Source of the DNA: Phycisphaerales bacterium
GTDB taxonomy: Bacteria > Planctomycetota > Phycisphaerae > Phycisphaerales > UBA1924
Assembly: GCA_020849105.1 (NCBI GenBank)
Contig: JADLGW010000042.1
Coordinates: 1 to 64,000 of the forward strand
Direction: 5' to 3'
Length of the DNA stretch: 64,000 nt
Shown: one piece after another, positions 1 to 64,000 of the stretch
Layout: each line of letters begins with the position of its first letter
Numbering within the stretch: position 1 is the first letter of the stretch
Translations under genes and position numbers: made by a program
The notes under the pieces: model-generated
What the model was told of the DNA's origin: nothing
Database searches by the model: none
The model's input: only the letters and a program-made list of their open reading frames with translations

Positions 1-48
1 AAAGGTGCCCTTACTGGACCCCCCTCTCCCCGGGCGGCACCGCTCTGA

Positions 49-267
49 GGTGGGACCGCTCTCCAGAGCGGTCTGAGCCAAGCCACCGGTCTGGAGACCG
101 GTGCCACCAAAACCCCCCGCCCCGCACAGTACCGCGTGCAGGCCGTGCGGGGCGGGGACGTGAGCGCCTGGTCCGACCAGCTCGCGGTGGACTTCACCGG
201 CGGCGGGGACTCGATCGCCGGGTTCGTGGGGCCCAAGGACGCGGGGGGGACGGCCCAGGCGGCCTAG
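49..267 (+). pseudogene. 3' remnant of a fibronectin-III-like protein family
   Basis: An open frame with no plausible start runs to a TAG at 265-267; an in-frame TGA at 46-48 cuts it off from anything upstream. The readable part (about 112-264) gives YRVQAVRGGDVSAWSDQLAV, a beta-strand pattern typical of the last strands of an FN3-like domain. A second copy near the right end (62099-62394) has the related run VTYKITAVRSTARGNSAQF, ends in a similar way (...MAA versus ...QAA), and both are followed by the same TAGGAAGCC. The 5' part of the frame is simply the palindromic repeat at 55-107 read through. I take this as a decayed or truncated family member; it could instead be a real gene end disrupted by a frameshift. 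Confidence 0.4.
55..107. repeat. pair of palindromic repeats (CACCG-type hairpins)
   Basis: Two adjacent perfect inverted repeats: ACCGCTCTCCAGAGCGGT at 55-72 and CACCGGTCTGGAGACCGGTG at 84-103, the latter followed by CCAC. The same two-hairpin arrangement recurs at 8954-9017 just before flgE, and single copies occur inside fliO, fliR and flhG. Loop and arm sequences vary while the arms stay complementary. Confidence 0.75.
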
Positions 268-384
268 GAAGCCGGTGCGGTCTTTCAAGCCCCGCCGCGG
301 CGCCGTCCGACAAGGGACGATGCGGCCCCTGCCGCGCCGCGCGGTTGGATCCGCGCGTGACCACCGGCACGGAGGCCGCCCGGC

Positions 385-2109
385 GTGGAACGACTCCGCC
401 AATCCCTGGCCACGATCCGCACCCATCTCGGTGCGCTGGGGCCCACGCAGAAACTTCTGATCGGGAGCCTCGCCATCATCCTTGTGATGGCCCTGTTCCT
501 GGTCAGCCAGTACGCCCGCACGCCGAGCATGGTGGAACTCGTCCCGACCGGCTCCAGCGAGGATCAGCAGCGGGCCATCACCGTCCTGGCCGGCGCCGAC
601 CTGGGGGTGAAGGACGTGGGCGGCAGGGCCATGGTCCCGACCGAGAACCGCCTGGCCGCGTGGAGCCGCCTCAGCGAGTCCGGGCAGGGGCCGGCCAGCA
701 CCGCGCTCATGTTCGAGAACCTCATCTCGAAGCAGTCGTGGATGAACTCGGACAAGGTCAACGACGCGATGTACAAGCGGGCGCTCGAGAATGAACTGGG
801 CGCGATCATCTCCGGCTACCACGGCATCCGCGACGCGAAGGTCATCCTCGACATCCCCGCGGCCACCGGGTTCGGCGCCGCCGCCCCGCGCCCCAAGGCC
901 AGCATCACCCTGTTCTCCGATACGGGCGGGGCGGTGGACCAGAAGACCGTTGACGCCGCCGCCCGGTTTGTCGCCGGCGCCGTCTCGCGACTGGCGCTCG
1001 ACCAGGTCACGGTCTCCGACGCCACCATCGGTGCGGCCCGTGCGGTCACCGACGACACTCGGATGATGGCCTCCACATACCGCGAGGCCTCCGCCGCGAT
1101 GGAGCACGAGTTCCGCGACCGTATCTACAACCTGCTGTCCGACATCGAGGGGGTGGTGGTGGAGGTCACCGCGGACGTGGACGTCCGGCGCATCCGCGGG
1201 CAGGAGAACTTCAACCTGCCGGTCAAGGCCGGCTCGCTCGCGCTGATCGCCAGCGAGCAGGCGACCACCGCGACCGAGTCCACGGGCACCAGGTCCGCCG
1301 AGCCCGGCCTGCGCTCCAACACCGGGGCGGATATCAACGCGGGCGCCGCCGGCGCCGGGGCGCCGGCGTCCGAGACCAGCGAGACGCGGACTGAGTACGA
1401 GAACCACGTCGGCACCAAGGTCAGCCAGATCGACGATCCCCGCGGCAACGCCCTGTCCCTTGTCGCGACCGTCAGCGTGCCCCGCGGCTACATCCGGACG
1501 CTCATCGAGCATGAGAAGGAAGAGGCTGGCGCACCCGCCGCCGCCGGGAGCGCCACTCCACCGACCGAAGCCGAACTCAAAGCCCGCTTCGATGCCGAAA
1601 AGACCCGTATCGAGGAGGCCGTCCGCCCGCACCTCACCGCCCGCACCGCCGATGGCACCGCTGTCCCGGGCCAGGTCGTCGTCGTCATGTCCACCGGCCT
1701 GGCGGCCGCCGGCCTGGGCGGCGGATCATCCGGCGCCGGCTCCCTTGGCGGCGGCGGGGGTGGAGGCGTCGGCACCATCCTGGCCCTCGGCGGCGGCATG
1801 ATCGACAAGGCCATCCTCGGCGCCCTGGCGCTGGTTGCCGTCGGCATGATGCTGCTGATGGTCAAGAAGGCCGGCAAGCGCACGGAACTCCCGACGGCCG
1901 AGGAACTGGTCGGCCTCCCGCCGGCTCTCAACACCCGCAGCGACCTGGTGGGCGAGGCCGACGAGACCGACACGCCGATCGAGGGCATCGAGGTCAACGA
2001 GGACGAGATGAAGGCCGGCAAACTCCGTGAGCAGGTCTCCGACCTGATCAAGAGCAGCCCGGACGTCGCCGGCCGCCTCCTGAACCGCTGGGTCACGACG
2101 GAGGACTGA
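385..2109 (+). CDS. fliF: Flagellar MS-ring protein FliF
   Basis: Builds the inner-membrane MS ring, the base on which the flagellar switch and export gate assemble. The 574-residue product has a first membrane segment at about 22-43, ring-building domains up to about residue 300, a Gly/Ala-rich linker (about 430-470), a second membrane segment at about 474-493, and a C-terminal cytoplasmic tail (about 545-574) where FliG binds in the family. The chosen start is the GTG at 385, which has GGAGG at 371-375 with a 9-nt spacer; ATG codons downstream would cut into the first membrane segment. The fliG ATG overlaps the stop codon (TGATG), so the two are translationally coupled. It is the first gene of the flagellar run; the usual flgB-flgC-fliE are not upstream here. 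Confidence 0.96.
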   Translation: MERLRQSLATIRTHLGALGPTQKLLIGSLAIILVMALFLVSQYARTPSMVELVPTGSSEDQQRAITVLAGADLGVKDVGGRAMVPTENRLAAWSRLSESGQGPASTALMFENLISKQSWMNSDKVNDAMYKRALENELGAIISGYHGIRDAKVILDIPAATGFGAAAPRPKASITLFSDTGGAVDQKTVDAAARFVAGAVSRLALDQVTVSDATIGAARAVTDDTRMMASTYREASAAMEHEFRDRIYNLLSDIEGVVVEVTADVDVRRIRGQENFNLPVKAGSLALIASEQATTATESTGTRSAEPGLRSNTGADINAGAAGAGAPASETSETRTEYENHVGTKVSQIDDPRGNALSLVATVSVPRGYIRTLIEHEKEEAGAPAAAGSATPPTEAELKARFDAEKTRIEEAVRPHLTARTADGTAVPGQVVVVMSTGLAAAGLGGGSSGAGSLGGGGGGGVGTILALGGGMIDKAILGALALVAVGMMLLMVKKAGKRTELPTAEELVGLPPALNTRSDLVGEADETDTPIEGIEVNEDEMKAGKLREQVSDLIKSSPDVAGRLLNRWVTTED

Positions 2110-3149
2110 TGCCCCGCAAGCCGCACGACAAACTCCCGGCCACCGCCGCCGAACTCGACGGGGTGACAAAGGCGGCCGTGCTCCTGCTGGCGCTGGGGCC
2201 CGAAGACGCCTCGATGCTGCTGAAGCAACTGGCCCCGGAGACCGTCGAATCCGTGACGCGCGAGGTCGCGGGCCTTGGGCGCGTCCCCTCGCAACTCAGC
2301 GCCGCGGTGGTGGAGGAGTTCTACAGCCACACCATCGCCACCCAGTACGCCAACGAGGGCAACCTCGAGTACGCCAAGCAGATCCTCTCGCAGTCGCTCG
2401 ACGGGCAGACCGCCGACCGCGTGCTCCAGCAGATCCAGACCCAGGTCCAGAAGAAGCCCTTCTCGTTCCTGCAGCGGGCCGACGGCGAGAACCTGCTCAC
2501 CTTCATCCAGGACGAGCACCCGCAGACCATCGCCCTCATCCTCTGCCACCTGCCGCACCACAAGTCCTCGGAGATCCTCGTCGGCCTGCCCATGCAGAAG
2601 CAGATCGAGGTCATCAAGCGCGTCGCCAACATGGAGCAGACCAACCCGGACGTGATCCGCGAGGTCGAGCGCGGGCTGGAGTCGCGGCTGTCCAACATGC
2701 TCACGCAGTCGATGGAGAAGGCCGGCGGCGTGCCCACCGTCGCGGAGATCCTCAACCTCGCCGACCGCGCCACCGAGAAGACCATCATGGAGGGGCTCGA
2801 GGCCGAGGACCCCGACCTCGTGGAGCAGATCCGCCGCCTGATGTTCGTGTTCGAGGACATCCTGCTCGTCAACGACAAGGGCATCCAGGCGGTGCTCAAG
2901 GAAGTGGACAACGACGAACTGGCGCTGGCGCTCAAGACCGCGTCGCAGGAACTGCAGGCCAAGATATTCGCCAACATGTCCGAGCGGGCGGCCCAACTCA
3001 TCAAGGAGGACATGCAGTACATGGGCCCGGTCCGCGTCAGCGACGTCGAGTCCGCCCAGCAACGCATCGTGGACGTCGTCCGCCGGTTGGAGGAGGCCGG
3101 CGAGGTCATGATCCAGGGCCGCGGCGGCGACGCGGAACTGGTGGTGTAA
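2109..3149 (+). CDS. fliG: Flagellar motor switch protein FliG
   Basis: Rotor protein of the C ring that binds FliF on one side and interacts with the MotA stator for torque. The 346-residue length is typical. The N-terminal domain starts with TKAAVLLLALGPEDASMLL; the middle domain contains DEHPQTIALILCHL, the EHPQ motif of the family; the C-terminal torque domain ends with the characteristic GPVRVSDVESAQQRIVDVVR. The ATG shares one base with the fliF stop, and fliH follows with no gap. Strong match in sequence and position. Confidence 0.97.
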   Translation: MPRKPHDKLPATAAELDGVTKAAVLLLALGPEDASMLLKQLAPETVESVTREVAGLGRVPSQLSAAVVEEFYSHTIATQYANEGNLEYAKQILSQSLDGQTADRVLQQIQTQVQKKPFSFLQRADGENLLTFIQDEHPQTIALILCHLPHHKSSEILVGLPMQKQIEVIKRVANMEQTNPDVIREVERGLESRLSNMLTQSMEKAGGVPTVAEILNLADRATEKTIMEGLEAEDPDLVEQIRRLMFVFEDILLVNDKGIQAVLKEVDNDELALALKTASQELQAKIFANMSERAAQLIKEDMQYMGPVRVSDVESAQQRIVDVVRRLEEAGEVMIQGRGGDAELVV

Positions 3150-4082
3150 ATGGCTCTCATCCGCCAGCACGACATCGCCGGGCGCGACGCGGTCGTGCTG
3201 GACCTGGGCGACCTGATGCGGCAGGGGGAGCGGATCAAGGCCGCGGCCCGCGCCGAGGCCGACCGCACCGCCGCCGCCGCCCGCGACGAGCGGGCCCGGA
3301 TCGTCGCCGGCGCGGAGGAGGAGGGGCGCAAGCAGGGCCACGAGCAGGGGCTCGCCACGGGCCACGCCGAGGGGCTCGCCGCGGGCCGCGCCGAAGCGGT
3401 GGGGGAGTGGATGCCGCGGCTCGAGAAACTCGGGCAGGCCTGGGCCGCCGCCCTCGCCTCCTTCGAGGCGTCGCGTCAGCAGATGGTGCGCGAGGCACGC
3501 ACGGAAGTCGTTCAACTCGCCGCCCTGGTCGCGGAGAAGGTCGCCAAGCGGGCCGTCGCGCTCAACGAGTCCGCCGCCGCCGACCAACTCGCCGCGATCC
3601 TCACCCTCATCACGCGCCCCACGCGCCTCGTCGTCACCGTCCACCCCGACGACGAGCCCGTCGTCCGCGAGGCACTCCCCGCGCTCGCCGCCCGCCTCTC
3701 GCCCGGCACGGACGCCGAGTTCGCGACCGACGCCACGCTCGACCGCGGCTCCTGCATCGCCCGCACGCCCGCCGGCGGCGAGATCGACGCCTCCATCGCG
3801 ACCCAGATCGACCGGATTGCCGAGGCGCTGCTCCCGGGTGGCTCGGGCTCGGGTGGCTCGGGCTCGGGTGGCCCGGCGCTCCGCGCCGGTTCTTCTCCCT
3901 CCTCCCCCGCTCCCGGCGGGGGAGGTGGCGGCGCTTCGCCGCCGGAGGGGGCCTCTGCCTCTTCTTCCTCCCCCGCCCCCGGCGGGGGAGGTGGATTCGT
4001 CGCGTCAGCGACGAAGACGGAGGGGGCCGCTCCCCCTGCTCCTTCCAAGTCGCCCGCCGCTCGCAAGCGGAAGAAACCATGA
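3150..4082 (+). CDS. fliH: Flagellar export apparatus protein FliH
   Basis: Regulatory stalk of the flagellar type III export ATPase, predicted to bind FliI and tether it at the export gate. It starts directly after the fliG stop. The N-terminal half is Ala/Arg-rich and helical and includes the GxxxG-like stretch (about 65-80, EEGRKQGHEQGLATGHAEGL) typical of FliH; residues about 110-225 match the conserved C-terminal FliH/HrpE fold. After about residue 229 the protein changes character: three GGSGS units from a 15-bp tandem repeat at 3837-3872, then two in-frame copies of a palindromic element giving SSPAPGGGGG... segments, and a basic tail. This roughly 80-residue tail is probably repeat-derived. 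The ATGA overlap at 4079-4082 couples it to fliI. Confidence 0.88.
   Translation: MALIRQHDIAGRDAVVLDLGDLMRQGERIKAAARAEADRTAAAARDERARIVAGAEEEGRKQGHEQGLATGHAEGLAAGRAEAVGEWMPRLEKLGQAWAAALASFEASRQQMVREARTEVVQLAALVAEKVAKRAVALNESAAADQLAAILTLITRPTRLVVTVHPDDEPVVREALPALAARLSPGTDAEFATDATLDRGSCIARTPAGGEIDASIATQIDRIAEALLPGGSGSGGSGSGGPALRAGSSPSSPAPGGGGGGASPPEGASASSSSPAPGGGGGFVASATKTEGAAPPAPSKSPAARKRKKP
3896..4027. repeat. Two copies of the CCTCCCCCGC two-hairpin element in fliH
   Basis: Copy 1 (3896-3952) and copy 2 (3966-4027) share a constant left hairpin (CCTCCCCCGCnCCCGGCGGG then GGAGGTG) and a constant right end (GGAGGGGGC). Between them lies a second hairpin whose sequence differs but still pairs: GGCGGCG/CGCCGCC in copy 1 and TTCGTCGC/GCGACGAA in copy 2. 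A third copy lies in fliI (5059-5112). All three are read in frame as SSPAPGGGG-variable-EGA. Confidence 0.8.
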
Positions 4083-5605
4083 CCGTCCTCGCCGCGCCCC
4101 TGGCCGCCGCCGCGGGTGTCCAGCCGATGCGCGTCACCGGCCGCGTCGCCGCCCTCCGCGGCCTTACCGTCCTCGTCGATGACCTCCCTCTCCCCATCGG
4201 TGCGCTCGTCCAACTGGGTACCACCGCGCGCCGGCATCGGGGGGGGATGGCGGGTGGCGCCGGCACGCCGGCGGTGACCGCGGCTTCTGCTGCGCTCGAT
4301 GACTCGCGGCCTGCGGCCCCCCTCGGCGAGGTCGTCGGCCTCACGAAGGATCACGCCGTCGTCATGATGCTCGGGCAGATCATCGGTGTCCGTGTCGGCG
4401 ACCCTGTGGTCGGCCTGCAATCCCGCCAGACCGCGGCCGTCGGCGAGTCCCTCCTGGGCCGCGTGATCGACGGCCTGGGCCGCCCCATCGACTCGCTTGG
4501 CCCCGTCACCGAATCACAGCCCGCACCGCTCTCTCCGCCGCCCATCCCCGCGCTGCGTCGCCGACGCGTCACCCAGCCCATGCACACCGGCCTGCGGGCC
4601 GTGGACCTCATGTGCACGCTCGGCCGCGGGCAACGCATCGGCATCTTCGCCGGTCCCGGTGTCGGCAAGAGCACGCTGCTCGGCCAGATCGCGCGCCACG
4701 CCGAGAGCGACGTGAACGTGATCGCCCTGATCGGTGAGCGCGGGCGCGAGGTGAGAGACTTCATCGAGGATTGCCTGGACCCCGCCGCTCTGGCCCGCTC
4801 GGTCGTCGTCGTCGCCACCGGCGACGAGTCGCCGTTGCTGAGGGTCCGCGCCGCCCTCTCGGCGTGCTCGATCGCCGAGCACTTCCGCGATGCGGGGCGC
4901 GACGTCCTGCTGATGATGGACTCCGTCACCCGCTTCGCGCACGCCCAGCGCCAGATCGGCCTGTCCGTGGGCGAGCCCCCCGCTACCAAGGGCTACACGC
5001 CGAGCGTTTTCGCCCAGTTGTCGCTGCTGCTGGAGCGTGCGGGGGCGGTGGAGTCTTCATCCTCCCCCGCTCCCGGCGGGGGAGGTGCCGCGGCTTCCGC
5101 GGCGGAGGGGGCTTCTTCTCACTCGACCACTCGACCACTCGACCACTCGGCCACTCATCCCGGCTCCATCACCGCCCTCTACACCATCCTCGTCGAGGGC
5201 GACGACCTGACGGAGCCGGTGTCCGACGCGGCCCGGGGCATCCTCGACGGTCACGTCATCCTCTCTCGCAGACTCGCCCAGCGGGCCCACTACCCGGCCA
5301 TCGACGTGCTCGACTCCGTGAGCCGCGTCGCCGACGACGTGTGCGATACCACCCACGCCGCGGCTCGTCGCCAGGCCATGCGGCTGCTCGCGGTGTACCG
5401 CGAGATCGAGGACCTGGTGCAGATCGGGGCCTACGCCGCGGGGAGCAACCCCGAGGCCGACGCCTCCATCGCCTACTACCCGCGCCTCACCGAACTCCTG
5501 CGCCAGGGGCGCGACGAGACCGCACCCTTCGATCAGGCCCGCGACCGCCTCATCAAGATCGTGCTGGAGGCCAGCGACATGTTGCAACGGAAGAAGATCA
5601 AATGA
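4079..5605 (+). CDS. fliI: Flagellum-specific ATPase FliI
   Basis: ATPase of the flagellar type III export apparatus, related to F1 beta. Walker A GPGVGKS is at residues 192-198; the Walker B region (VLLMMDSVTRFA), GERGREVRDFIED and the C-terminal YYPRLTELLRQGRDE region are intact. The start is the ATG overlapping the fliH stop (ATGA), giving 508 residues; a longer upstream frame exists but lies antisense-like through fliH. Two insertions break the usual family spacing: about 25 residues near position 60 (RRHRGGMAGGAGTPAVTAAS region) and about 38 residues at about 323-361. The second comes from a palindromic element plus five 8-bp tandem units and lies between LLERAG and GSITALYTILVEGDD, normally joined by a short loop. 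All catalytic motifs appear preserved. Confidence 0.95.
   Translation: MTVLAAPLAAAAGVQPMRVTGRVAALRGLTVLVDDLPLPIGALVQLGTTARRHRGGMAGGAGTPAVTAASAALDDSRPAAPLGEVVGLTKDHAVVMMLGQIIGVRVGDPVVGLQSRQTAAVGESLLGRVIDGLGRPIDSLGPVTESQPAPLSPPPIPALRRRRVTQPMHTGLRAVDLMCTLGRGQRIGIFAGPGVGKSTLLGQIARHAESDVNVIALIGERGREVRDFIEDCLDPAALARSVVVVATGDESPLLRVRAALSACSIAEHFRDAGRDVLLMMDSVTRFAHAQRQIGLSVGEPPATKGYTPSVFAQLSLLLERAGAVESSSSPAPGGGGAAASAAEGASSHSTTRPLDHSATHPGSITALYTILVEGDDLTEPVSDAARGILDGHVILSRRLAQRAHYPAIDVLDSVSRVADDVCDTTHAAARRQAMRLLAVYREIEDLVQIGAYAAGSNPEADASIAYYPRLTELLRQGRDETAPFDQARDRLIKIVLEASDMLQRKKIK
5059..5112. repeat. CCTCCCCCGC two-hairpin element inside fliI
   Basis: Third copy of the element seen twice in fliH. 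The constant left hairpin and the GGAGGGGGC right end are the same; the variable hairpin is CCGCGG/CCGCGG here. It is read in frame as SSPAPGGGGAAASAAEGA within a surface loop of the ATPase. Confidence 0.8.
5121..5160. repeat. Five tandem 8-bp units in fliI
   Basis: Three exact copies of ACTCGACC followed by ACTCGGCC and ACTCATCC, immediately 3' of the palindromic element. Eight is not a multiple of three, so gain or loss of a unit would shift the fliI reading frame. Confidence 0.85.
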
Positions 5606-5642
5606 GGGGTCCACGAGTGCCCGGGCGATGGTTGCTGCTCCT

Positions 5643-5663
5643 GACTCCTGACTCCTGACTCCT
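5643..5663. repeat. Three tandem 7-bp units before fliJ
   Basis: GACTCCT three times in a row, ending 4 bases before the fliJ ATG. It occupies the place where a Shine-Dalgarno sequence would be, and no purine-rich site is visible there. Confidence 0.8.
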
Positions 5664-5667
5664 CCCC

Positions 5668-6120
5668 ATGGCACGGTTCCGCTTTCGTCTCCAGCCCGTC
5701 CTTGAACACCGGCGAACGCTCGAGCGAGAGCGCCAGCGAAACGTCGCCGCGATTGAACTGGAACGCCTGGACGCGGAGAACACCATCCGGGCGATCCAAG
5801 CGGAGGTGGAACGTGAGAACCGCGAACTCCGTGCGACCCTTTCCTCCGGTGATTTCCGCATGACCCGCGCCCACGCGGCCCGGATCGCCCAACTCCACGC
5901 CGACGCCCGCCGCCGCGTTCTGCACCTGTCCGGCGTCCTGGCCCGCCTGGATGCCGCCCGTGCCGAACTCTTGGGGGCTACCCGCCGCCGCAAGGCGGTG
6001 GAACTCCTCCGCGACCGCCGCCTCGAGGAATGGCGACTCGCGGAGTCTCGCCGCGAGGCCGCCGCGGTCGATGAAATCAGCGTGATCCGCGGCAATCCCG
6101 CCGCCGAGGCCGCACCATGA
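5668..6120 (+). CDS. fliJ: Flagellar export protein FliJ-like
   Basis: Small helical protein (150 residues) in the fliJ position right after fliI. It begins MARFRFRLQPVLEHRRTLER, the typical N-terminal pattern of FliJ, and is otherwise rich in Arg, Glu and Ala with heptad-like spacing, as expected for the antiparallel coiled coil that sits in the FliI hexamer and engages FlhA. The family is poorly conserved, so the call rests on the N-terminus, length and context. The 62-bp gap before it, including the GACTCCT repeats, is unusual in this otherwise overlapping operon. The stop overlaps the next start (ATGA). Confidence 0.85.
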   Translation: MARFRFRLQPVLEHRRTLERERQRNVAAIELERLDAENTIRAIQAEVERENRELRATLSSGDFRMTRAHAARIAQLHADARRRVLHLSGVLARLDAARAELLGATRRRKAVELLRDRRLEEWRLAESRREAAAVDEISVIRGNPAAEAAP

Positions 6121-6809
6121 AGACCATCTGGACCATCCTCTCCGTCCTGGCCGTCGCCAACCTGCTCGCCCTGCTCGCCCTTGTCGGCTGGCTCAAGACC
6201 TCCGGCCGCCTCGACATGGATCGCATGCGCGAGATCCGCCACGTCTTCTCCACCACGCTCGCCGACGACGTTGCCAGGCAGGAACGGGACACCGCTGCCG
6301 CGAAAACCGCGGAAGCGAAGGCGAAGGAGGACGCCAAGGTCGGCACGGCGCCGATTCCCGCGGCCGGCCTCCTCGAATCGCAGCGCGGCCAGGCCATGCT
6401 GGACACCCAGCGCGAGCAGCGGCTCCAGCGTGAGATCGGGGACCTCCGCCGCACGCTGCAGGCCGAACGCCAGCAACTCGACAAGGACAAGGCGGACTTC
6501 GCTGCCCTCAGGGCCGGCTGGGAGAAGGACCGTGCGGAGATCCTTGCCAGCGCCCGCGACGAGCAGTTCCAGAAAACCCTCGGCACCTATGAGCAGCTCA
6601 AGCCCGACAAGGCCAAGGTCGCCCTCAAGCAACTCCTGGAGAGCGGGGAGGAATCCCGGGTGATTGCCTACCTCGACGGCATGGCCGACCGCACCCGAAC
6701 CAAGATTATCGACGAGTTCATCAAGGATGACCCGAAACTGGCCGCGGACTTGCTGGAACGCCTTCGAGCCCGCGGGGTGGAACCGCGCGGGACCGAAGGG
6801 TCCCCCTGA
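6117..6809 (+). CDS. MotE-like protein with MgtE N-terminal-type domain
   Basis: Predicted single-pass membrane protein of 230 residues: membrane segment at about 5-25 (WTILSVLAVANLLALLALVG), then a charged, probably coiled-coil region (about 60-155), then a C-terminal helical domain (about 160-222; EQLKPDKAKVALKQLLESGE and DEFIKDDPKLAADLLERL) resembling the MgtE intracellular N domain. This architecture, located between fliJ and fliK, matches MotE/YlxF proteins found in flagellar operons, which act as motor or stator accessory factors where studied. Four-base overlap with fliJ; fliK begins directly after its stop. The role here is inferred from architecture and position. Confidence 0.75.
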   Translation: MKTIWTILSVLAVANLLALLALVGWLKTSGRLDMDRMREIRHVFSTTLADDVARQERDTAAAKTAEAKAKEDAKVGTAPIPAAGLLESQRGQAMLDTQREQRLQREIGDLRRTLQAERQQLDKDKADFAALRAGWEKDRAEILASARDEQFQKTLGTYEQLKPDKAKVALKQLLESGEESRVIAYLDGMADRTRTKIIDEFIKDDPKLAADLLERLRARGVEPRGTEGSP

Positions 6810-7985
6810 ATGCACGGTTCCACAACCCCCGCTGAGACAGTCCTGAACGAGCCCCGGGTGTCCGCGAGGGGGCATATCCCGAGCACACGGGCTGCCGTCG
6901 CGTCCACACCCTTTGCTCACCGTCTGTCCTCCGCCCGCGCATGGGCTGCGCAGGGCGAGCACGATCCGCGCCGGCGCACCCGCGCCGATCTTGCCGCGCT
7001 CGCTGTTCAGGAACTCTCGTCCCGTCAGGACCACTCGCCCTCCGCCGCCGTGAAGACCGCCGAATCGGCACTGGCCGAGGACCGCGCGGGCCGCGCGGCC
7101 CCGGACTTCGCGGGCCGCCCCCGAGGGGCAGCCATCCCGCAGGTTCATTCGGCATCCAGCCCCGCCGCCCCCGCCAGTGCGACGCCCGTGCCCGGCGGCA
7201 CGCCGACCACGCCCAGGGATACGCAAGCGCCGGCGGGCGGGCCGAAGCCGCAGTCGGGGATTGCGCAGACGTCCACCCAGCCCCCAGAGCCGCAGGCCAC
7301 CCCAGAAACAACGGCAGTTCCAGCGAGTTCCACCGTCGCCACGGCCGCGGCACCGGTCCCCACGGTGTCCCAGGTCGCACCTCCGGGCGCCCCGGCCGCG
7401 GCACCCGTCGCGAGAGCCGGGGAGGGTCGCGCGCAGACCGCCGCTCTGCGCCGTCCTGCACCGCCCCGCCTCTTCCGGGCTGAGGAGGCGGATTTCGCGC
7501 GACAGGTCAGCCGCGCCATGGCCGCCTCCCTCCGCCAGCGGGGCGGCACCGTCACCATGCGCCTCGCGCCGGATGCGCTCGGGCAGGTTCGAGTTGCGCT
7601 GACGCTGCACGGTGGCCGCGTGGACGCCACTTTCGAGGCCACGACGGACCAGGCACGCAAGTTGCTTGAGGGCAACATGACCGTGCTCAGGGCTGCGCTG
7701 GAAGCGCACGGCCTGACGGTCGATCGGCTCGGTGTCCAGGCCACGGAGGGCCACGCGCACCACGACCCGGGGACCGGGCAGTTGAGCCCAGACAGCGGCG
7801 GAGGCCGCGCCGGAGGAGGAGGGGGTCATGCCGCGTCGGAGCACGCGGGGCAGCACGAAGGGGCCGGCGGCACGGATGCCCGCGGCCTCACCCTGGGCGA
7901 CGATCCGGCGGAGCCGACGCGCCACGGGCCATTGTTCACGGGCGGAGCCCACGGAATCCGCCTGCGCCTCGATGCCGTCGCGTGA
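6810..7985 (+). CDS. fliK: Flagellar hook-length control protein FliK
   Basis: Exported molecular ruler that sets hook length and switches export specificity. The 391-residue product has a long low-complexity N-terminal and central part rich in Ala, Pro and Thr (about 100-215), as in other FliKs. The conserved C-terminal hook-length domain follows (about 228-315), including GGTVTMRLAPDALGQVRVAL and the following GGRVDATFEATTDQARKLLE segment. The C-terminal tail is Gly/His-rich. The ATG at 6810 follows the upstream stop without a gap, and flgD starts 33 bp downstream. Position between the motE-like gene and flgD supports the call. Confidence 0.9.
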   Translation: MHGSTTPAETVLNEPRVSARGHIPSTRAAVASTPFAHRLSSARAWAAQGEHDPRRRTRADLAALAVQELSSRQDHSPSAAVKTAESALAEDRAGRAAPDFAGRPRGAAIPQVHSASSPAAPASATPVPGGTPTTPRDTQAPAGGPKPQSGIAQTSTQPPEPQATPETTAVPASSTVATAAAPVPTVSQVAPPGAPAAAPVARAGEGRAQTAALRRPAPPRLFRAEEADFARQVSRAMAASLRQRGGTVTMRLAPDALGQVRVALTLHGGRVDATFEATTDQARKLLEGNMTVLRAALEAHGLTVDRLGVQATEGHAHHDPGTGQLSPDSGGGRAGGGGGHAASEHAGQHEGAGGTDARGLTLGDDPAEPTRHGPLFTGGAHGIRLRLDAVA

Positions 7986-8018
7986 CGGCGCGAGCCGCGG
8001 GAGAGGTGGAGGTTCCTC

Positions 8019-8441
8019 ATGGCCGCCGTCAATGCTCTCGGTGCGCAGTCGCAGTCACCATCGGCCCGGCCCAGCGCGTTCAGCGCGCTGGCCTCCGAGG
8101 ACTTTGTGAAGATCATCTTCACGGAACTGGGCAACCAGGACCCGCTCCAGCCCAGCGACTCCAAGGACCTGCTGGCGCAACTCTCCAGCCTCCGCACCAT
8201 CCAGTCGGACATGGACATGTCCACACGCCTCCAGTCCCTGGTCGCGCAGAACGAACTCGCGTCGGCCTCCGGCCTCATCGGCCGCTCCGTCAGCGGCATC
8301 AGTGATGACAACCAGCGCGTCTCCGGCAGCGTCGAGTCCGTATCGCGCACCGCCCAGGGCGCTACGCTCAACATCGCCGGTGGCAAACGCATCCAGATGA
8401 AGAACGTGGACCAGGTGCTCGCCCAGGGAGCGGCCGCGTGA
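8019..8441 (+). CDS. flgD: Flagellar hook assembly scaffolding protein FlgD
   Basis: Hook-cap protein needed for polymerisation of FlgE. Residues 25-75 carry the conserved FlgD core (DFVKIIFTELGNQDPLQPSD, followed by LLAQLSSLRTIQS and NELASASGLIGRSV). At 140 residues it is much shorter than the enterobacterial protein (about 230), keeping the N-terminal conserved region and a short C-terminal beta segment but no full Ig/tudor-like part. GGAGG about 8 bases before the ATG fixes the start. The stop overlaps the next gene (GTGA). Confidence 0.92.
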   Translation: MAAVNALGAQSQSPSARPSAFSALASEDFVKIIFTELGNQDPLQPSDSKDLLAQLSSLRTIQSDMDMSTRLQSLVAQNELASASGLIGRSVSGISDDNQRVSGSVESVSRTAQGATLNIAGGKRIQMKNVDQVLAQGAAA

Positions 8442-8941
8442 ACCCCGCTCTCGGCCTGCTCGGCCTGCTGGGGCTCGGCGGCTCCCGGCACGCCCCGAAG
8501 GTGGACCCCGCCCGGGCCTCCGTCGGCGCCGAGTTCGCCTCACTCCTGGAGCGGGCCCGCAAGGGTGACCTGTCAAGCGGCCTGCCCGTCTCGATCGCCC
8601 GCGGCTCGCCGATCGAACTCACACCCGAGCAACTCGCCAGAGTTGCCGCCGCGACCGACCGGGCGGAGGCCCGGGGCGGCACCCGTGCCCTTGTCCTCGT
8701 CGATGGCATGGCGCTCCGGGTGGACGTCGCGGCACGCCAGGTGTTGGAACGGGTTGACCTTGCATCGGGCCTCGCGCTCACCGGCATCGACGCCTTCGTG
8801 ACCGCCCCGGACAACCCGGAGGACGGTCCTGTTCCTCTCCCCGGCTCCGCCACCGCCGCGATGAATGCCTCGCTCCTGCGCACGCTCTCCCATGTCGATG
8901 ACGACCCCGCGATCCAGGGCGGTGTCCGGCGCCCCGCTTAG
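8438..8941 (+). CDS. Flagellar operon protein (TIGR02530-like)
   Basis: Small cytoplasmic protein of 167 residues that fits the flagellar operon family often found between flgD and flgE. Residues about 42-105 follow the family pattern: a short helix, then SPIELTPEQLARVAAATDRA, then ALVLVDGMALRVDVAARQVL, ending in a conserved hydrophobic strand. The molecular function of this family is not established to my knowledge. The GTG start overlaps the flgD stop. The C-terminal 50 residues are not recognisable. A palindromic repeat pair lies between its stop and flgE. Confidence 0.7.
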   Translation: MNPALGLLGLLGLGGSRHAPKVDPARASVGAEFASLLERARKGDLSSGLPVSIARGSPIELTPEQLARVAAATDRAEARGGTRALVLVDGMALRVDVAARQVLERVDLASGLALTGIDAFVTAPDNPEDGPVPLPGSATAAMNASLLRTLSHVDDDPAIQGGVRRPA

Positions 8942-8953
8942 CCACCTTGTCGG

Positions 8954-9017
8954 CACCGCTCTCCAGCGCGGTGTGATTCCTTGCCCGCCCCTTCACCGGC
9001 CTGGAGACCGGTGCCAC
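8954..9017. repeat. pair of palindromic repeats upstream of flgE
   Basis: CACCGCTCTCCAGCGCGGTG at 8954-8973 and CACCGGCCTGGAGACCGGTG at 8994-9013, followed by CCAC. Same order and spacing class as the pair at 55-107. It fills most of the space between the upstream stop and the flgE start, leaving only 11 bases for a ribosome binding site. Confidence 0.75.
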
Positions 9018-9028
9018 GGGACCGACGC

Positions 9029-10786
9029 ATGGCCTCCAGCACCGCGCTCTTCACCGGCCTCTCGGGCCTCAACGCCAATGCCCGCAGCCTGGACGTCATC
9101 GGCAACAACATCGCCAACTCCAACACGACGGCGTTCAAGTCCAGCCGGCTGATGTTCCAGAACATGTTCAGCCGCACGCTCTCTGGTGGTTCACCGCCCG
9201 CGGAGACCACCGGCGGCACCAACCCCTACCAGATCGGCCTGGGCGTGAGGGTCGCGGGCACCCAGCGCAACTTTTCCGGCGGCACCATCAGCGCCACCGG
9301 TGACGGGCGCGATCTGGCCCTCGAGGGCCGCGGGTTCTTTATCGTGCAGCGCGGGGCCGACACGCTGTACACCCGCGACGGCGCCTTCCGGCAGGACGAT
9401 ACCCAGCAACTCGTCACGATCGACGGCGACCTGGTTCAGGGCTTCGGTGTGGACGAGGATTTCAACATCATCCCCGGCACGCTGACCAACCTCACCATCC
9501 CGCTGGGTGGGCTGACCCTCGCGGAGGCCACGACCACGGCCCGCTTTGCCGGCAACCTGAACGCCGGCGGCGACGAGGCGACGCGCGGCGCCAGTGTGGA
9601 CCTCCTTGGAACCGCCACGGACGGCCTCGCCCTGATCCCCGGCGCCACGGTTCCCGCGGGCGCGGGCCACAGCCTCGAAACAGGGAGCCTGCTTACGGAA
9701 ATCGAGGACCCGGCCCAGGCCGGCACCCCCCTCTTCGCGGCGGGCCAGATGATCGAACTCCGCGGCGCGGAGAAGGGCACCGGCGTCGTGCCCACGGCGC
9801 GGCTCACCGTGGCCGCGACGACCACGGTCCAGAACCTCATGGACTTCTTCCGCGATGCACTGGGGCTCCAGACCACGATCACGAACCCGACCGGCGCGCC
9901 CCCCGGCGTCACCCTCAACCCGACGACCGGTGTGGTCACGCTGACCGGCAACACCGGCACCGTGAATGACCTCGTGATCGACCCGACCGATCTACGCCTG
10001 CTGGATTCCGCCGGGGTCTTCATCCGTCAGCCGCTTGTCACCGACAAGAGCGTGTCCGCCGACGGTGAATCCATCCGGACCTCCTTCGTCGCCTACGACT
10101 CGCTCGGCACACCCGTCGTCGTCGACCTGGCCATGGTCCTGGAGAACGCCAGTTCGGCCGGTACGCAGTGGCGTTATTACGCGGAATCCGACGGCGATTC
10201 CGATCTTTCCACGGCCGTCGCTACCGGCACGCTCCAGTTCGACACCCTCGGCGAACTCCAGACCACCGCCCCGATCCCCATCCAGATCGATCGCACCGGC
10301 CTTGGCCCCGGTACTCCGCTCGCCATCGCCCTGAACTTCGGCGGCCCGGGGGGGGACGGCGACACGCTCACCGCCCTTACCGACGATGAATCGGCCATCG
10401 CCTCTACATTTCAGGACGGTGCGCCCATCGGCACCCTGTCCGGCTTCGCCATTGATACCGACGGGGTCATCATCGGCGCCTTCACCAACGGCCAGACCCG
10501 AACCCTCGGCCAGGTCGCGCTCGCCACCTTTACCAACCAGGATGGCCTGGTGGACGAGGGTGACAACCTTTACCGTGTCGGCGCCAACAGCGGGCCGGCC
10601 CAGGTCACCACCGCCGGCACTCTGGGCACCGGACGGATCGTGGCCGGCGCCCTGGAGTCATCGAACGTGGACCTTTCCCAGGAGTTCATCAACATGATCC
10701 TGGCCTCCACCGGTTATAGCGCCTCGTCGCGCGTCATCCGCACCACCGACGAACTGATGCAACAACTCCTCGTCCTCGGCCGATAA
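9029..10786 (+). CDS. flgE: Flagellar hook protein FlgE
   Basis: Structural subunit of the hook. The N-terminal rod/hook helix (ALFTGLSGLNANARSLDVIG, then NNIANSNTTAFKSSR) and the C-terminal coiled-coil partner (SSNVDLSQEFINMILASTGY with the terminal VIRTTDELMQQLL) are both canonical. The central D1-D2 region is long, giving 585 residues. The start is taken at ATG 9029, because the family begins a few residues before the ALFTGLSG motif; the longer frame back to 8981 would translate the palindromic repeat. No strong Shine-Dalgarno is visible (GGGA at 9018-9021 only). A 273-bp gap follows before motA. Confidence 0.95.
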   Translation: MASSTALFTGLSGLNANARSLDVIGNNIANSNTTAFKSSRLMFQNMFSRTLSGGSPPAETTGGTNPYQIGLGVRVAGTQRNFSGGTISATGDGRDLALEGRGFFIVQRGADTLYTRDGAFRQDDTQQLVTIDGDLVQGFGVDEDFNIIPGTLTNLTIPLGGLTLAEATTTARFAGNLNAGGDEATRGASVDLLGTATDGLALIPGATVPAGAGHSLETGSLLTEIEDPAQAGTPLFAAGQMIELRGAEKGTGVVPTARLTVAATTTVQNLMDFFRDALGLQTTITNPTGAPPGVTLNPTTGVVTLTGNTGTVNDLVIDPTDLRLLDSAGVFIRQPLVTDKSVSADGESIRTSFVAYDSLGTPVVVDLAMVLENASSAGTQWRYYAESDGDSDLSTAVATGTLQFDTLGELQTTAPIPIQIDRTGLGPGTPLAIALNFGGPGGDGDTLTALTDDESAIASTFQDGAPIGTLSGFAIDTDGVIIGAFTNGQTRTLGQVALATFTNQDGLVDEGDNLYRVGANSGPAQVTTAGTLGTGRIVAGALESSNVDLSQEFINMILASTGYSASSRVIRTTDELMQQLLVLGR

Positions 10787-11059
10787 CCGTTGCAGCGCGG
10801 CCGCCCGCTGGGGCGCCTCCGCGTCGCAAGACGCTGTCCGCGACAACAGGCATCGCCGAAGCCCGCACACTGCCCGCTGATCCGTGCCGTGAGGGCGCCA
10901 TGTTCCCGGTGGGCGCGAACCCTTCGCCGCGTCCGTCCGGAGCGCATTTTCCGCCTGTTCCCGCGGCGCGAGCGGGGAAAGCCCTTCGGTCCGTGAAGCC
11001 GCATACCCCGCACGCCCGATCCACCCTTCCAGAGGCGCGCGTCGCAGAGGGAGCCGAGA

Positions 11060-11833
11060 ATGAGCAAGACGTACTTCACCGTCCCGGTCATTGTGGCCGC
11101 CTGCCTGGCCGCCGCGGCCGCCCTCGCGGTTGCCTGGGTCGGCTCCGTCCAGCCCGTGCAACTCGCGACGCTGGGCATCATCCCGGCGGCCGCCATCGGG
11201 GCCGCGATCATCGCCACGCGCATCCTCCGCCTGGACCGCATGGTCGGCCGCCTCATGTTCGCCTCCACCCGCGACCCGGAGGCGATCATCGAGCGCATGG
11301 TGAAGTACGCCGACATCGCGAGCACCAGCGGCCTCAGCGACCTCGCGGCGCACATCCCGAGGGACGAGGACACGCTCATCCGGCAGGGCGTGCTGCTCGC
11401 GGCCGCGAACACCCCGGCCGAGAGAATCCGCGAGGACCTGGACGCCAGCGTTGAGCAGTTGATGGTTCAGCGCACCGGCGGCCATCGCGCCATTCTCAGC
11501 GTGCTCCGCATCGCACCCTCCGTGGGCCTGTTCGGCCTGGTGCTCTGCACGGCCGTGCTGCTCCTGTCGGGCGCCAAGCCCCTGAGCGACATCTCCGCGT
11601 CCCTCACGATGTACCTCACGCTTTCCGGCTGCCTGCTGGTGACACTGCTCCTGGGCCCCGCCTTCGAGGGGCTGGCACGCAATGACTCCGCCGAGATCCT
11701 GGCCCGCACGATGATCGCCGAGGGCCTGACCTCCATCCGCGCCCGCCAGCACCCGCGTTCGGTGGAGACGCGCCTCCGTGCCATGGTCCTGGCCGCGGGC
11801 GCCGAGGACATCTCCCACTCTCTCGCGGCGTAG
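11060..11833 (+). CDS. motA: Flagellar motor stator protein MotA
   Basis: Proton- or sodium-conducting stator subunit. Four membrane segments are visible at about 8-27, 35-54, 148-170 and 183-203, with a cytoplasmic loop of about 90 residues between the second and third that contacts FliG. The conserved prolines of MotA are present: RIAPSVGLFGLVLC in the third segment and LLLGPAFEGLA at the end of the fourth. The tail IAEGLTSIRARQHPRSVETR matches the MotA signature after the last membrane segment. MotB, the obligate partner that usually follows directly, is not present; a 253-bp noncoding gap lies in its place before fliL. TolQ/ExbB paralogues share the fold, but the loop length and flagellar context favour MotA. 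Confidence 0.85.
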   Translation: MSKTYFTVPVIVAACLAAAAALAVAWVGSVQPVQLATLGIIPAAAIGAAIIATRILRLDRMVGRLMFASTRDPEAIIERMVKYADIASTSGLSDLAAHIPRDEDTLIRQGVLLAAANTPAERIREDLDASVEQLMVQRTGGHRAILSVLRIAPSVGLFGLVLCTAVLLLSGAKPLSDISASLTMYLTLSGCLLVTLLLGPAFEGLARNDSAEILARTMIAEGLTSIRARQHPRSVETRLRAMVLAAGAEDISHSLAA

Positions 11834-12086
11834 CAAGCGAACCGGACGGCCGCGATTCGGCGCCGCATTCATTGCCCGACGCGGGCCCCTGGCCGCGACC
11901 CGCGTCTTCGGGACGATTCGGCGGCATGGTCCGTTTTCGGACCTGCACCGAGCGACCCGGAACCTGTGCGGCTCGCGCGACCGTCAACACCGCGGAACGC
12001 ACCGAGGCCCGGTTCACCATCGCGACCCCTGCGCCGGACGGTCCGATGATGACTGACGCGGCCAGGGCCGCGTGGAGGACGAGGCC

Positions 12087-12638
12087 ATGGCCGACAAGCC
12101 CGAGAAGGCGCCCGCCGAAGCGCCCAAGCCCGACGCCGCCGCGGCGGCGACCAAGAAAAAATCCCCGATCAAACTCATCGCCATTGTCGGCGGCCTCATG
12201 GTCGCGGAGGGCGCCGGCGCGGTCCTGCTGCTCGGCGCCATGGGCCCGAAGCCCCAGACGGCGGTCGCCGACATCCACGAGGACGAACACGCCGAGTCTG
12301 TGACTTCCGTGGAGATCCCCGTCGCCGACGAGCGCTTCCAGAACATGCAGACCGGGCGCGTCTGGACCTGGGACATCGCCGTTGTCCTCAAGGTGAAACC
12401 CAAGAACGAGGAGGTCATCACGTCCGTTCTCGAGAAGCGCGCCGCCGAGATCAAGGAGGGCCTCTCGCAGATCGTCCGCAAGGCCCAGCACAACCACCTC
12501 AAGGAACCGGAACTGACGACCCTCAGCCGCCAGATCACCGCGTTTCTCGACAAGATGTTCGGCCAGGACGCCGAGGGCAATAGCCGCATCGAGCGTGTGA
12601 TCATCCCCAAGTGCAAGGGCATCCAACTCGAAACGTGA
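12087..12638 (+). CDS. fliL: Flagellar basal body-associated protein FliL
   Basis: Single-pass membrane protein located at the stator. The product is 183 residues: a charged Ala/Lys/Pro-rich N-terminus, a membrane segment at about 28-50 (IKLIAIVGGLMVAEGAGAVL), and a periplasmic stomatin-like domain with the terminal hydrophobic helix region (LSRQITAFLDKMFG). The ATG at 12087 is chosen because GGAGG at 12074-12078 lies 8 bases upstream; a GTG at 12072 is less likely. The weakly conserved family makes the name depend partly on position just before fliN. fliM, its usual next neighbour, is missing. Confidence 0.8.
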   Translation: MADKPEKAPAEAPKPDAAAAATKKKSPIKLIAIVGGLMVAEGAGAVLLLGAMGPKPQTAVADIHEDEHAESVTSVEIPVADERFQNMQTGRVWTWDIAVVLKVKPKNEEVITSVLEKRAAEIKEGLSQIVRKAQHNHLKEPELTTLSRQITAFLDKMFGQDAEGNSRIERVIIPKCKGIQLET

Positions 12639-12865
12639 CCCGGGGTGTGATCGCACGCTCGGGCGGCGACACGGGACTTGCGCAGAAACGGCGCGATCCG
12701 CTCCATCGAGCGGCTCATGCGCTCCGGTGCGCTTGTGGCCTTCTTTTCTGACGCTCTTGACCCCTCGCACCCGATCCAACCGAAGCGACGGCGCCGATCC
12801 CGCGTGATCGGCGCATCCCTTGCGCACTCGGTGCGGAGCACCGGTTCCCATTGCCAGGACGGCCC

Positions 12866-13381
12866 ATGCCCGACGACGCCAAGACCAAGCCCGCCGACCC
12901 GAAAGCGCCCGCCGCTGCCGAGGCCGCGGTCCGCGCCGCTGAGGATGCCCTGAAGGCCGGCGCGGCGGCCGCAGAATCCGGGGCCGCGGCACTCTCCGCG
13001 GTCGAGTCCGCCCTCCGCGAGAAGGCGGGCGGGGAGATGGGCGACGGCCCCGCCCCCTTCGAGCCCCCGCCCTTTGAGAAGGCCCCGAAGGCCGAACCGC
13101 CCAAGGGCATCGACCTCCTCTCCGACGTCAACCTCAACGTGAAGATCGAACTCGGTCGCACCCGCATGGTGGTCGAGGACGTCCTCAAACTCTCCGAGGG
13201 CGCCGTCATCGAACTCGACAAACTGGCCGGCGACCCCGTCGACGTCTACGTCAATGACCGTCCGGTCGCCCGGGGCGAGGTCCTGGTCCTCAACGACAAC
13301 TTCTGCGTCCGCATCAACGAGATCATCGCCGGCGCGATCGACGCTCCGGACGTGCAGACTGCCAAGTCCAAGGCCGGATGA
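12866..13381 (+). CDS. fliN: Flagellar motor switch protein FliN
   Basis: C-ring component that also helps deliver export substrates. The 171-residue product has an Ala/Pro-rich N-terminal extension (about 1-90) followed by the SpoA/FliN domain (about 93-162) with [20 protein letters not shown], then [20 protein letters not shown] and the [14 protein letters not shown] strand. The ATG at 12866, with AGGA 6 bases upstream, is preferred to the TTG at 12851. The stop overlaps fliO (ATGA). There is no FliM-like or CheC-like domain in the extension, so it does not replace FliM in an obvious way. Confidence 0.93.
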
Positions 13382-14235
13382 ACGCGGGCGGAGCCCGCGA
13401 CGATGCGCCACGGAGGGCGCGACCGATGTGTGTCCCGCGGCTGATCCTGGTCCTCTTGATCAGCGGCACCGGATTCCAACCGGTGACCGCCCAGGACAGT
13501 GGCACCGGCCTCCAGGCGGAACACCGGCAGGGTGCCGTTGCCGCTGAACCCCACCGGCCGGATGCCGGCGCCGCAGAGTCTCAGCCTCTTGGCCCAGCGC
13601 GCCCCGCCGCCACGGCCTCCGAACCCTCGCCGCCGCCACCCTCCGCGCAGGTCGGACGCACGATCTGGTCGCTCACCGTCGTCCTCGCGCTCGTGGTCGT
13701 CGCCGGTATCGCCGTCCGCACCGCGGCCAAACGCTCGGGCGGAATCCGCGCCTCACTCGGCGCCGGCGGGCGGAGCCCGGCAGGCCTGATGGAAATCCTG
13801 GGGCGCTACCCGGTCGGCCGCGGGACCACGCTCGTGCTGCTGCGTCTGGAACGCCGCATCCTCCTGCTCTCGCAATCTTCCACCGGGCGGCTCGGTCTCG
13901 GCGCCACCTTCAGCACGCTGACCGAGATCACCGATCCGGAGGAGGTCGCTGCAATCCTCACCAAGTCCCAGGATGAGGGCGGCGAGTCCACTAGCGCCCG
14001 ATTCCGCTCCTTCCTTTCCGCCTTCGATCGAGCCTTGCCCACCGACGCGCCGACCCTCCGCCCGTCGCGTGCCACGCCCGCCGGCGACCGCGTCGAAGTC
14101 TGGGATGCCCGCGCCGACATCCCTGTCGTCGACCTCACGGGTCGGTCGGCTCTTCGGGCCGACACCGCCGGCCCCATCGGCACCCTTCGCAAGCGTCTCG
14201 GCGCACTCCGCGTAGGGGGGGGTGGTGCCGCATGA
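13378..14235 (+). CDS. fliO: Flagellar biosynthesis protein FliO-like
   Basis: Helper for FliP assembly in the export gate. The 285-residue product has a hydrophobic N-terminal segment (about 18-38), a Pro/Ala-rich linker, a membrane segment at about 98-117 ([20 protein letters not shown]) and the FliO-type cytoplasmic strand region [20 protein letters not shown] followed by RILLLSQ. The N-terminal region includes GTGFQPVTA, a read-through of a palindromic repeat at 13467-13485, and a half copy at 13503-13520. The start ATG overlaps the fliN stop, and the stop overlaps the fliP start. Confidence 0.85.
13467..13520. repeat. palindromic repeat in fliO plus half copy
   Basis: CACCGGATTCCAACCGGTG at 13467-13485 is a perfect 6-bp-arm inverted repeat; a related half copy (GGCACCGGCCTCCAGGCGG) starts at 13501. 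Read in frame they give GTGFQPV and GTGLQA. Confidence 0.6.
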
Positions 14236-15224
14236 TCCAGACCTTGCGGGCCGGGCGTCTGGCTTGCCTCCTCATCCTCCTCGTGCCCGTCCCCTTTGCC
14301 CGCGCCCAGTATGGCCCGCCGGCCGACGGCCGTCCCGTACCCATGCCCGCGCCAATGAGCGTCCCGGCGTTTCTCCTCGGCCGCGGCCTCGCTGACCCTC
14401 AGGCCATCAACCCGCTCTCTGTGCTTGCCGGTGCCGCGGAGACGGTGCAGCGCGCCGCCGCCGGCCCCGCCCCCGGCGCATCCCAACCCCAGGGCCTCTC
14501 CGGCGCGATGAGCATCATGCTCGTCCTGACGGTCATCACCCTGGTCCCCTCGATCCTCCTGATGTGCACCTGTTTCGTGCGCATCCTCGTTGTCCTCGCT
14601 CTTCTCCGCCAGGCCCTGGGCACGCAGTCTCTGCCGCCGCCGCAGGTCATGCTCGCCCTCTCGCTCTTCGTCACGCTCCTGGTCATGTCGCCCACCATCG
14701 ACCGTGTGTACAAGGAGGCGGTCGTCCCCTACCAGAAGGGCGAGATCACCGGCCTTGACGCGCTCTGGGAACGCGGGAAGCAGCCCGTCCGTGATTTCAT
14801 GTTCAACCAGATCGAGGCCACCGGCAACTGGTCCAGCGTCTACATGATGCTCGACTACCGCGGCATCGACACCAGCGAGCCCGCGCGCCTGACCCGCGCG
14901 GACGTGGACATGGTCTCGCTGATCCCCGCCTTCATGCTCAGCGAACTGAAGACCGCGTTCCTCATGGGCTTCCGCGTCTACCTGCCCTTCCTTGTCATCG
15001 ACATGGTCGTGTCCACCATGCTCATCTCCATGAGCATGATGATGCTGCCGCCCGTCATGATCAGCCTCCCGTTCAAACTCCTCCTCTTCGTCCTCGTGGA
15101 CGGCTGGGCGCTGGTGGTCGGCAGCCTCATGCGCAGCGTCGTCCAGGAGCCGGTCGCGGCCGCAACGCACGCGGCGGTGTGGCCGGTTGTGCAGCCGGTC
15201 CTGGCCGCAGCGGGGGCCGCATGA
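14232..15224 (+). CDS. fliP: Flagellar export gate protein FliP
   Basis: Core subunit of the FliPQR export gate. It has a cleavable-looking N-terminal signal (about 1-25, ending ARAQY), then an unusual Pro/Ala-rich extension up to about residue 90, then the canonical core: TLVPSILLMCTCFVRILVVL, ALLRQALGTQSLPPPQVMLA, the DMVSLIPAFMLSELKTAFLM periplasmic region and MMMLPPVMISLPFKLLLFVL. At 330 residues it is about 80 longer than E. coli FliP because of the extension. The ATG overlaps the fliO stop, and the stop overlaps fliQ. Confidence 0.96.
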   Translation: MIQTLRAGRLACLLILLVPVPFARAQYGPPADGRPVPMPAPMSVPAFLLGRGLADPQAINPLSVLAGAAETVQRAAAGPAPGASQPQGLSGAMSIMLVLTVITLVPSILLMCTCFVRILVVLALLRQALGTQSLPPPQVMLALSLFVTLLVMSPTIDRVYKEAVVPYQKGEITGLDALWERGKQPVRDFMFNQIEATGNWSSVYMMLDYRGIDTSEPARLTRADVDMVSLIPAFMLSELKTAFLMGFRVYLPFLVIDMVVSTMLISMSMMMLPPVMISLPFKLLLFVLVDGWALVVGSLMRSVVQEPVAAATHAAVWPVVQPVLAAAGAA

Positions 15225-15481
15225 ACTACGACGAAGCCACACTCACCCTTGTCCGCGACGCCCTCCTCATGTCGCTGAAGATCGCCGCCCCCATCCTGGC
15301 CGCCGGTGTCGCCATCGGTCTCATCGTCAGCATCCTCCAGTCCGTCACCTCCATCCAGGACCAGACCATCACATTCGTCCCCAAGATCGTGGTGATGGTC
15401 CTGGTCGCCGCCATTCTTCTCCCCTGGATCACCATGCGTCTTGTGGAGTTCGCCGCCGCGCTCTTCCGCCTCGCCGGTTGA
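15221..15481 (+). CDS. fliQ: Flagellar export gate protein FliQ
   Basis: Two-helix hairpin subunit of the FliPQR gate, 86 residues. Hydrophobic segments are at about 18-40 and 52-75, with the family core ILQSVTSIQDQTITFVPKIV between them. The start at ATG 15221 overlaps the fliP stop (ATGA) and gives the usual N-terminus MNYDEATLTLVRDALLMSLK; the longer in-frame extension upstream lies inside fliP. Only two bases separate its stop from fliR. Confidence 0.95.
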   Translation: MNYDEATLTLVRDALLMSLKIAAPILAAGVAIGLIVSILQSVTSIQDQTITFVPKIVVMVLVAAILLPWITMRLVEFAAALFRLAG

Positions 15482-15483
15482 CC

Positions 15484-16302
15484 ATGATCTCACTCGGGCC
15501 CATCCTGTGGCACGCCGCACCATTCGTGCTCGTCCTGACCCGCCTCGGCGGGCTCTTCGTCCTCACCCCGCTGCTCGCCAACCGCAGCGTGCCGCTCAGG
15601 GCCCGCGCCCTGCTGGCGATCGTCCTCTCCGCCGCCCTCTACCCCACGATCCCCGCGGCCGCCCAGGCGCCGCCCGACACGTCGCTCCTCATGCTCGCCC
15701 CGATGGTCGCCGGCGAGTTTCTCATCGGCCTGCTCATCGGTTTCACCGCGGCGATCCCGATCATGGCCATGGACCTGGCGGGCTTTGTCGTCGGCTACCA
15801 GATGGGCCTGGGCCTGGCCCGCGCCTACAACCCCGAGGCCGACGCCGATACCGATCTGCTCGGCCAACTCCTCATCTACGTCGGGCTGGGCGCCTTCCTG
15901 GCTCTCGGCGGCCTCGAGGCGGTGTTCTCCTCGCTCGCCCGCAGTTTCGCGCACATGCCTCCCGGCCACCTCGCTCTCACCGACCTTCCGATTCAGTCGC
16001 TGCTCGCGGTTCTGACGTCCGGGTTCGAACTGGCCATCCGCGTCTCGGCCCCTGCCCTGGGCATCATCATGCTGCTGCTGATCGCCATGGGCTTCATCAT
16101 GAAGACCATGCCGCAGATCAACGTCCTTTCCGTCGGCTTCTCGATCAAGATCATCTTCGGCCTGCTCATGCTGACCGCCGCGCTCCCCGCTGTGCAGCAG
16201 GCCGCCGCCACCGGCATCACCAGCGCTCTGGGCGGCACCGCTCTCCGGGGCGGTGAGCCGTCCGCTGGCCGAATGACCGCTGCCGCCACGGGGATCCCGT
16301 AA
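15484..16302 (+). CDS. fliR: Flagellar export gate protein FliR
   Basis: Single-copy subunit of the FliPQR gate, 272 residues with about five or six hydrophobic segments. Family landmarks include LTRLGGLFVLTPLLANRSVP near the N-terminus and the long membrane helices of residues 60-120 and 180-250. The ATG at 15484 is chosen because a longer frame upstream would overlap all of fliQ. The last 25 residues (ALGGTALRGGEPSAGRMTAA) come partly from a palindromic repeat and are not conserved family sequence. The TAA shares a base with the flhB ATG (TAATG). Confidence 0.95.
   Translation: MISLGPILWHAAPFVLVLTRLGGLFVLTPLLANRSVPLRARALLAIVLSAALYPTIPAAAQAPPDTSLLMLAPMVAGEFLIGLLIGFTAAIPIMAMDLAGFVVGYQMGLGLARAYNPEADADTDLLGQLLIYVGLGAFLALGGLEAVFSSLARSFAHMPPGHLALTDLPIQSLLAVLTSGFELAIRVSAPALGIIMLLLIAMGFIMKTMPQINVLSVGFSIKIIFGLLMLTAALPAVQQAAATGITSALGGTALRGGEPSAGRMTAAATGIP
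16236..16255. repeat. palindromic repeat at 3' end of fliR
   Basis: CACCGCTCTCCGGGGCGGTG, same family as the copies at 55-72 and 8954-8973, read in frame as GTALRGG in the FliR C-terminal tail. Confidence 0.65.
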
Positions 16303-17366
16303 TGGCCGAGGAAATGGGCGAACGCACCGAGCAGCCGACCGCACGCCGCCTCTCCGAGGCCCGCGGCCGCGGCCAGGTGGCCAAGAGCCAAGACCTGGCC
16401 TCCGCGCTCGACCTTGTCGGCGGCGTGCTCCTGATCGTCTTCTTCGGGGGTTCCGCGATCACCGTCCTGGCCGCGATCATGCGGCGCGTCCTCGGCGACG
16501 GCGCCGGAAACCCGGTTGACCCGGCCTCTATTCGCGCCCTGCTCATCTCAACGGGCCTTCAGGCCGGCTGGATCATCGGGCCGGGCCTGGCCATGATGCT
16601 GCTGGTCGGCGTTCTTGCACACGGAGGCCAGGTCGGCTGGCTCTTTACCACCGAGCCGCTCTCACCGAAGTTCACGAGGCTCAACCCCGTCGCGGGGCTC
16701 AAGCGGCTCCTGAGCACGCGCAACCTCGTGAAGGCCGCGCTCAACGTCTGGAAACTTGCCCTGACCGGCCTTATCGCCGCGCTCGTCATACGCCATCAAC
16801 TGGACGAACTCGCCGCGCTCCCCCGGCTCGCGATGGCGCCGGCGCTCTACCTCCTGGCCCTCAAGGCTCTCGAACTGGTCCTCTGGCTCCTGCCGCTGCT
16901 CGTCCTCATCGGTGTCATCGACTGGATGTACCAGCGCTGGCAGCACACCCGGGATCTCCGCATGACCCGCCAGGAAGTGAAGGATGAGCGACGCTCCAGC
17001 GAGGGCGACCCGGAGGTGAAACGCCGCCGTTTCCGCATGGCCTACGAGATCGCGATGCAGCGCATCAACCAATCCGTGCCGCAGGCCGACGTGATCGTCA
17101 CCAACCCCACGCACTATTCCGTTGCCCTCCGCTACGACCAGGCCACTATGCGCGCCCCGAAGGTCGTGGCCAAGGGCGCCGACCACATGGCCTTCCGCAT
17201 CCGTCATGTGGCCGTCCGCTCCGGTGTGCCCATCGTGGAGCGGCCGCCGCTGGCCCGCGCTATCTACCACAATGTCGAGGTCGGTCAGGAAGTCAGCCCC
17301 GACCTTTACGAAGCCGTCGCCGAGGTCCTCGCCTACGTCTACCGCATCGCCGGCAGGGCCGCGTAA
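16302..17366 (+). CDS. flhB: Flagellar export switch protein FlhB
   Basis: Controls substrate switching of the export apparatus. The start is the family type (MAEEMGERTEQPTARRLSEA). Four membrane segments span about 30-215, followed by the cytoplasmic domain with the autocleavage motif NPTH at residues 268-271 (context VIVTNPTHYSVALRYD). The 354-residue length is typical. It begins one base inside the fliR stop; flhA follows after a 14-bp gap. All key residues are present. Confidence 0.97.
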   Translation: MAEEMGERTEQPTARRLSEARGRGQVAKSQDLASALDLVGGVLLIVFFGGSAITVLAAIMRRVLGDGAGNPVDPASIRALLISTGLQAGWIIGPGLAMMLLVGVLAHGGQVGWLFTTEPLSPKFTRLNPVAGLKRLLSTRNLVKAALNVWKLALTGLIAALVIRHQLDELAALPRLAMAPALYLLALKALELVLWLLPLLVLIGVIDWMYQRWQHTRDLRMTRQEVKDERRSSEGDPEVKRRRFRMAYEIAMQRINQSVPQADVIVTNPTHYSVALRYDQATMRAPKVVAKGADHMAFRIRHVAVRSGVPIVERPPLARAIYHNVEVGQEVSPDLYEAVAEVLAYVYRIAGRAA

Positions 17367-17380
17367 TGGAGAGCGCTTAG

Positions 17381-19618
17381 TTGGCCAAGGCCCCCGCCAA
17401 CCGACCCCGCCCCAAACCGACCGCCCCCGCCGTGGCTGCCGCGCGCCCCGCCCTTTCCGCCGCCGCGAGCAGCCCGGCCTGGGCCCAGTGGGTCCACAGG
17501 TCCCGCGGCCTGATCGTGCCCATCGGCTTCGTCCTGCTCCTGGCCGTGATCGTCGTTCCCGTTCCGCCCTTCGTCCTCGATCTCCTGATCAGCCTGAACA
17601 TCAGCCTCTCGGTCATCATCCTCCTGACCACGATCTACATGGATCATCCTCTGGAGTTCAGCGTCTTCCCCTCCCTGCTCCTGGCAACCACGCTGTTCCG
17701 CCTGGTCCTGAACATTGCATCCACCCGCCTCGTCCTCACCGCGGATGCCCCCACGCCCGAGGCCGCGATGCACGCCGCCGGCCACGTCATCGCTGCCTTC
17801 GGCAACTTCGTCGCGGGCTCCTCGCTCTTTGTCGGTATCGTCATCTTCCTCATCCTCGTCATCGTCCAGTTCGTGGTGATCACCAAGGGCGCCACGCGCA
17901 TCAGCGAGGTCGCCGCCCGCTTCACCCTTGATGCCATGCCCGGCAAGCAGATGGCGATCGACTCCGACCTCTCCGCCGGCATCATCGACGAGGCCGAGGC
18001 CCGCAAACGCCGGGAGGACATCCGCCGAGAGGCTGACTTCTTCGGCGCCATGGACGGCGCCAGCAAGTTCGTCCGGGGCGATGCCGTCGCTGGCATCATC
18101 ATCACCGCCATCAACATCATCGGCGGCTTCGCCGTCGGCGTCATCGAACGCGGCTGGCTCGCGGCCAAGACCGCCGAGACCTTCACGAAACTGACCATCG
18201 GCGACGGCCTGGCCGCCCAGATCCCCTCGTTCGTCATCGCTATCGCCTCCGCCCTCATCGTCACCCGGTCCGGCTCCAAGGACCAGCTCGGCAACGAGCT
18301 CACGGACCAACTCGTCGCCCAACCCCGCGGCCTGGTCATCACCGCCGCCTTCCTCCTGCTCCTTTCGTTCACGCCCCTTCCCACCGCGCCGCTCGTCGCG
18401 ACCGCCACCGTCCTGGGCGGCATCGCCTTCATGATGAACCGCGGCCGGCGCGCCGCCGCCGCTGCCCAGCGGGCTCAGGAAGAGGCCGCCGCCGCGGGAG
18501 GGGCCGGGTCCGCCGTCCAGCCGATCGAGTCCCTCCTCAAACTCGACACCCTTGAACTCGAGGTCGGCTATGGCCTTGTCTCCCTCGTGGATGCCGGCCA
18601 GGGCGGCGACCTGCTCGACCGTATCTCCGCCCTCCGCCGCCAACTGGCCCTCGAACTGGGCCTGGTCATGCCCCCCGTCCGCATCCGCGACAACATGCAA
18701 CTGGAGGCCCACGATTATCGCGTGAAGATCCGCGGCAACACGGTTGCCGGCGGCCAGGTCCGCCCGGGCATGTTGCTCGCCATGGATTCCGGCATCGCGG
18801 GCGGGCCCGTCGAGGGCGACCGCACGAAGGAACCCGCCTTCGGCCTCGATGCCTGGTGGATCAATCCCTCCCTGCGTGCCCGCGCCGAGGGACTGAACTA
18901 CACGGTCGTGGATCCTACCAGTGTCCTGGGTACCCACCTGACGGAGATTGTCCGTTCCCAGGCGGCGGAACTGCTGACCCGCGACGAGGTGAACAACCTG
19001 ATCGAGCAACTCAAACTCAAGGCCCCCAAACTTGTCGAGGAGACGATCCCGACCATCGTCAAGACCGCCGACCTGCAGAAGGTCCTCCAGAACCTGCTCC
19101 GCGAGCGCGTCCCCATCCGCGATACCGAAACCATCATCGAGACCCTTGCCGACTGGGCCCCCAGGACCAAGGACCTCGATGTCCTTACCGAGTACGTCCG
19201 CAACGCCCTCCGGCGCACCATCAGCCTGCAGCACGCCGTCACCACTCCCCAATCCGGCGAGGGTGCGGTGGCCTCCAGGCCCAGGATCACCTGCGTCACC
19301 CTCGACCCCGCCCTCGAAGACCAGGTCGCCGCCTTCATCGACCGTGGCGCCGCCGGTACCGTCGTGAACATGCCGCCCCGTGTCGCCACCCGCATCACCG
19401 AGCGCATCCTTGAGTCGATGCGCGTGCTGACCGCCGGCGGCCACCAGCCGGTCATCGTTGCCTCCCCCCAGGTCCGGGCCGTCGTCCGGCAGTTGCTGGA
19501 GCCGCACCTGCCCACGGCCGCCGTCCTGGCATACAACGAGATCATCCCGACCGTTGAAGTCGAGTCCGTCGCCCTCGTCACACCCCCCACGGAGAAACCC
19601 GCCGCGGTTGCCGCCTGA
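17381..19618 (+). CDS. flhA: Flagellar export protein FlhA
   Basis: Large export-gate subunit: about eight membrane segments in the N-terminal half (about 40-350) and a cytoplasmic ring domain (about 370-745). Family signatures include SVFPSLLLATTLFRLVLNIA with the following STRLVL, and the charged loop FTLDAMPGKQMAIDSDLSAG. The likely start is TTG 17381: GGAGAG at 17368-17373 lies 7 bases upstream and the reading begins MAKAPANRPRPKPTAPAVAA. The N-terminal 40 residues are a Pro/Ala-rich extension. The 745-residue length is slightly above the usual 690. Confidence 0.96.
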   Translation: MAKAPANRPRPKPTAPAVAAARPALSAAASSPAWAQWVHRSRGLIVPIGFVLLLAVIVVPVPPFVLDLLISLNISLSVIILLTTIYMDHPLEFSVFPSLLLATTLFRLVLNIASTRLVLTADAPTPEAAMHAAGHVIAAFGNFVAGSSLFVGIVIFLILVIVQFVVITKGATRISEVAARFTLDAMPGKQMAIDSDLSAGIIDEAEARKRREDIRREADFFGAMDGASKFVRGDAVAGIIITAINIIGGFAVGVIERGWLAAKTAETFTKLTIGDGLAAQIPSFVIAIASALIVTRSGSKDQLGNELTDQLVAQPRGLVITAAFLLLLSFTPLPTAPLVATATVLGGIAFMMNRGRRAAAAAQRAQEEAAAAGGAGSAVQPIESLLKLDTLELEVGYGLVSLVDAGQGGDLLDRISALRRQLALELGLVMPPVRIRDNMQLEAHDYRVKIRGNTVAGGQVRPGMLLAMDSGIAGGPVEGDRTKEPAFGLDAWWINPSLRARAEGLNYTVVDPTSVLGTHLTEIVRSQAAELLTRDEVNNLIEQLKLKAPKLVEETIPTIVKTADLQKVLQNLLRERVPIRDTETIIETLADWAPRTKDLDVLTEYVRNALRRTISLQHAVTTPQSGEGAVASRPRITCVTLDPALEDQVAAFIDRGAAGTVVNMPPRVATRITERILESMRVLTAGGHQPVIVASPQVRAVVRQLLEPHLPTAAVLAYNEIIPTVEVESVALVTPPTEKPAAVAA

Positions 19619-19635
19619 GTTCTCACTTCTCCCGC

Positions 19636-19664
19636 TTGACGCCCCCTCCGTCCGATTGCATACT
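19636..19664 (+). promoter_or_regulatory. Possible sigma-70-type promoter for flhF-flhG
   Basis: TTGACG (19636-19641), 17-bp spacer, CATACT (19659-19664), located in the only gap between flhA and flhF and 42 bases before the flhF ATG. Good -35 and spacing, moderate -10. It would give flhFG a supply independent of the upstream operon. Confidence 0.45.
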
Positions 19665-19705
19665 GACGCCCCCGGCAGGACGCCGGGTCAACCGAAGAGG
19701 CACGG

Positions 19706-21061
19706 ATGCCCGAGATGACTCTCAAGACCTACCGCGCCCGCACCATGGGCGACGCCCTGGCCGAAGTCAAGAAGGATCTCGGCAAGGACGCGGTCATCCT
19801 CCACACCAGGGCCTACAAGGTCGGCGCCTGGCTCGGCTTCGGCGGCCGCCCCATCGTCGAGATCACCGCCTCAACAACCCCATCACGCGGCACAGGCGGC
19901 CCGTCGATCTCGATCCCGCCTCCTCGTTCATACGGCAACCCTGCCTCGACGCCGCCGCACAGCCAAGGGAATGGGTCCGCCGGCCGTGCGCGAGATTCCT
20001 TCGTTGCGGCCATCCCGCGGGGCTCGGGCGACCCCCCCGCGCCTCCCATTCCCACCGCTGTTTGTGGCACCGGCGTCCCGCCGGTGTCTACCCCGACTCC
20101 CCGTCCCCGCGCCGACCTGTCCGCGGCTTCGACCCGCCCCGCCGCTCCTTCTGACTCGCTCGAACGCGAACTCGACTCCATCAAGCGCATGGTCAGCCAG
20201 GTGCTCCGCAACTCCCGCCAAAGCCAGGCCGCCACCCTCACACCCGGCCTGGACCACGACGCCCTGGTCGGCCATTACCTGCGCCTGCTGGAGGCCGAGG
20301 TTGCCGGTGAGATCGCCGACGAAGTCATGTCCCGAGTCCGCGATGAACTCTCCAGCGGCGAGATGCGCGACGACGGGGTGGTGCACGAGACCGTCCTCCG
20401 CCATCTTGCCGCCATCATCCCCTCGGGCGACGACGTTCCGCGCCCGGCGGCGGAACATGACGGGCGCCCGCTCACCATCGCCCTCGTCGGTCCCACGGGC
20501 GTCGGCAAGACCACCACCATCGCCAAACTCGCTGCGGCGTACAAACTCCGCCACGGCAAGAGGGTCGCGCTCGTCACGATCGACACCTACCGCATCGCCG
20601 CCGTCGACCAACTCCGCACCTACGCGGAGATCATCGGCCTCCCGCTGAGGGTCGCCCTTACGCCGACCGACATGGCCTCCGCGTGCGAATCCCTGCGCGA
20701 CCACGACGTCGTCCTCATCGATACCGCGGGCCGCTCGCCCGCCGACGCCGGACGAATCTGCGAACTCCGGTTGTTCCTGGCCGCGGCCCAGCCCCACCAG
20801 ACCCACCTGGTCCTCTCGGGCACGTCGAGCGAGGCCGTCATGATCGACGCCGCCGCGAAGTTCTCCGCCGTCACCCCGGATCGTGTGATCTTCACCAAAC
20901 TCGACGAGGCGGTGAACTACGGCGTGCTCTTCGGCGTCGCCCGGCGCATCGCCCTGCGGCTCTCCTACGTCACCACCGGCCAGGAGGTCCCCGACCACAT
21001 CGAGATGGGACGCCCGGACCGCCTCGCGCGGCTCGTGCTTGACGGGAGCCGCGCCCGATGA
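19706..21061 (+). CDS. flhF: Flagellar SRP-like GTPase FlhF
   Basis: SRP-family GTPase that positions and numbers flagella together with FlhG. It has the typical FlhF N-terminus (MTLKTYRARTMGDALAEVKK, then DLGKDAVILHTR), a Pro/Ser-rich linker (about 55-150), a helical N domain (about 150-250) and the G domain with GPTGVGKTT at 262-270, DTYRIAAVDQL and DTAGRSP. The linker contains an in-frame palindromic repeat read as CGTGVPPVSTP (residues about 119-129). Length is 451. The stop overlaps the flhG start (ATGA). Confidence 0.94.
   Translation: MPEMTLKTYRARTMGDALAEVKKDLGKDAVILHTRAYKVGAWLGFGGRPIVEITASTTPSRGTGGPSISIPPPRSYGNPASTPPHSQGNGSAGRARDSFVAAIPRGSGDPPAPPIPTAVCGTGVPPVSTPTPRPRADLSAASTRPAAPSDSLERELDSIKRMVSQVLRNSRQSQAATLTPGLDHDALVGHYLRLLEAEVAGEIADEVMSRVRDELSSGEMRDDGVVHETVLRHLAAIIPSGDDVPRPAAEHDGRPLTIALVGPTGVGKTTTIAKLAAAYKLRHGKRVALVTIDTYRIAAVDQLRTYAEIIGLPLRVALTPTDMASACESLRDHDVVLIDTAGRSPADAGRICELRLFLAAAQPHQTHLVLSGTSSEAVMIDAAAKFSAVTPDRVIFTKLDEAVNYGVLFGVARRIALRLSYVTTGQEVPDHIEMGRPDRLARLVLDGSRAR
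20065..20090. repeat. palindromic repeat in flhF linker
   Basis: CACCGGCGTCCCGCCGGTG at 20068-20086, flanked by GTGG and TCTA. The reverse complement of the element in argG (63552-63575) is the same except for one C-to-A and one G-to-T change at positions that pair with each other. Both are read in the same frame as GTGVPPVST. Confidence 0.75.
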
Positions 21062-22086
21062 GCGGCCTGCTCATCAGCCCGCCCCCCCCCGACCAGGCCT
21101 CGCGCCTCCGCGCGATCTGCACGGCCGTGCCGCCGACGACCGCTCCCAGCGGCCGGTGCCCGACCGAACGCGCCGCACCCCCGCCCCGCACCGCCCGGGT
21201 CATCGCCGTGTCTTCCGGCAAGGGCGGTGTCGGCAAGACCAACACCTGCGTCAACCTCTCCATAGCACTGGCCCGGCTCGGCCGCCGCGTCAGCCTGCTT
21301 GATGCTGACCTCGGCATGGCCAACGCCGACGTGCTCTGCGGTCTCATGCCCGCGCGCCGCCTTGACGCCCTGCTCCGCGAGTCGCGTCGCCCCATCACAC
21401 TCGCGGAACTCGCGGTCGACGCGCCGGGCGGCTTCCGCCTTGTGCCCGGCGCCGTCGGCGTCGAGCGGATGGCCGACCTCGGACCCGCCGACCGTGCCCG
21501 TCTCCTGGCCGCATTGGGAGAACTCGAACGGGATTCGGACCTTGTGGTCGTCGATACCGGCGCCGGCATTTCCCGCGGCGTCACCTGTTTCCTCCGCGCC
21601 GCGGACCTGTCGGTCGTCGTTGCGACCCCCGACCCGACGTCGATCACTGACGCCTATGCCCTCGTCAAGTGTGTGGTGGGCGGCGCGGCTCCTGGTGACA
21701 CAGCGCCCGGCGGCACCACGCCCGGTGGCGCCGCTCTCCAGAGCGGTGGAGCAACGCCACATGTCGTCCTCGTCGTGAACCAGGCCGACTCCGAGCGCGA
21801 GGCCCGCAGCGTGCACGCCCGCATCGCCGCCGTCACGCAGAGGTTCCTTTCCTATCGCCTCCCGCTGCTGGGATGGGTGGCACAGGATGTGCGGGTCATC
21901 GCGGCGGTGCGGAAGCGAGCGCCCGTGATGCTCGAAAGCCCGCGCTGCCAGGCGAGCCGTGACCTGCGAGACCTGGCCCTGTCGGTGATGCGGGAAGTGC
22001 GGCCTGCGCAGGGCTCGCTCCGCCCGGTCGTCCAGCGCCCCGGGCTTTCCGGGCTGTTTTCCAGGCTCTTCCTGCGCGAAGGTTGA
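21058..22086 (+). CDS. flhG: Flagellar number regulator FlhG (MinD-like ATPase)
   Basis: ParA/MinD-type ATPase that works with FlhF in flagellar placement. The deviant Walker A SSGKGGVGKT is at residues 52-61, followed by LLDADLGMANADVLCG (Walker A' aspartate region). VVVDTGAGISR is the second nucleotide-contact strand. Length 342 with a 45-residue Pro-rich N-terminal extension. Residues about 210-235 (GDTAPGGTTPGGAALQSGGA) are a low-complexity insertion containing another copy of the palindromic repeat, placed between two conserved strands. It overlaps flhF by four bases. Confidence 0.93.
   Translation: MSGLLISPPPPDQASRLRAICTAVPPTTAPSGRCPTERAAPPPRTARVIAVSSGKGGVGKTNTCVNLSIALARLGRRVSLLDADLGMANADVLCGLMPARRLDALLRESRRPITLAELAVDAPGGFRLVPGAVGVERMADLGPADRARLLAALGELERDSDLVVVDTGAGISRGVTCFLRAADLSVVVATPDPTSITDAYALVKCVVGGAAPGDTAPGGTTPGGAALQSGGATPHVVLVVNQADSEREARSVHARIAAVTQRFLSYRLPLLGWVAQDVRVIAAVRKRAPVMLESPRCQASRDLRDLALSVMREVRPAQGSLRPVVQRPGLSGLFSRLFLREG
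21728..21748. repeat. palindromic repeat in flhG
   Basis: CCGCTCTCCAGAGCGG at 21731-21746 within GCGCCG...CGGTG, the same core as the repeat at 55-72, read in frame as GAALQSGG. Confidence 0.65.
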
Positions 22087-22215
22087 GTCTTCGTTCGGGT
22101 CGCGAGCCTGCTGGTCCGCGTCGCTCCCCGCGCCGGATTCAAGTGGGCCCGCCAAACGACGATAAAGACCCCGGTGGTACTCCCGCGCTCGCATCCCAGT
22201 CGGAGAAGTTGAGAC

Positions 22216-22491
22216 GTGAATCCAGGCGTACCCACCAGGCTGATCGCCGCGATCTTTGCGCTCGCCGCCTTCGTCGTGGCGGTCGCGGGCGGGCTCGGTG
22301 CCGGCAACCCGGCGTCACAGGTCTTGGGCGTGGCGATCGTGAGCCTCATCGCGTGCTACGCCCTGGGTTCGATCGTGGGCACCGTCGGTGAGTGGGCGGT
22401 CCACGAGCACCTGAAGGAAACGATCCGGGCGAAGGCACCCGACGCCGGGAGGGCCGCGGCCGGGTCGAGCGCGAAATCCGCGCCGAGTTGA
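22216..22491 (+). CDS. Small two-helix membrane protein, unknown function
   Basis: 91 residues with two hydrophobic segments (about 8-29, LIAAIFALAAFVVAVAGGLG, and 35-58) and a short Ala-rich cytoplasmic tail. The GTG start has GGAG about 10 bases upstream. It lies between flhG and the sigma factor on the same strand, a position occupied by small uncharacterised genes in other flagellar loci. I do not recognise a family; coding support is from codon pattern, the hydrophobic profile and context. Confidence 0.6.
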   Translation: MNPGVPTRLIAAIFALAAFVVAVAGGLGAGNPASQVLGVAIVSLIACYALGSIVGTVGEWAVHEHLKETIRAKAPDAGRAAAGSSAKSAPS

Positions 22492-22501
22492 CAGAGTGGG
22501 C

Positions 22502-22530
22502 TTGCATCCGCGGACCCGGGCGTGTATCTT
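22502..22530 (+). promoter_or_regulatory. Possible promoter for the flagellar sigma factor
   Basis: TTGCAT (22502-22507), 17-bp spacer, TATCTT (22525-22530) with TG just before the -10, ending 83 bases before the chosen sigma factor start and immediately after the preceding stop codon. Confidence 0.4.
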
Positions 22531-22613
22531 CCGCCCCACGGTTCACGGATGGAGCCGTTCGAGTTGTCTCGGGGAGTTCCCCCGCAGCATGACAGATGGT
22601 CAAGGAGCCGACC

Positions 22614-23474
22614 ATGCCAGCGACACGTGCCAAGGTCATGTCCCGTGAGTCCGGCCGCAGGGGTCGCGCCACCATCGTCGCGCGGGCCGCGACGCCGCTG
22701 GATCAGCGCCCGATCCAGGAAATCTGGGTCGAGTACCAGGCCTCGCGCACGCAGGCGATGCGCAACTACCTCATGGAGAAGTTCCTCCCGCTTGTGCGTT
22801 ACAACGCGGAGCGCATCTACGCACGGCTTCCCGACGAGGTGGACATAGAGGACCTCATGTCCGCCGGGCTGTTCGGCCTCATGGACGCCATCGACGCCTT
22901 CGACCTCGACCGCAACGTGAAGTTCGAGACCTACTGCGCCCCGCGCATCCGCGGCGCCATCCTTGACGAACTCCGCGCCATGGACTGGGTGCCGCGCCTG
23001 GTCCGATCCCGCTCGGCCAAGGTCGAGTCGGCGCGCCAGAAGTTCGAGATGAAGAACGGCCGCCGCCCGACCGACCAGGAACTCGCCGATTTCCTGCAAC
23101 TGGTCCCCGAGGAGTTCGAGAAGGTCAAGCGGGACTCGAGCGCGGTCGGCACCCACAGCATCACCCGCAAGTTTGCCTCCAGCGACGGCACCCGCGAACT
23201 CCGCGAGATCGACGTTGTCAAGGACGAGGCCGGCTCCAGCCCGCTCCTGGAGATGCAGCGCCGCGACCTCAAGGACATGATCACCAAGGGCCTCAGCCGT
23301 GCCGAGCGCCTCATCGTCATCCTCTACTACTACGAGGGGATGACCATGAAGGAGATCGGTTCGACCCTGGACCTGTCCGAGTCCCGCGTCAGCCAGATGC
23401 ACTCGTCCATCCTCGCCCGGCTCAAGGCCCAGATGCAGCACCGCACGCCGGAGTTCGAGCCGGACGACGACTGA
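22614..23474 (+). CDS. fliA: RNA polymerase sigma factor, FliA/WhiG family
   Basis: Alternative sigma factor of the sigma-28 group, expected to transcribe late flagellar and motility genes. Region 2 is evident (YLMEKFLPLVRYNAERIYAR, then DLMSAGLFGLMDAIDAFDLD and KFETYCAPRIRGAILDEL). Region 3 includes NGRRPTDQELADFLQL, and region 4 has LSRAERLIVILYYYEGMTMK with the helix-turn-helix TLDLSESRVSQMHSSIL. The ATG at 22614 is preferred (AAGGAG 7 bases upstream), giving 286 residues; an in-frame ATG at 22596 would add six. Its place after flhF-flhG matches FliA/SigD in other bacteria. No anti-sigma FlgM is seen nearby. Confidence 0.93.
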   Translation: MPATRAKVMSRESGRRGRATIVARAATPLDQRPIQEIWVEYQASRTQAMRNYLMEKFLPLVRYNAERIYARLPDEVDIEDLMSAGLFGLMDAIDAFDLDRNVKFETYCAPRIRGAILDELRAMDWVPRLVRSRSAKVESARQKFEMKNGRRPTDQELADFLQLVPEEFEKVKRDSSAVGTHSITRKFASSDGTRELREIDVVKDEAGSSPLLEMQRRDLKDMITKGLSRAERLIVILYYYEGMTMKEIGSTLDLSESRVSQMHSSILARLKAQMQHRTPEFEPDDD

Positions 23475-23651
23475 GGCCGGGGGGTCGGCGAAGGGCAGCA
23501 CGGCGGCAGACGCTCGCGGGCGTCTGCCGCGTGTCGTTCGGCGCTCTGCGCGCCCGCGGCCGGCGGCGGGGCCGCCCACGGGGCGGCCCGCGAGCGGCGG
23601 AGACCGCCCTTCGGGCACAGAAATAATCTTCGTGATTCCCGAAGAACCCCG

Positions 23652-23699
23652 TTGACGTACTACGACGCTTGTAGTAGAGTTCTGCTACGCGCGTAGTAG
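23652..23699 (+). promoter_or_regulatory. blaI promoter with two BlaI-type operators
   Basis: TTGACG (23652-23657), exact 17-bp spacer, TAGAGT (23675-23680). The spacer and -10 are overlapped by an inverted repeat TACTAC-N7-GTAGTA (23658-23676). A second near-perfect palindrome CTGCTACGCGCGTAGTAG lies at 23682-23699, directly downstream. TACTA/TAGTA half sites are those recognised by BlaI/MecI repressors, so this is very probably the autoregulated operator of the following pair. Confidence 0.8.
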
Positions 23700-23729
23700 G
23701 ACGGGGCGCCGCGGTATGCTTGGGGCCAT

Positions 23730-24119
23730 ATGGCAAAGCCGAATCTTGAACTCGGGTCCGCGGAACTGGAGGTGCTCAAGGTCCTCTGGGAGAAGGGCCC
23801 CTCGCCCGTGCGTGACGTGCTGGAGATCATGCACAAAAACGGGCGCCGCGTCGCGTACACCACCGTCCTGACGATTCTGACCCGCCTGGAGCAGAAGGGA
23901 ATGGTCGCCAGCGACCGCAGCGAACAGGCGTACGTCTACCGGGCCAAACTCAGCCGGCAGCGGGTGACCACGGCCCGGCTCCAGGCTCTCGTACGGGACC
24001 TGTACGACGGTGCTGCGGCGACCCTGGTGCTCGAGGTCGTCCAATCCGGCAAGTTCTCGCCGGAAGAGATCAGCCAGTTGCATCGCCTGATTGAGGATCT
24101 GGACGCCGGGGGCCGCTGA
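23730..24119 (+). CDS. BlaI/MecI/CopY-type transcriptional repressor
   Basis: Winged-helix repressor of 129 residues. The N-terminal DNA-binding domain reads LGSAELEVLKVLWEKGPSPV then VAYTTVLTILTRLEQKGMVA, the characteristic BlaI pattern; the C-terminal helix (about 85-125) would dimerise. In BlaI/BlaR1 systems the repressor is cleaved after the membrane peptidase senses a signal. Two palindromic operators lie just upstream, and the M56 peptidase gene follows after two bases, so the pair is one transcription unit. No beta-lactamase gene is in the window; the regulated target is unknown. Confidence 0.92.
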   Translation: MAKPNLELGSAELEVLKVLWEKGPSPVRDVLEIMHKNGRRVAYTTVLTILTRLEQKGMVASDRSEQAYVYRAKLSRQRVTTARLQALVRDLYDGAAATLVLEVVQSGKFSPEEISQLHRLIEDLDAGGR

Positions 24120-24121
24120 CC

Positions 24122-27100
24122 ATGGACGCTGCGCACGTCATCACGAACTGGTTGTGGCCCGCGGCCGTCGGGGCAATCCCGGTTGCGCTCGTGGTCGCCC
24201 TCGTGTGCCGCACGGGGTGGTGCCGGGCGGTCACACGGCACGCCCTGTGGCTGGTGGTGCTGGCGTGTTTCCTGGTGACTCCGCTGGTTCCGCCCCTGCG
24301 GCTGCCGGTGGCAACGGTCGGAACCCAAGAGGTTGCGGTGGATCGCGCGGCACCGGAATCGACCGTGGACACACGGGCCATGTCTGGGCTCGCAGGGTGG
24401 GCGGACAGGACGGAGCGGGAGGTCGCGGTGCTCACCCGAGAAGTCGAGGCGCCGCGTCCGGTGTGGTCGGCTGGGCCGTCGGCGGAGAGGGCGAACGCCA
24501 CACCGCTCCCCGGCGGCCGCAGTCCGGAAGGGTCGTCAGCAACACTTTCTCACGGTCGCATCTCCGATGTCCCGCCCGCGCCGACCCCGACCTTCACAGC
24601 GCCGCTGCCGCGACCGGGCGCAGCGGCAGAAGCGCAGCGTGCAGAAGCGCGGCAAGGTGTGAAGCCCGGGGGAGCCCCGCGGTGGGCAGAGTTGTGGATT
24701 GACACCGCGGCGTGGGGACGTTGGACGCCCAAGGTCCAGGCCCTGCGGGACGCGTTCGCGACGCTGCCGCCGCTGCCGACGCCATTGTGGTTGGGCGGCG
24801 GCGGGCTGATCCTGGCCGTCATCGCCGGGCGGACGCTGCGCTTCCGGCGCGTGCTCGCCCGGAGCGCTCCGGCCCCGGCGAGCGTGCGGCTGATGGTGCA
24901 GCGGGCAGCCAAGGAGATCGGGCTGAAGCGGACGCCCGCGGCCCTGATGACCGAGCAGCGTGTGTCGCCAATGGTCTGGTGCGGGCTGCGCTGCCGCCTT
25001 GTACTGCCCGCGGGACTGTGGGGCGAACTCGACGACCAGGGCCGCAGGGCCGTGATCCTGCACGAACTGGCCCACCTGCGCCGGCGCGACCACTGGGTAC
25101 GGTGGGCGGAACTCGCGGCGTCCGTGGCGTACTGGTGGCACCCGGTCGTCTGGTGGGTGCGCGGGCACCTGCGCGACGAGGCGGATCTGTGCTGCGACGC
25201 ATGGGTAACGGCGCTCTTACCCCGGGAGCGGCGGGCCTACGCGATGGCGCTGGTGAGCACGCAGTCGTACCTGAGCCGGAGTTCCGTCACGCCGCCCAGC
25301 GTGGGCATGGGCGTGATGACATCGTCCGCGGAGCGCTTTGCCAGGAGGTTGACCATGGTGATGAAGGCACGTCCGAACCCTCGCCTGTCGGCGCTGGGCG
25401 TCATCGCGTCGCTGGGCTTGGGCATTGTCGCCTCGTCGAGCGCTTCGCTCTGGGCCTGTCCGCCGGAAGATGAGAAGCCCGTGACGAGCGTTTCGCAGCC
25501 GCAGAAGCCGGCCAGGGCAACACAGGCCGGGGCCCCGAGGGCGGCCAGGGCGGCCGAAATGTCACGCGAGGCGGCCGCCGCCGCCTACGCCGCCGCCATC
25601 GCGGATTACAACGCCGCCGTGGGCGCTGGCCCGGCGCACGCCGCGGCACAGGCCGCCGAGCATAATGCCACGGCCGTCGCCGGCAGGGCCCACGCCGAGG
25701 CGCTGACCGCGGCCCGGCACGCCGAGCAGGGGGCTGTCCTCCACGCCCACGCGGGCCAGCCGTCAGCATCCCGAACCGGTGACTCTGACGCCCGGATCCG
25801 CGAACTCGAGGCCCGCCTGGAGCGGCTGGACGCCCAGATCGAGCGCCTCCAGGAGATGCTGGAGCGTTCCCGCAATGCGCCCCGCGGCCCGCTCTCGGTC
25901 CTGGCCCCGGCGCCGGCCGCTCGCGGGGGTGGCGTCGCGGTTCTCGCCGCGCCGTCCGCGCTGTCCGCGCCGTCCGCTCCATCGGCGCCGGTCCCGGCGG
26001 GCCGTAACGACGAGTTGCGCTCGACGCTGCGGGCCCTGGGCGGGGTGAGCATCACCACGCCGCGAGCGAGCACGCTCGGTCCGAACACCGTCACGCTCGG
26101 TGCGAACGCCGTGACGCTCGAAAGCCCGGCCGGGCAGCCCGGAGACGCGGTGCGGGTCTACAGGGTCTCCGGCGGCAAACTCCAGGCGTTGTGGAATCTG
26201 ATGTCACGCGACGACGTGCCGGTCGTGGTCTCCCAGGAGGAGGGCGGCATCGCCGTCCACGGCAACGAGGCCCAGCAGCGGGCGTTCAGCGCGTTCATCC
26301 GGATCATCAATCCTGAGGGCGCCGGCGATGAGGGTGCCGCGGCCGAGGCGGAGGGCCTCTACCGCATCGAAGTGCAGAACCTCGACGCGGTCCGCGGGCT
26401 GCATGAGCAGGAGGTGGCGCGGGCGCAGGAGCAACTCCACCGTCACGCGCAACTGCTCGCCGAGCGGTACGCAGAGGCCGCACCGCGGCTCCGGGCACTC
26501 CGATCTCTGAATGACACGCAGCGGCAAGAGATCGTGAACAAGATCAAGGCGGCCGAGAAGCAGGCTCGGGACATCAAGGTCCGCCGCCTGAACAGGGCCG
26601 ACGAGGCCAAGGTGCTGCTGGAACGCCTGCACCGGGATTCGCAGACCATCATCCAGGCCCAGGAGGCTGTCGCCCAGCAGAGTCTTGACCAGGCGGCAGC
26701 GCTGGGGTCGCGTGCCGACGGGCTGGAGGAGGAGGCCGCGCGGCTGGAACAGCAAGCGAGCGATCTGGCGGACCGAGCGGATCAACTGGCCGAAGAGGCC
26801 GGAACTCTCGAGGGTGAGGCTCGGGCCGCGGCTCAGCAGCAAGTCCGGGAACTCCAGGCCAAGAGCAAGGAGGCTTCCAAACAAGCCCGGTCCATCAGCC
26901 AGCAGGCTGATCAGGTGCGTCAGAGCATCGAAGCGATGGAAGAGGACGCGGACACCTGCCGGGAGGCGGCCGAAGAATCCTCCGACGCTTGCCCGGAGTG
27001 CAGCGAGCCCGCGGATTGCCCGGCACCCCCGGAGGAGGCACCCGAGCCCCTGGCAGTCATTCCTTCCGTCCCGGTGATGGAAGTCCCCGTGGCGTCTGGG

Positions 27101-27160
27101 GTTCCGACCCCGCCACCAGCGGAAATCCCCCCGGTTTTGCCCCCGGCGCTTCCGCACTAA
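24122..27160 (+). CDS. BlaR1-like M56 membrane metallopeptidase with long coiled-coil tail
   Basis: Integral membrane zinc peptidase of 1012 residues. Membrane segments lie at about 10-30, 38-60, 219-238 and 424-444. The zinc site HELAH is at 314-318, with DEADLCCDAW (E353) as the downstream ligand region. It should cleave BlaI on induction. Unlike classical BlaR1 there is no recognisable penicillin-binding sensor. After the last membrane segment there is an Ala-rich stretch, a heptad region (about 556-585, IRELEARLERLDAQIERLQE), a small domain at about 640-740, and a long coiled coil (about 750-945), ending in a Pro-rich tail. The stimulus is therefore probably not a beta-lactam. Confidence 0.85.
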   Translation: MDAAHVITNWLWPAAVGAIPVALVVALVCRTGWCRAVTRHALWLVVLACFLVTPLVPPLRLPVATVGTQEVAVDRAAPESTVDTRAMSGLAGWADRTEREVAVLTREVEAPRPVWSAGPSAERANATPLPGGRSPEGSSATLSHGRISDVPPAPTPTFTAPLPRPGAAAEAQRAEARQGVKPGGAPRWAELWIDTAAWGRWTPKVQALRDAFATLPPLPTPLWLGGGGLILAVIAGRTLRFRRVLARSAPAPASVRLMVQRAAKEIGLKRTPAALMTEQRVSPMVWCGLRCRLVLPAGLWGELDDQGRRAVILHELAHLRRRDHWVRWAELAASVAYWWHPVVWWVRGHLRDEADLCCDAWVTALLPRERRAYAMALVSTQSYLSRSSVTPPSVGMGVMTSSAERFARRLTMVMKARPNPRLSALGVIASLGLGIVASSSASLWACPPEDEKPVTSVSQPQKPARATQAGAPRAARAAEMSREAAAAAYAAAIADYNAAVGAGPAHAAAQAAEHNATAVAGRAHAEALTAARHAEQGAVLHAHAGQPSASRTGDSDARIRELEARLERLDAQIERLQEMLERSRNAPRGPLSVLAPAPAARGGGVAVLAAPSALSAPSAPSAPVPAGRNDELRSTLRALGGVSITTPRASTLGPNTVTLGANAVTLESPAGQPGDAVRVYRVSGGKLQALWNLMSRDDVPVVVSQEEGGIAVHGNEAQQRAFSAFIRIINPEGAGDEGAAAEAEGLYRIEVQNLDAVRGLHEQEVARAQEQLHRHAQLLAERYAEAAPRLRALRSLNDTQRQEIVNKIKAAEKQARDIKVRRLNRADEAKVLLERLHRDSQTIIQAQEAVAQQSLDQAAALGSRADGLEEEAARLEQQASDLADRADQLAEEAGTLEGEARAAAQQQVRELQAKSKEASKQARSISQQADQVRQSIEAMEEDADTCREAAEESSDACPECSEPADCPAPPEEAPEPLAVIPSVPVMEVPVASGVPTPPPAEIPPVLPPALPH

Positions 27161-27169
27161 GTCCTTGTG

Positions 27170-27178
27170 TGGTATAAG
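27170..27178 (+). promoter_or_regulatory. Possible extended -10 promoter for the TPR-ExbBD cluster
   Basis: TGGTATAAG in the 111-bp gap after the M56 gene; no good -35 at the right distance. It would start a transcript about 85 bases before the TPR gene. Confidence 0.3.
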
Positions 27179-27271
27179 TTTAGGATGTAGTCTCCGCGCG
27201 CCAGCCGGTCGTCGGCGGTCCCCGCGCGCAGGCTGAACCACCGCGCCTACGCCCCACACGGAGGTCGAGCG

Positions 27272-30200
27272 ATGCGACGCCCCCTCTCTGCCCCCCTCTC
27301 TCTTGCCGCTCTTACCCTGTCTCTCCTGTCCGCCAGCGCCCATGCCCAGCCCGCGGGGTCGGGCCTCCGCTCGTTCAACACCGCGAGCGGCCTGCTCTCC
27401 CGCGGCATGAACGACCTGGCCGCGGAGGAGTACCGCAAGTTCCTGTCTGAGCACGGCGACCACGAGAAAGCCCCGACCGCCCGGTACGGCCTGGCGGTGG
27501 CCCTCTTCCGGATGGGAGATGCAAAGGGCGCCGAGGGGGAACTCGAGCAGATCGCGGACGATCGCAACTTTGAGTTTGCCGCCGAGTCGCGGGTGCTCCT
27601 GGGGCAGTGCCGGCTGGCGTTGGGCGAGAACGCCGGGGCGGCCGAGGCCTTTCGTGAAGTCCTGAAGCGGTACGGATCGCACGATCTGGCCGACGACGCG
27701 GCCGGGCTGCTGGTGGAGGCTCTGTACCGCGACGGCGACTATGACGGCGCGCAGAAGGCCGCGGCGGACTACGAAGCCAAGTGGCCCGGGGCGGCGGGCC
27801 ACGACCGGGCGGACCTGTTCCGCGGCATGGCGGAACTGGCGACGGGCGAACCCGCGAAGGCGGCGGACCGGTTCGACGCCCTCGCCGGGCGGGCGAAGGA
27901 CACCGACCTGCGCGACCGTGCCGCGTTGCTTTCGGCGCAGGGGCGCCACCGCGCGGGCGACACGGACCGGGCCGCCGGGCAGTACCAGGCGGTGATCGAC
28001 TCGGGCTCCGCGTTTGTGCCCGATGCGCTGCTGGGGCTGGCGGCGCTGAGGCACGAGCAGGGGAAGGCCAACGAGTCCGGTCCGCTGCTGGACCGGCTGC
28101 TGACGCAGTACCCCAAGTCGGCGGTGGCGCGCGACGCGATGCTGCGGCGGGGGCGGGTCCGCATCGACCTGATGGACTACGACCGCGCGATGCAGGACTT
28201 GCAGGCGGTCCAGCAGGCCGCAAAGGGCGAGGACGACGAAGCGGCGTACTGGATCGCCAAGTGTCACCTGCGGGCCGGCCGCCCGGAACAGGCGGCGACG
28301 GCGCTCGCCGAGGCGGTCGAGAAGTTCCCGAAGTCGCGGCTCGCGCCGGAGATGCGGTACGACCTGGCGGTCGCGCAGACGCGCGCCGGGCAGGACGAAC
28401 AGGCGCTCCGGACGATCGCCGAGTTCAAGAGCCGATTTGCCGACAACCCGCTGGCGGCGGAGGCCACACACCTGGCCGCGGTCGTCCATCACCAACGCAA
28501 GGAGTATGACGCGAGCCTCGCGGCGTGCCGCGAGTTCGAGGCCAAGTACAAGGACCACACCCTGCTCCCCGCCGTCGAGTTCCTTGCGGCGGAGAACCTG
28601 CTGCTGTCCGGGCATGATGCCGACGCCGCGGCGGCGTACGCGGCGTTCCTGGAGGACCACAAGGCGGATGAGCGCGCCGACAAGGCGGCGTTCCGGCTCG
28701 GTTCGGCGCTGCACCGTCTGGGAAAGCCCGACGAGGCGGAGCCCTACCTGGCCCGCGTCGCCAAGGGCAAGGACACGTCCCCGGAGTTCCGCACGTCGTT
28801 GCTGCTCCTCGGGGACATTGCGTTCGGCAAGGGTGACTGGCCGGCGGCCCGCACCTACCTGACGGAGTACACATCGCTCGGGCTCGACCAGCCGTCGGCC
28901 GACGATGCGCTGCTCAAACTGGGCCTCGCGGCGGCGCGGCAGGGGGACCACCCGGCGGCGATCGCGTCGTTTGACACGCTGCTCTCGAAGATGCCCCGGA
29001 GCGAGCAGTCGCTGCAGGCGCGGTTCGAGCGGGGCCAGTCGCTGGTGGCGCTGGGCCGCACGGACGAGGCCGCGTCGGAGTTCCGGCAGGTGCTCGAACA
29101 GGCGCCCGACTCACGGTTCGCACCGTACGCCCACAACCACCTGGGCGCGATCGAGTCGGCCAAGGGCAACCAGGACGAGGCGGTGAAGCACTTCCAGGCC
29201 GCGGGTAACGCCGGCGGAGACCTGGAGGCCGATGCGCTCTTCCGAGAGGCGCTGGCGCACGCGGCGGCGGGGCGGCACCAGGAGGCGTTCGACGCGTTCT
29301 CCAAAATGGTCGATCAGTTCGGCACCAGCCCCCGGGCGGGCGAGGCCGCGGCGCGCCGGGCGATCGAGTTGTCACGGCTCGGGAAACCGGCCGAGGCGCT
29401 CAGGGCGCTCGACGCGGCGAAGCGCGACGGGCTGGACGCGCGGCTGAAGGATGCACTGGATTACGAACGTGCATGGTGCCTGCGGCAGACGAAGCAGACG
29501 GACAAGGCGGCCGAGGGGTACAGGGCGCTGATCCAGCCCGGGCACGACGCGACGCTGCGGCTGTTCGCGATGACGGACCTGGCGGAGATTGACGCGGACG
29601 CCGGGCGGCACGACCGAGCGGTCGATCTGCTGGGAAGCGTGAGGTCGGCCGGGAAGGAGGTCCCGGCCGATCTCCGCGCTCGGGCGACCTACCTGCTGGG
29701 CGTTTCGGAGTTTCGCCTGGAGCATTTCGACAAGGCGGCGGCGCTGATGGATGAGTTCCTTGCCGGCAAGCCCGGGGCGCTCGGGCCGTCGGCCCTGCTG
29801 GTGTCGGGCGAGTCGCAGTTCCGCCTGGCGCGGCACGAAAAAGCCGTCGAGCGGCTGCGGCAGGTGGTGGAGAAGCACCCGGATGACCCGGCGGCTCCGA
29901 CGGCGATGCTGCGCCTGGGTGAATCCCTGGCCGCGCTGCAGCAATGGAGCGAGAGCGAGCGGGTCTTCGAGGCCTACCTGAACAGATACAAGGATTCGGA
30001 GTTGTGGTTCCAGGCCCGCTTCGGGCTGGGGTGGGCGCGGGAAAACCAGTCGAAGCCCGAGGACGCCATCGCCTGCTACCGGGAGGTCGCGGAGAAGCAC
30101 GAGGGGCCGACCGCGGCGCGGGCCCAGTTCCAGATCGGCGAGTGCCTCTTCGGCATGGGCAAGAACGAGGAAGCGGCCAAGGAACTGATGAAGGTGGACA

Positions 30201-30406
30201 TCCTGTACGCCTACCCGGAGTGGTCCGCGGCGGCACTCTTCGAGGCCGGGCGGTGCTTCGAGGCGATGGGTGATCCGGATCGGGCGCGGGCGCAGTACCA
30301 GGCCGTGATCGAGCGGTTCAAGGACAGCAAGTGGGCGCCGCAGGCCACGCAGCGCCTCGCGGCCGTGAAGCAGGCCCCGCTGCCGGGCCGCCCGGGAGGT
30401 GGATGA
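27272..30406 (+). CDS. Secreted tetratricopeptide-repeat protein
   Basis: Predicted periplasmic scaffold of 1044 residues. It has a clear signal peptide (about 1-26, LSLAALTLSLLSASAHAQ) and then almost nothing but TPR-type helix pairs of 34-36 residues, for example AAEEYRKFLSEHGDHEKAPT, ALGRTDEAASEFRQVLEQAP and DYDGAQKAAADYEAKWPGAA. The pattern of degenerate repeats resembles YbgF/CpoB and BamD-type proteins, which bind partners in the periplasm. Its stop overlaps the ATG of the ExbB-like gene, and ExbD and a propeller protein follow, so it belongs to a Tol/Ton-like cluster. The C-terminal 15 residues are a short Pro/Gly tail. No enzymatic motif is visible. Confidence 0.88.
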   Translation: MRRPLSAPLSLAALTLSLLSASAHAQPAGSGLRSFNTASGLLSRGMNDLAAEEYRKFLSEHGDHEKAPTARYGLAVALFRMGDAKGAEGELEQIADDRNFEFAAESRVLLGQCRLALGENAGAAEAFREVLKRYGSHDLADDAAGLLVEALYRDGDYDGAQKAAADYEAKWPGAAGHDRADLFRGMAELATGEPAKAADRFDALAGRAKDTDLRDRAALLSAQGRHRAGDTDRAAGQYQAVIDSGSAFVPDALLGLAALRHEQGKANESGPLLDRLLTQYPKSAVARDAMLRRGRVRIDLMDYDRAMQDLQAVQQAAKGEDDEAAYWIAKCHLRAGRPEQAATALAEAVEKFPKSRLAPEMRYDLAVAQTRAGQDEQALRTIAEFKSRFADNPLAAEATHLAAVVHHQRKEYDASLAACREFEAKYKDHTLLPAVEFLAAENLLLSGHDADAAAAYAAFLEDHKADERADKAAFRLGSALHRLGKPDEAEPYLARVAKGKDTSPEFRTSLLLLGDIAFGKGDWPAARTYLTEYTSLGLDQPSADDALLKLGLAAARQGDHPAAIASFDTLLSKMPRSEQSLQARFERGQSLVALGRTDEAASEFRQVLEQAPDSRFAPYAHNHLGAIESAKGNQDEAVKHFQAAGNAGGDLEADALFREALAHAAAGRHQEAFDAFSKMVDQFGTSPRAGEAAARRAIELSRLGKPAEALRALDAAKRDGLDARLKDALDYERAWCLRQTKQTDKAAEGYRALIQPGHDATLRLFAMTDLAEIDADAGRHDRAVDLLGSVRSAGKEVPADLRARATYLLGVSEFRLEHFDKAAALMDEFLAGKPGALGPSALLVSGESQFRLARHEKAVERLRQVVEKHPDDPAAPTAMLRLGESLAALQQWSESERVFEAYLNRYKDSELWFQARFGLGWARENQSKPEDAIACYREVAEKHEGPTAARAQFQIGECLFGMGKNEEAAKELMKVDILYAYPEWSAAALFEAGRCFEAMGDPDRARAQYQAVIERFKDSKWAPQATQRLAAVKQAPLPGRPGGG

Positions 30407-31155
30407 TGGCTCCGGCTGGATTCGTGACGCTCGCGCAGGACGCCGCGAACCCCATTGTCGCGGGCGGGCAGCTGCACTCGGTGTGGGACTTCATCGTCAA
30501 GGGCGGGCCCACGATGGGCGCGATCATCGCCTGCTCGCTGGTGGCGCTGGCGGTGGTAGTGGAACGCGCGATCGTGCTGCGCCGGAAGGCGGTCATCCCG
30601 CCCGGGTTCCTCGAAGGGCTGGAGGCGATCGGCGGCGACCGGCAGCGGGCGCTGACGTACTGCGAAGCGAGCGGGAGCCCGGCCGGAGCGGTGCTCGCGG
30701 CGGCGATCCGGCGGCGCGGACAGCCGGAGGCTGCGGTCGAGAAGGCCGTCGAGGACGCGGGGCGGCGGGAACTGATGCGGCTGCGCAAACGGGTGCGCCT
30801 GCTCGGCGTGCTGCCGCAGGTCTCGACGATGCTGGGGCTCCTGGGCACGATCTTCGGGATGATCAAGACGTTCCAGGCGATCGCGGTGTCCGGTCAGGCC
30901 CTGGGCAAGACGGAACTGCTCGCCAAGGGCATCTTCGAGGCATGGACGTGTACCGCCGCGGGCCTGCTCGTGGCCATCCCGGTGATGATCGCGTACCACA
31001 TTGTTCTCGGGAAGATCGACGGGTTGATCGTTGACCTCGACAAACTGGCCGTGGACTTCGTCGCGGGTGAGCACGCGCGAGCGACGCGCCCGGCGGCCGT
31101 GGCCGAGGCTGTGCGCGAGCCGTCACCGTCGCTGTCCCCCGCGGGGGCCGTGTAG
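30406..31155 (+). CDS. MotA/TolQ/ExbB proton channel family protein
   Basis: Channel subunit that would couple the proton gradient to periplasmic work. The 249-residue product has three membrane segments (about 30-50, 130-155 and 180-202). The family signatures are LLGVLPQVSTMLGLLGTIFG with MIKTFQ following, and FEAWTCTAAGLLVAIPVMIA. GGGAGG at 30394-30399 supports ATG 30406, with ATG 30403 as the alternative; both overlap the TPR gene's stop. The ExbD partner begins 9 bp after its stop. The three-segment layout and the adjacent ExbD identify it as TolQ/ExbB rather than a flagellar MotA. Confidence 0.92.
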   Translation: MAPAGFVTLAQDAANPIVAGGQLHSVWDFIVKGGPTMGAIIACSLVALAVVVERAIVLRRKAVIPPGFLEGLEAIGGDRQRALTYCEASGSPAGAVLAAAIRRRGQPEAAVEKAVEDAGRRELMRLRKRVRLLGVLPQVSTMLGLLGTIFGMIKTFQAIAVSGQALGKTELLAKGIFEAWTCTAAGLLVAIPVMIAYHIVLGKIDGLIVDLDKLAVDFVAGEHARATRPAAVAEAVREPSPSLSPAGAV

Positions 31156-31164
31156 GGGCGCGCC

Positions 31165-31575
31165 ATGCTGATCCGCGAGTCCGACGTTGAGAACGGGATC
31201 CACATCGACTTCGTGCCGATGGTGGACGTGCTGTTCAACCTGCTGATCTTCTTCCTGCTGGCGACCACGATCGCGCAGGTGGAGCGGGAGATGCAGATCG
31301 CGCTCCCGTTCGCCCAGTCGGCGGGGCCGATCTCCTCGGCCCTGAAGGAGATCGTTGTCAACGTGGACTCCGGCGGACGGCTCTTCCTTTCCGGGCGCGA
31401 GGTGACGCCCGAGGGCCTGAAGGAGACGGTCGCGCAGGCTGTGGCCGCCAACCCGCAGCAGAAAGTCACGGTGCGGGGCGACCGGACGACAACCTACGAG
31501 AACATCGTGCGAGCGCTGGACGTGTGCAAGTCGGCGGGGGTGCAGCAGCCGTACCTGGATACGGTCGTGCAGTAG
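31165..31575 (+). CDS. ExbD/TolR family protein
   Basis: Single-pass partner of the ExbB-like channel, 136 residues. The membrane segment at about 17-40 (FVPMVDVLFNLLIFFLLATT) contains the conserved Asp of ExbD/TolR (D21), which takes part in proton transfer. A periplasmic domain follows, with VNVDSGGRLFLSGREVTPEG and VTVRGDRTTTYENIVRALDV typical of the family. Close spacing to the neighbours indicates one operon. Together with the TPR and propeller proteins it suggests a Tol-like rather than a simple nutrient-uptake system. Confidence 0.93.
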   Translation: MLIRESDVENGIHIDFVPMVDVLFNLLIFFLLATTIAQVEREMQIALPFAQSAGPISSALKEIVVNVDSGGRLFLSGREVTPEGLKETVAQAVAANPQQKVTVRGDRTTTYENIVRALDVCKSAGVQQPYLDTVVQ

Positions 31576-31601
31576 GCCCCAGAGGAGAGCCGGAGGGAGC
31601 G

Positions 31602-34600
31602 GTGAAGCGGTTCGGGGTGTGGATCGTGCTCGGAGTCGCGGCCCTGGCCCTGGTGGCCGGGGCGTCGCTGCTCTGGTACACGACCCCCCGGTCGGTGGGG
31701 GTGCTCACCGACGGCGACACGATCCGGCTCGACGCGGGGGGCAGGGATCCGTCGCGTCCGATCCTGTGGCAGCCGGCGGCACCGCTGCCCTCCCTCGTGA
31801 ACTCCGGCCGGCCGGAATACGAGCCCCGGTTCAGCGAGGACGGCAACACGCTGTTCTTCGTGCGCGGCAAGGCGGGCGGCAACGCGGACATCTACGAGAG
31901 CACGCGGACGTTCGACGGGTGGAGCGAGCCCCGTCCCGTGGACGCGGTGAACACGGGCGCGGACGAACTGGGGCCCTGCCCGTCGCTGGACGGACGCGAC
32001 CTGTACTTCTACAGCAACCGGCCCGGCGGGCAGGGCGGGTACGACCTGTGGGTGTCGCACCGCCAGGACGGTGAGTGGCTGGCGCCGACGAACCTGGGCT
32101 CGGCGGTCAACTCTTCGCTGAACGACTACGGCCCGGCGGTGTCACCCGATGGGAAGCGGGTCTACTTCGCGTCCAACCGTCCGCGACCGAGCGAGGAGGG
32201 CCCGAACCAGGAGGCCTGGTCAGCGACCCTTCGCGAACAACTGTACCAGCACGATTACGACATCTACGCGACGACTCTCGGCGCCGACGGGGCGTCCGCG
32301 GCCGAGCCCGTGCCCGCGCTCAACTCGCCGCGCGACGAAGGGGCGCCATGCGTCGCGCCGTTCGGGGACTTCGTCTACTTCGCGTCCGACCGTGAGGGGG
32401 GGCTCGGCGGGCTGGACCTGTACCGGGCGCGCCTGCGCGAGGGCGTGCCCGGCGTGCCGGAGAACCTGGGGTCCGCGGTCAACTCTTCCGGGAACGACCT
32501 GGACCCGGCGCTGACGATGGGCGGGTTTGCGATCTATTTCAGTTCGGACCGGGACCTGCCCGCCGAGTTGGAAGGCGCACGCGACACCCCCCTGCCGCAG
32601 GAGGCGGGCGGGGCGCCCGCCCGGCACGATTACAACCTGTTCCGGAGTTTCAGCCGCGAGATCTACCGCGATTCGCGGATGGCACGGCGGGCGGTGAACT
32701 GGCCGGCCATCGGCAACGCGCTGCTGCTTCTTGTGCTGCTGGCATTGCTGGGCCTGCTGCTGTGGATGATCGCCCGGGCCCGGGCGAGCGATCGATTCCA
32801 CAAACTCGGCCTGTTTGCCAAGTGCATCCTGGCGTCGCTCCTGATCCACTCGCTGCTGCTCCTGCTCCTGGCGTTCTGGCAGGTTGGGTCGGCGATCCAG
32901 GGCCTGCTCCAGCACTCCAGCGGCACTCGCGTGGCACTGACGAGCGGGCACGGGAGCGATGCGCTCACGACCCAGGTCCGCGGCGGGCTGACGGAGGTAT
33001 CAATCACGACTTCAGCGCCGGCGCCGGAGGCGGCGCAGATTCCCGGGGCAATGCCGACGGTGGACACGGCGCGGCTCACATCGACGGAGATCAATCTGGC
33101 GGCACGTCCGGAGGCGCCGCGGACGGCAAACGACTCCCGGCCGGCGGTCGAGGGTCCGACGCGGACCGCCGAGGCGCCCGGCACGGTGGCACAGAGCGTG
33201 AAGGCCCCGGATGCCCCATCGCCGGAGTCCGTGCGTGAGGTCGCGGCAGCGGTGGGGGTGGTGGCCCGTGCCGATGCCACGCCGCGGGCGATCGAGAGGG
33301 CGGACTTGCGCCACGCTGACGCGGCCGCCGTCGCCGCGCCCGACACCCACACCGCCCCGGCACCGCTCCAGTCTGCCGCGAGCCCTCCGCCATCAGACGC
33401 CTCGGCGCCGGGGGCCCCGCACGCCGCACCCGCGGAGGTCGCGACAACGGCGCCCGCCGAAGTGGGCGTGACCACTCCCGCACCCGCGGGGGCGGTGCGG
33501 GCGAGTGAGCCCGGTGCCGCGGTGGCGGCGGTTGGGGCCGCCCAGTCCGACCGCCCGGCCCTCGCGGGTGCGCCCGCGCAGGAGCGGGCCGCGATCACCC
33601 CGGCGGGCGCCGCACCCGCGGCCACGCCGCTCGCCGCGGCGCAGGCTTCCGACACCCCTTCCGCGAACGTCGCGGAATTGGGTGCGACTGATGCGGGGCG
33701 GGCCACGCCCGCCGCGGGCGCCCCGGCGCTCACGGTCGACACCCCGGCCACAGCCTCCCCGGCACCGGCCACGGAGGCGTCCGCTTCCGTCGCAACACGG
33801 AGCGGCGGCGCGGCCAACACAGAGCGTCCCGCGGCACCTGTGTCAGCCGCACAGGGGGAGGTGTCCGTCGCCGCGCTCGCCGCGCCGCGTGCGGCCACGG
33901 ATACGCCGACGGCCACGCTCGCGCGTCCCGTCGCATCCGATGTCACAGCACCGGGCTCGGAATCCTCGCTCACGAGTGCTGCCAAGTCGGTTCCCTCAAC
34001 CGCCGCCGGCGTCGCCACAACCACGCCCGCCGCGCCAGCGCAGACGGTTGCCGCGGAGCAACCGACGATCGTCCGGACGGCCGCGCCGAGTGCCGGCGAT
34101 GCGCGCGGCCGCCCCGAGACGCCGCGGGCCTCGCAGGGCTTGTCTCCCGACATGGTCTCCATGAACACGGGTCGCGTGGAGTCGGGTGTTCCCGCGGCTT
34201 CGATGGCGACGGCCCAGACGGACGACGCCCGGACGGCAGGGACGCGGGTCAACGCTGCACCCACGGCTGGGCCATCGGCGGTACCGGCCCCAGTGTCCGG
34301 TGTTGCGTCGCCAAAGCCGAGCACGGCGGCCGCGGTCGCGGAACTCGCCTCGGTGGTGCGGGCGGCCTCCCAGGAGGCGAGCGATGCACGGGGCCGGCCC
34401 GATGCGCCGCGTGCTTCGGATTCGAAGTCACCAGAACTCGCGCTGGTTCCCATCGAACCGGTCGCTGGCACGACGCCCGTATCTGTCGCCGCGGCCACGG
34501 CGGGCGACGTTCAGAATGGCAGTGTGCCGGGATCGGCCACCGTGGTCGCGGCACCGAACGCCGCGCCGACCCTCGGCAACCTCGCTTCACCCAGGGCGTC

Positions 34601-36725
34601 GGCGGCCCCTGAGTCGGCCGAGCCGAGTCCGGTGGTCCGGGTCGCCGCGGATGGGGCTGGGGCACGTTCGACGAACCCAACCGCGCCGGCGTCCAGCGCT
34701 GGAACCGCCACGACGCTTGCATCGCTATCCCCCGCGGACGTGCGAACCGTGGCGACCGTGATGCCGTCTCCGGTGGAGAGCGCGGTGGAGGTCACGGAAC
34801 CATCCCCGTCGTCCGCCGACGGCTCGGTGGATGTAACTCCGGCACCCGTGCCGGGCACGGGGGTTGCGGCGCCCCCATCGTCCAGGGCGCCCGGGGCGAG
34901 CGAGGTGGGCCTGTCCGTAGCCATTCCTCGGGCTGCCGCGGGCACCGCACGACCCGGCACGGCCGGCGCGAGCCCGGGCGCCGGGGTCGCGGTGCTCCCC
35001 GCTCCGCGGGCCCCGACGGCACCGCCCGGCGCACTCGAATCGGCAAGGGCCGTGGATGCTCCGGTCTCGGTTGCCGCGCTGGACTCAGCCGCGGCGGCGC
35101 CACGGACGGCGGGTGTTCATGCCACGCCGGGAATCGTGGTCGCGGCGCCGGCTTCGGCTGGGCCGTTGCCGCCCGGGTCCGAGGCGGACATCCACGGGTC
35201 GCTCCGGGCCGCCGATGCCGACTTCGGAGCCAGACCGGTGGCGCCAGCCTCCGACAGCGGCACCGGTTCCGTGTACGGCATCGCCGCCGAGCGCACACGC
35301 ACCTCCGCGCAGGCTGTGGACGCCCCGGCATCTCCCGGTGATGCGCCCGATGATCGGGCTCTGGGCCCGGCAGTCCCGAACGCGCCGCCCGCTTCATCCG
35401 GAGCCGGCATCGCCCTGGCCCAGCCGCTGTCCGGCAATCGGGCCGCGGCACGCGCCGCCGGTGAGGCCGCTGCCCGAGTTGACGCCGCCCCCGCCGCGGG
35501 GTCACTCGCGCCGCGTCTTTCGGATACTGCACCGGCATCGTGGTCGGCGGCCCGGGCATCCGTCGTGGAGCCCGGTCGTGCCGTGCTCGCAGCCGCGGCC
35601 ACGATCGGGACCGAGGAAGCCCGCGACTCCACCGCGGCCGCTTCTCGGGCAACGGGCCCGGTCCAACGGGCGTCGCCTGATCTTCCTCACCCTCCCGCCC
35701 TGGCGGTTCCGAACGATGCGGGCGGGATCGCACCGCAGCGCACCGCGAGCCGCGAAGTGGAAGCGCCGACGCTCCTTCTGGCGGCCCCCGCTGCGGGAGT
35801 GCGCTCCACCACGCCGGCCCCGGCCGCATCCGCGCGGGGGCCGGAGCGAGTGGCCCTCGCGCCGGAGTCGTCCGTGTCGAGCCCGGTGTCGCGCCCGCTT
35901 GGAAGGTTCCTTGCCGCCCCGGATGCGGCCTCGGTCGCCGCGCTCGGCTTCCGCCGAGACGGGGACGTGGCGATGGATGTCGCCCCAGCAATGGCGATCC
36001 CCCTGCCGGGCCCGGATGCTGCGGCCATCCCCAACCCTCGCGGCACGCTGAGCGGGGTCGTCCTTGACGCCTCGAACAGCGAACCTCTCGTGGGGGCCAC
36101 CGTCCGACTGGACATGCCCAGCGGCGACCCCGTGATCGTGCAGTCGGGCGAGGGCGGGCGATACATGCTGGAAGCCTCGGGCCTGCCGGATCATGTGGCC
36201 GTGTCCGCCTCGCACGAGGGGTACACCCCGGATTCGGCCAGCATTGCCTCGGACGACCTGCTGGCGGGCGCCCGTCACACCTTCCGGCTTGCACCGACGG
36301 AGCGCGGCACGATCGCGCTCGAGGGCGACCCGGAGGTCCATCACCTGGGCAACGATGAGTTCGAGGGACGGATCAACAGCCAGTTTCAGAAGCCGAGCGA
36401 AGGGCTGGTCTACGAGGCCGTGTTCAGGCTGAGCGCGGACCAGGCGCCCCCGAATGTCTCCAGGGCGGAGATCGTGATGCTCGTGCGCGGGGCCCAGGCG
36501 CCCAACGAAATCCGCATCAACGGCTGGCTGCTGGACCAGCGGATCGACGAATCCCCTGACGACGGCTCCTTCGGTGAGTTCCGGGCCGCCATCCCTGTGC
36601 AGGCGCTCGTCCGCGGCGATAACGCCATTACCATCCGCTCGCGGCGCGGCAGTTCGGACCTGGACGACTTCGAGTTCGTCAACGTTCGTGTGCGCCTGGC
36701 CCGTCCCGCGTCACGAGTTGAGTAG
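31602..36725 (+). CDS. Giant membrane protein: PD40 propeller, two TM helices, long disordered region, C-terminal carboxypeptidase-regulatory-like domain
   Basis: 1707 residues from GTG 31602 (GGAGGG at 31592-31597). In order: an N-terminal membrane anchor (about 7-26); a five-bladed-looking PD40/TolB-type propeller (about 60-340) with repeated SPDGKRVYFASNRP-like blades (LDGRDLYFYSNRPGGQGGYD, FGDFVYFASDREGGLGGLDL); two membrane helices (about 369-390 and 404-426); roughly 1000 residues rich in Ala, Pro, Thr, Ser and Val with no expected fold (about 440-1460); a carboxypeptidase-regulatory-like beta domain (about 1480-1565, GTLSGVVLDASNSEPLVGAT); and a final beta domain (about 1570-1705) with a jelly-roll flavour. 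It is the last gene of the ExbB-ExbD cluster. The layout suggests a TolB-like sensor fused to a TonB/TolA-like periplasm-spanning arm. The function is inferred. Confidence 0.8.
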   Translation: MKRFGVWIVLGVAALALVAGASLLWYTTPRSVGVLTDGDTIRLDAGGRDPSRPILWQPAAPLPSLVNSGRPEYEPRFSEDGNTLFFVRGKAGGNADIYESTRTFDGWSEPRPVDAVNTGADELGPCPSLDGRDLYFYSNRPGGQGGYDLWVSHRQDGEWLAPTNLGSAVNSSLNDYGPAVSPDGKRVYFASNRPRPSEEGPNQEAWSATLREQLYQHDYDIYATTLGADGASAAEPVPALNSPRDEGAPCVAPFGDFVYFASDREGGLGGLDLYRARLREGVPGVPENLGSAVNSSGNDLDPALTMGGFAIYFSSDRDLPAELEGARDTPLPQEAGGAPARHDYNLFRSFSREIYRDSRMARRAVNWPAIGNALLLLVLLALLGLLLWMIARARASDRFHKLGLFAKCILASLLIHSLLLLLLAFWQVGSAIQGLLQHSSGTRVALTSGHGSDALTTQVRGGLTEVSITTSAPAPEAAQIPGAMPTVDTARLTSTEINLAARPEAPRTANDSRPAVEGPTRTAEAPGTVAQSVKAPDAPSPESVREVAAAVGVVARADATPRAIERADLRHADAAAVAAPDTHTAPAPLQSAASPPPSDASAPGAPHAAPAEVATTAPAEVGVTTPAPAGAVRASEPGAAVAAVGAAQSDRPALAGAPAQERAAITPAGAAPAATPLAAAQASDTPSANVAELGATDAGRATPAAGAPALTVDTPATASPAPATEASASVATRSGGAANTERPAAPVSAAQGEVSVAALAAPRAATDTPTATLARPVASDVTAPGSESSLTSAAKSVPSTAAGVATTTPAAPAQTVAAEQPTIVRTAAPSAGDARGRPETPRASQGLSPDMVSMNTGRVESGVPAASMATAQTDDARTAGTRVNAAPTAGPSAVPAPVSGVASPKPSTAAAVAELASVVRAASQEASDARGRPDAPRASDSKSPELALVPIEPVAGTTPVSVAAATAGDVQNGSVPGSATVVAAPNAAPTLGNLASPRASAAPESAEPSPVVRVAADGAGARSTNPTAPASSAGTATTLASLSPADVRTVATVMPSPVESAVEVTEPSPSSADGSVDVTPAPVPGTGVAAPPSSRAPGASEVGLSVAIPRAAAGTARPGTAGASPGAGVAVLPAPRAPTAPPGALESARAVDAPVSVAALDSAAAAPRTAGVHATPGIVVAAPASAGPLPPGSEADIHGSLRAADADFGARPVAPASDSGTGSVYGIAAERTRTSAQAVDAPASPGDAPDDRALGPAVPNAPPASSGAGIALAQPLSGNRAAARAAGEAAARVDAAPAAGSLAPRLSDTAPASWSAARASVVEPGRAVLAAAATIGTEEARDSTAAASRATGPVQRASPDLPHPPALAVPNDAGGIAPQRTASREVEAPTLLLAAPAAGVRSTTPAPAASARGPERVALAPESSVSSPVSRPLGRFLAAPDAASVAALGFRRDGDVAMDVAPAMAIPLPGPDAAAIPNPRGTLSGVVLDASNSEPLVGATVRLDMPSGDPVIVQSGEGGRYMLEASGLPDHVAVSASHEGYTPDSASIASDDLLAGARHTFRLAPTERGTIALEGDPEVHHLGNDEFEGRINSQFQKPSEGLVYEAVFRLSADQAPPNVSRAEIVMLVRGAQAPNEIRINGWLLDQRIDESPDDGSFGEFRAAIPVQALVRGDNAITIRSRRGSSDLDDFEFVNVRVRLARPASRVE

Positions 36726-36787
36726 GGATCAGCGCTGCGGTTGTGCGGGGCGCCCGGTGACCGACCCATTGGCCCCGGCAGCATCCA

Positions 36788-38281
36788 TCAGGCCACGGCC
36801 GTCGGCGCGGGTGTCGCGGGCGGCCCCGCCGCGTTCGGCGCGGGCAGGCGGACCTCAAAGACGGACCCGCCGGTGGGCTCGTTTGCAGCGGAGATCTTCC
36901 CTCCGTGCAGTTCGGCGATGCCCTGCGCGATCGAGAGGCCAAGGCCGTACCCCCTCCCGCGCGAACTGGCCGTGCCGGGCTCGGTGTAGCGGTCGAAGAG
37001 TTTATCGATGACCTCCGGCGGCAGGCCGAGCCCCATGTCGCGGACCCTGACCACGCACGCCGATTCGACCCTGGTCACGCTCACGTCCACGCGGCTCTGC
37101 CCGGGGGCGAAGCGGATTGCATTGCGGATCAGGTTGTCCACCATGATCCGCAGCAGTTCGGTGTTGCCGTCCACGCCGGGATCGGCTTCCTCTTCCAGGT
37201 GCGGTTCCACCCGCACCGAATACTGCCGGGCCATCCCCCCGCACGCGGCGATCGATTCCATGACCAGGTCGTTGACCGAGCAACGCCGGACGTTTGTGAC
37301 GGCCTTGCCGGCGCGGAGTTGGGTGAGGGTCAGGAAACTCTCCACCATCCTTCCCAGGCGCCGCATCTCATCGATGACGCTGGTGACGAACGTGCGCTGG
37401 TCGCCGGTCAGACCGGACTGATCGAGGGTCTGGGCCTCGGTCAGCAGCACCGCCACCGGTGTCTTGAGCTCGTGCGACACGTTGGAAATGAACCGGTCCT
37501 GGGCGTGCAGCGCGGCCCGGAGGCGCGTCCGGGCATCCTCCAGTTGCTTGTGCACCTCGGCGGTTTCGGTCGTCACATGCCGTGCCGCCACCGGGGCATC
37601 GATCGCCTCGGGCGTGAGCGAGCCCGCCACATCCTCCAGTTCCTTCAGCGGGCGCAGCGCCAGCCCCGCGATGAGCCACCCGGCCAGCCCGGAGGCCACC
37701 GCTCCGACAGGCACGACGACCATCAGGGCCCGGGCCGCGAGCCACAGCATGGAGGCCGCGATCTGCCCGGGCGCCGCGACAAGGAGCACGCGGCCCCGAC
37801 CCGGCGGGCCGCCGAGTGCGATGGTGGTGATGCGCGCCGGCTCGTGTGCCGAGAGCGAGCCGAACGAGGCGATGGTCCCGGAATGCACGGACCCGGCCGG
37901 TGACGACCAGAACCGGGCATCGTCCGGTGCGGGCGGGGGACGCAGGGTGGTCGCCTCGACGGTGCCATCGGGACGGTACAGAACCGCCAGGAACCGCTGG
38001 AACGGGAGTTCGGGCAGCCGCTCCGCGGCCATGCGCCCAAGGGCCTCGTCCGTGACCGGCCCACGAAACTCCGCGAGCGATGAGGCGATCGACGAGGCGC
38101 CCAGCAGCAGGCGCGTATCGAAATACGAAATGACCGCGGCCCGCTGGTAGAGGAGCACGGCCACCCCGACGGCGAGCTGGATGACGAGCGAAATCGCCAG
38201 GATCCACAGCGTCATCCGGGCGCGCAGGGACAGCCTGCGCCGGTCGGGCACCGGGGGCTGGGTCTTGATGTGCGCCGTCAT
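36788..38281 (-). CDS. Two-component sensor histidine kinase
   Basis: Membrane sensor kinase of 497 residues. Membrane segments are at about 25-47 and 180-205, enclosing a periplasmic sensor of about 130 residues. A HAMP-like stretch follows (about 205-260). The HisKA motif FISNVSHELKTPVAVL has phospho-acceptor H270. The ATPase domain shows the N box (DNLIRNAIRFAP), then RDMGLGLPPEVIDKLF and GYGLGLSIAQGIAELHGGKI. The domain order resembles CusS/QseC-type kinases. It lies 4 bases after the response regulator on the same strand and ends 62 bp from the convergent propeller gene. The ligand is unknown. Confidence 0.94.
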   Translation of the reverse strand: MTAHIKTQPPVPDRRRLSLRARMTLWILAISLVIQLAVGVAVLLYQRAAVISYFDTRLLLGASSIASSLAEFRGPVTDEALGRMAAERLPELPFQRFLAVLYRPDGTVEATTLRPPPAPDDARFWSSPAGSVHSGTIASFGSLSAHEPARITTIALGGPPGRGRVLLVAAPGQIAASMLWLAARALMVVVPVGAVASGLAGWLIAGLALRPLKELEDVAGSLTPEAIDAPVAARHVTTETAEVHKQLEDARTRLRAALHAQDRFISNVSHELKTPVAVLLTEAQTLDQSGLTGDQRTFVTSVIDEMRRLGRMVESFLTLTQLRAGKAVTNVRRCSVNDLVMESIAACGGMARQYSVRVEPHLEEEADPGVDGNTELLRIMVDNLIRNAIRFAPGQSRVDVSVTRVESACVVRVRDMGLGLPPEVIDKLFDRYTEPGTASSRGRGYGLGLSIAQGIAELHGGKISAANEPTGGSVFEVRLPAPNAAGPPATPAPTAVA

Positions 38282-38285
38282 CGTG

Positions 38286-38960
38286 CTAGCTCAGGACTCC
38301 GAACCGGTACCCCGCCCCCTTGACCGTGTGGATGAGCTCCTTCTCGAATCCCCGGTCCAGTTTGCGTCGCAGCGCGGAGATGTACACGTCCACCACGTTG
38401 CTGTTGGGCTCGAAGTTCATGTCCCAGACCTTCTCGCCGATCTGCGTGCGCGACAGCACCCGGTTGGGGTTCCGCATCAGGAACTCCAGGAGCGCAAACT
38501 CCTTGTTCGAGAGGTCAACCTGGAGGTCGGCCCGCTTGGCCACGCGGGAGTACAGGTCCAGTTCCAGGTCGTCGCACCGCAGGGTGCGGGCCTCCGTCGC
38601 GTCGCCCCGCCGCAGCAGCGCGCGGATGCGGGCCAGGAGCACGTTGAACTCGAACGGCTTGCCCAGGTAGTCGTCGGCGCCCGCGTCCAGCCCGTGCACC
38701 GTGTCCTCGGTGGACGAGAGCGCGGTGAGCATCAGGACCTTCGACACCACGCCGCGGCGGCGCAGGTTGCGGCACACTTCCATCCCGTCGCGGTCCGGGA
38801 GCATCAGGTCGAGCACCACCACGTCGTACACGCCCGTCGCCGCGAGGTCCTCGCCCTCGCACCCGCTCCCCGAGGAGTCGGCGGCGAACCCGTGCTCCCT
38901 GAACCCGCGGACGAGGCCCGCGGCCATCTTGGGGTTGTCTTCGATCACCAGGATTCGCAT
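38286..38960 (-). CDS. OmpR/PhoB-family response regulator
   Basis: 224 residues. The receiver domain (1-115) has acidic pocket E7/D8, phospho-acceptor D51 in VVVLDLMLPDRDG, T79 and K101 (LGKPF). The C-terminal winged helix (about 128-222) has LSNKEFALLEFLMRNPNRVL and the recognition helix NVVDVYISALRRKLD. The start at 38960 gives the canonical MRILVIEDN; the frame runs upstream but that part is not conserved. It is co-transcribed with the kinase downstream. On this strand a TATACT (39038-39033) about 73 bp upstream could be part of its promoter. Confidence 0.95.
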   Translation of the reverse strand: MRILVIEDNPKMAAGLVRGFREHGFAADSSGSGCEGEDLAATGVYDVVVLDLMLPDRDGMEVCRNLRRRGVVSKVLMLTALSSTEDTVHGLDAGADDYLGKPFEFNVLLARIRALLRRGDATEARTLRCDDLELDLYSRVAKRADLQVDLSNKEFALLEFLMRNPNRVLSRTQIGEKVWDMNFEPNSNVVDVYISALRRKLDRGFEKELIHTVKGAGYRFGVLS

Positions 38961-39205
38961 GAGGGCACGTCTCCGGCGCCGGTGCGTTCCCCCTTCCCCG
39001 TGAATGGTGCGGGCCGGCGTGAGGTGTGCGGGAGTATACCCGTCCGGAGCCAAGTCCCCGTTTTCCCCGCTGAAATGAAGTTTGTTTTAGCCGGTCATCA
39101 CCCGGCGGTCACTCCCGTCGCGGACTGTTCCCCCGGACCTGACCGTGGGGGACGCACCCGGCGCGGATGTTCTCCCACGTCGGACACATGCAAAGGAGGA
39201 CGTGG

Positions 39206-40777
39206 ATGAAGATGAACACGATGAGCCGCCTGGTGATGATCGCGGCGGTGGGCGGGCTGCCGTTGGCCCTGTGCGCCCAGGATAACAGCGGCCGTCAGCC
39301 GGCCGCGCAGCACGACACGAGCCGCGACACGAAGGGCTGGAACAGGGACTCGGCAAGCCACGCACCGCCGAACTTCGCCTCCGCTCTCAGACTCGACGGC
39401 ACGGACGTGTACAACTCGAACGACGAGCACGTCGCCGATGTCTCCGACTTTGTGGTGGACCGCGGTTCGGGCGACCTGCGCTACGTTGTCGTCAAGACCG
39501 GCGGCATCCTGGGTATGGGCGGCAGGGCTGTCGCGATCCCGTTCGAGAGTTTTTCCTGGACCGGGAAGGACCGCGCGATCCTGAATGCCACGAAGGAGCA
39601 ACTCAGGGCCTACCCGGAGTTCAACGCCAAGGAATGGACCGCGATGGTCGAGTCCGGGGACACCGGCAGGAGCAGCCTGTGGCAGCGATTCAAGCGCGAC
39701 ACGCACGAGGACATGGACACCTACCGCGAGGCGTTCCGCTCCGGCGCGGAGAAGGACATCAAGGGCGAGGTGACCGGGGTCCGCCGTGACTACACCGGCA
39801 GCGGGGAGTATGTCACGATCTCCGTCCGCACCGACGCCGGTGAGACCCGCACGATCGCGCTCGGGCCCACCTGGTACGTCAACCCCAGCGCCGCGGCACC
39901 CATGCGCGGCGACACGGTGAGCATCCTGGCCTACCCGGTCCCCGGCAAGGACACTTTCGTCGCCCGGCACGCCAGGATCGGGCAGCACGACCTGGACCTG
40001 CGCAACGAACAGGGGGAGCCGGTGTGGACCGCCAAGGCCGGCAACGCGAACGCCGCGCGGCGTTACATCCTCCTGTCCGATCTGAAGGGGATGAAGATCA
40101 CCTGCCGCGGCGAGGAGTGCGGCAAGGTGAACGACGTCATCGTGAATGAGCCGACGGGCCAGATCGCGTTCCTGTCCATCGACCCGAACCAGAACTTCCT
40201 GGGCATGGGCGACACCAAGCGACTGGTGCCGTTCAACACGGCGACGATCGCCACCGACGGCGTGGTGCGCCTGGATGCCTCGAAGGAGATGGTGCTGGCG
40301 AGCCCGGAGACGCCGCCCGACATCTCCTCCCTGAACAACAGCACTCTCTACACCGCCGTCTACAACGCGTACCAGGTCGAGCCGTACCGCTTCCGCAATG
40401 ACGCCCGCAGCGGCGGCATGAACGGCGACCGGGTGGCCGGCGCCTGGGGGTCCGACGGGCACTTCCTGAGCAGCCTGGACCGCGGGAACACCGTGACGTT
40501 CTCGGGCGAGATTGTGGATGTGGACACGGACACGACCAGGTTCAGCGGCGACCGCAAGGTTGAGACGCGGACGATCAAGATCAAGACCCCGGACGGGAAC
40601 CAGGAAATCCTCCTGGGGCCGGAGTCCTACTTCGACGCCCAGAGCCTGACCTGCAAGAAGGGCGACCGGGTTCAGGTCCAGGCCGCCCGCGCGACCATCA
40701 ACGGGAAGCAGTACTGGGTGGCGACCTCCGTGGATGCCGGCGGCCGCACCACCGTGCTGGTGCCCGAAGATCGCTAG
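39206..40777 (+). CDS. Secreted protein with two PRC-barrel-like domains
   Basis: 523 residues from ATG 39206, fixed by a strong AAAGGAGG six bases upstream. A signal peptide ends around residue 25 (LVMIAAVGGLPLALCAQ). Two PRC-barrel-like units are visible: residues about 55-120 (LDGTDVYNSNDEHVADVSDF, then DLRYVVVKTGGILGMGGRAV) and about 285-350 (CGKVNDVIVNEPTGQIAFLS, then NFLGMGDTKRLVPF). Two further beta-rich segments (about 185-265 and 425-515; VTISVRTDAGETRTIALGPT, IKIKTPDGNQEILLGPESYF) look like a duplicated domain, so the protein is an internal two-fold repeat. Role unknown; extracytoplasmic PRC-barrel proteins are often stress related. Confidence 0.8.
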   Translation: MKMNTMSRLVMIAAVGGLPLALCAQDNSGRQPAAQHDTSRDTKGWNRDSASHAPPNFASALRLDGTDVYNSNDEHVADVSDFVVDRGSGDLRYVVVKTGGILGMGGRAVAIPFESFSWTGKDRAILNATKEQLRAYPEFNAKEWTAMVESGDTGRSSLWQRFKRDTHEDMDTYREAFRSGAEKDIKGEVTGVRRDYTGSGEYVTISVRTDAGETRTIALGPTWYVNPSAAAPMRGDTVSILAYPVPGKDTFVARHARIGQHDLDLRNEQGEPVWTAKAGNANAARRYILLSDLKGMKITCRGEECGKVNDVIVNEPTGQIAFLSIDPNQNFLGMGDTKRLVPFNTATIATDGVVRLDASKEMVLASPETPPDISSLNNSTLYTAVYNAYQVEPYRFRNDARSGGMNGDRVAGAWGSDGHFLSSLDRGNTVTFSGEIVDVDTDTTRFSGDRKVETRTIKIKTPDGNQEILLGPESYFDAQSLTCKKGDRVQVQAARATINGKQYWVATSVDAGGRTTVLVPEDR

Positions 40778-41106
40778 TTGACGCCCGCGGGGGCGGGGTT
40801 GCGGAACAACGCTGCGGGGGTTCATCTCACACCCAAAACCCCCGTACACCGAAGAGGGACGGTCACCGCCGTTCCTCTTTGTTGAATCTGGTGGGATTCC
40901 GGCCCGTCGGGGCGGCGCTTGCCGTGCCCCCGCGCCGCACGTCGACCCTGCTCCGCGCCCGCGAATGATGCGTGATTCACGGCGATTTCAGTGATCGGAC
41001 ATCGGGCGTCGTGATTGACTCCGTATCGGCACACACACGCGGCCGGTTCGCGCGAACGCGGCGGTCCCGAGCAATGCGGCCGCCGGCCGAGAAAGGGGTT
41101 GATCCA
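40778..41106 (+). other. Intergenic region without a supported gene
   Basis: 329 bp. A possible hairpin CGGGGGTT/AACCCCCG (40815-40822 with 40837-40844, 14-nt loop) lies shortly after the PRC-barrel gene but lacks a T tract. No RNA gene or convincing promoter was found; the frame that opens at 40972 is only the 5' extension of the small gene at 41107. Confidence 0.5.
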
Positions 41107-41280
41107 ATGTTGTACTGGGCGCTGGTGTTCTTCATCGTGGCGTTGATCGCCGCATTCCTGGGGTTCGGGGGGATCGCCGCGGGCGCCGCGGCCATCGCCA
41201 GGGTCCTGTTCTTCGTGTTCCTGGTGCTGTTCGTCCTCTCCCTGATCTTCGGCCTGGCGAACCGCGGCCGGACGATCTAG
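41107..41280 (+). CDS. DUF1328-like small hydrophobic protein
   Basis: 57 residues, nearly all hydrophobic: [20 protein letters not shown] then an Ala/Gly-rich turn ([20 protein letters not shown]) and a short basic tail. This is the pattern of DUF1328/YtjA, a two-helix inner membrane protein of unknown function often induced by stress. The start is the ATG at 41107 with an AAAGGGG-type site upstream; the longer frame is not conserved in style. A DUF883-like gene follows 10 bp downstream, a pairing consistent with a stress-response unit. Confidence 0.8.
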
Positions 41281-41290
41281 GTGGATCACA

Positions 41291-41641
41291 ATGTCCAAGC
41301 GTCACACCAACGAGGAGTCTTCCATGGTCGATGCAAATGAGTCGGTGGCGGAGGCCGCACGGGCGTCACTGGAGATGCTGCGCGACGACATCGCGGTGCT
41401 CCGCTCCGATGTCGCCAAAATCGTGAAGAACATCGCGGGCTCGGGCTACAAGGCCGTCAGGGACCGGGTCGCGAGCACAGGAGAAATGGCCGGCGAGTAC
41501 GCCGGTGCCGCGAAGGCCAGGGCGGGCCAGATGCACGAGAAACTCGCGGAGTGCGCGGGCGAGCACCCGCTCACCTACCTGGCCCTGGCGTTCGCGGCCG
41601 GGGCCGTTGCGGCACGCATCTTGGTGGCGGCGCGGAAGTAA
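41291..41641 (+). CDS. DUF883/YqjD-like membrane-anchored protein
   Basis: 116 residues: a helical amphipathic region (about 15-85, ASLEMLRDDIAVLRSDVAKI, then KARAGQMHEKLAECAGEHPL) and a single C-terminal membrane helix (about 92-112, TYLALAFAAGAVAARILVAA) followed by Arg-Lys. This matches ElaB/YqjD-type DUF883 proteins, which bind ribosomes or associate with the inner membrane in stationary phase in E. coli. AGGTGG lies 8 bases before the ATG; an ATG at residue 12 is possible. It probably shares a transcript with the DUF1328-like gene. Confidence 0.75.
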   Translation: MSKRHTNEESSMVDANESVAEAARASLEMLRDDIAVLRSDVAKIVKNIAGSGYKAVRDRVASTGEMAGEYAGAAKARAGQMHEKLAECAGEHPLTYLALAFAAGAVAARILVAARK

Positions 41642-41895
41642 GGATCTCGCGCGAGCCGAGACGACTTGTTCACGGCACCGGCCATGTCCAGGCGGAGCGG
41701 CTGGCCCGTCCATGAGGGTCGCCGGCGTGGCCGTTGGTCCACCGGCAAACAGCAAGTGGGGCTGGACCGGCTGCGGGGTGATCGCTCCGATAACCCACCC
41801 CGGAGTCACCGGTTCGTCTGGATTTGGCCCCTGTGCAGCCCACGGACGGGGCCGGGTGCTACAGTTCCGGTGCGGGGATTCCCAGGAGGAGCGCT

Positions 41896-42579
41896 ATGAG
41901 AGTTTTGGCTGTACTGGCGGTCGCGGGAGCGGCGCTGGCGTCACCGGCTTCCGCGGATATCGTTATTTTCAAGTTCAGCGGGACCATCACAGAGGTTCAG
42001 GGCCCGGCCCCCGTACCCGTGGGCACCCCGTTCACCTTTGAATACAAGTTCGACTCGTTCACCCCGGACTCCGATCCCGCCCCCAACCACGGCATCTACG
42101 CGGACGCGATCAGCCAGGCCACCGTGGAACTGGACGGGAACCCCCAGTTCGCCTCGGGCCCCGGTGAGATCACCGTGCTGAACAACGGGTTCGCCGGTGA
42201 CACATACTCCGGGTATGTCCCCAACGGCCTGGGCTATGCGCAGGTCAACCTCGGCGACCTCCAGGGCCAGGTCTTCTCCGACGACAAACTCCCCGCGGCC
42301 ATCGCCCTCGGCGCGTTCGAACTCAGGGCGTTCTACCTCCACCAGGAGATCGGCCCGACGTTCTGGGAAATCCGGGGCCAGGTGGATGACCTCGTCATCT
42401 CCAGCGGAGAGTGCTACCCCGACTGCAACGGCGACAGCGTCCTCAACCTCTCCGACTTCGGCTGCTTCACGACCAGGTTCGCGCTGGGTGATCCGTACGC
42501 CGATTGCAACGGTGACTCCGCCCTGAACCTCTCCGATTTCGGCTGCTTCACGACGAAGTTTGCCCTCGGGTGTCCGTAG
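41896..42579 (+). CDS. Secreted protein with C-terminal GC-type dockerin repeats
   Basis: 227 residues from ATG 41896 (AGGAGG upstream, 7-nt spacer). A signal peptide ends at about residue 20 (VLAVAGAALASPASA). The body (about 22-170) is a beta-rich domain without a named family, including GTPFTFEYKFDSF and FYLHQEIGPTFWEIRGQVDD. The C-terminus carries two copies of a 25-residue dockerin-like unit (DCNGDSVLNLSDFGCF and DCNGDSALNLSDFGCF, each ending FALG), with Asp/Asn ligands as in calcium-binding loops. In Phycisphaerae this tail marks surface or secreted proteins. The neighbouring gene has the same tail. Confidence 0.82.
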   Translation: MRVLAVLAVAGAALASPASADIVIFKFSGTITEVQGPAPVPVGTPFTFEYKFDSFTPDSDPAPNHGIYADAISQATVELDGNPQFASGPGEITVLNNGFAGDTYSGYVPNGLGYAQVNLGDLQGQVFSDDKLPAAIALGAFELRAFYLHQEIGPTFWEIRGQVDDLVISSGECYPDCNGDSVLNLSDFGCFTTRFALGDPYADCNGDSALNLSDFGCFTTKFALGCP

Positions 42580-42612
42580 CGCCCCGCTGGGAAGGGGCAG
42601 TTGGAGGGTGTC

Positions 42613-43470
42613 ATGAGACCGGCATTGCTCGCCGCAGTGGCGCTGTGCCCCGGTGCCGTCCCGGGCCCGGTCCTTGTGGTGGTGGACATGGACGCGGCTC
42701 GCCCGGGTGTGCAGTCCAGCATCACGGTCCCGCCCGGCACGACGGTCGTGCCCGGGGTGGCGGTGTTCATCTACGACCCGGAGGGCACGCGCAGCCTCCA
42801 GGGCATCGGCTACATCGGCGCGCTGGACCGGGGGATCGCCTTCGGGCACACGCCCCCGGACGGACCGCCCCGGGTCGCGGGCCTCTCGCCGACGCTCGGC
42901 ACCCCGGCCAACCCGGGGAACACCGGGTCCGTGTTCGCGGCCATGGACCGGGGCTTTGCGGGTCCGGAGGTGCAGTACATCGAGTACGGCGCCGCGGCCG
43001 CCGCGCCGATCCCGGCCGCTCCGGACGAACCGGTTTTCCGAGTGGACATCCACCTGAATCCCGCCAGCGGGACCAGCCTCTCGTTCTACCTGCTGGACTT
43101 TGTCTCCGTCTGGAGCAGCGGGGCGAACGGGGCGTTCAGCACGGCGCCCGGGTCATTCCTGGATACGGGCGGCGACTCGGTCCCCGATCAGACGCGCACG
43201 CTCTACGGCGTGGACCCCGACGTGCCGCTCCCGATACCCCCGGCGGCGTACGCGGTGGACTATGTGGACGGGCCGGTGTCGGGCGCCCAGGTGATCGTGG
43301 CGTGCTACCAGGACTGCAACGGCGACGGTGCGCGGAACCTGGCGGATTTCGGCTGTTTCCAGACGCGGTTTGCCCTTGGTGATCCCTACGCCGATTGCAA
43401 CGGCGATGGGCAACTCAATCTCTCCGACTTCGGCTGCTTCCAGACCAAGTTTGCGCTCGGATGCCCGTGA
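42613..43470 (+). CDS. Secreted protein with C-terminal GC-type dockerin repeats
   Basis: 285 residues. The start is ATG 42613 with GGAGG five bases upstream. The N-terminus is a signal-like hydrophobic stretch (about 4-22). The body (about 25-230) is beta-rich and is not recognised. The C-terminus has two dockerin-like units (DCNGDGARNLADFGCF and DCNGDGQLNLSDFGCF, linked by FALGDPYA) almost the same as those in the upstream gene, also at DNA level. The two genes are 33 bp apart and probably co-transcribed. The 3' side is an array of dispersed repeats rather than a clear terminator. Confidence 0.78.
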   Translation: MRPALLAAVALCPGAVPGPVLVVVDMDAARPGVQSSITVPPGTTVVPGVAVFIYDPEGTRSLQGIGYIGALDRGIAFGHTPPDGPPRVAGLSPTLGTPANPGNTGSVFAAMDRGFAGPEVQYIEYGAAAAAPIPAAPDEPVFRVDIHLNPASGTSLSFYLLDFVSVWSSGANGAFSTAPGSFLDTGGDSVPDQTRTLYGVDPDVPLPIPPAAYAVDYVDGPVSGAQVIVACYQDCNGDGARNLADFGCFQTRFALGDPYADCNGDGQLNLSDFGCFQTKFALGCP

Positions 43471-43471
43471 C

Positions 43472-43700
43472 AGAGCCCGGAGCGCACGCGACGGGTGTAA
43501 CTACAGAGCCCCGAGCGCAAGCGACGGGTGTGCATGCGCACGGGCCAAGGACCCCGCGCTGGCGCTTGGGGCTCCGACCGAGCCCCGAGCGCAAGCGACG
43601 GGTGTACTACAGAGCCCCGAGCGCAAGCGACGGGTGTGCATGCGCACAGGCCAAGGACCCCGCGCTGGCGCTTGGGGCTCTGACAGAGCCCCGAGTGCCT
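43472..43700. repeat. Array of CAGAGCCCCGAGCGC palindromic elements
   Basis: Five starts of the element (about 43472, 43504, 43579, 43610, 43684). Two are full copies of about 73 bp (43504-43575 and 43610-43682) that begin CAGAGCCCCGAGCGCAAGCG and end GCTGGCGCTTGGGGCTC, i.e. with complementary ends; they are nearly identical to each other. The array lies between the convergent dockerin gene and scoB. Related single elements lie in thyX (46658-46721) and upstream of hpf (52545-52594). Confidence 0.8.
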
Positions 43701-43711
43701 GGGGGTCATGG

Positions 43712-44374
43712 TCAGACCGCGACGGCCTTCACCTGCGCCGCCACCTTGAACTCGGCCTCGGTCTTGGCGCGGACTTCATCCACGGTGACGCCGGGCGCGA
43801 CCTCGGTGAGCACGAACCGCCGCGAGCCCTCGTCAAACTCAAAGATCGCAAGGTCCGTAATCAGCATGTGGATGCACCGCTGCCCGGTGAGCGGGAGCGT
43901 GCACTTCCTCACGAACTTTGCCCCGCCGTCCTTGGAGTTGTGCTCCATCGTGACGACGACGCGCCGGACCCCCGCCACCAGGTCCATCGCACCGCCCATG
44001 CCCTTGACCATCTTGCCCGGGATCATCCAGTTGGCGATGTCGCCCTCCTGGCTGACCTGCATCGCCCCCAGGATGCACATGTCGATGTGACCGCCGCGGA
44101 TCATGGCGAAGGAGTCGGCGCTGGAGAAGTAACTGGCCCCGCGCCGGGCCGTGACCGTCTGCTTCCCGGCGTTGATCAGGTCCGGGTCCACCTCCGCCTC
44201 CGTCGGGAAGGGGCCGATGCCCAGGAGGCCGTTCTCCGACTGGAGCCATACGTCCATCCCCCGCGGGATGTAGTTGGCCACCTGGGTCGGCATGCCGATG
44301 CCCAGGTTGACCACATACCCGTCGCGGAGTTCCCCGGCGGCCCGCTGCGTGATCTGCTCGCGTGTCAGTGCCAT
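43712..44374 (-). CDS. scoB: 3-oxoacid CoA-transferase subunit B
   Basis: Beta subunit of succinyl-CoA:3-ketoacid (or acetoacetyl) CoA-transferase, which moves CoA between acyl groups. 220 residues. The catalytic glutamate is E47 in QSENGLLGIG; other family stretches are NLGIGMPTQVANYIP, GGHIDMCILGAMQVSQEGDI, and GKMVKGMGGAMDLV followed by VVVTMEHNSKDG. The alpha subunit, normally adjacent, is not in the window, so the enzyme cannot be completed from local genes. The start at 44374 overlaps the 3' end of the upstream PEP-CTERM pseudogene by 10 bases. Confidence 0.93.
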   Translation of the reverse strand: MALTREQITQRAAGELRDGYVVNLGIGMPTQVANYIPRGMDVWLQSENGLLGIGPFPTEAEVDPDLINAGKQTVTARRGASYFSSADSFAMIRGGHIDMCILGAMQVSQEGDIANWMIPGKMVKGMGGAMDLVAGVRRVVVTMEHNSKDGGAKFVRKCTLPLTGQRCIHMLITDLAIFEFDEGSRRFVLTEVAPGVTVDEVRAKTEAEFKVAAQVKAVAV

Positions 44375-45041
44375 GAGGCAAGCGTACGCCGCCGACGCGC
44401 CGTGACGAAGGCCGCGAGCGGAAGCAATGCCAGCCCCCCTGGCGCTGGGACGTGAATCACGCCGAAGCCCTCGGACATCGCCATGACGTGCTCATAGTTC
44501 AGGCCGACGGTGCCCTGCAACTGAACGTCGAACCCGCGCAACTGCGGCATGCTCTGGATGGGCGCCAGTGTCTCGGTCGCCATGGACACATCTGAGCCGC
44601 CGACGGTGACGGTGCCCTGCCAGAGCAGAAACTCCTGCTGCGTGACCGGCGGGTTGAACCCGACGCCGATTCCAATGTCGAGCACGTCCTGAAAAACCTG
44701 GTGGCCGGCAGCGCCGAACGGCGGTAGTTGGAACCCCATACCCGGCGGGATGGTCAGGTTGGACCACGCCACGCTGCCGAAACTGGCTGCGCGGACGTTG
44801 AACTCGGAAGCCTGGAAACCAACGTACGGCCGAATCTGGCCGGTACCCGGCGGCGTCGTCCACGGGATGGGCGTGCCCGGCGCCGGCAACCCGGTGACGT
44901 ACACGGAAACCAGCACGGATGCGCCCGGCGCGGCCGTGATCTCGTTCGTGCCGTTCTCGAAACGGAACTCGGTCGCCGGCTGCGCCGAGGCGGCGCCGGG
45001 AGCGACGCCGTCGTGAGCAGCACGAATACAGCGGTCTTCAT
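44365..45041 (-). pseudogene. PEP-CTERM-type secreted protein, frameshifted after the signal peptide
   Basis: A paralogue of the intact gene at 45300-45953. The start at 45041 is well supported: GGAGG six bases upstream and a signal-like MKTAVFVLLTTAS. That frame then breaks, and the rest of the protein continues in another frame (VAPGAASAQPATEFRFENGT, aligning to AQPATQIRFSNGT in the paralogue) down to 44365, implying loss of one base (or gain of two) near 45005-45010. The uninterrupted part from GTG 44916 covers 183 residues, with NIGVGFNPPVT-like segments and a C-terminal sorting signal VPAPGGLALLPLAAFVTARR. Either a recent pseudogene or a sequencing error. Confidence 0.65.
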
Positions 45042-45044
45042 GGG

Positions 45045-45183
45045 TTACCTCCGTTGGCTCCAGGCAACCGCGAGGCGCCTCGGCGCGGTGTCCGCACCGT
45101 GCGGCGGCGGCGCGCGGCGAGCACCACGCCGGCCCCGAGTGCCACGCAGGCGCCCGGCGCGAGTGCTGCGCGTGGGCACCCCT
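45045..45183 (-). pseudogene. Orphan PEP-CTERM-like sorting tail
   Basis: In the frame ending at the TGA at 45043-45041 (minus strand), the sequence reads RAALAPGACVALGAGVVLAA followed by RRRR, the signature of a PEP-CTERM-type anchor (Pro, hydrophobic helix, basic end) without a protein in front of it. It lies between the terminator of the intact paralogue and the start of the frameshifted one. It may be the remnant of a third tandem copy. Short and composition-biased, so tentative. Confidence 0.3.
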
Positions 45184-45246
45184 TTCGTTCCAAGGCGATC
45201 GATTACTGTGGCGTCAGCGCCCAGGTTCCATGACATCAACAAGAAA

Positions 45247-45270
45247 CCCCTGCCCGGGTCCGGGCAGGGG
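45247..45270 (-). terminator. Rho-independent terminator of the PEP-CTERM gene
   Basis: Perfect 11-bp stem CCCCTGCCCGG/CCGGGCAGGGG with a 2-nt loop, followed on the minus strand by TTTCTT. It lies about 30 bp past the stop of the gene at 45300. Confidence 0.8.
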
Positions 45271-45299
45271 TCTTGGATTTCTGCAGAACCGACGGCCGA

Positions 45300-45953
45300 T
45301 TAGGCGCGACGGCGACGGCCGGCGACCAGGCCGCCGAGCCCGAGCAGCGCGAGGCTGGCCGGAGCCGGGACGTGGATGACGCCCGTGCCGTTGGCGGTCT
45401 GGACGAAGTGGCTGACGTTCAGGCTCGGGATGATGCCGCCGAGGGCGACTTCAAAGCCGGTCTGCGGGGGATTGCCCGTGGCCTTGATCAGGGTGCTGAG
45501 GTTCACGTCCGCGGCGCCGACCGTGATGGTCCCGGACCACAGGATGAACTCATTGCCCGTCACCGGCGGGTTGAAGCCCACGCCGATGTTGATGCCGGTC
45601 ACGTTCGAGCCGGCCGGGGTGCCCGGGTTGCCGAACGGGGGAACCTGGTAGCCCATGCCACCGGGGATCGTCGGGCCGGACCACGAGCCGCCGGAGGCCT
45701 GCATGTCCATGAGGACGCTCAGGAAGCCGTTGTACTGGCCGGCTTGGCCGGTGCCCGGGGGCGTCGTCCAGGGGATGCTGGTGCCGACGTTCGGCATGCC
45801 AACGGCGTAGATCGACACGGGGACGGCAGCGCCGGCGGCAACGGTGATCTCGTTGGTGCCGTTGCTGAACCGGATCTGCGTGGCGGGCTGGGCGATAGCC
45901 ATGCCCGCGGTGCCGGCCAGGGCCGTCAGAGCGAGAATCGCACGAGTCTTCAT
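45300..45953 (-). CDS. PEP-CTERM-type secreted protein
   Basis: 217 residues. A signal peptide (MKTRAILALTALAGTAGMAI, cleavage near AQPA), a beta-rich body (about 22-190) with SIPWTTPPGTGQ and INIGVGFNPPVTGNEFILW, and a C-terminal sorting signal HVPAPASLALLGLGGLVAGR then RRRA. Such tails are recognised by exosortase or related systems for surface display. AGGAGA lies about 8 bases before the ATG. A strong terminator follows. The next gene downstream on the same strand is a frameshifted paralogue, so the locus has been duplicated in tandem. The body fold is not one I can name. Confidence 0.85.
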   Translation of the reverse strand: MKTRAILALTALAGTAGMAIAQPATQIRFSNGTNEITVAAGAAVPVSIYAVGMPNVGTSIPWTTPPGTGQAGQYNGFLSVLMDMQASGGSWSGPTIPGGMGYQVPPFGNPGTPAGSNVTGINIGVGFNPPVTGNEFILWSGTITVGAADVNLSTLIKATGNPPQTGFEVALGGIIPSLNVSHFVQTANGTGVIHVPAPASLALLGLGGLVAGRRRRA

Positions 45954-46230
45954 TATCCAATCTCCTCACAAAATTCGAAGGGAACTGTTCCCGAGACACA
46001 CACGACGAAGGAACGGAACGAACGACTCGTTCCCGACCCGGGTCCAAAGGTATCACACTCCCAGCGGGTCCGCAAGCAGAATCTCGCAGATTTGTTCGCG
46101 CAGGTCCGATTTTTTTGCTTGCCGGGGCCCGTTCCAGCCTGCTGGACCCTTCCGGCTGTCAATCTGGGTAAGCGGAAATGGCTCCCGCGGTGTCCCGCGG
46201 CCGCTTTCTGGGCATGAATCGCGCGAGCGT

Positions 46231-47208
46231 TCAGGATTGGAGACCCAGGCGCAGAATTTTCGCTTCCCATTCCGATTGCTCCCGCGTGTTGTCGCTGACG
46301 GGCCTGCCCCCGCCCGCTCGCAGGGCCGCGATCTCCGGCCCTGTGAGGCGCACCGCGTCGAGTTCGTAGTCGCGGAAGGCCTCCATCGCGACGGGCACGA
46401 TGGGCTCCAGCAGCGCGTGCATCGCGTCCGCGTACACGCGGATCTCCGCCTGCGCGTGCGGGTCCATCCGCAGCGACAGGAACCGCAGTGTGTTGTGCAG
46501 GTCGCACTTCCAGTACCACTGTGTGTACAGGCTTACCGGCAGGCCGATCCGCGCCAGTTCCCTGGAAACCCCTTGATTCAGCAGCGTTTCGTACTTCGCG
46601 TACAGGGCCTCGGCCTCCGCGAGGTAGTCCAGGAACGCCTGCGCGGTGAGCGCCTCATCAGAGCCCGGAGCGCCAGCGACGGGAGTCGGCGATATCCCCT
46701 CGCTCGCGCTCGGGGCTCTGACAAACGTCTCCTCCCCGCCCTGCCGGTTCGCCTTCGACTGCTTGCGCACCGCGTCCGGCGTCGGCCGGTAGAACCGGTC
46801 CGGGACGATCGAGTACCGCCCCGAGTACTCATTGACGTTGGCCGTGCGGTGGCGGATCCACTGGCGGGCCACGAAGATCGGCATCGACACGTGGAACTTG
46901 AACTCCAGCATCTCAAACGGCGTCGTGTGCCGGTGCCGCATCAGGTAGCGGATCAGCCCGCGGTCCTCGCTGACCTTCTTTGTGCCCTGCCCGTAACTGA
47001 CCCTGGCCGCCTGGACGATGGCCGCGTCCGCGGTCTGGCCCTGGGGCACCAGCCGCGGCATCGCGTCGATCAGGGCCACGAAGCCGTGCTCGTGGATCCG
47101 GATCTCGTGCCGCGAGGCACCGCCCAGCACGTCCACGAGCGGCCCCTCGGCGCGGATTCGGGAAATGGTCGGGATCGTCCGGATCGAATCGGCGTCCATG
47201 GCACACAT
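46231..47208 (-). CDS. thyX: FAD-dependent thymidylate synthase ThyX
   Basis: Makes dTMP from dUMP using FAD and methylenetetrahydrofolate. The ThyX motif RHRTANVNEYSGRY is at residues 119-132, and SYGQGTKKVSEDRGLIRYLM and RHRHTTPFEMLEFKFHV precede it as in the family. From ATG 47208 the protein has 325 residues; ATG 47199 is nearly equivalent, and a longer frame from 47259 lacks support. Residues about 162-184 (FVRAPSASEGISPTPVAGAP) are an in-frame insertion formed by a 64-bp palindromic element, located after NRQGGEE, a region that forms a loop in known structures. Conserved sequence resumes with ALTAQAFLDYLAEAEALYAK. No thyA is in the window. Confidence 0.94.
   Translation of the reverse strand: MCAMDADSIRTIPTISRIRAEGPLVDVLGGASRHEIRIHEHGFVALIDAMPRLVPQGQTADAAIVQAARVSYGQGTKKVSEDRGLIRYLMRHRHTTPFEMLEFKFHVSMPIFVARQWIRHRTANVNEYSGRYSIVPDRFYRPTPDAVRKQSKANRQGGEETFVRAPSASEGISPTPVAGAPGSDEALTAQAFLDYLAEAEALYAKYETLLNQGVSRELARIGLPVSLYTQWYWKCDLHNTLRFLSLRMDPHAQAEIRVYADAMHALLEPIVPVAMEAFRDYELDAVRLTGPEIAALRAGGGRPVSDNTREQSEWEAKILRLGLQS
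46658..46721. repeat. 64-bp palindromic element inserted in thyX
   Basis: Begins TCAGAGCCCGGAGCG and ends CGCTCGGGGCTCTGA; the ends are complementary at 14 of 15 positions. Same family as the array at 43472-43700. It keeps the thyX reading frame open and adds about 21 residues. Confidence 0.8.
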
Positions 47209-47287
47209 GGTCCACAAGATAGTCTGGATGCCGGGCCTCGCGGCGAGCCCGACAGACAATCCCGGCTGGTTGCCCTCCGAAGCCGTG

Positions 47288-48982
47288 CTACGGGTCCGTC
47301 AGAAGCGATCGCCCCGTCATGTCCTGCGGCTTGGGCAGGCCGAGCATGTGCAGCGCCGTTGGCATGACATCGGCCAGGCAGCCCCTGGCCGCGCGGCGCT
47401 GCGGGTCGGACCACCCGGCCACGTCGTTGTCGCCGCGGAGTTTCGTGCCGGCGAAGACATTGCCCACGACGATGAGGGGCACGTCGTAGACGGTGTGGGC
47501 GGTGTGGGGCGACTTGGCCTGCGGGTTCCACATCTGCTCGGCGTTGCCGTGGTCGGCGGTGACGATCAGCGAGCCGGCGCGGGCGAGCGTCGCGTCCACG
47601 ATGGCGCCGACGCAGGTGTCCACGGTTCCGCAGGCCATGATGGTCGCGGGCAGGTTGCCGGTGTGCCCGACCATGTCGCCGTTGGCGAAGTTGACGATCA
47701 GCACGTCCTCGCAGTCCTCCGCGGCGAGGCGGCGGAGCACGGCGTCGCGCACCTCGAACGCGGCCATCTCCGGCTTCAGGTCGTAGGTCGAGACCCTCGG
47801 GCTCTGCGGGTTCTCGCGGTGCTCGCCGGGGAACGGCTCATCGCGGTAGTCGTTGAAGAAGTAGGTGACGTGCGGATACTTCTCGGTCTCTGCGCAGCGG
47901 AACTGGGTGAGACCGAGTCTGGCCAGGTGCTCGCCCGCGATGTTCACCATCTTCGCGGGCTTCTGGAACGCGACGTGAACGTGCGGCGTCAGCGCCTCGC
48001 TGTACGCCGTCATCGTGACGAACTCCAGGTCCAGGCGCGGGCCGCGGCCAAAGCCCGCGGCACCGGTCTCGGGCGAGGGCTTGACGGCGGCCCACTCGGC
48101 GTCGGGCAGGACGAAGGCGGAGACGATCTCGCGGGGGCGGTCGCCGCGGTAGTTGTAGAAGATGACGGTATCGCCGTCGGCGATACGGCTGATGGACGCC
48201 TCCTGTTCATCCAGGCCGATGCGGGCGGGCGTGGCGTACTCGTCTCCCTTGAGGTTTTCCGCTGTCGGGTGGTCGTAGTAGGCCTTCAGGGCCTGAGCGG
48301 CGGACGCGGCGTAGCGGGGTGGCTCGATCCCCGGGATGGCGCGTCCGGTCAGGCAGGCGTAGGCGCGGGCGACGCGTTCCCAGCGGAAGTCGCGGTCCAT
48401 GGCCCAGTAGCGCCCCATCACGCTCGCGATGCGGCCGATGCCGAACTCCCTGAGGCGGGCCTCGACCTGCTCGATGAACCCCAGGCCCGTGAACGGACCG
48501 GTGTCGCGCCCGTCGGTGAACAGGTGCAGGTAGACGCTGGGCTGGTTGAGCGCCTTGCAGAGGCGGACGAGCGCCTCCATGTGGGCCAGGAGCCCGTGCA
48601 CCCCCGCGTCGGACGCGATACCCATCAGGTGAACGTCCTTGCCCGCGTCGCGGGAGCGCGTGACGGCGCGGACGAGCGTTTCATTGTGCTCGAGCCCGGC
48701 CCGGCAGGCCTTGGTTATGGCGACGGATTCCTGGTCCACGACGCGGCCGGCGCCGATGTTCTGGTGCCCGACCTCCGAGTTGCCCATCGTGCCGTCGGGC
48801 AGGCCTACATCCTCACCGCTGGTCTTGATGAGCGTCCACGGGAAGTCGCGGGCGAGGCGCTCGCTCGTGGGTGTCCGGGCGAGTTTGATCGCGTTGAACT
48901 TGTCGTGCTCGGGGTTCGGGTTCGCGCCCCAGCCGTCGCGGACGATGAGGACCATCGGGCTGTTCCGCGGGCGCGTCGGCAT
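47288..48982 (-). CDS. gpmI: 2,3-bisphosphoglycerate-independent phosphoglycerate mutase
   Basis: Glycolytic interconversion of 3- and 2-phosphoglycerate with two Mn ions. 564 residues. Metal-binding VRDGWG (D16) and the phospho-serine S69 in TMGNSEVGHQNIGAG are present. Further landmarks are HLMGIASDAGVHGLLAHMEA, DGRDTGPFTGLGFIEQ, FYNYRGDRPREIVSAF, FANGDMVGHTGN and ADHGNAEQMWNP near the C-terminus, giving both the metallophosphatase and the transferase domain. The ATG at 48982 adds nine residues before MVLIVRDGWG (48955), which could be the true start. It lies upstream of thyX on the same strand. Confidence 0.95.
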   Translation of the reverse strand: MPTRPRNSPMVLIVRDGWGANPNPEHDKFNAIKLARTPTSERLARDFPWTLIKTSGEDVGLPDGTMGNSEVGHQNIGAGRVVDQESVAITKACRAGLEHNETLVRAVTRSRDAGKDVHLMGIASDAGVHGLLAHMEALVRLCKALNQPSVYLHLFTDGRDTGPFTGLGFIEQVEARLREFGIGRIASVMGRYWAMDRDFRWERVARAYACLTGRAIPGIEPPRYAASAAQALKAYYDHPTAENLKGDEYATPARIGLDEQEASISRIADGDTVIFYNYRGDRPREIVSAFVLPDAEWAAVKPSPETGAAGFGRGPRLDLEFVTMTAYSEALTPHVHVAFQKPAKMVNIAGEHLARLGLTQFRCAETEKYPHVTYFFNDYRDEPFPGEHRENPQSPRVSTYDLKPEMAAFEVRDAVLRRLAAEDCEDVLIVNFANGDMVGHTGNLPATIMACGTVDTCVGAIVDATLARAGSLIVTADHGNAEQMWNPQAKSPHTAHTVYDVPLIVVGNVFAGTKLRGDNDVAGWSDPQRRAARGCLADVMPTALHMLGLPKPQDMTGRSLLTDP

Positions 48983-49034
48983 CGAACCCAGTGTAGCGCC
49001 CGCGCACCCCTACGATCCGCCCGAGTCACCCAAA

Positions 49035-49228
49035 GAAGTTGAACGCGAAGGTCGCGAAGGACGCGAAGTGGAGAGGGACGGATACGGCGGCGACGCACGA
49101 CGGAGCAATCAACCGGGTTGTTCTCCGCGCGCTCCGTGGCCCCCCGTGTTGAGGTCTTTTTCTTCCTCTTCTCCTTCTCTTTCTTCTTCTTGTTCTTCGC
49201 GTGCTTCGCGACCTTCGCGTTTCAATTC
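49035..49228. repeat. 194-bp element with 34-bp terminal inverted repeats
   Basis: Left end 49035-49068 (GAAGTTGAACGCGAAGGTCG...) and right end 49195-49228 (...CTTCGCGACCTTCGCGTTTC) are complementary at about 31 of 34 positions. The interior includes a polypyrimidine run (about 49156-49191). It occupies the gap between gpmI and the divergent DMT transporter gene, ending 15 bases before the latter's start. Confidence 0.7.
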
Positions 49229-49243
49229 ATGAGAGCGTGAGCG

Positions 49244-50275
49244 ATGCGTGAGCGCGGCGTGTGGGGGCGGTTCGGCGGGGCGGTGACGATCGTCGCCACA
49301 CTCGTCGGGTGGTCGAGCGTCCCGCTCTTCCTGAAGCACTTCTCGCACCTGATCGACCCGTGGACCAGCAACGGCTGGCGCTACGGCTTCTCGGCGCTGC
49401 TCTGGCTGCCGGTGCTGGTGTGGGGTGTGACGCGCCGGACCCTCCCGCCGGGGCTCTGGGCGGCGGCCGTCATCCCCGCGGCGCTCAACGCCGGCTCCCA
49501 GACGGTCTTCTGCTACGCCCATTACGCGATCGATCCCGGGCTGCTGACCTTCGGGCTGCGTTCCAACATCGTGTTCACGACGCTCGGGGCGGCGCTGTTC
49601 TTTGCGGCCGAGCGGCGTGTCATCCGAAGGCCCGGGTTCCTGGTCGGACTGCTGATGGTGATCGGCGGCACCGCCGGGACGATGCTGCTGGGGACGGGCG
49701 TGCTGGAGGGAGCGACGCTCGCCGGGGTGCTGATGGCGATCGCGTCGGGGGCCGGGTTCGCGGCGTACTCGCTGGCCGTGCGGCACTTCATGCACGGCGT
49801 GAACGCCTTCCAGGCGTTCGCGGCGATCAGCCTGTACACGGCGGTTGGAACGACCGTGCTGATGGTGGCGTTCGGGGATCGGCACGGCGCCGCGGCGTGG
49901 CCGCTGGTGCACGAGGCGGCGGCGGTCGGGGGGTGGCCGATCCCCGGCGGGCAGATGACGATGCTGCTGCTCTCGGCGGTCATCGGGATCGCGCTGGGGC
50001 ATGTGTTCTACTACTACTCGATCCAGCGGCTGGGTGTAGCGGTCTCCGCGGGCGTCATCCAGTTGCAGCCCTTCCTGGTCGCGGTCGCATCGCTGTCGCT
50101 GTTCGGTGAGCGGTTATCGCTCCAGCAGTGGGTATCCGGGTGTGTTGCCGTCGTCGGCGCCGGGGTGATCCTGTGGGCCCAGCGTGCCGCCGCTGGCCGG
50201 CCTTCGAGCGGAGCAGCGGGACTGAAACGCCGGCAGGAGTCGGGCGCCACCGCCGCCGGGCCGCGGGGCGAGTGA
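49244..50275 (+). CDS. DMT/EamA-family membrane transporter
   Basis: 343 residues with about ten hydrophobic segments in two EamA-like halves (about 10-150 and 160-310). The N-terminal half begins VTIVATLVGWSSVPLFLKHF, typical of EamA proteins, and the second half has ATLAGVLMAIASGAGFAAYS. Substrates of this drug/metabolite superfamily range from amino acids to nucleotide sugars and cannot be told from sequence. The C-terminal 30 residues are hydrophilic. It starts right after the inverted-repeat element, with no clear Shine-Dalgarno. prfB begins 26 bp downstream. Confidence 0.85.
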   Translation: MRERGVWGRFGGAVTIVATLVGWSSVPLFLKHFSHLIDPWTSNGWRYGFSALLWLPVLVWGVTRRTLPPGLWAAAVIPAALNAGSQTVFCYAHYAIDPGLLTFGLRSNIVFTTLGAALFFAAERRVIRRPGFLVGLLMVIGGTAGTMLLGTGVLEGATLAGVLMAIASGAGFAAYSLAVRHFMHGVNAFQAFAAISLYTAVGTTVLMVAFGDRHGAAAWPLVHEAAAVGGWPIPGGQMTMLLLSAVIGIALGHVFYYYSIQRLGVAVSAGVIQLQPFLVAVASLSLFGERLSLQQWVSGCVAVVGAGVILWAQRAAAGRPSSGAAGLKRRQESGATAAGPRGE

Positions 50276-50301
50276 TCGCGGTGGCACCCTACACTCGCCC
50301 C

Positions 50302-51421
50302 ATGCACTTCGACGCCCACCAGCCGATCATCGACGACCTCGAGGCGCGGATCTTGACGATCCGCGACTCGCTTTAACTACGACGCCAAACTCGCGGGCCT
50401 GAAGGACATCGAAGCGCGGATGGGGGCCGAGGGATTCTGGGACTCGCCCGAAGCCGCGAAGAAAGTCGTGGCGCAGCTCAAGGTGCTCAAGGCGCAGGTC
50501 GGGCCGCTCCAGGGCGTCATCAGCACCTTCGACGATGCCAGGGCCGCCTACGAGATGTCGAAGGAGGCGGGCGACAAGGACCTGCTGGCCGAGGCCGACG
50601 GGCAGTTGTTCGCGCTCCGGGCCCGAATGGACAAGGTCGAGCGGCAGTCGCTGCTCTCCGGCCGGCACGACCATCGAAACTGCTTCCTCACCATCTCCGC
50701 GGGTGTGGGCGGCACCGAGGCGAACGACTGGGCGGAGATGCTCTTCCGCATGTACCTCTTCTACTGCGAGAAGATGGGTTTTCAACTGGAGGAGGTGGAC
50801 AAGGGCTTCGGCGCCGAGGTGGGCATCGACTCCGTTACGCTGCTCGTCAAGGGGCCGTACGCCTTCGGGTACCTGAGCACCGAGCGCGGCACGCACCGTC
50901 TGGCCCGCGTCAGCCCGTTCAACGCGCAGGGCAAGCGGCAGACCTCCTTCGCCACCGTGGACGTGATCCCGGAGTTCGAGGAGGCGACGGTCGACATCCC
51001 CGACAAGGACGTGGAGATCACGCCGTTCGTGCGCGCCAGCGGCCCCGGTGGGCAGAACGTGAACAAGGTGGCGTCGGCGATCCGCGTCGTGCACAAGCCG
51101 ACCGGCATCATGGTGGTCGCCAGTACCTACCGCGACCAGCCGCAGAACAAGGCCCAGGCCCTCGCCGTCCTCCAGGCCAAACTCGAACAACTGGCCGAGG
51201 AGAAGCGTGAGAAGGAGATCGCCGCGGCCGCCGGGGGCCAACTGGACCGCGGCTGGGGCACGCAGATCCGGTCGTACGTCTTCTACGACAACCGCGTGAA
51301 GGACCACCGGACGGGCGTCGAGTCGCGGAACTACGAGGCCGTGCTGCGGGGCGAGATCGAGGAGTTCGTGGACGCCGAACTCAAGCGGCGTCGGGCGGAG
51401 AAGGAGGCGGCAAGGGCGTAG
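50302..51421 (+). CDS. prfB: Peptide chain release factor 2 with +1 programmed frameshift at CTT TAA C
   Basis: Release factor for UAA and UGA. The first 24 codons (ATG 50302, MHFDAHQPIIDDLEARILTI then RDSL) end in CTT (50371-50373) followed by an in-frame TAA (50374-50376). A +1 shift continues as NYDAKLAGLKDIEARMGAEG and runs to 51421, for about 372 residues in total. The RF2 tripeptide SPF (RVSPFNAQGKRQTSF) and the catalytic GGQ (SGPGGQNVNKVASAIRVVH region) are intact. The site resembles the classic CUU-UGA-C site, but the stop is UAA and no upstream AGGGGG is present. Instead, an 8-bp hairpin (CGCGGATC/GATCCGCG, 50345-50365) ends five bases before CTT. Regulation therefore may differ from E. 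coli. Confidence 0.93.
50345..50376 (+). promoter_or_regulatory. prfB frameshift site with upstream stem-loop
   Basis: Perfect 8-bp stem CGCGGATC (50345-50352) with GATCCGCG (50358-50365), 5-nt loop, then ACTCG, then slippery CTT and TAA C. The usual internal Shine-Dalgarno-like element three bases before CTT is missing. Confidence 0.75.
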
Positions 51422-51510
51422 AACGGTCCGGTGATGTGAGTCCTGAGTCTGGCCACACGCGATGATGATGGTCGGTGGTGCCGGTGTTCTGCGGTCACAC
51501 CGAGTCGTCA

Positions 51511-51787
51511 TTCTTCAGCCCGAAGGGCTGGTATTGAGTAGCCGGGCGTCGGAGGTTGCGCCAGCGACCGACACGCCCGGTACGCGATATCCGCACTCAC
51601 AAACGCGTTTGGGTGCGCGGGCAGCCCGAAGGGCTCGCTCGTGGCTCGCCCGCGCGCGACGGACGCCAAGATCGACCCCTTCGGGGTGTCGCCGATGATC
51701 GAGGACGACCTTTCCGGGCGTGTCGGACCGCCTTCGGCGTGCCTCCGACGCCCGACTACTCACGTTCGAGCCCTTCGGGCTGAAGAG
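51511..51787. mobile_element. 277-bp MITE-like element with about 44-bp terminal inverted repeats
   Basis: Left terminus 51513-51555 (CTTCAGCCCGAAGGGCTGGT...GGGCGTCGGAGG) and right terminus 51742-51785 (CCTCCGACGCCCGACTACTC...CCCTTCGGGCTGAAG) are inverted copies with a few mismatches. Further in, CGACACGCCCGG and CCGGGCGTGTCG also pair. Each terminus itself contains a small palindrome AGCCCGAAGGGCT/AGCCCTTCGGGCT. Frames inside are not gene-like and no transposase is encoded, so it looks like a non-autonomous element or a large folded RNA. It occupies most of the 487-bp gap between prfB and the PspC gene; the remainder shows nothing else. Confidence 0.7.
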
Positions 51788-51908
51788 CACTGCATGACCG
51801 GAGCCCTTGTGACCACGGAGCGGCAAAGGGGGCTCGTATCACCCAACATCCACACCGGTGGTTTCCGAATGAACTCCTGGCGGCCCGTGCCGCCGTCGGA
51901 GACCCGCG

Positions 51909-52124
51909 ATGGAAGACTCGATGAACCGTCCCGTGCTCGCCCGCTCTTCCCGCCACCGTGTGCTCGCAGGGGTCTGCGGCGGGCTTGCCGACTGGCTCGG
52001 CTGGGACCCGACGCTCGTGCGCCTCGGCTACATCTTGCTGTCGATCCTCTCGGTCGCCTTCCCCGGCATCCTGGTCTATATCGTCCTGTGGCTGGTGATG
52101 CCGGACGAGCGCGACGCGCAATAG
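51909..52124 (+). CDS. PspC-domain protein
   Basis: 71 residues. The PspC pattern is clear: RHRVLAGVCGGLADWLGWDP, then LVRLGYILLSILSVAFPGIL and VYIVLWLVMPDE, a single membrane-embedded helical unit with a Gly-rich N-terminus. In enterobacteria PspC regulates the phage-shock response; stand-alone small PspC proteins of this kind are common and mostly uncharacterised. The start at 51909 or the ATG at 51921 both leave the domain intact. A small membrane protein gene follows 24 bp downstream. Confidence 0.88.
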   Translation: MEDSMNRPVLARSSRHRVLAGVCGGLADWLGWDPTLVRLGYILLSILSVAFPGILVYIVLWLVMPDERDAQ

Positions 52125-52148
52125 CCCGGCCCGCGGTACCATGCCTCC

Positions 52149-52355
52149 ATGACGCGCCGCCGGATGGCATATCAAGTCTCGCTGGCGGTCGCAAGCATAC
52201 TGCTGAGCGCCTACTTCGCGCTCAATCCCGAGCTCCACAGCGTGTACCGCGCGATTGCCGGGGTCGTCATCGCTCCGATTCTCGTGCAGATCGGAGTCGC
52301 GGTGATTGACTACTGGCGGGCGTCGAGTTCAGGCGAGACGCCGTCCCTGCGATAG
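52149..52355 (+). CDS. Small membrane protein, unknown function
   Basis: 68 residues with two hydrophobic segments (about 7-25, AYQVSLAVASILLSAYFALN, and 32-53, YRAIAGVVIAPILVQIGVAV) and hydrophilic ends. No family recognised. It is 24 bp after the PspC gene on the same strand, so probably co-expressed. Supported mainly by codon pattern, hydrophobicity and spacing; short size keeps confidence moderate. Confidence 0.5.
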   Translation: MTRRRMAYQVSLAVASILLSAYFALNPELHSVYRAIAGVVIAPILVQIGVAVIDYWRASSSGETPSLR

Positions 52356-52362
52356 AGGTTCG

Positions 52363-52390
52363 TTGACCACCCCCGCCCCCGGCGTAGACT
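52363..52390 (+). promoter_or_regulatory. Probable tRNA-Ile promoter
   Basis: TTGACC (52363-52368), 16-bp spacer, TAGACT (52385-52390). The tRNA begins 11 bases after the -10. Confidence 0.55.
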
Positions 52391-52401
52391 TGCCCCGCAC
52401 C

Positions 52402-52475
52402 GGGCTTGTAGCTCAGCTGGCTAGAGCGCGCCCCTGATAAGGGCGAGGTCGGAGGTTCGAGTCCTCTCAGGCCCA
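52402..52475 (+). tRNA. tRNA-Ile (anticodon GAT)
   Basis: 74 nt cloverleaf. The acceptor stem GGGCTTG/CAGGCCC includes one G-T pair and is followed by discriminator A; the D arm is GCTCAGCTGGCTAGAGC; the anticodon arm CGCCCCTGATAAGGGCG has the GAT anticodon; the T arm GGAGGTTCGAGTCCTC contains the invariant TTCGA. The 3' CCA is not encoded. It stands alone, not in an rRNA operon within this window. Confidence 0.95.
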
Positions 52476-52544
52476 TTTTCACGCCCACTCGGGCTGCCCG
52501 TGCGCCAGGCGCTCCCGGCCGGTCGCGGGTACCCTATTGGGTAA

Positions 52545-52594
52545 CAGAGCCCGGAGCGCAAGCGACGGGTCGGCAGGATTTCAGTCCGGCTCTG
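52545..52594. repeat. Single CAGAGCCCGGAGCGC palindromic element upstream of hpf
   Basis: Begins CAGAGCCCGGAGCGCAAGCG and ends CCGGCTCTG, with complementary ends. It lies 29 bp before the hpf ATG. A small palindrome TACCC-TATT-GGGTA (52530-52543) precedes it. Confidence 0.65.
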
Positions 52595-52623
52595 TCACGG
52601 ACGGTCAGTTCTGAGGGGCAACC

Positions 52624-52950
52624 ATGCGCACGGACGTCATCGGTCGGAACTTCGAGGTCACCCCGGCGATCAGGGCCCATGCGGAAGGCAAGGCGGAAAA
52701 ACTTCACAAGTTCCTGCGGGGCGTCCAGCAGATCACCTTCCGCCTGGCCCGGGTTGACCACCAGCACAAGGGGCAGTTTGAGGTGGAACTGGTGATCGAC
52801 GTGGAGCGGCACGATGATTTCGTGGCCCACGCCAAGGGCGAGGACCTCTACGTCCTCATCGATGAGGCGGTCCAGAAGGGCACCCGCCAACTGACCGAGT
52901 TCAAGGAACGCAGGAAAGACGGCAGCCGGCAGGCGAAGGACACGGAATGA
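52624..52950 (+). CDS. hpf: Ribosome hibernation promoting factor (HPF/YfiA family)
   Basis: 108-residue ribosome-associated inhibitor that promotes inactive ribosomes in stress or stationary phase. Family pattern: IGRNFEVTPAIRAHAEGKAE, KLHKFLRGVQQITFRLARVD and DDFVAHAKGEDLYVLIDEAV. It is the short form, without the long-HPF C-terminal dimerisation domain. An AGGGGC-type site precedes the ATG. The stop overlaps the EIIA gene (ATGA), and HPr follows, an arrangement like the hpf-ptsN-npr region of proteobacteria but without rpoN. Confidence 0.93.
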   Translation: MRTDVIGRNFEVTPAIRAHAEGKAEKLHKFLRGVQQITFRLARVDHQHKGQFEVELVIDVERHDDFVAHAKGEDLYVLIDEAVQKGTRQLTEFKERRKDGSRQAKDTE

Positions 52951-53423
52951 AACTGGCAAGTCTCGTCCCCGAGGGGGCCATCCGCGCGAGCCTGTCGGCG
53001 CAGCAGCGCGACGAGGTCATTACCGAACTGGTGGACGCGCTCGTCTCCAGCGGCGCCGCGGCCCCGAAACTGCGCGACGACCTGGTCCGGAGCGTGCTGG
53101 AGCGTGAGAAGCGGGGCTCCACCGGTTTCGGGCGGGGCGTCGCCGTCCCGCATGTCAAGCACAAGTCCGTGAAGAAGATGGCCGCGGCCATCGGGCTCAG
53201 CGCCAAGGGCGTGGACTTTTCCGCGCTCGACAAGCAGCCGGTGTACTCCGTGTTCCTCCTCCTCTCGCCGGAGGACCGTCCGGAGGATCACCTTCAGGCG
53301 ATGGAGGCGATCTTCAAGAATCTATCGAAGGACACGTTCCGGCGTTTCCTGCGTCAGGCCCAGACCGAGAAGGACGTCCGGACCCTCCTGGATGAGGCCG
53401 ACAACCACCTGATCGCCGGCTGA
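52947..53423 (+). CDS. PTS EIIA component, nitrogen-type (PtsN-like)
   Basis: 158 residues of the fructose/mannitol-type EIIA fold. The phospho-accepting histidine is H69 in GFGRGVAVPHVKHKSV; KGVDFSALDKQPVYSVFLLL and the downstream helix DHLQAMEAIFKNLSKD are typical. No EIIB or EIIC domain is attached, so it is probably regulatory, taking phosphate from the adjacent HPr. It overlaps hpf by four bases, and ptsH starts 10 bp downstream. No EI (ptsI) or HPr kinase is in the window. Confidence 0.9.
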   Translation: MKLASLVPEGAIRASLSAQQRDEVITELVDALVSSGAAAPKLRDDLVRSVLEREKRGSTGFGRGVAVPHVKHKSVKKMAAAIGLSAKGVDFSALDKQPVYSVFLLLSPEDRPEDHLQAMEAIFKNLSKDTFRRFLRQAQTEKDVRTLLDEADNHLIAG

Positions 53424-53433
53424 CCCACCGCCC

Positions 53434-53709
53434 GTGGCGACACGACGAACCGTCACTGTGACCATCGTGAACCGGCTCGGGCTGCACGCGCGCCCGGCCA
53501 TGGCCTTTGTCGATGCGGCCAGCGGCTTCACCTGCAGCGTCATGGTCCGTCGCGGTGACCAGGAGGTCGACGGCAAGTCCATCATGCACATGATGCTGCT
53601 GGCGGCCACCAAGGGCACCAAACTCGACGTGACCTGTGACGGCCCGGACGCCGACAGGGCGTGCGACGCCCTCAGGGCCCTCGTCGATGGCGGGTTTGAC
53701 GAAGACTGA
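53434..53709 (+). CDS. ptsH: Phosphocarrier protein HPr
   Basis: 91 residues from a GTG start. The active-site histidine is H18 in NRLGLHARPAMAFVDAAS, and the regulatory serine position is S49 in GDQEVDGKSIMHMMLLAATK, the site phosphorylated by HPr kinase where that enzyme exists. The fold-ending region has GPDADRACDALRALV. It is the third gene of the hpf-EIIA-HPr cluster and most likely exchanges phosphate with the neighbouring EIIA rather than with a sugar permease. Confidence 0.94.
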   Translation: MATRRTVTVTIVNRLGLHARPAMAFVDAASGFTCSVMVRRGDQEVDGKSIMHMMLLAATKGTKLDVTCDGPDADRACDALRALVDGGFDED

Positions 53710-53819
53710 CGGCCGAGAGTGAGCGTTCGAGATTCGTTGCATCCACCCATTCTGTCTGCGCTGGCGCGGTCCGTTTCTGCGGCGCCTCGTGCGCCTGCAC
53801 GCCCTCGCGGTCGCGCCTC

Positions 53820-54806
53820 TCACCTCCGGAATGTGACGGGCGATTCGACCAGGCCGTACACCTCGCGCAGAAACGTCATCCCCAGGAACGTGACCGCCGC
53901 CAGGCCGCCCAGCACCACCGCCCCGGCCTCATGCCCGGCGCCCAGCAGCCACGCCGCTCCGTAGAGCGGCAGCCAGATCGACCCGTACCGACGCACTTTG
54001 TCGGCCGCACGGATCCCCGGGCCGTGCTGGCGAATCTTCCATACGGCGATCCCGATGAACGGAGGAACGAGCGCCAGCGGGTACGCCGCCGCCGCGGGGC
54101 TCACCCAGTCCGGCCAGAACCATGTCGGCCTGCCGGAGCGTTCCCAGCCGAGCCCGAACAGCAGGGCCGAGCACGCGGCCCAGCCGATCGCGGCGGCGAC
54201 CACAGCCCGTGCGGTCAGGCGCGGCACGCGCCGCCCGACCACATGCGTTACCGCCGCGACGAGCAGGGTGTGCGTCATCACGAGCCACACCGGCCATACG
54301 AACGTCAATCGGGTGTTCGGCACCATCATGTGTCCGGCATACAGGAGCGACAGCAGCACGAGCCCGACGGCCGGAACGTACTTGCCCGCGGCATTGAGGC
54401 AGAGGATGATCCCGGAAAGGGCCAGCGTCAGGGTGACGGCGCTCATGCCGAACGCGGTGGCCCCGAACACCGCGGCCAGGAGCATGACGATGATCACACC
54501 GACCGCATCGGCCGATGCCAGTCCGCCTGATGCCAGGGGCCTGGCCGGGTGCAGTGTGCGGTCGCGCTTGGCGTCCAGGGCATCGTTGAGTGCCGCGCCA
54601 TAGGCGTAGAGGCCGGCCGCGGACACCGCGCTGAATCCCAGCGCCTGCCACAGCGGCATGGTGGTGATGCCGCCGGGGTCCGGCTCCCGGCCGTTGCTGG
54701 CGCGGGTCCAGAGGATGACGAACCAGACGTTCCCGACCGCCGCGACGGCCGAACTCACGCGGGTGAGGTGGAGGATCGGTGCGATCCGCAGGAGGGCCGT
54801 CCGCAT
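53820..54806 (-). CDS. UbiA-family prenyltransferase
   Basis: Integral membrane prenyltransferase of 328 residues with about eight hydrophobic segments. The first Asp-rich motif is present as NDALDAKRDRTLHPARPLAS, the classic NDxxDxxxD region followed by the HPxRPL-like loop. The second motif is less clear (DKVRRYGSIWLPLY region). The substrate (quinone head group, chlorophyll-like, or other) cannot be told. It is transcribed away from ribH across a 43-bp divergent promoter region. A FAD reductase of the geranylgeranyl-reductase type and a type III PKS lie 2 kb away, possibly part of the same lipid or quinone pathway. Confidence 0.82.
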   Translation of the reverse strand: MRTALLRIAPILHLTRVSSAVAAVGNVWFVILWTRASNGREPDPGGITTMPLWQALGFSAVSAAGLYAYGAALNDALDAKRDRTLHPARPLASGGLASADAVGVIIVMLLAAVFGATAFGMSAVTLTLALSGIILCLNAAGKYVPAVGLVLLSLLYAGHMMVPNTRLTFVWPVWLVMTHTLLVAAVTHVVGRRVPRLTARAVVAAAIGWAACSALLFGLGWERSGRPTWFWPDWVSPAAAAYPLALVPPFIGIAVWKIRQHGPGIRAADKVRRYGSIWLPLYGAAWLLGAGHEAGAVVLGGLAAVTFLGMTFLREVYGLVESPVTFRR

Positions 54807-54849
54807 GAGGGCGGCATCGTAGCGCCAGCGGCGCCTCTACCATCGACCA

Positions 54850-55377
54850 ATGAGAGCGGAAAGTGTCGTCAACGGGGTGCCGCCGAGCCTGCCACGGGTC
54901 GCGGTGATCGTCAGCCGCTACAACCCGTCGGTCACGGATCGCCTGTGCCGGGGCGCCCTGGCGGAGTACGAAAACCGGGGCGGGCATTCCCGGGACGCCG
55001 AGGTGTTCCACGCGCCGGGGGCGTTCGAACTCCCCGTCCTGGCCATGGAGGCGGCGCGGGCCGGGCGTTTCGGCGCGGTCGTGGTCCTGGGGTGTATCGT
55101 GCGTGGCCAGACGCGGCACGACCGGTACATTGCGCAGGCGGTGGCGGACGGTGTCACGAGGGTCGGGCTCGACACGGGCGTGGCGTGCGGCTTTGGCGTG
55201 CTGACCGTGAACAACGCGGACCAGGCGCACGCCCGGGCCGGCGGGAAGAAGGGAAACAAGGGGGCGGAGGCGATGGCGGCCGCGCTGGATACCGCGGCGG
55301 CGCTCGCCGCGGTGCGGAACGGGCTGCCATCCCCGGTGGTTGCTGTCGGCGCTCCCGATAAGGCCGGACGGGGCTGA
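54850..55377 (+). CDS. ribH: 6,7-dimethyl-8-ribityllumazine synthase
   Basis: Penultimate enzyme of riboflavin synthesis. 175 residues. Family stretches: VAVIVSRYNPSVTDRLCRGA, VFHAPGAFELPVLAMEAARA, GAVVVLGCIVRGQTRHDRYI (catalytic histidine H88 or thereabouts) and TGVACGFGVLTVNNADQAHA. The C-terminus includes a typical KGAEAMAAALDTAAALA helix. Its stop overlaps nusB (TGATG), the common ribH-nusB pairing. Confidence 0.95.
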   Translation: MRAESVVNGVPPSLPRVAVIVSRYNPSVTDRLCRGALAEYENRGGHSRDAEVFHAPGAFELPVLAMEAARAGRFGAVVVLGCIVRGQTRHDRYIAQAVADGVTRVGLDTGVACGFGVLTVNNADQAHARAGGKKGNKGAEAMAAALDTAAALAAVRNGLPSPVVAVGAPDKAGRG

Positions 55378-55841
55378 TGGGGACGCCGCGGGACATCCGG
55401 CGGTTGGCGTTCCAGGCGCTCTACCAGATCGATGCGCGGGGGACCGACGACCTGCCGTCGATCCTGGAGTCGCTGAACCCGGCGGGGGCGTTCACGGAGG
55501 ACGAGCGGGGTCGGGCGCTGGCGCTGGCCCTCGCGGCGTTCGAGAATCGCGGGGCCGCGGACGCGGAGATGCTGGTTCTGGCGCCCACATGGCCCGCGCA
55601 CCGGCAGCCGGCGGTGGATCGTGCCGTGCTGCGACTGGCGCACTACGAGATGGTGGTGGGGCGTGCCCCGCCGAAGGTCGTGGTCAACGAAGCGGTGGAA
55701 CTGGCCAAGGAGTTCAGCACCGACAAGGCGCCGGCCTTCGTCAATGGGCTGCTGGACAAGGTGCTCAAACGCGTGCTGGCGGAGCGATCTGTGTCCGCGG
55801 TGGAGCCGGTAGCGGGCGCGGAGACGGAGGGGGGCGCGTGA
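55377..55841 (+). CDS. nusB: Transcription antitermination factor NusB
   Basis: All-helical RNA-binding protein that acts with NusE on rRNA leader boxA sites. 154 residues. RRLAFQALYQIDARGTDDLP at the N-terminus, WPAHRQPAVDRAVLRLAHYE and the C-terminal PKVVVNEAVELAKEFSTDKA followed by PAFVNGLLDKVL are diagnostic. It starts within the ribH stop, and its own stop overlaps ftsY (GTGA). Confidence 0.95.
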   Translation: MGTPRDIRRLAFQALYQIDARGTDDLPSILESLNPAGAFTEDERGRALALALAAFENRGAADAEMLVLAPTWPAHRQPAVDRAVLRLAHYEMVVGRAPPKVVVNEAVELAKEFSTDKAPAFVNGLLDKVLKRVLAERSVSAVEPVAGAETEGGA

Positions 55842-56776
55842 GTTTTTTCCGTTCCGTCCTTGGCTCGCTCACCAAGGGGCTGGCACGCACCAGGCAGGTC
55901 TTCGGGCACGGCGTGCGGACGCTCCTGCTCGGGCGCAGGCTTGATGAGGGGCTTATCGGTGAACTGGAGGTAAAACTCCTCCAGGCCGACGTCGGCGTGA
56001 AGACCACGGAGCGGTTGATCGGCGCCATCCGTGCCGAGCACGTCGCCGGCCGCCTCTACCGGGGTGAGGACGTGCTCGAGTTTCTGCGACGAGAACTCAG
56101 GTCATTGTGGCCGGCGGAGGACCGGGCGCTGCGCCTCGCCACCCAGGGGCCGACCGTTATCCTGGTGACCGGCGTGAACGGCGCGGGCAAGACCACCAGC
56201 ATCGCCAAACTCTGCCACATGCTGCGGGAACAGGGCAGGACGGTGCTCCTCGGGGCGTGCGACACGTTCCGGGCCGGGGCCGTCAGGCAACTGGAAATCT
56301 GGTCGCAGCGCCTCGGTGTGGACGTCGTGAAGGGTCAGCAGGGGGGCGACCCCGCGGCCGTGGCGTTTGACGCGGCGTCCGCGGCCGTTGCACGCAATAT
56401 CGACGTGCTGATCCTTGACACGGCGGGACGGCTCCAGACGCAGGACCCGCTGATGCGGCAACTGACGAAGATTCGCGCCGTGGTCGGCAAGCGGATCCCC
56501 GGGGCGCCGCATGAGGTGCTGCTCGTCCTTGACGCGACGGCCGGGCAGAACGCGCTGCGCCAGGCGGCCGAGTTTGACAGGGCGATGCGGGACGGCGGCG
56601 GCGGTGTGACGGGTATCTTCCTCTCGAAACTCGACGGGACGGCCAAGGGAGGGATCGTCGTGGCGATCAAGGAGGCGACGAGCATCCCCGTGAAGTTCAT
56701 CGGGGTGGGCGAGACGCCGGAGGATGTCGAACCGTTTGAGCCGGGCGCGTTCATCGACGCGATGCTGGCGGAGTAG
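55838..56776 (+). CDS. ftsY: Signal recognition particle receptor FtsY
   Basis: SRP receptor GTPase that delivers ribosome-nascent chains to the translocon. The GTG at 55838 overlaps the nusB stop and gives 312 residues (SFFRSVLGSLTKGLARTRQV...), i.e. the N and G domains without an acidic A domain. G motifs: VNGAGKTT at 114-121 region, DTFRAGAVRQLEIWSQRL, DTAGRLQTQDPLMRQL and FLSKLDGTAKGG. The longer open frame upstream lies inside nusB and ribH and is rejected. Confidence 0.96.
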   Translation: MSFFRSVLGSLTKGLARTRQVFGHGVRTLLLGRRLDEGLIGELEVKLLQADVGVKTTERLIGAIRAEHVAGRLYRGEDVLEFLRRELRSLWPAEDRALRLATQGPTVILVTGVNGAGKTTSIAKLCHMLREQGRTVLLGACDTFRAGAVRQLEIWSQRLGVDVVKGQQGGDPAAVAFDAASAAVARNIDVLILDTAGRLQTQDPLMRQLTKIRAVVGKRIPGAPHEVLLVLDATAGQNALRQAAEFDRAMRDGGGGVTGIFLSKLDGTAKGGIVVAIKEATSIPVKFIGVGETPEDVEPFEPGAFIDAMLAE

Positions 56777-56801
56777 AGGCACCTGCCTACCGGAGGGGGC
56801 G

Positions 56802-57932
56802 ATGCTCATCGGCACGACCGAAGTGGCGGCGGCGGCGGCACGCGAGTGGGACGTCCTCGTGATCGGCGCGGGGCCCGCGGGCGGCGTGGCCGCGTTGGTC
56901 CTGGCCCGGTGCGGCGCTCGCGTCCTGCTCGTGGACAGAGCGGCGTTTCCGAGAGAGAAGGCCTGCGGCTGCTGCCTTGCCGCCCAGGGGGAATCGATGC
57001 TGCGCGAGGCGGGTGTGCGGGTTCCCGCGTCGGGCCGATTCGGCGGCGTCCTCCTGCGATGCGGCCGTCGCAGCGCCGCGATTCCGAGTCAGGGCGGTGT
57101 GGTGGTCACCCGCCGCGACCTGGACGGCGCGATCGTGCAGGCAGCAATCCGGGCGGGTGCTGCGTTCATCGATTCGTGCGTCGCGCGCGTGGTGTCGCAG
57201 GGCCCGGGCGGGGTGGCCGCGGCGCTCGGCGGGCAGGGATTGAACGTGCGGGCCCGCGCCGTTATCGCCGCCGACGGCATCGGTGGGGCATCGCTCAGCG
57301 GGTTGCCCGAGTTCCGCCCGGAGGTTGCCGTCCACTCACGCTTTGGCGCCGCGGTCACATTCGAGGGTGCGCCCGGGTGGATTGAACCGGGGCTGGTGCA
57401 CATGGCCGTCGGCGCGGGTGGCTATGTGGGCGCGGTCCGGCTGCCGGGCGGGAGGGCGCACCTCGGTGCCGCGCTGGACCCCACGCTCGCGCGGCGTCTC
57501 GGCGGGCCGTCCCATGCTGCCGCCGCGATCCTCCGCTCCACAGGCGTGGACGCCAAGGCCCCGCCGGAGTGCCGCTGGCACGGCACGCCGTCGCTGACAC
57601 GCTCGCGGCGCGTCCAGTCCGGGCGCGTGCTGGCGATCGGCGATGCCGCGGGATACGTCGAGCCCTTCACGGGCGAGGGAATGACCTGGGCGATCTCCGG
57701 CGCCCTCGCCGTCGTTCCGCATGTGCAGGCCGCCCTGGTTTCAGACGGCACACCGGCGGAGACCTGGCCCATCGCGCACCGGCGTCTGCTCGCGGGCCGC
57801 CACCGCGCGTGCCGGGCGGTCTCGATGCTCGTTCGCTTGCCCCGGCTCGCCGAGGCCGCGCTCGTGACCGGCACGGCGGCTCGGGTGCTGGCACGATTGG
57901 CGGCGCCCCGCCGACCCACGGTGGCCGCGTGA
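56802..57932 (+). CDS. FAD-dependent oxidoreductase, geranylgeranyl-reductase-like
   Basis: 376 residues from ATG 56802 (GGAGG five bases upstream). The N-terminal Rossmann FAD motif is VLVIGAGPAGGVAALVLARC (G22, G24, G27), with RAAFPREKACGCCL next, the Pro-Arg-Glu-Lys-Cys-Gly signature of the geranylgeranyl reductase/halogenase-like group. The second FAD contact is AIGDAAGYVEPFTGEGMTWA. Substrates in this group are often isoprenoid chains or polyketides. Its stop overlaps the type III PKS start (GTGA), implying a joint pathway. Confidence 0.85.
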   Translation: MLIGTTEVAAAAAREWDVLVIGAGPAGGVAALVLARCGARVLLVDRAAFPREKACGCCLAAQGESMLREAGVRVPASGRFGGVLLRCGRRSAAIPSQGGVVVTRRDLDGAIVQAAIRAGAAFIDSCVARVVSQGPGGVAAALGGQGLNVRARAVIAADGIGGASLSGLPEFRPEVAVHSRFGAAVTFEGAPGWIEPGLVHMAVGAGGYVGAVRLPGGRAHLGAALDPTLARRLGGPSHAAAAILRSTGVDAKAPPECRWHGTPSLTRSRRVQSGRVLAIGDAAGYVEPFTGEGMTWAISGALAVVPHVQAALVSDGTPAETWPIAHRRLLAGRHRACRAVSMLVRLPRLAEAALVTGTAARVLARLAAPRRPTVAA

Positions 57933-59002
57933 CCGCCGCCATCGCCGGCATCGGCCTGGCCACGCCGCCGAACCGGATCGCGCAGGCCGGCGCGCTGCGC
58001 GCGGCCGTCCAATCCTCCGGGCTGGGCGCGGGCGCTGCCCGCACGCTGGAGGCCCTGTACCGCCGCGCCGGCGTGGAGTGCCGCGCCACCGTGCTGACGC
58101 CCGCGGAGGGCTTCTTCCCGACCGCGTTGGGCCCGGACGACCTCGGCCCCGGAACCCGCACGCGGATGGAGCGTTACGAGTTGCACGCCGCGGCCCTGGC
58201 ACGGGGCGCCTGCCGCTCCGCGCTGGATGCGGCGTCGATCCGGCCCGGTGCGGTCACTCACCTGGTCACCGCCAGTTGCACCGGGTTCCATGCACCGGGG
58301 GTTGACCTGGAACTGATGGGCGCGCTGGGCCTGCCCGCGGGCATCGCGCGGACGCACATCGGGTTCATGGGATGCCACGCCGCCGTGAACGCGCTGCGGG
58401 TGGCGCACGCGTACGTCCGGGCGGACCCCGCGGCCGTTGTGCTCGTGGGCACGGTTGAACTCTGCTCGCTGCACTTCCACTACGGCGCGGAGCCGGGGGC
58501 CGTTGTTGCCAACGCGCTGTTCGCGGACGGGTCGGCCGCCGCGGTGCTCACCGGGCTGGGCAGGGCATCCGCGCCGTTGCTGCGGGCAACGGGGTCTGTT
58601 GTGATTCCCGACTCGGCCGATGCGATGACGTGGAGCGTCGGGGACCACGGGTTCGTCATGACGCTCTCGGCCGCGGTCCCGGGGCTGGTCCAGACGCACC
58701 TTCGGGGCTGGCTGGAGCCGTGGCTGTCGCGGCACGGCCTGGGCATCGATTCGGTGACGGCCTGGGCGATCCATCCGGGCGGGCCGAGGGTCCTTTCCGC
58801 CGTCGCCGAGTCCCTGGGCCTTCCGGGTCGGGTCACGGCGGCGTCACGGGCGGTGCTGGCGGAGCACGGCAACATGTCTTCGGCAACGCTGCTGTTCATC
58901 CTCTCCAGGCTGCTGCGGGAAGGGGCGCGGGGCCCGTGCGTGGCCCTTGCATTCGGCCCTGGGCTCGCCGTGGAGGCCGCGTTGCTGGACCTGCCGGGGT
59001 GA
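57929..59002 (+). CDS. Type III polyketide synthase (chalcone/stilbene synthase family)
   Basis: 357 residues from a GTG that overlaps the preceding stop. The Cys-His-Asn triad is visible: C117 in LVTASCTGFHAPGVDLELM, H282 in AWAIHPGGPRVLSAVAESLG and N315 in AEHGNMSSATLLFILSRLL. FMGCHAAVNALRVAHAYVRA is also typical. Such enzymes make alkylpyrones, resorcinols or related phenolic lipids in bacteria. Translational coupling with the FAD reductase suggests the product is oxidised or reduced by it; the methyltransferase common in other clusters is not seen here. A longer upstream frame is an artefact. Confidence 0.92.
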   Translation: MTAAIAGIGLATPPNRIAQAGALRAAVQSSGLGAGAARTLEALYRRAGVECRATVLTPAEGFFPTALGPDDLGPGTRTRMERYELHAAALARGACRSALDAASIRPGAVTHLVTASCTGFHAPGVDLELMGALGLPAGIARTHIGFMGCHAAVNALRVAHAYVRADPAAVVLVGTVELCSLHFHYGAEPGAVVANALFADGSAAAVLTGLGRASAPLLRATGSVVIPDSADAMTWSVGDHGFVMTLSAAVPGLVQTHLRGWLEPWLSRHGLGIDSVTAWAIHPGGPRVLSAVAESLGLPGRVTAASRAVLAEHGNMSSATLLFILSRLLREGARGPCVALAFGPGLAVEAALLDLPG

Positions 59003-59126
59003 GGTCGCGGACGGCCCTCTCGTACTCGGCCCGCGGGTCGCGGCGGGTGCGGAGGAAATCGGCAAGCGCCTCCTCCGTCTGCTCCCGCATGAGTTCCGAG
59101 ATGAACCGCAGAATCTGTCGTGGCAT
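58896..59126 (-). CDS. Possible small antisense-overlapping protein
   Basis: A 76-codon frame starts at ATG 59126 in the PKS-DUF4230 gap. Its first 45 residues look protein-like (MPRQILRFISELMREQTEEA, then DFLRTRRDPRAEYERAV, an amphipathic helix). The rest runs antisense into the 3' end of the PKS gene and is Pro/Arg-rich, as shadow frames are. GGGGG lies some bases upstream on that strand. It may be a real short gene with a read-through tail, or nothing. Confidence 0.25.
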   Translation of the reverse strand: MPRQILRFISELMREQTEEALADFLRTRRDPRAEYERAVRDLTPAGPATRPPRRAQGRMQGPRTGPAPLPAAAWRG

Positions 59127-59343
59127 GTCTCAGGGCCCCCTTTTTTCCGCTCCGTGTTGCGGGGTCATTCGGGAGCGGGCGGCGGGGATTCCACCCGGGC
59201 AGGCTCCGGCGTGAGGGCCGAGTTGCAGGCGTTGTCGGGCCGGAACCGCGCGTTCGCGGTAGCCGCGGCGTCACGCGGTCCACAGCCATCGTCCCCTTGA
59301 AACCAGCGGTCACTGATCCCCAAGAAGGCCCCGGGAGACCGCC
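59003..59343. other. Gap between the PKS gene and the DUF4230 gene
   Basis: 341 bp. Apart from the possible minus-strand small gene (start 59126), it contains a GGGCCCCC-TTTTTT run (about 59131-59146) that could help terminate the PKS transcript, though without a convincing stem. Nothing else was recognised. Confidence 0.4.
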
Positions 59344-60027
59344 ATGGCCGAACTGCTCCTGATCGTCACCGGGCTGATTGTGGGAGGGGTGGTCGTCGCG
59401 GTGGTCATGCGCCGGATCGGGCGGGGTGCTCCGGTCGCGGCGCTCCAGACGCAGACGATCTTTGAGCGAGTATCGGCGGTGGGGCGGCTCGTCGGGCTGG
59501 AGGTCTGTGCCAAAGAGATCGCCACGAGCCGCAAGGGCTGGGGCTGGATGCCGCCGCTGCTGCTCTCGCAGGCGCGCCTGGCCATGATCTTCCAGTTCGA
59601 GAAGCAGTACTCGATCGACCTGTCACGCCTTCGCCCGGGTGATGTGGAGGAAGTCGGCCCGGCGACGTACCGGGTCGCGCTGCCGCCCGTCGAGGGATCG
59701 CTGCGCCTGACGGACGTGACACCCTACGACATACAGGCGGGGCGGATGCTGGGCCTGCTGGACGTGATCCAGGTGGACGCGCCGACGCAGACGGACCTTA
59801 TGCGCAGCGCCCAGTCCCAAGCGGCCGCGCTGTACGAGTCAAGCGACGCGCGGTACCTGGCGGAGGCCCGGCGGAGCGTCGAGCGGCAACTGCGGTCGCT
59901 CCTGGGGCTCTTCGGGGCTGGGGTTGAGTTTGCGTGGAATGAGCCCGGGGCGCCGGCCGCCGATACTCAGGCCGCGCCGCCGCCGAGGCTTCGTTTCGCC
60001 CGCGCAATGGCCGCCGCGACCGCCTGA
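59344..60027 (+). CDS. DUF4230-domain membrane-anchored protein
   Basis: 227 residues: an N-terminal membrane helix (about 3-24, LLLIVTGLIVGGVVVAVVMR), then a domain (about 35-195) fitting DUF4230, with ERVSAVGRLVGLEVCAKEIA, the strand region MIFQFEKQYSIDLSRLRPGD and YRVALPPVEGSLRLTDVTPY, and a C-terminal helix AEARRSVERQLRSLLGLFG. Function of the family is not known to me. The last 61 bp overlap the convergent argH gene tail to tail. A short Pro/Ala tail follows the domain. Confidence 0.7.
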   Translation: MAELLLIVTGLIVGGVVVAVVMRRIGRGAPVAALQTQTIFERVSAVGRLVGLEVCAKEIATSRKGWGWMPPLLLSQARLAMIFQFEKQYSIDLSRLRPGDVEEVGPATYRVALPPVEGSLRLTDVTPYDIQAGRMLGLLDVIQVDAPTQTDLMRSAQSQAAALYESSDARYLAEARRSVERQLRSLLGLFGAGVEFAWNEPGAPAADTQAAPPPRLRFARAMAAATA

Positions 60028-61382
60028 GGGCCCGTGCCGCCGGGAACCTCACGCCGCGTCAGCCCGGCCTCCAGCGTGAGCGCCGCCAGCACGTCCGGGC
60101 CGATGCGGGCGTCGAACTTCCGGAACTCGTCGAGTGTCAGCGCTTCGAGCGCCCTGCCGGCCGCCAGCGCGTGCCGGACGACGCGGCCCACAACCTCGTG
60201 CGCATCGCGGAAGGGCACGCCCTTGCCCACCAGGTAGTCCGCGAGTTCGGTCGCGTTGGAGTGCCCGCCCGCTGCGGCCTCGCGGCAGCGCCCGCGGTCC
60301 ACCTTCATCCCGTCCAGGACCCGAGGCACGATGCGGAGGCACAGCGAGAGCGAGCCCATCGCATCGAAGAGCGGCTCCTTGTCCTCCTGCATGTCCTTGT
60401 TGTACGCCAGGGGCAGGCCCTTGAGGGTGACCGTGAGCGCCGCGTGGGCGCCGGCGATCCGCCCGCACTTGCCGCGGAGCAGTTCCAGGGCATCGGGGTT
60501 CTTCTTCTGCGGCATGAGCGACGAGCCGCTCGTGACGGAGTCGTCCAGTTCCACGAACCCAAACTCGCCGCTGGACCAGAGGATGAGTTCCTCGCCGAGC
60601 CGCGAGAGGTGGACGGCGCACAGCGACGCGGCCGCCAGCGTCTCCACAACAAAGTCGCGGTCGGCGACGGCGTCGAGGCTGTTGGCGGTGGGGGCATCGA
60701 AGCCGAGGTCGCGGGCGAGCGCGGCGCGGTCGATCGGGTAGGTCGTGCCGGCGAGCGCGGCCGATCCGAGGGGGCAGAGATTGGCCCGCCGCCGCGCGCC
60801 CGCCAGGCGTGCCGCGTCGCGCTCCAGCATCTCGAAGTACGCCAGGGCCCAGTGGGCCATCAGTACGGGCTGGGCCCGCTGCAGGTGGGTGTAGCCGGGG
60901 AGGATGGTTGCCGCCTCGCGCTCCGCCAGGGCCACGAGCGACCGCTGCGCGGCCCGCACCTCCGCGAGCCGCGCGTCGATCTCGCACCGCACCCACAGCC
61001 GCAGGCCCGTCGCCGCCTGGTCATTGCGGCTGCGCCCGGTGTGGAGTTTCTTGCCAAGGTCGCCGACCGCCCTGATGAGTTCGGCCTCGACCCACGAGTG
61101 GATGTCCTCCGGGGTACCCGGCGACTCCGTCGCGGCCTTCTCCTGCTCTTCGAGCGGCGCCCGCGGATTTTCCTCCACCAGCACCGCCAGGTCGGCCAGC
61201 GCCGACACGAGCCGCCGGTGCTCGTCGGCGGTCAGCACGCCGGCCCGCTGGATCGCCCCGGCCCAGGCGACGGACCCGGCAATGTCCTGGGCGGCGAGCC
61301 GGTAGTCGAACGGCAGCGAGTCGTTGATCTCCCGGAACAGCGGGTCAGCGGCCTTGTCGAATCGTCCACCCCAGAGGGCCAT
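59967..61382 (-). CDS. argH: Argininosuccinate lyase
   Basis: Last step of arginine synthesis: argininosuccinate to arginine and fumarate. 471 residues. Begins MALWGGRFDKAADPLFREIN as usual; IHSWVEAELIRAVGDLGKKL and HTGRSRNDQAATGLRLWV are present, and the superfamily signature GSSLMPQKKNPDALELLRGK lies around residue 285. SNATELADYLVGKGVPFRDA near the C-terminus is also typical. The 3' end overlaps the convergent DUF4230 gene by 61 bp. argG lies 1.7 kb upstream on the same strand, separated by three unrelated items. Confidence 0.96.
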   Translation of the reverse strand: MALWGGRFDKAADPLFREINDSLPFDYRLAAQDIAGSVAWAGAIQRAGVLTADEHRRLVSALADLAVLVEENPRAPLEEQEKAATESPGTPEDIHSWVEAELIRAVGDLGKKLHTGRSRNDQAATGLRLWVRCEIDARLAEVRAAQRSLVALAEREAATILPGYTHLQRAQPVLMAHWALAYFEMLERDAARLAGARRRANLCPLGSAALAGTTYPIDRAALARDLGFDAPTANSLDAVADRDFVVETLAAASLCAVHLSRLGEELILWSSGEFGFVELDDSVTSGSSLMPQKKNPDALELLRGKCGRIAGAHAALTVTLKGLPLAYNKDMQEDKEPLFDAMGSLSLCLRIVPRVLDGMKVDRGRCREAAAGGHSNATELADYLVGKGVPFRDAHEVVGRVVRHALAAGRALEALTLDEFRKFDARIGPDVLAALTLEAGLTRREVPGGTGPQAVAAAIARAKRSLGGGAA

Positions 61383-61440
61383 CGCGTGCTCCTGTCAACC
61401 CCCGAGCGTAGCGAAGATAGACTGCCGGCGGGAGGTCGGC

Positions 61441-61989
61441 ATGGAGCGCTTTGTCGCCCTGTATCGCGGCATCAACGTCGGCGGAAGGAACCCGGTGAAG
61501 ATGGACGGGCTGCGCGCGATGCACGAGCGGCTCGGGCACCGGGCCGTTGAGAGTTACATCCAGAGCGGCAATATCGTGTTCTCGGGCAAGGGGCCCGCCG
61601 CGACGATCGCCCGGATGATCGCGGCGGAGTTCGCCCGGTCGTTCGGATTCGCGGCACGGGTCATCGTGGTGCCCGGGGCGGCCTGGGGCGGGGCGGTGCG
61701 CCGCAACCCGTATGCGGGGTTCAGCGCGGAGCGGCCCAAGACCGTGCACGCGGGTTTCTGCGAGGGGACGCCGAGCGTCAAGGGGCTGGAGGACCTGCGC
61801 CAAAGGACCGGCGGGACCGAGGAGTTCGTCGTGGCCGGCGGGGTTGTCTACCTGCACGCACCGGACGGGTTCGGCACGTCGAAGTTCGCCGCGGGGATGG
61901 AGAAGGCGTGCGGAGTGCCCATGACGGTGCGCAACTGGTGCACAGTGGAGGAAATCGCGGAGATGATCAAGGGCGGTGATCCCCGCTGA
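61441..61989 (+). CDS. DUF1697 family protein
   Basis: 182 residues. It opens with MERFVALYRGINVGGRNPVK then MDGLRAMHERLGHRAVESYI and QSGNIVFSGKG, the well-conserved start of DUF1697. The C-terminal part ends TVRNWCTVEEIAEM, also typical. GGGAGG lies before the ATG. The function of the family is unknown. It is divergent from argH across a 58-bp gap that must hold both promoters. Confidence 0.9.
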   Translation: MERFVALYRGINVGGRNPVKMDGLRAMHERLGHRAVESYIQSGNIVFSGKGPAATIARMIAAEFARSFGFAARVIVVPGAAWGGAVRRNPYAGFSAERPKTVHAGFCEGTPSVKGLEDLRQRTGGTEEFVVAGGVVYLHAPDGFGTSKFAAGMEKACGVPMTVRNWCTVEEIAEMIKGGDPR

Positions 61990-62098
61990 CATGCGCGCCA
62001 CGTCCTGACTTGCGGAGGTTCGTGCGGAGGCGCGCGGGCGGGAGCAAAGCACGATTATCGCCCCGGGGCACGCCGTCCGACTTCGCGGTGTCGCTGCT

Positions 62099-62394
62099 CC
62101 AGTCGGGCGTGCTCGGTTCAAGTGGAAGTGCATCAACCCACCGGGTCCGTCGGCACCATCTACGAGGTTCAGCGGAAGATTGGTAACGCCGGGTTTCAGT
62201 TCATCGGCGGTATCGGCGTCAAGACATTCCTCGACGAGACGCTGCCAACCGGCTCGGCTCCGGTGACCTACAAGATCACCGCCGTCCGCTCCACCGCACG
62301 CGGCAACTCCGCCCAGTTCACCGTGAACTTCGGCGTCGGCGGCCAGACCATCACGCTGGTCGAGGGCGGCAGCGACCTGAAGATGGCGGCGTAG
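62099..62394 (+). pseudogene. 3' remnant of a fibronectin-III-like protein family, frameshifted
   Basis: From about 62122 one frame gives VGTIYEVQRKIGNAGFQFIG and VTYKITAVRSTARGNSAQFT, ending ...DLKMAA and TAG at 62392-62394. Just upstream, a different frame gives RARFKWKCINPP (62108-62143), which looks like the preceding part of the same domain, so a shift near 62125-62145 separates the two. No upstream gene body is found. The left edge of the window carries a related 3' end. Both continue TAGGAAGCC after the last codon and are followed by a GC-rich hairpin region. Confidence 0.5.
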
Positions 62395-62423
62395 GAAGCC
62401 CCGGACAACCTAGGTGTACCACT

Positions 62424-62448
62424 ACCCCGCCCTGCGGCGGGGTGTTTT
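62424..62448 (+). terminator. Rho-independent terminator
   Basis: Perfect 8-bp stem ACCCCGCC/GGCGGGGT with loop CTGC, followed by GTTTTC. It lies 30 bp after the stop of the FN3-like remnant. Confidence 0.75.
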
Positions 62449-62502
62449 CATTGGTATCATGCCGCCTCCAACCGGCTCTCGCTCCTCCTTCCCGGAGTTC
62501 CC

Positions 62503-63024
62503 ATGGCCTTTGGTATTGATGACGCGCTTATGACAGCGGCAGCGGGCTTGCGTTTCTCTGATACGCTCGTTCAGACGGTGAAAGCGTATCGGAAGGCCGA
62601 CGGCGACCTTGACGTGGAGTTGCTGATTGAGGAGGTTCGCGTTACCACTTTGCAGAGGCTGGACGAGTCAGATGCCGCTCTCGCTCAGTTTGAGAGAATG
62701 TTGGGGGAGAGGAACATCGACGCGGACCGAAGCCTTAAGACTGTGATCGAGTCGACGCCTTGGTGGCGACCCCACGAGGCTCATCGACTCAAACGCATTC
62801 AGCGGAGCTTCAACGCACTCGCGGATGCGACGTACGCCGCGACTGATGATGTCGCTGCACTCTTGCGATGCAAGCAGCGTACCGGGCCGATGGGGGGTGT
62901 TGTCGTCGAGAGCGCAAGTTCCAAGCATCGCTTTCTTGAGAGACTGCTTGAAGCACCAACCGTGCGACAATCGATCCGTATTCTGCGAGCGGAAATGACA
63001 CGCCTCAAAGATGAGTTGAGGTGA
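62503..63024 (+). CDS. Hypothetical protein, low-GC and probably acquired
   Basis: 173 residues, helical throughout by composition: RFSDTLVQTVKAYRKADGDL, LLIEEVRVTTLQRLDESDAA, QRSFNALADATYAATDDVAA. No signal, membrane segment or known motif was recognised. Base composition is visibly lower in GC than the neighbours, and codons such as GTT, CTT, TCT and CGA are frequent, which they are not in the rest of the window. It sits alone between a terminator and convergent argG. Helical toxin/antitoxin or phage-defence accessory proteins can look like this, but I see no evidence for a specific role. Confidence 0.6.
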   Translation: MAFGIDDALMTAAAGLRFSDTLVQTVKAYRKADGDLDVELLIEEVRVTTLQRLDESDAALAQFERMLGERNIDADRSLKTVIESTPWWRPHEAHRLKRIQRSFNALADATYAATDDVAALLRCKQRTGPMGGVVVESASSKHRFLERLLEAPTVRQSIRILRAEMTRLKDELR

Positions 63025-63039
63025 GATCACGGCGGACTG

Positions 63040-64000
63040 TTACGTCCGGCTCTTCATCGCCCTGATGCGTTCGGGGAGGCTGAGGAGTCTGATGAAGCCG
63101 CCGGCGTCCTTCTGGCTGTAGACCTCTTCGCCCTCGAAGGAGACCATTTTCTCGGCGTAGAGGGAGTTGGGGCTCTTGCGCTGGATGGCGGTGGCGGTGC
63201 CGCGGCAGAGGCGGACAACGACCTCGCCGGTCAGCGGCTCGGCCATTTTCTCCGCGGCGGCCCAGAGGGCCTGGCGCAGGGGCGTGAACCAGCGGCCGTC
63301 GTAGACGAGTTCCGCGAAGGTGAGGCCCAGGTGCTCGCGGTAGTGGCGGGTCTCGCGGTCCAGGACCAGTTCCTCAAGGGCCCGCAGGGCCTCGACGAGG
63401 ACAGTCCCGCCGGGGGTTTCGTAGAGCCCCCGCGACTTCATGCCGACCCGGCGATTCTCCACCAGGTCCACGCGGCCGACGCCGTGCGGGCCGGCGATGG
63501 AGTTGAGTTTCTCGATGATCTGCCAGGCGGGGAGAGAGGAAGGGCGGGTAGACACAGGCGGGACGCCTGTGCCACTAGGCGGGGTAGAGACGGAGAGGGC
63601 GACGGGGCGGCCGCGCTGGAAGGAGAGGGTGACATCCTCGGGCGAGGCGGGGGCGGCGGCGGGATCGGCGGTGAGCATCCAGGCGTCGGCCGGCGGCGGG
63701 TTCCAGGGGTCCTCGATGGCGCCGCCCTCGTGGGAGATATGCCAGAGGTTGCGATCGCGCGAGTAGATCTTGGTCGCGCTGGCCGTGGTGGGGATGTTGC
63801 GGGCCTTCAGGTAATCGAGCATCGCCAGGCGCCCGCTGAGGTTCCACCTGTCGTGCCGCCAGGGGGCGATGATCTCCATCTCCGGGGCGAGGGCGGCGTA
63901 GGCGGACTCGAAGCGGACCTGGTCGTTGCCCTTGCCGGTGCAGCCGTGGGCCAGGGCCGTGCAGCCGGTTTTCTTGGCGATGCTCACCTGGCCGCGGGCC
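63040..64000 (-). CDS. argG: Argininosuccinate synthase, N-terminal part missing (runs off window)
   Basis: Forms argininosuccinate from citrulline, aspartate and ATP. The frame continues past the right edge, so the N-terminus with the ATP P-loop is not seen; the C-terminal about 320 residues are. LAHGCTGKGNDQVRFESAYA, IAPWRHDRWNLSGRLAMLDY, YSRDRNLWHISHEGGAIEDP, HGVGRVDLVENRRVGMKSRG and YETPGGTVLVEALRALEELV are all typical. Between RGRPVALSV and WQIIEKLN there is an extra segment of about 20 residues (STPPSGTGVPPVSTRPSSLP) where the family has a short loop; it is a palindromic repeat read in frame. Confidence 0.95.
   Translation of the reverse strand, partial: ARGQVSIAKKTGCTALAHGCTGKGNDQVRFESAYAALAPEMEIIAPWRHDRWNLSGRLAMLDYLKARNIPTTASATKIYSRDRNLWHISHEGGAIEDPWNPPPADAWMLTADPAAAPASPEDVTLSFQRGRPVALSVSTPPSGTGVPPVSTRPSSLPAWQIIEKLNSIAGPHGVGRVDLVENRRVGMKSRGLYETPGGTVLVEALRALEELVLDRETRHYREHLGLTFAELVYDGRWFTPLRQALWAAAEKMAEPLTGEVVVRLCRGTATAIQRKSPNSLYAEKMVSFEGEEVYSQKDAGGFIRLLSLPERIRAMKSRT
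63552..63575. repeat. palindromic repeat in argG
   Basis: CACAGGCGGGACGCCTGTG at 63553-63571, followed by CCAC. On the coding strand it equals the flhF copy with one compensatory pair changed. It is read as GTGVPPVST. Confidence 0.75.

Follow-up and report, generated by a model that had tools for sequence, protein, structure and literature searches.

Force transducers that end in a vWA tip instead of a TonB or TolA tip were proposed in 2025, and were found to be encoded together with TPR, tolQ and tolR genes in PVC bacteria (Williams-Jones et al. 2025; PMC12204202). In TonB and TolA themselves, cryo-EM has shown that a Ser/His pair contacts a Ser and a Trp in TM1 of ExbB/TolQ, linked to a Pro in TM3 (PMC12215075). 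The window (the whole stretch of 64,000 nucleotides which we analysed) comes from a planctomycete genome of 3.3 Mb that is 93.8% complete and has a Phycisphaera mikurensis MAG as its nearest named match. It holds a locus with a related set of motor genes, of which we found no description in the open-access literature searched, the 2025 force-transducer paper being the only relevant one. We argue that this operon probably encodes a PMF-driven trans-envelope force transducer, in which a propeller is fused to the energised helix. The features of the locus are as follows.

23730-24119, + strand: BlaI/penicillinase-repressor-type regulator (PF03965, 5.5e-29), in a conserved position; partner upstream in most Phycisphaerae loci
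24122-27160, + strand: M56 (BlaR1-like) membrane peptidase with a long C-terminal extension (PF05569, 1.5e-28)
27272-30406, + strand: periplasmic TPR protein, 1044 aa, with a signal peptide and no lipobox
30403-31155, + strand: ExbB/TolQ-like motor subunit (PF01618; PDB TolQ match, 2.4e-13)
31165-31575, + strand: ExbD/TolR-like subunit (PF02472, 1.6e-26)
31602-36725, + strand: giant putative transducer, 1707 aa
31605-31682, + strand: TM1 or signal anchor of the giant, residues 2-27 (AF2 helix)
31743-32669, + strand: PD40 (TolB-type) beta-propeller, residues about 48-356 (PF07676; Foldseek)
32700-32786, + strand: TM2, residues 367-395 (AF2 helix, hydropathy)
32811-32897, + strand: TM3, residues 404-432, with the motif C408-x3-S412-x3-H416 (conservation)
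32925-32945, + strand: conserved V-x-L segment, residues 442-448, a motor-box candidate (conservation)
32919-36038, + strand: Ala/Pro/Ser/Thr-rich low-complexity periplasmic arm, residues 440-1479
36039-36299, + strand: CRD/transthyretin-like domain, residues 1480-1566 (AF2, structure match)
36303-36713, + strand: CBM-like beta-sandwich or 'GRINSQFQ' domain, residues 1568-1704 (structure matches; 18-member alignment)

The TPR, ExbB, ExbD and giant genes follow one another on the same strand with gaps of -4, 9 and 26 bp. The ATG at 30403 gives the ExbB gene an ATGA overlap with the TPR gene, into which the alternative GTG start at 30331 would also reach. Pfam (MotA_ExbB 2e-24, ExbD 2e-26, PD40 1.5e-30) and NCBIfam agreed on the ExbB, ExbD, TPR and PD40 identities, and Pfam and the gene calls bore out the coordinates and identities which an earlier, sequence-only reading had assigned within 27272-36725. 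That reading had also called the TPR protein CpoB-like; the signal peptide and the many TPRs stand, while the likeness to CpoB comes down to generic TPRs. The BlaI and M56 genes lie 5' of the four-gene set on the same + strand and are part of the locus in most Phycisphaerae. The M56 peptidase (24122-27160) carries a coiled-coil-like C-terminal extension running about 560-600 residues past the peptidase domain.

Viewed as a single sequence, the giant is an odd protein with a low-complexity arm, and it might be taken for a chance fusion or a mis-assembly flanked by unrelated genes. We searched for relatives with the propeller-hairpin region as query and, at the E-value thresholds applied, matches were obtained in 14 of the 61 nearest genomes, in 49 of 248 genomes of the class sample and in 25 of 392 of the phylum sample, counts which include a few propeller-only matches. 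Since this distribution is patchy at both class and phylum level, the role of the operon is not essential to the lineage. PD40 matches at L033 and L034 and those from Bacteroidota were rejected as propeller proteins outside the giant family. The order TPR-ExbB-ExbD-giant was found on one strand in all 32 class-level loci, with the TPR gene immediately 5' of ExbB each time (32/32), and seven of the nine phylum-level loci held the four genes plus a toroid, the remaining two starting or stopping at a contig border. Thus the gene order, for which a search across Planctomycetota had been suggested earlier, recurs throughout the class-level loci and at phylum level wherever the contigs allow. The ExbB proteins beside the giants were 30-61% identical to the window ExbB, and the two other ExbBs of the source genome 26-28%. 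As 30 full-length relatives from many families share both the single-ORF architecture and the operon, chance fusion, mis-assembly or unrelated neighbourhood is refuted, and we leave it a negligible probability.

The giant is linked to its motor genes by a Ser-x3-His motif which had gone unmentioned in the earlier reading. In an alignment of 31 sequences, whose other members are 35-51% identical to the window giant, TM3 carries C-x3-S-x3-H with the Cys in 29, the Ser in 30 and the His in all 31, and H416 is the sole fully invariant residue of the hairpin region. Phylum-level members carry the TM3 motif as well, some of them with Ala in place of the Ser. The second half of the SHLS signature is weak, as Leu occupies H+7 in 15/31, and its second Ser at H+11, mostly replaced by Q, E or K, was not seen in the 31 sequences. 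Just after TM3 a V-x-L segment is conserved (V444 in 26/31, L446 in 25/31), for which AF2 gave a pLDDT below 50 and predicted no strand; judged by its sequence, it may correspond to the motor box of PMC12204202. On the motor side, the pore residues T149 and T184, P193 and the TM1 residue S45 of ExbB were invariant in 42/42 sequences, and so was the transmembrane Asp21 of ExbD (42/42); S45 was matched to the Ser of TolQ by a manual reading of the helix, the PDB alignment leaving out TM1. Where E. coli has the His-contacting Trp, TM1 of ExbB has Leu, Val or Met. The docking helix of TonB and TolA is N-terminal, whereas that of the giant would be internal. Taken at the level of sequence, the motor genes are complete, the docking motif is under strong constraint and the tip is of a binding type.

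From its N-terminus the giant runs through TM1, the PD40 propeller, a two-helix hairpin and the low-complexity arm to a folded tip; a direct search of the whole protein against sequences of solved structures gave no match. The AF2 model of residues 1-463, built from 31 sequences, had a pLDDT of 82.8 and placed helices at 2-27, 367-395 and 404-437 around the propeller. The spacing between TM1 and the propeller is only about 20-30 residues in this model, and there is no TolB N-terminal alpha/beta domain. When the propeller was searched against the PDB with Foldseek, ranks 1-11 were all TolB structures, while by VIA-align TolB scored Z 18 and the GH43/GH62 propellers slightly higher (range Z 18-21). 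Because these other propellers score so close, the TolB likeness rests on the PD40 sequence and on Foldseek, not on Z alone, and with a PD40 match of 1.5e-30 and the top Foldseek ranks the propeller is of TolB type, as had been proposed. Against the TolB family model TIGR02800 the propeller protein scored 19.6 bits, the cut-off being 343. Being tied to the inner membrane, the propeller cannot shuttle in the manner of TolB; keeping a partner in place at the base is the more likely function.

The loop between TM2 and TM3 has a mean net charge of about +3.9 and both flanks are near 0, a count made on 30 members, L023 having contributed no loop value. It follows that the hairpin loop lies in the cytoplasm and the arm in the periplasm. 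A cytoplasmic arm, which the sequence-only reading had named as the finding that would undo its proposal, is ruled out by this bias. The same reading had taken the system for a coupling machine of its own kind that unites TolB-like and TolA/TonB-like parts in a single chain, an idea well supported by the gene order, the topology, the TolB matches and the Ser-x3-His motif.

The propeller region also matched the models of PorE and CHU_0125 (2e-32 and 7e-35), which would fit an ExbBD-powered machine for secretion, surface motility or adhesion, comparable to PorE and gliding, with the propeller-CRD part as its scaffold. However, at 112 and 121 bits the matches fall far under the respective cut-offs of 600 and 620 bits, the giant has no counterpart to the OmpA domain and lipidation of PorE, and around the locus we saw no recurring genes other than the core and M56/BlaI. 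We therefore hold such a machine to be very unlikely.

The arm is 27% Ala and 13% Pro and almost devoid of Lys. In the window giant it is about 1000 residues long, and in the relatives about 260-690. The extreme length is thus peculiar to the source species and not a conserved property, and the earlier suggestion that a long arm suits the wide planctomycete periplasm draws no support from conservation. The stretch 32919-36038 is over twice as long as is typical of relatives, and no clear internal repeats account for the expansion; repeats as its source were rejected, since a single weak repeat of 34 nt was all that we found.

The AF2 model of the tip was confident (pLDDT 90.8, mostly above 90 in the CRD) and agrees with the carboxypeptidase-regulatory-like and second beta domain predicted earlier at the C-terminus. 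The first of these matched carboxypeptidase D with Z 13.2 over 79 aligned residues (rmsd 1.6) and the N-terminal extension of SusC (9hfj) with Z 11.1; by profile, CarbopepD_reg_2 gave 0.034 in the window giant and 9.7e-09 in the relative L035. The last domain matched BcsB (Z 10.6, 117 aligned, rmsd 3.5) and CBM35 (Z 9.5, 107 aligned, rmsd 2.5). Among the 30 full-length class-level relatives, 24 have a squalene-cyclase-like alpha-toroid at the tip and 17 have CRD plus beta-sandwich; 11 have both, with the toroid placed first. CRD plus beta-sandwich without a toroid was seen in the window giant and in six relatives. No toroid remnant was present in the window giant, and the only toroid detected in the source genome lies on contig C23.

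Alpha-toroid proteins are also found outside these operons. In 22 of the best 30 examined across Planctomycetota (L140-L169) a TM helix with S-x3-H precedes the toroid, and a genome may contain up to 19 copies. They may be a large group of transducers, so far unrecognised, that are driven by ExbBD. As direct neighbours of ExbBD they were rejected, for within flanks of 1.5 kb ExbD was nearby in only 2/30.

The folds at the tip bear on whether the arm could instead energise an outer-membrane transporter, e.g., for glycans, through its CRD and CBM-like domains, as a Ton-like importer would; the resemblance of the CRD to the SusC extension and of the last domain to CBM35 and BcsB speaks for this. 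Against it, the conserved locus has no transporter gene, and in the source genome neither a TonB-dependent-receptor plug (E<=0.01) nor a TonB C-terminal domain was detected, so that we consider an importer quite unlikely. Profile searches for TonB_C, TonB_2 and the TolA C-terminal domain found none in the source genome, although at 94% completeness absence is no proof, and the lack of a TonB C-terminal domain reported for the giant thus holds for giant and genome alike in Pfam. No TolB over the family cut-off was found in the genome either. The absence of Pal, on the other hand, held for the locus, the contig of the window giving no match to OmpA, and failed for the genome, which encodes two Pal-like OmpA-domain lipoproteins, both outside the locus.

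Further motor loci were noticed in the source genome. An operon of the published vWA type, with ExbB, ExbD and an S-x3-H helix joined to VWA_3, lies at L040:5490-8867 (contig C48), and L041 is a MotA/MotB-like locus. At L042:7542-9216 (contig C26) an ExbB gene is followed by two ExbD genes, with no recognised S-x3-H transducer nearby.

The genes 5' of the operon suggest another function. M56 and BlaI are the sensor-repressor pair of the BlaR1 system, and an M56 gene, mostly with BlaI, lies directly 5' of the operon in 23/32 class-level loci. The propeller, toroid or CBM-like tip could then read the state of the envelope, an ExbBD-like channel gating on tension and signalling to M56 and BlaI. 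Yet the four-gene core is retained in the nine class-level loci where M56/BlaI was not found and in the phylum-level loci, where the pair is not in position; full conservation of the pore threonines and of the proton-binding Asp is what a working motor would show; and M56/BlaI may merely regulate the operon. An envelope-stress sensor is therefore rather unlikely in our view.

In the force transducer which we favour, ExbB and ExbD would form an inner-membrane motor on which the giant docks through TM3 (S412/H416), as TonB and TolA do. The motion would travel along the flexible periplasmic Ala/Pro arm to the folded tip, and the tip (CRD and CBM-like here, alpha-toroid or both in relatives) would grip a partner associated with the outer membrane or the cell wall. 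The propeller at the periplasmic base of the inner membrane and the large TPR protein most likely bind or position this putative partner. The task is likely to be the upkeep of the outer membrane and envelope, a role favoured because no TonB-dependent receptor was detected, and this is the least certain step.

More tentatively, the operon could give Planctomycetota a third kind of PMF-driven envelope system, in addition to Tol and Ton, with the propeller covalently on the energised helix and an exchangeable tip cassette, pulling on glycans of the cell wall or outer membrane and possibly replacing Tol-Pal where TolA is lacking. If so, the stand-alone S-x3-H alpha-toroid proteins of the phylum would be further transducers on shared ExbBD motors. 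What is new here is that the vWA tip is joined by a second tip of unrelated architecture, that a propeller and a motor helix occur on the same chain, and that the operon is conserved across Planctomycetota. For planctomycetes that lack TolA and TonB, this offers a possible way of energising the outer membrane that can be tested, and it suggests that evolution recombines motor, arm and tip as modules.

With Tol-Pal the system shares a TolQ/TolR-like motor, an S-x3-H helix with a periplasmic arm, a propeller of TolB-type fold and a periplasmic TPR protein. However, the giant's propeller is membrane-anchored and fused to the transducer, whereas TolB is separate; the giant lacks the TolB N-terminal and TolA C-terminal domains, and the locus lacks Pal. 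Although its propeller is TolB-like, the giant is not TolB. With TonB-ExbBD it has in common ExbB, ExbD, an S-x3-H helix and a proline-rich arm, but the TonB C-terminal domain is missing from giant and genome, and no plug domain was found. Its sequence suggests that it works like TolA and TonB, yet by the C-terminal domain it is not a member of either family. PorE and CHU_0125, the fused CpoB-TolB-CRD-Pal lipoproteins of Bacteroidota, likewise combine a PD40 propeller and a CRD on one chain with a TPR partner, which in the giant operon is a separate gene; PorE, a lipoprotein of the outer membrane, carries an OmpA domain and lacks a motor helix, whereas the giant has neither an OmpA domain nor lipidation. 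The vWA transducers share with the giant system the TPR, TolQ-like and TolR-like genes, the Ser/His motif, a disordered linker and a tip that is neither TonB nor TolA. They differ in having a vWA tip, of which Pfam found no match among the nine giants scanned, in place of the toroid and/or CRD plus CBM, a pair of ExbD genes against one, and an arm of about 100 residues against 260-1000, and the giant has a propeller and two extra TM helices before the motor helix. Tol-Pal is thus a more distant match than the vWA transducers with their TPR, TolQ and TolR partners (PMC12204202), which are the nearest known kind.
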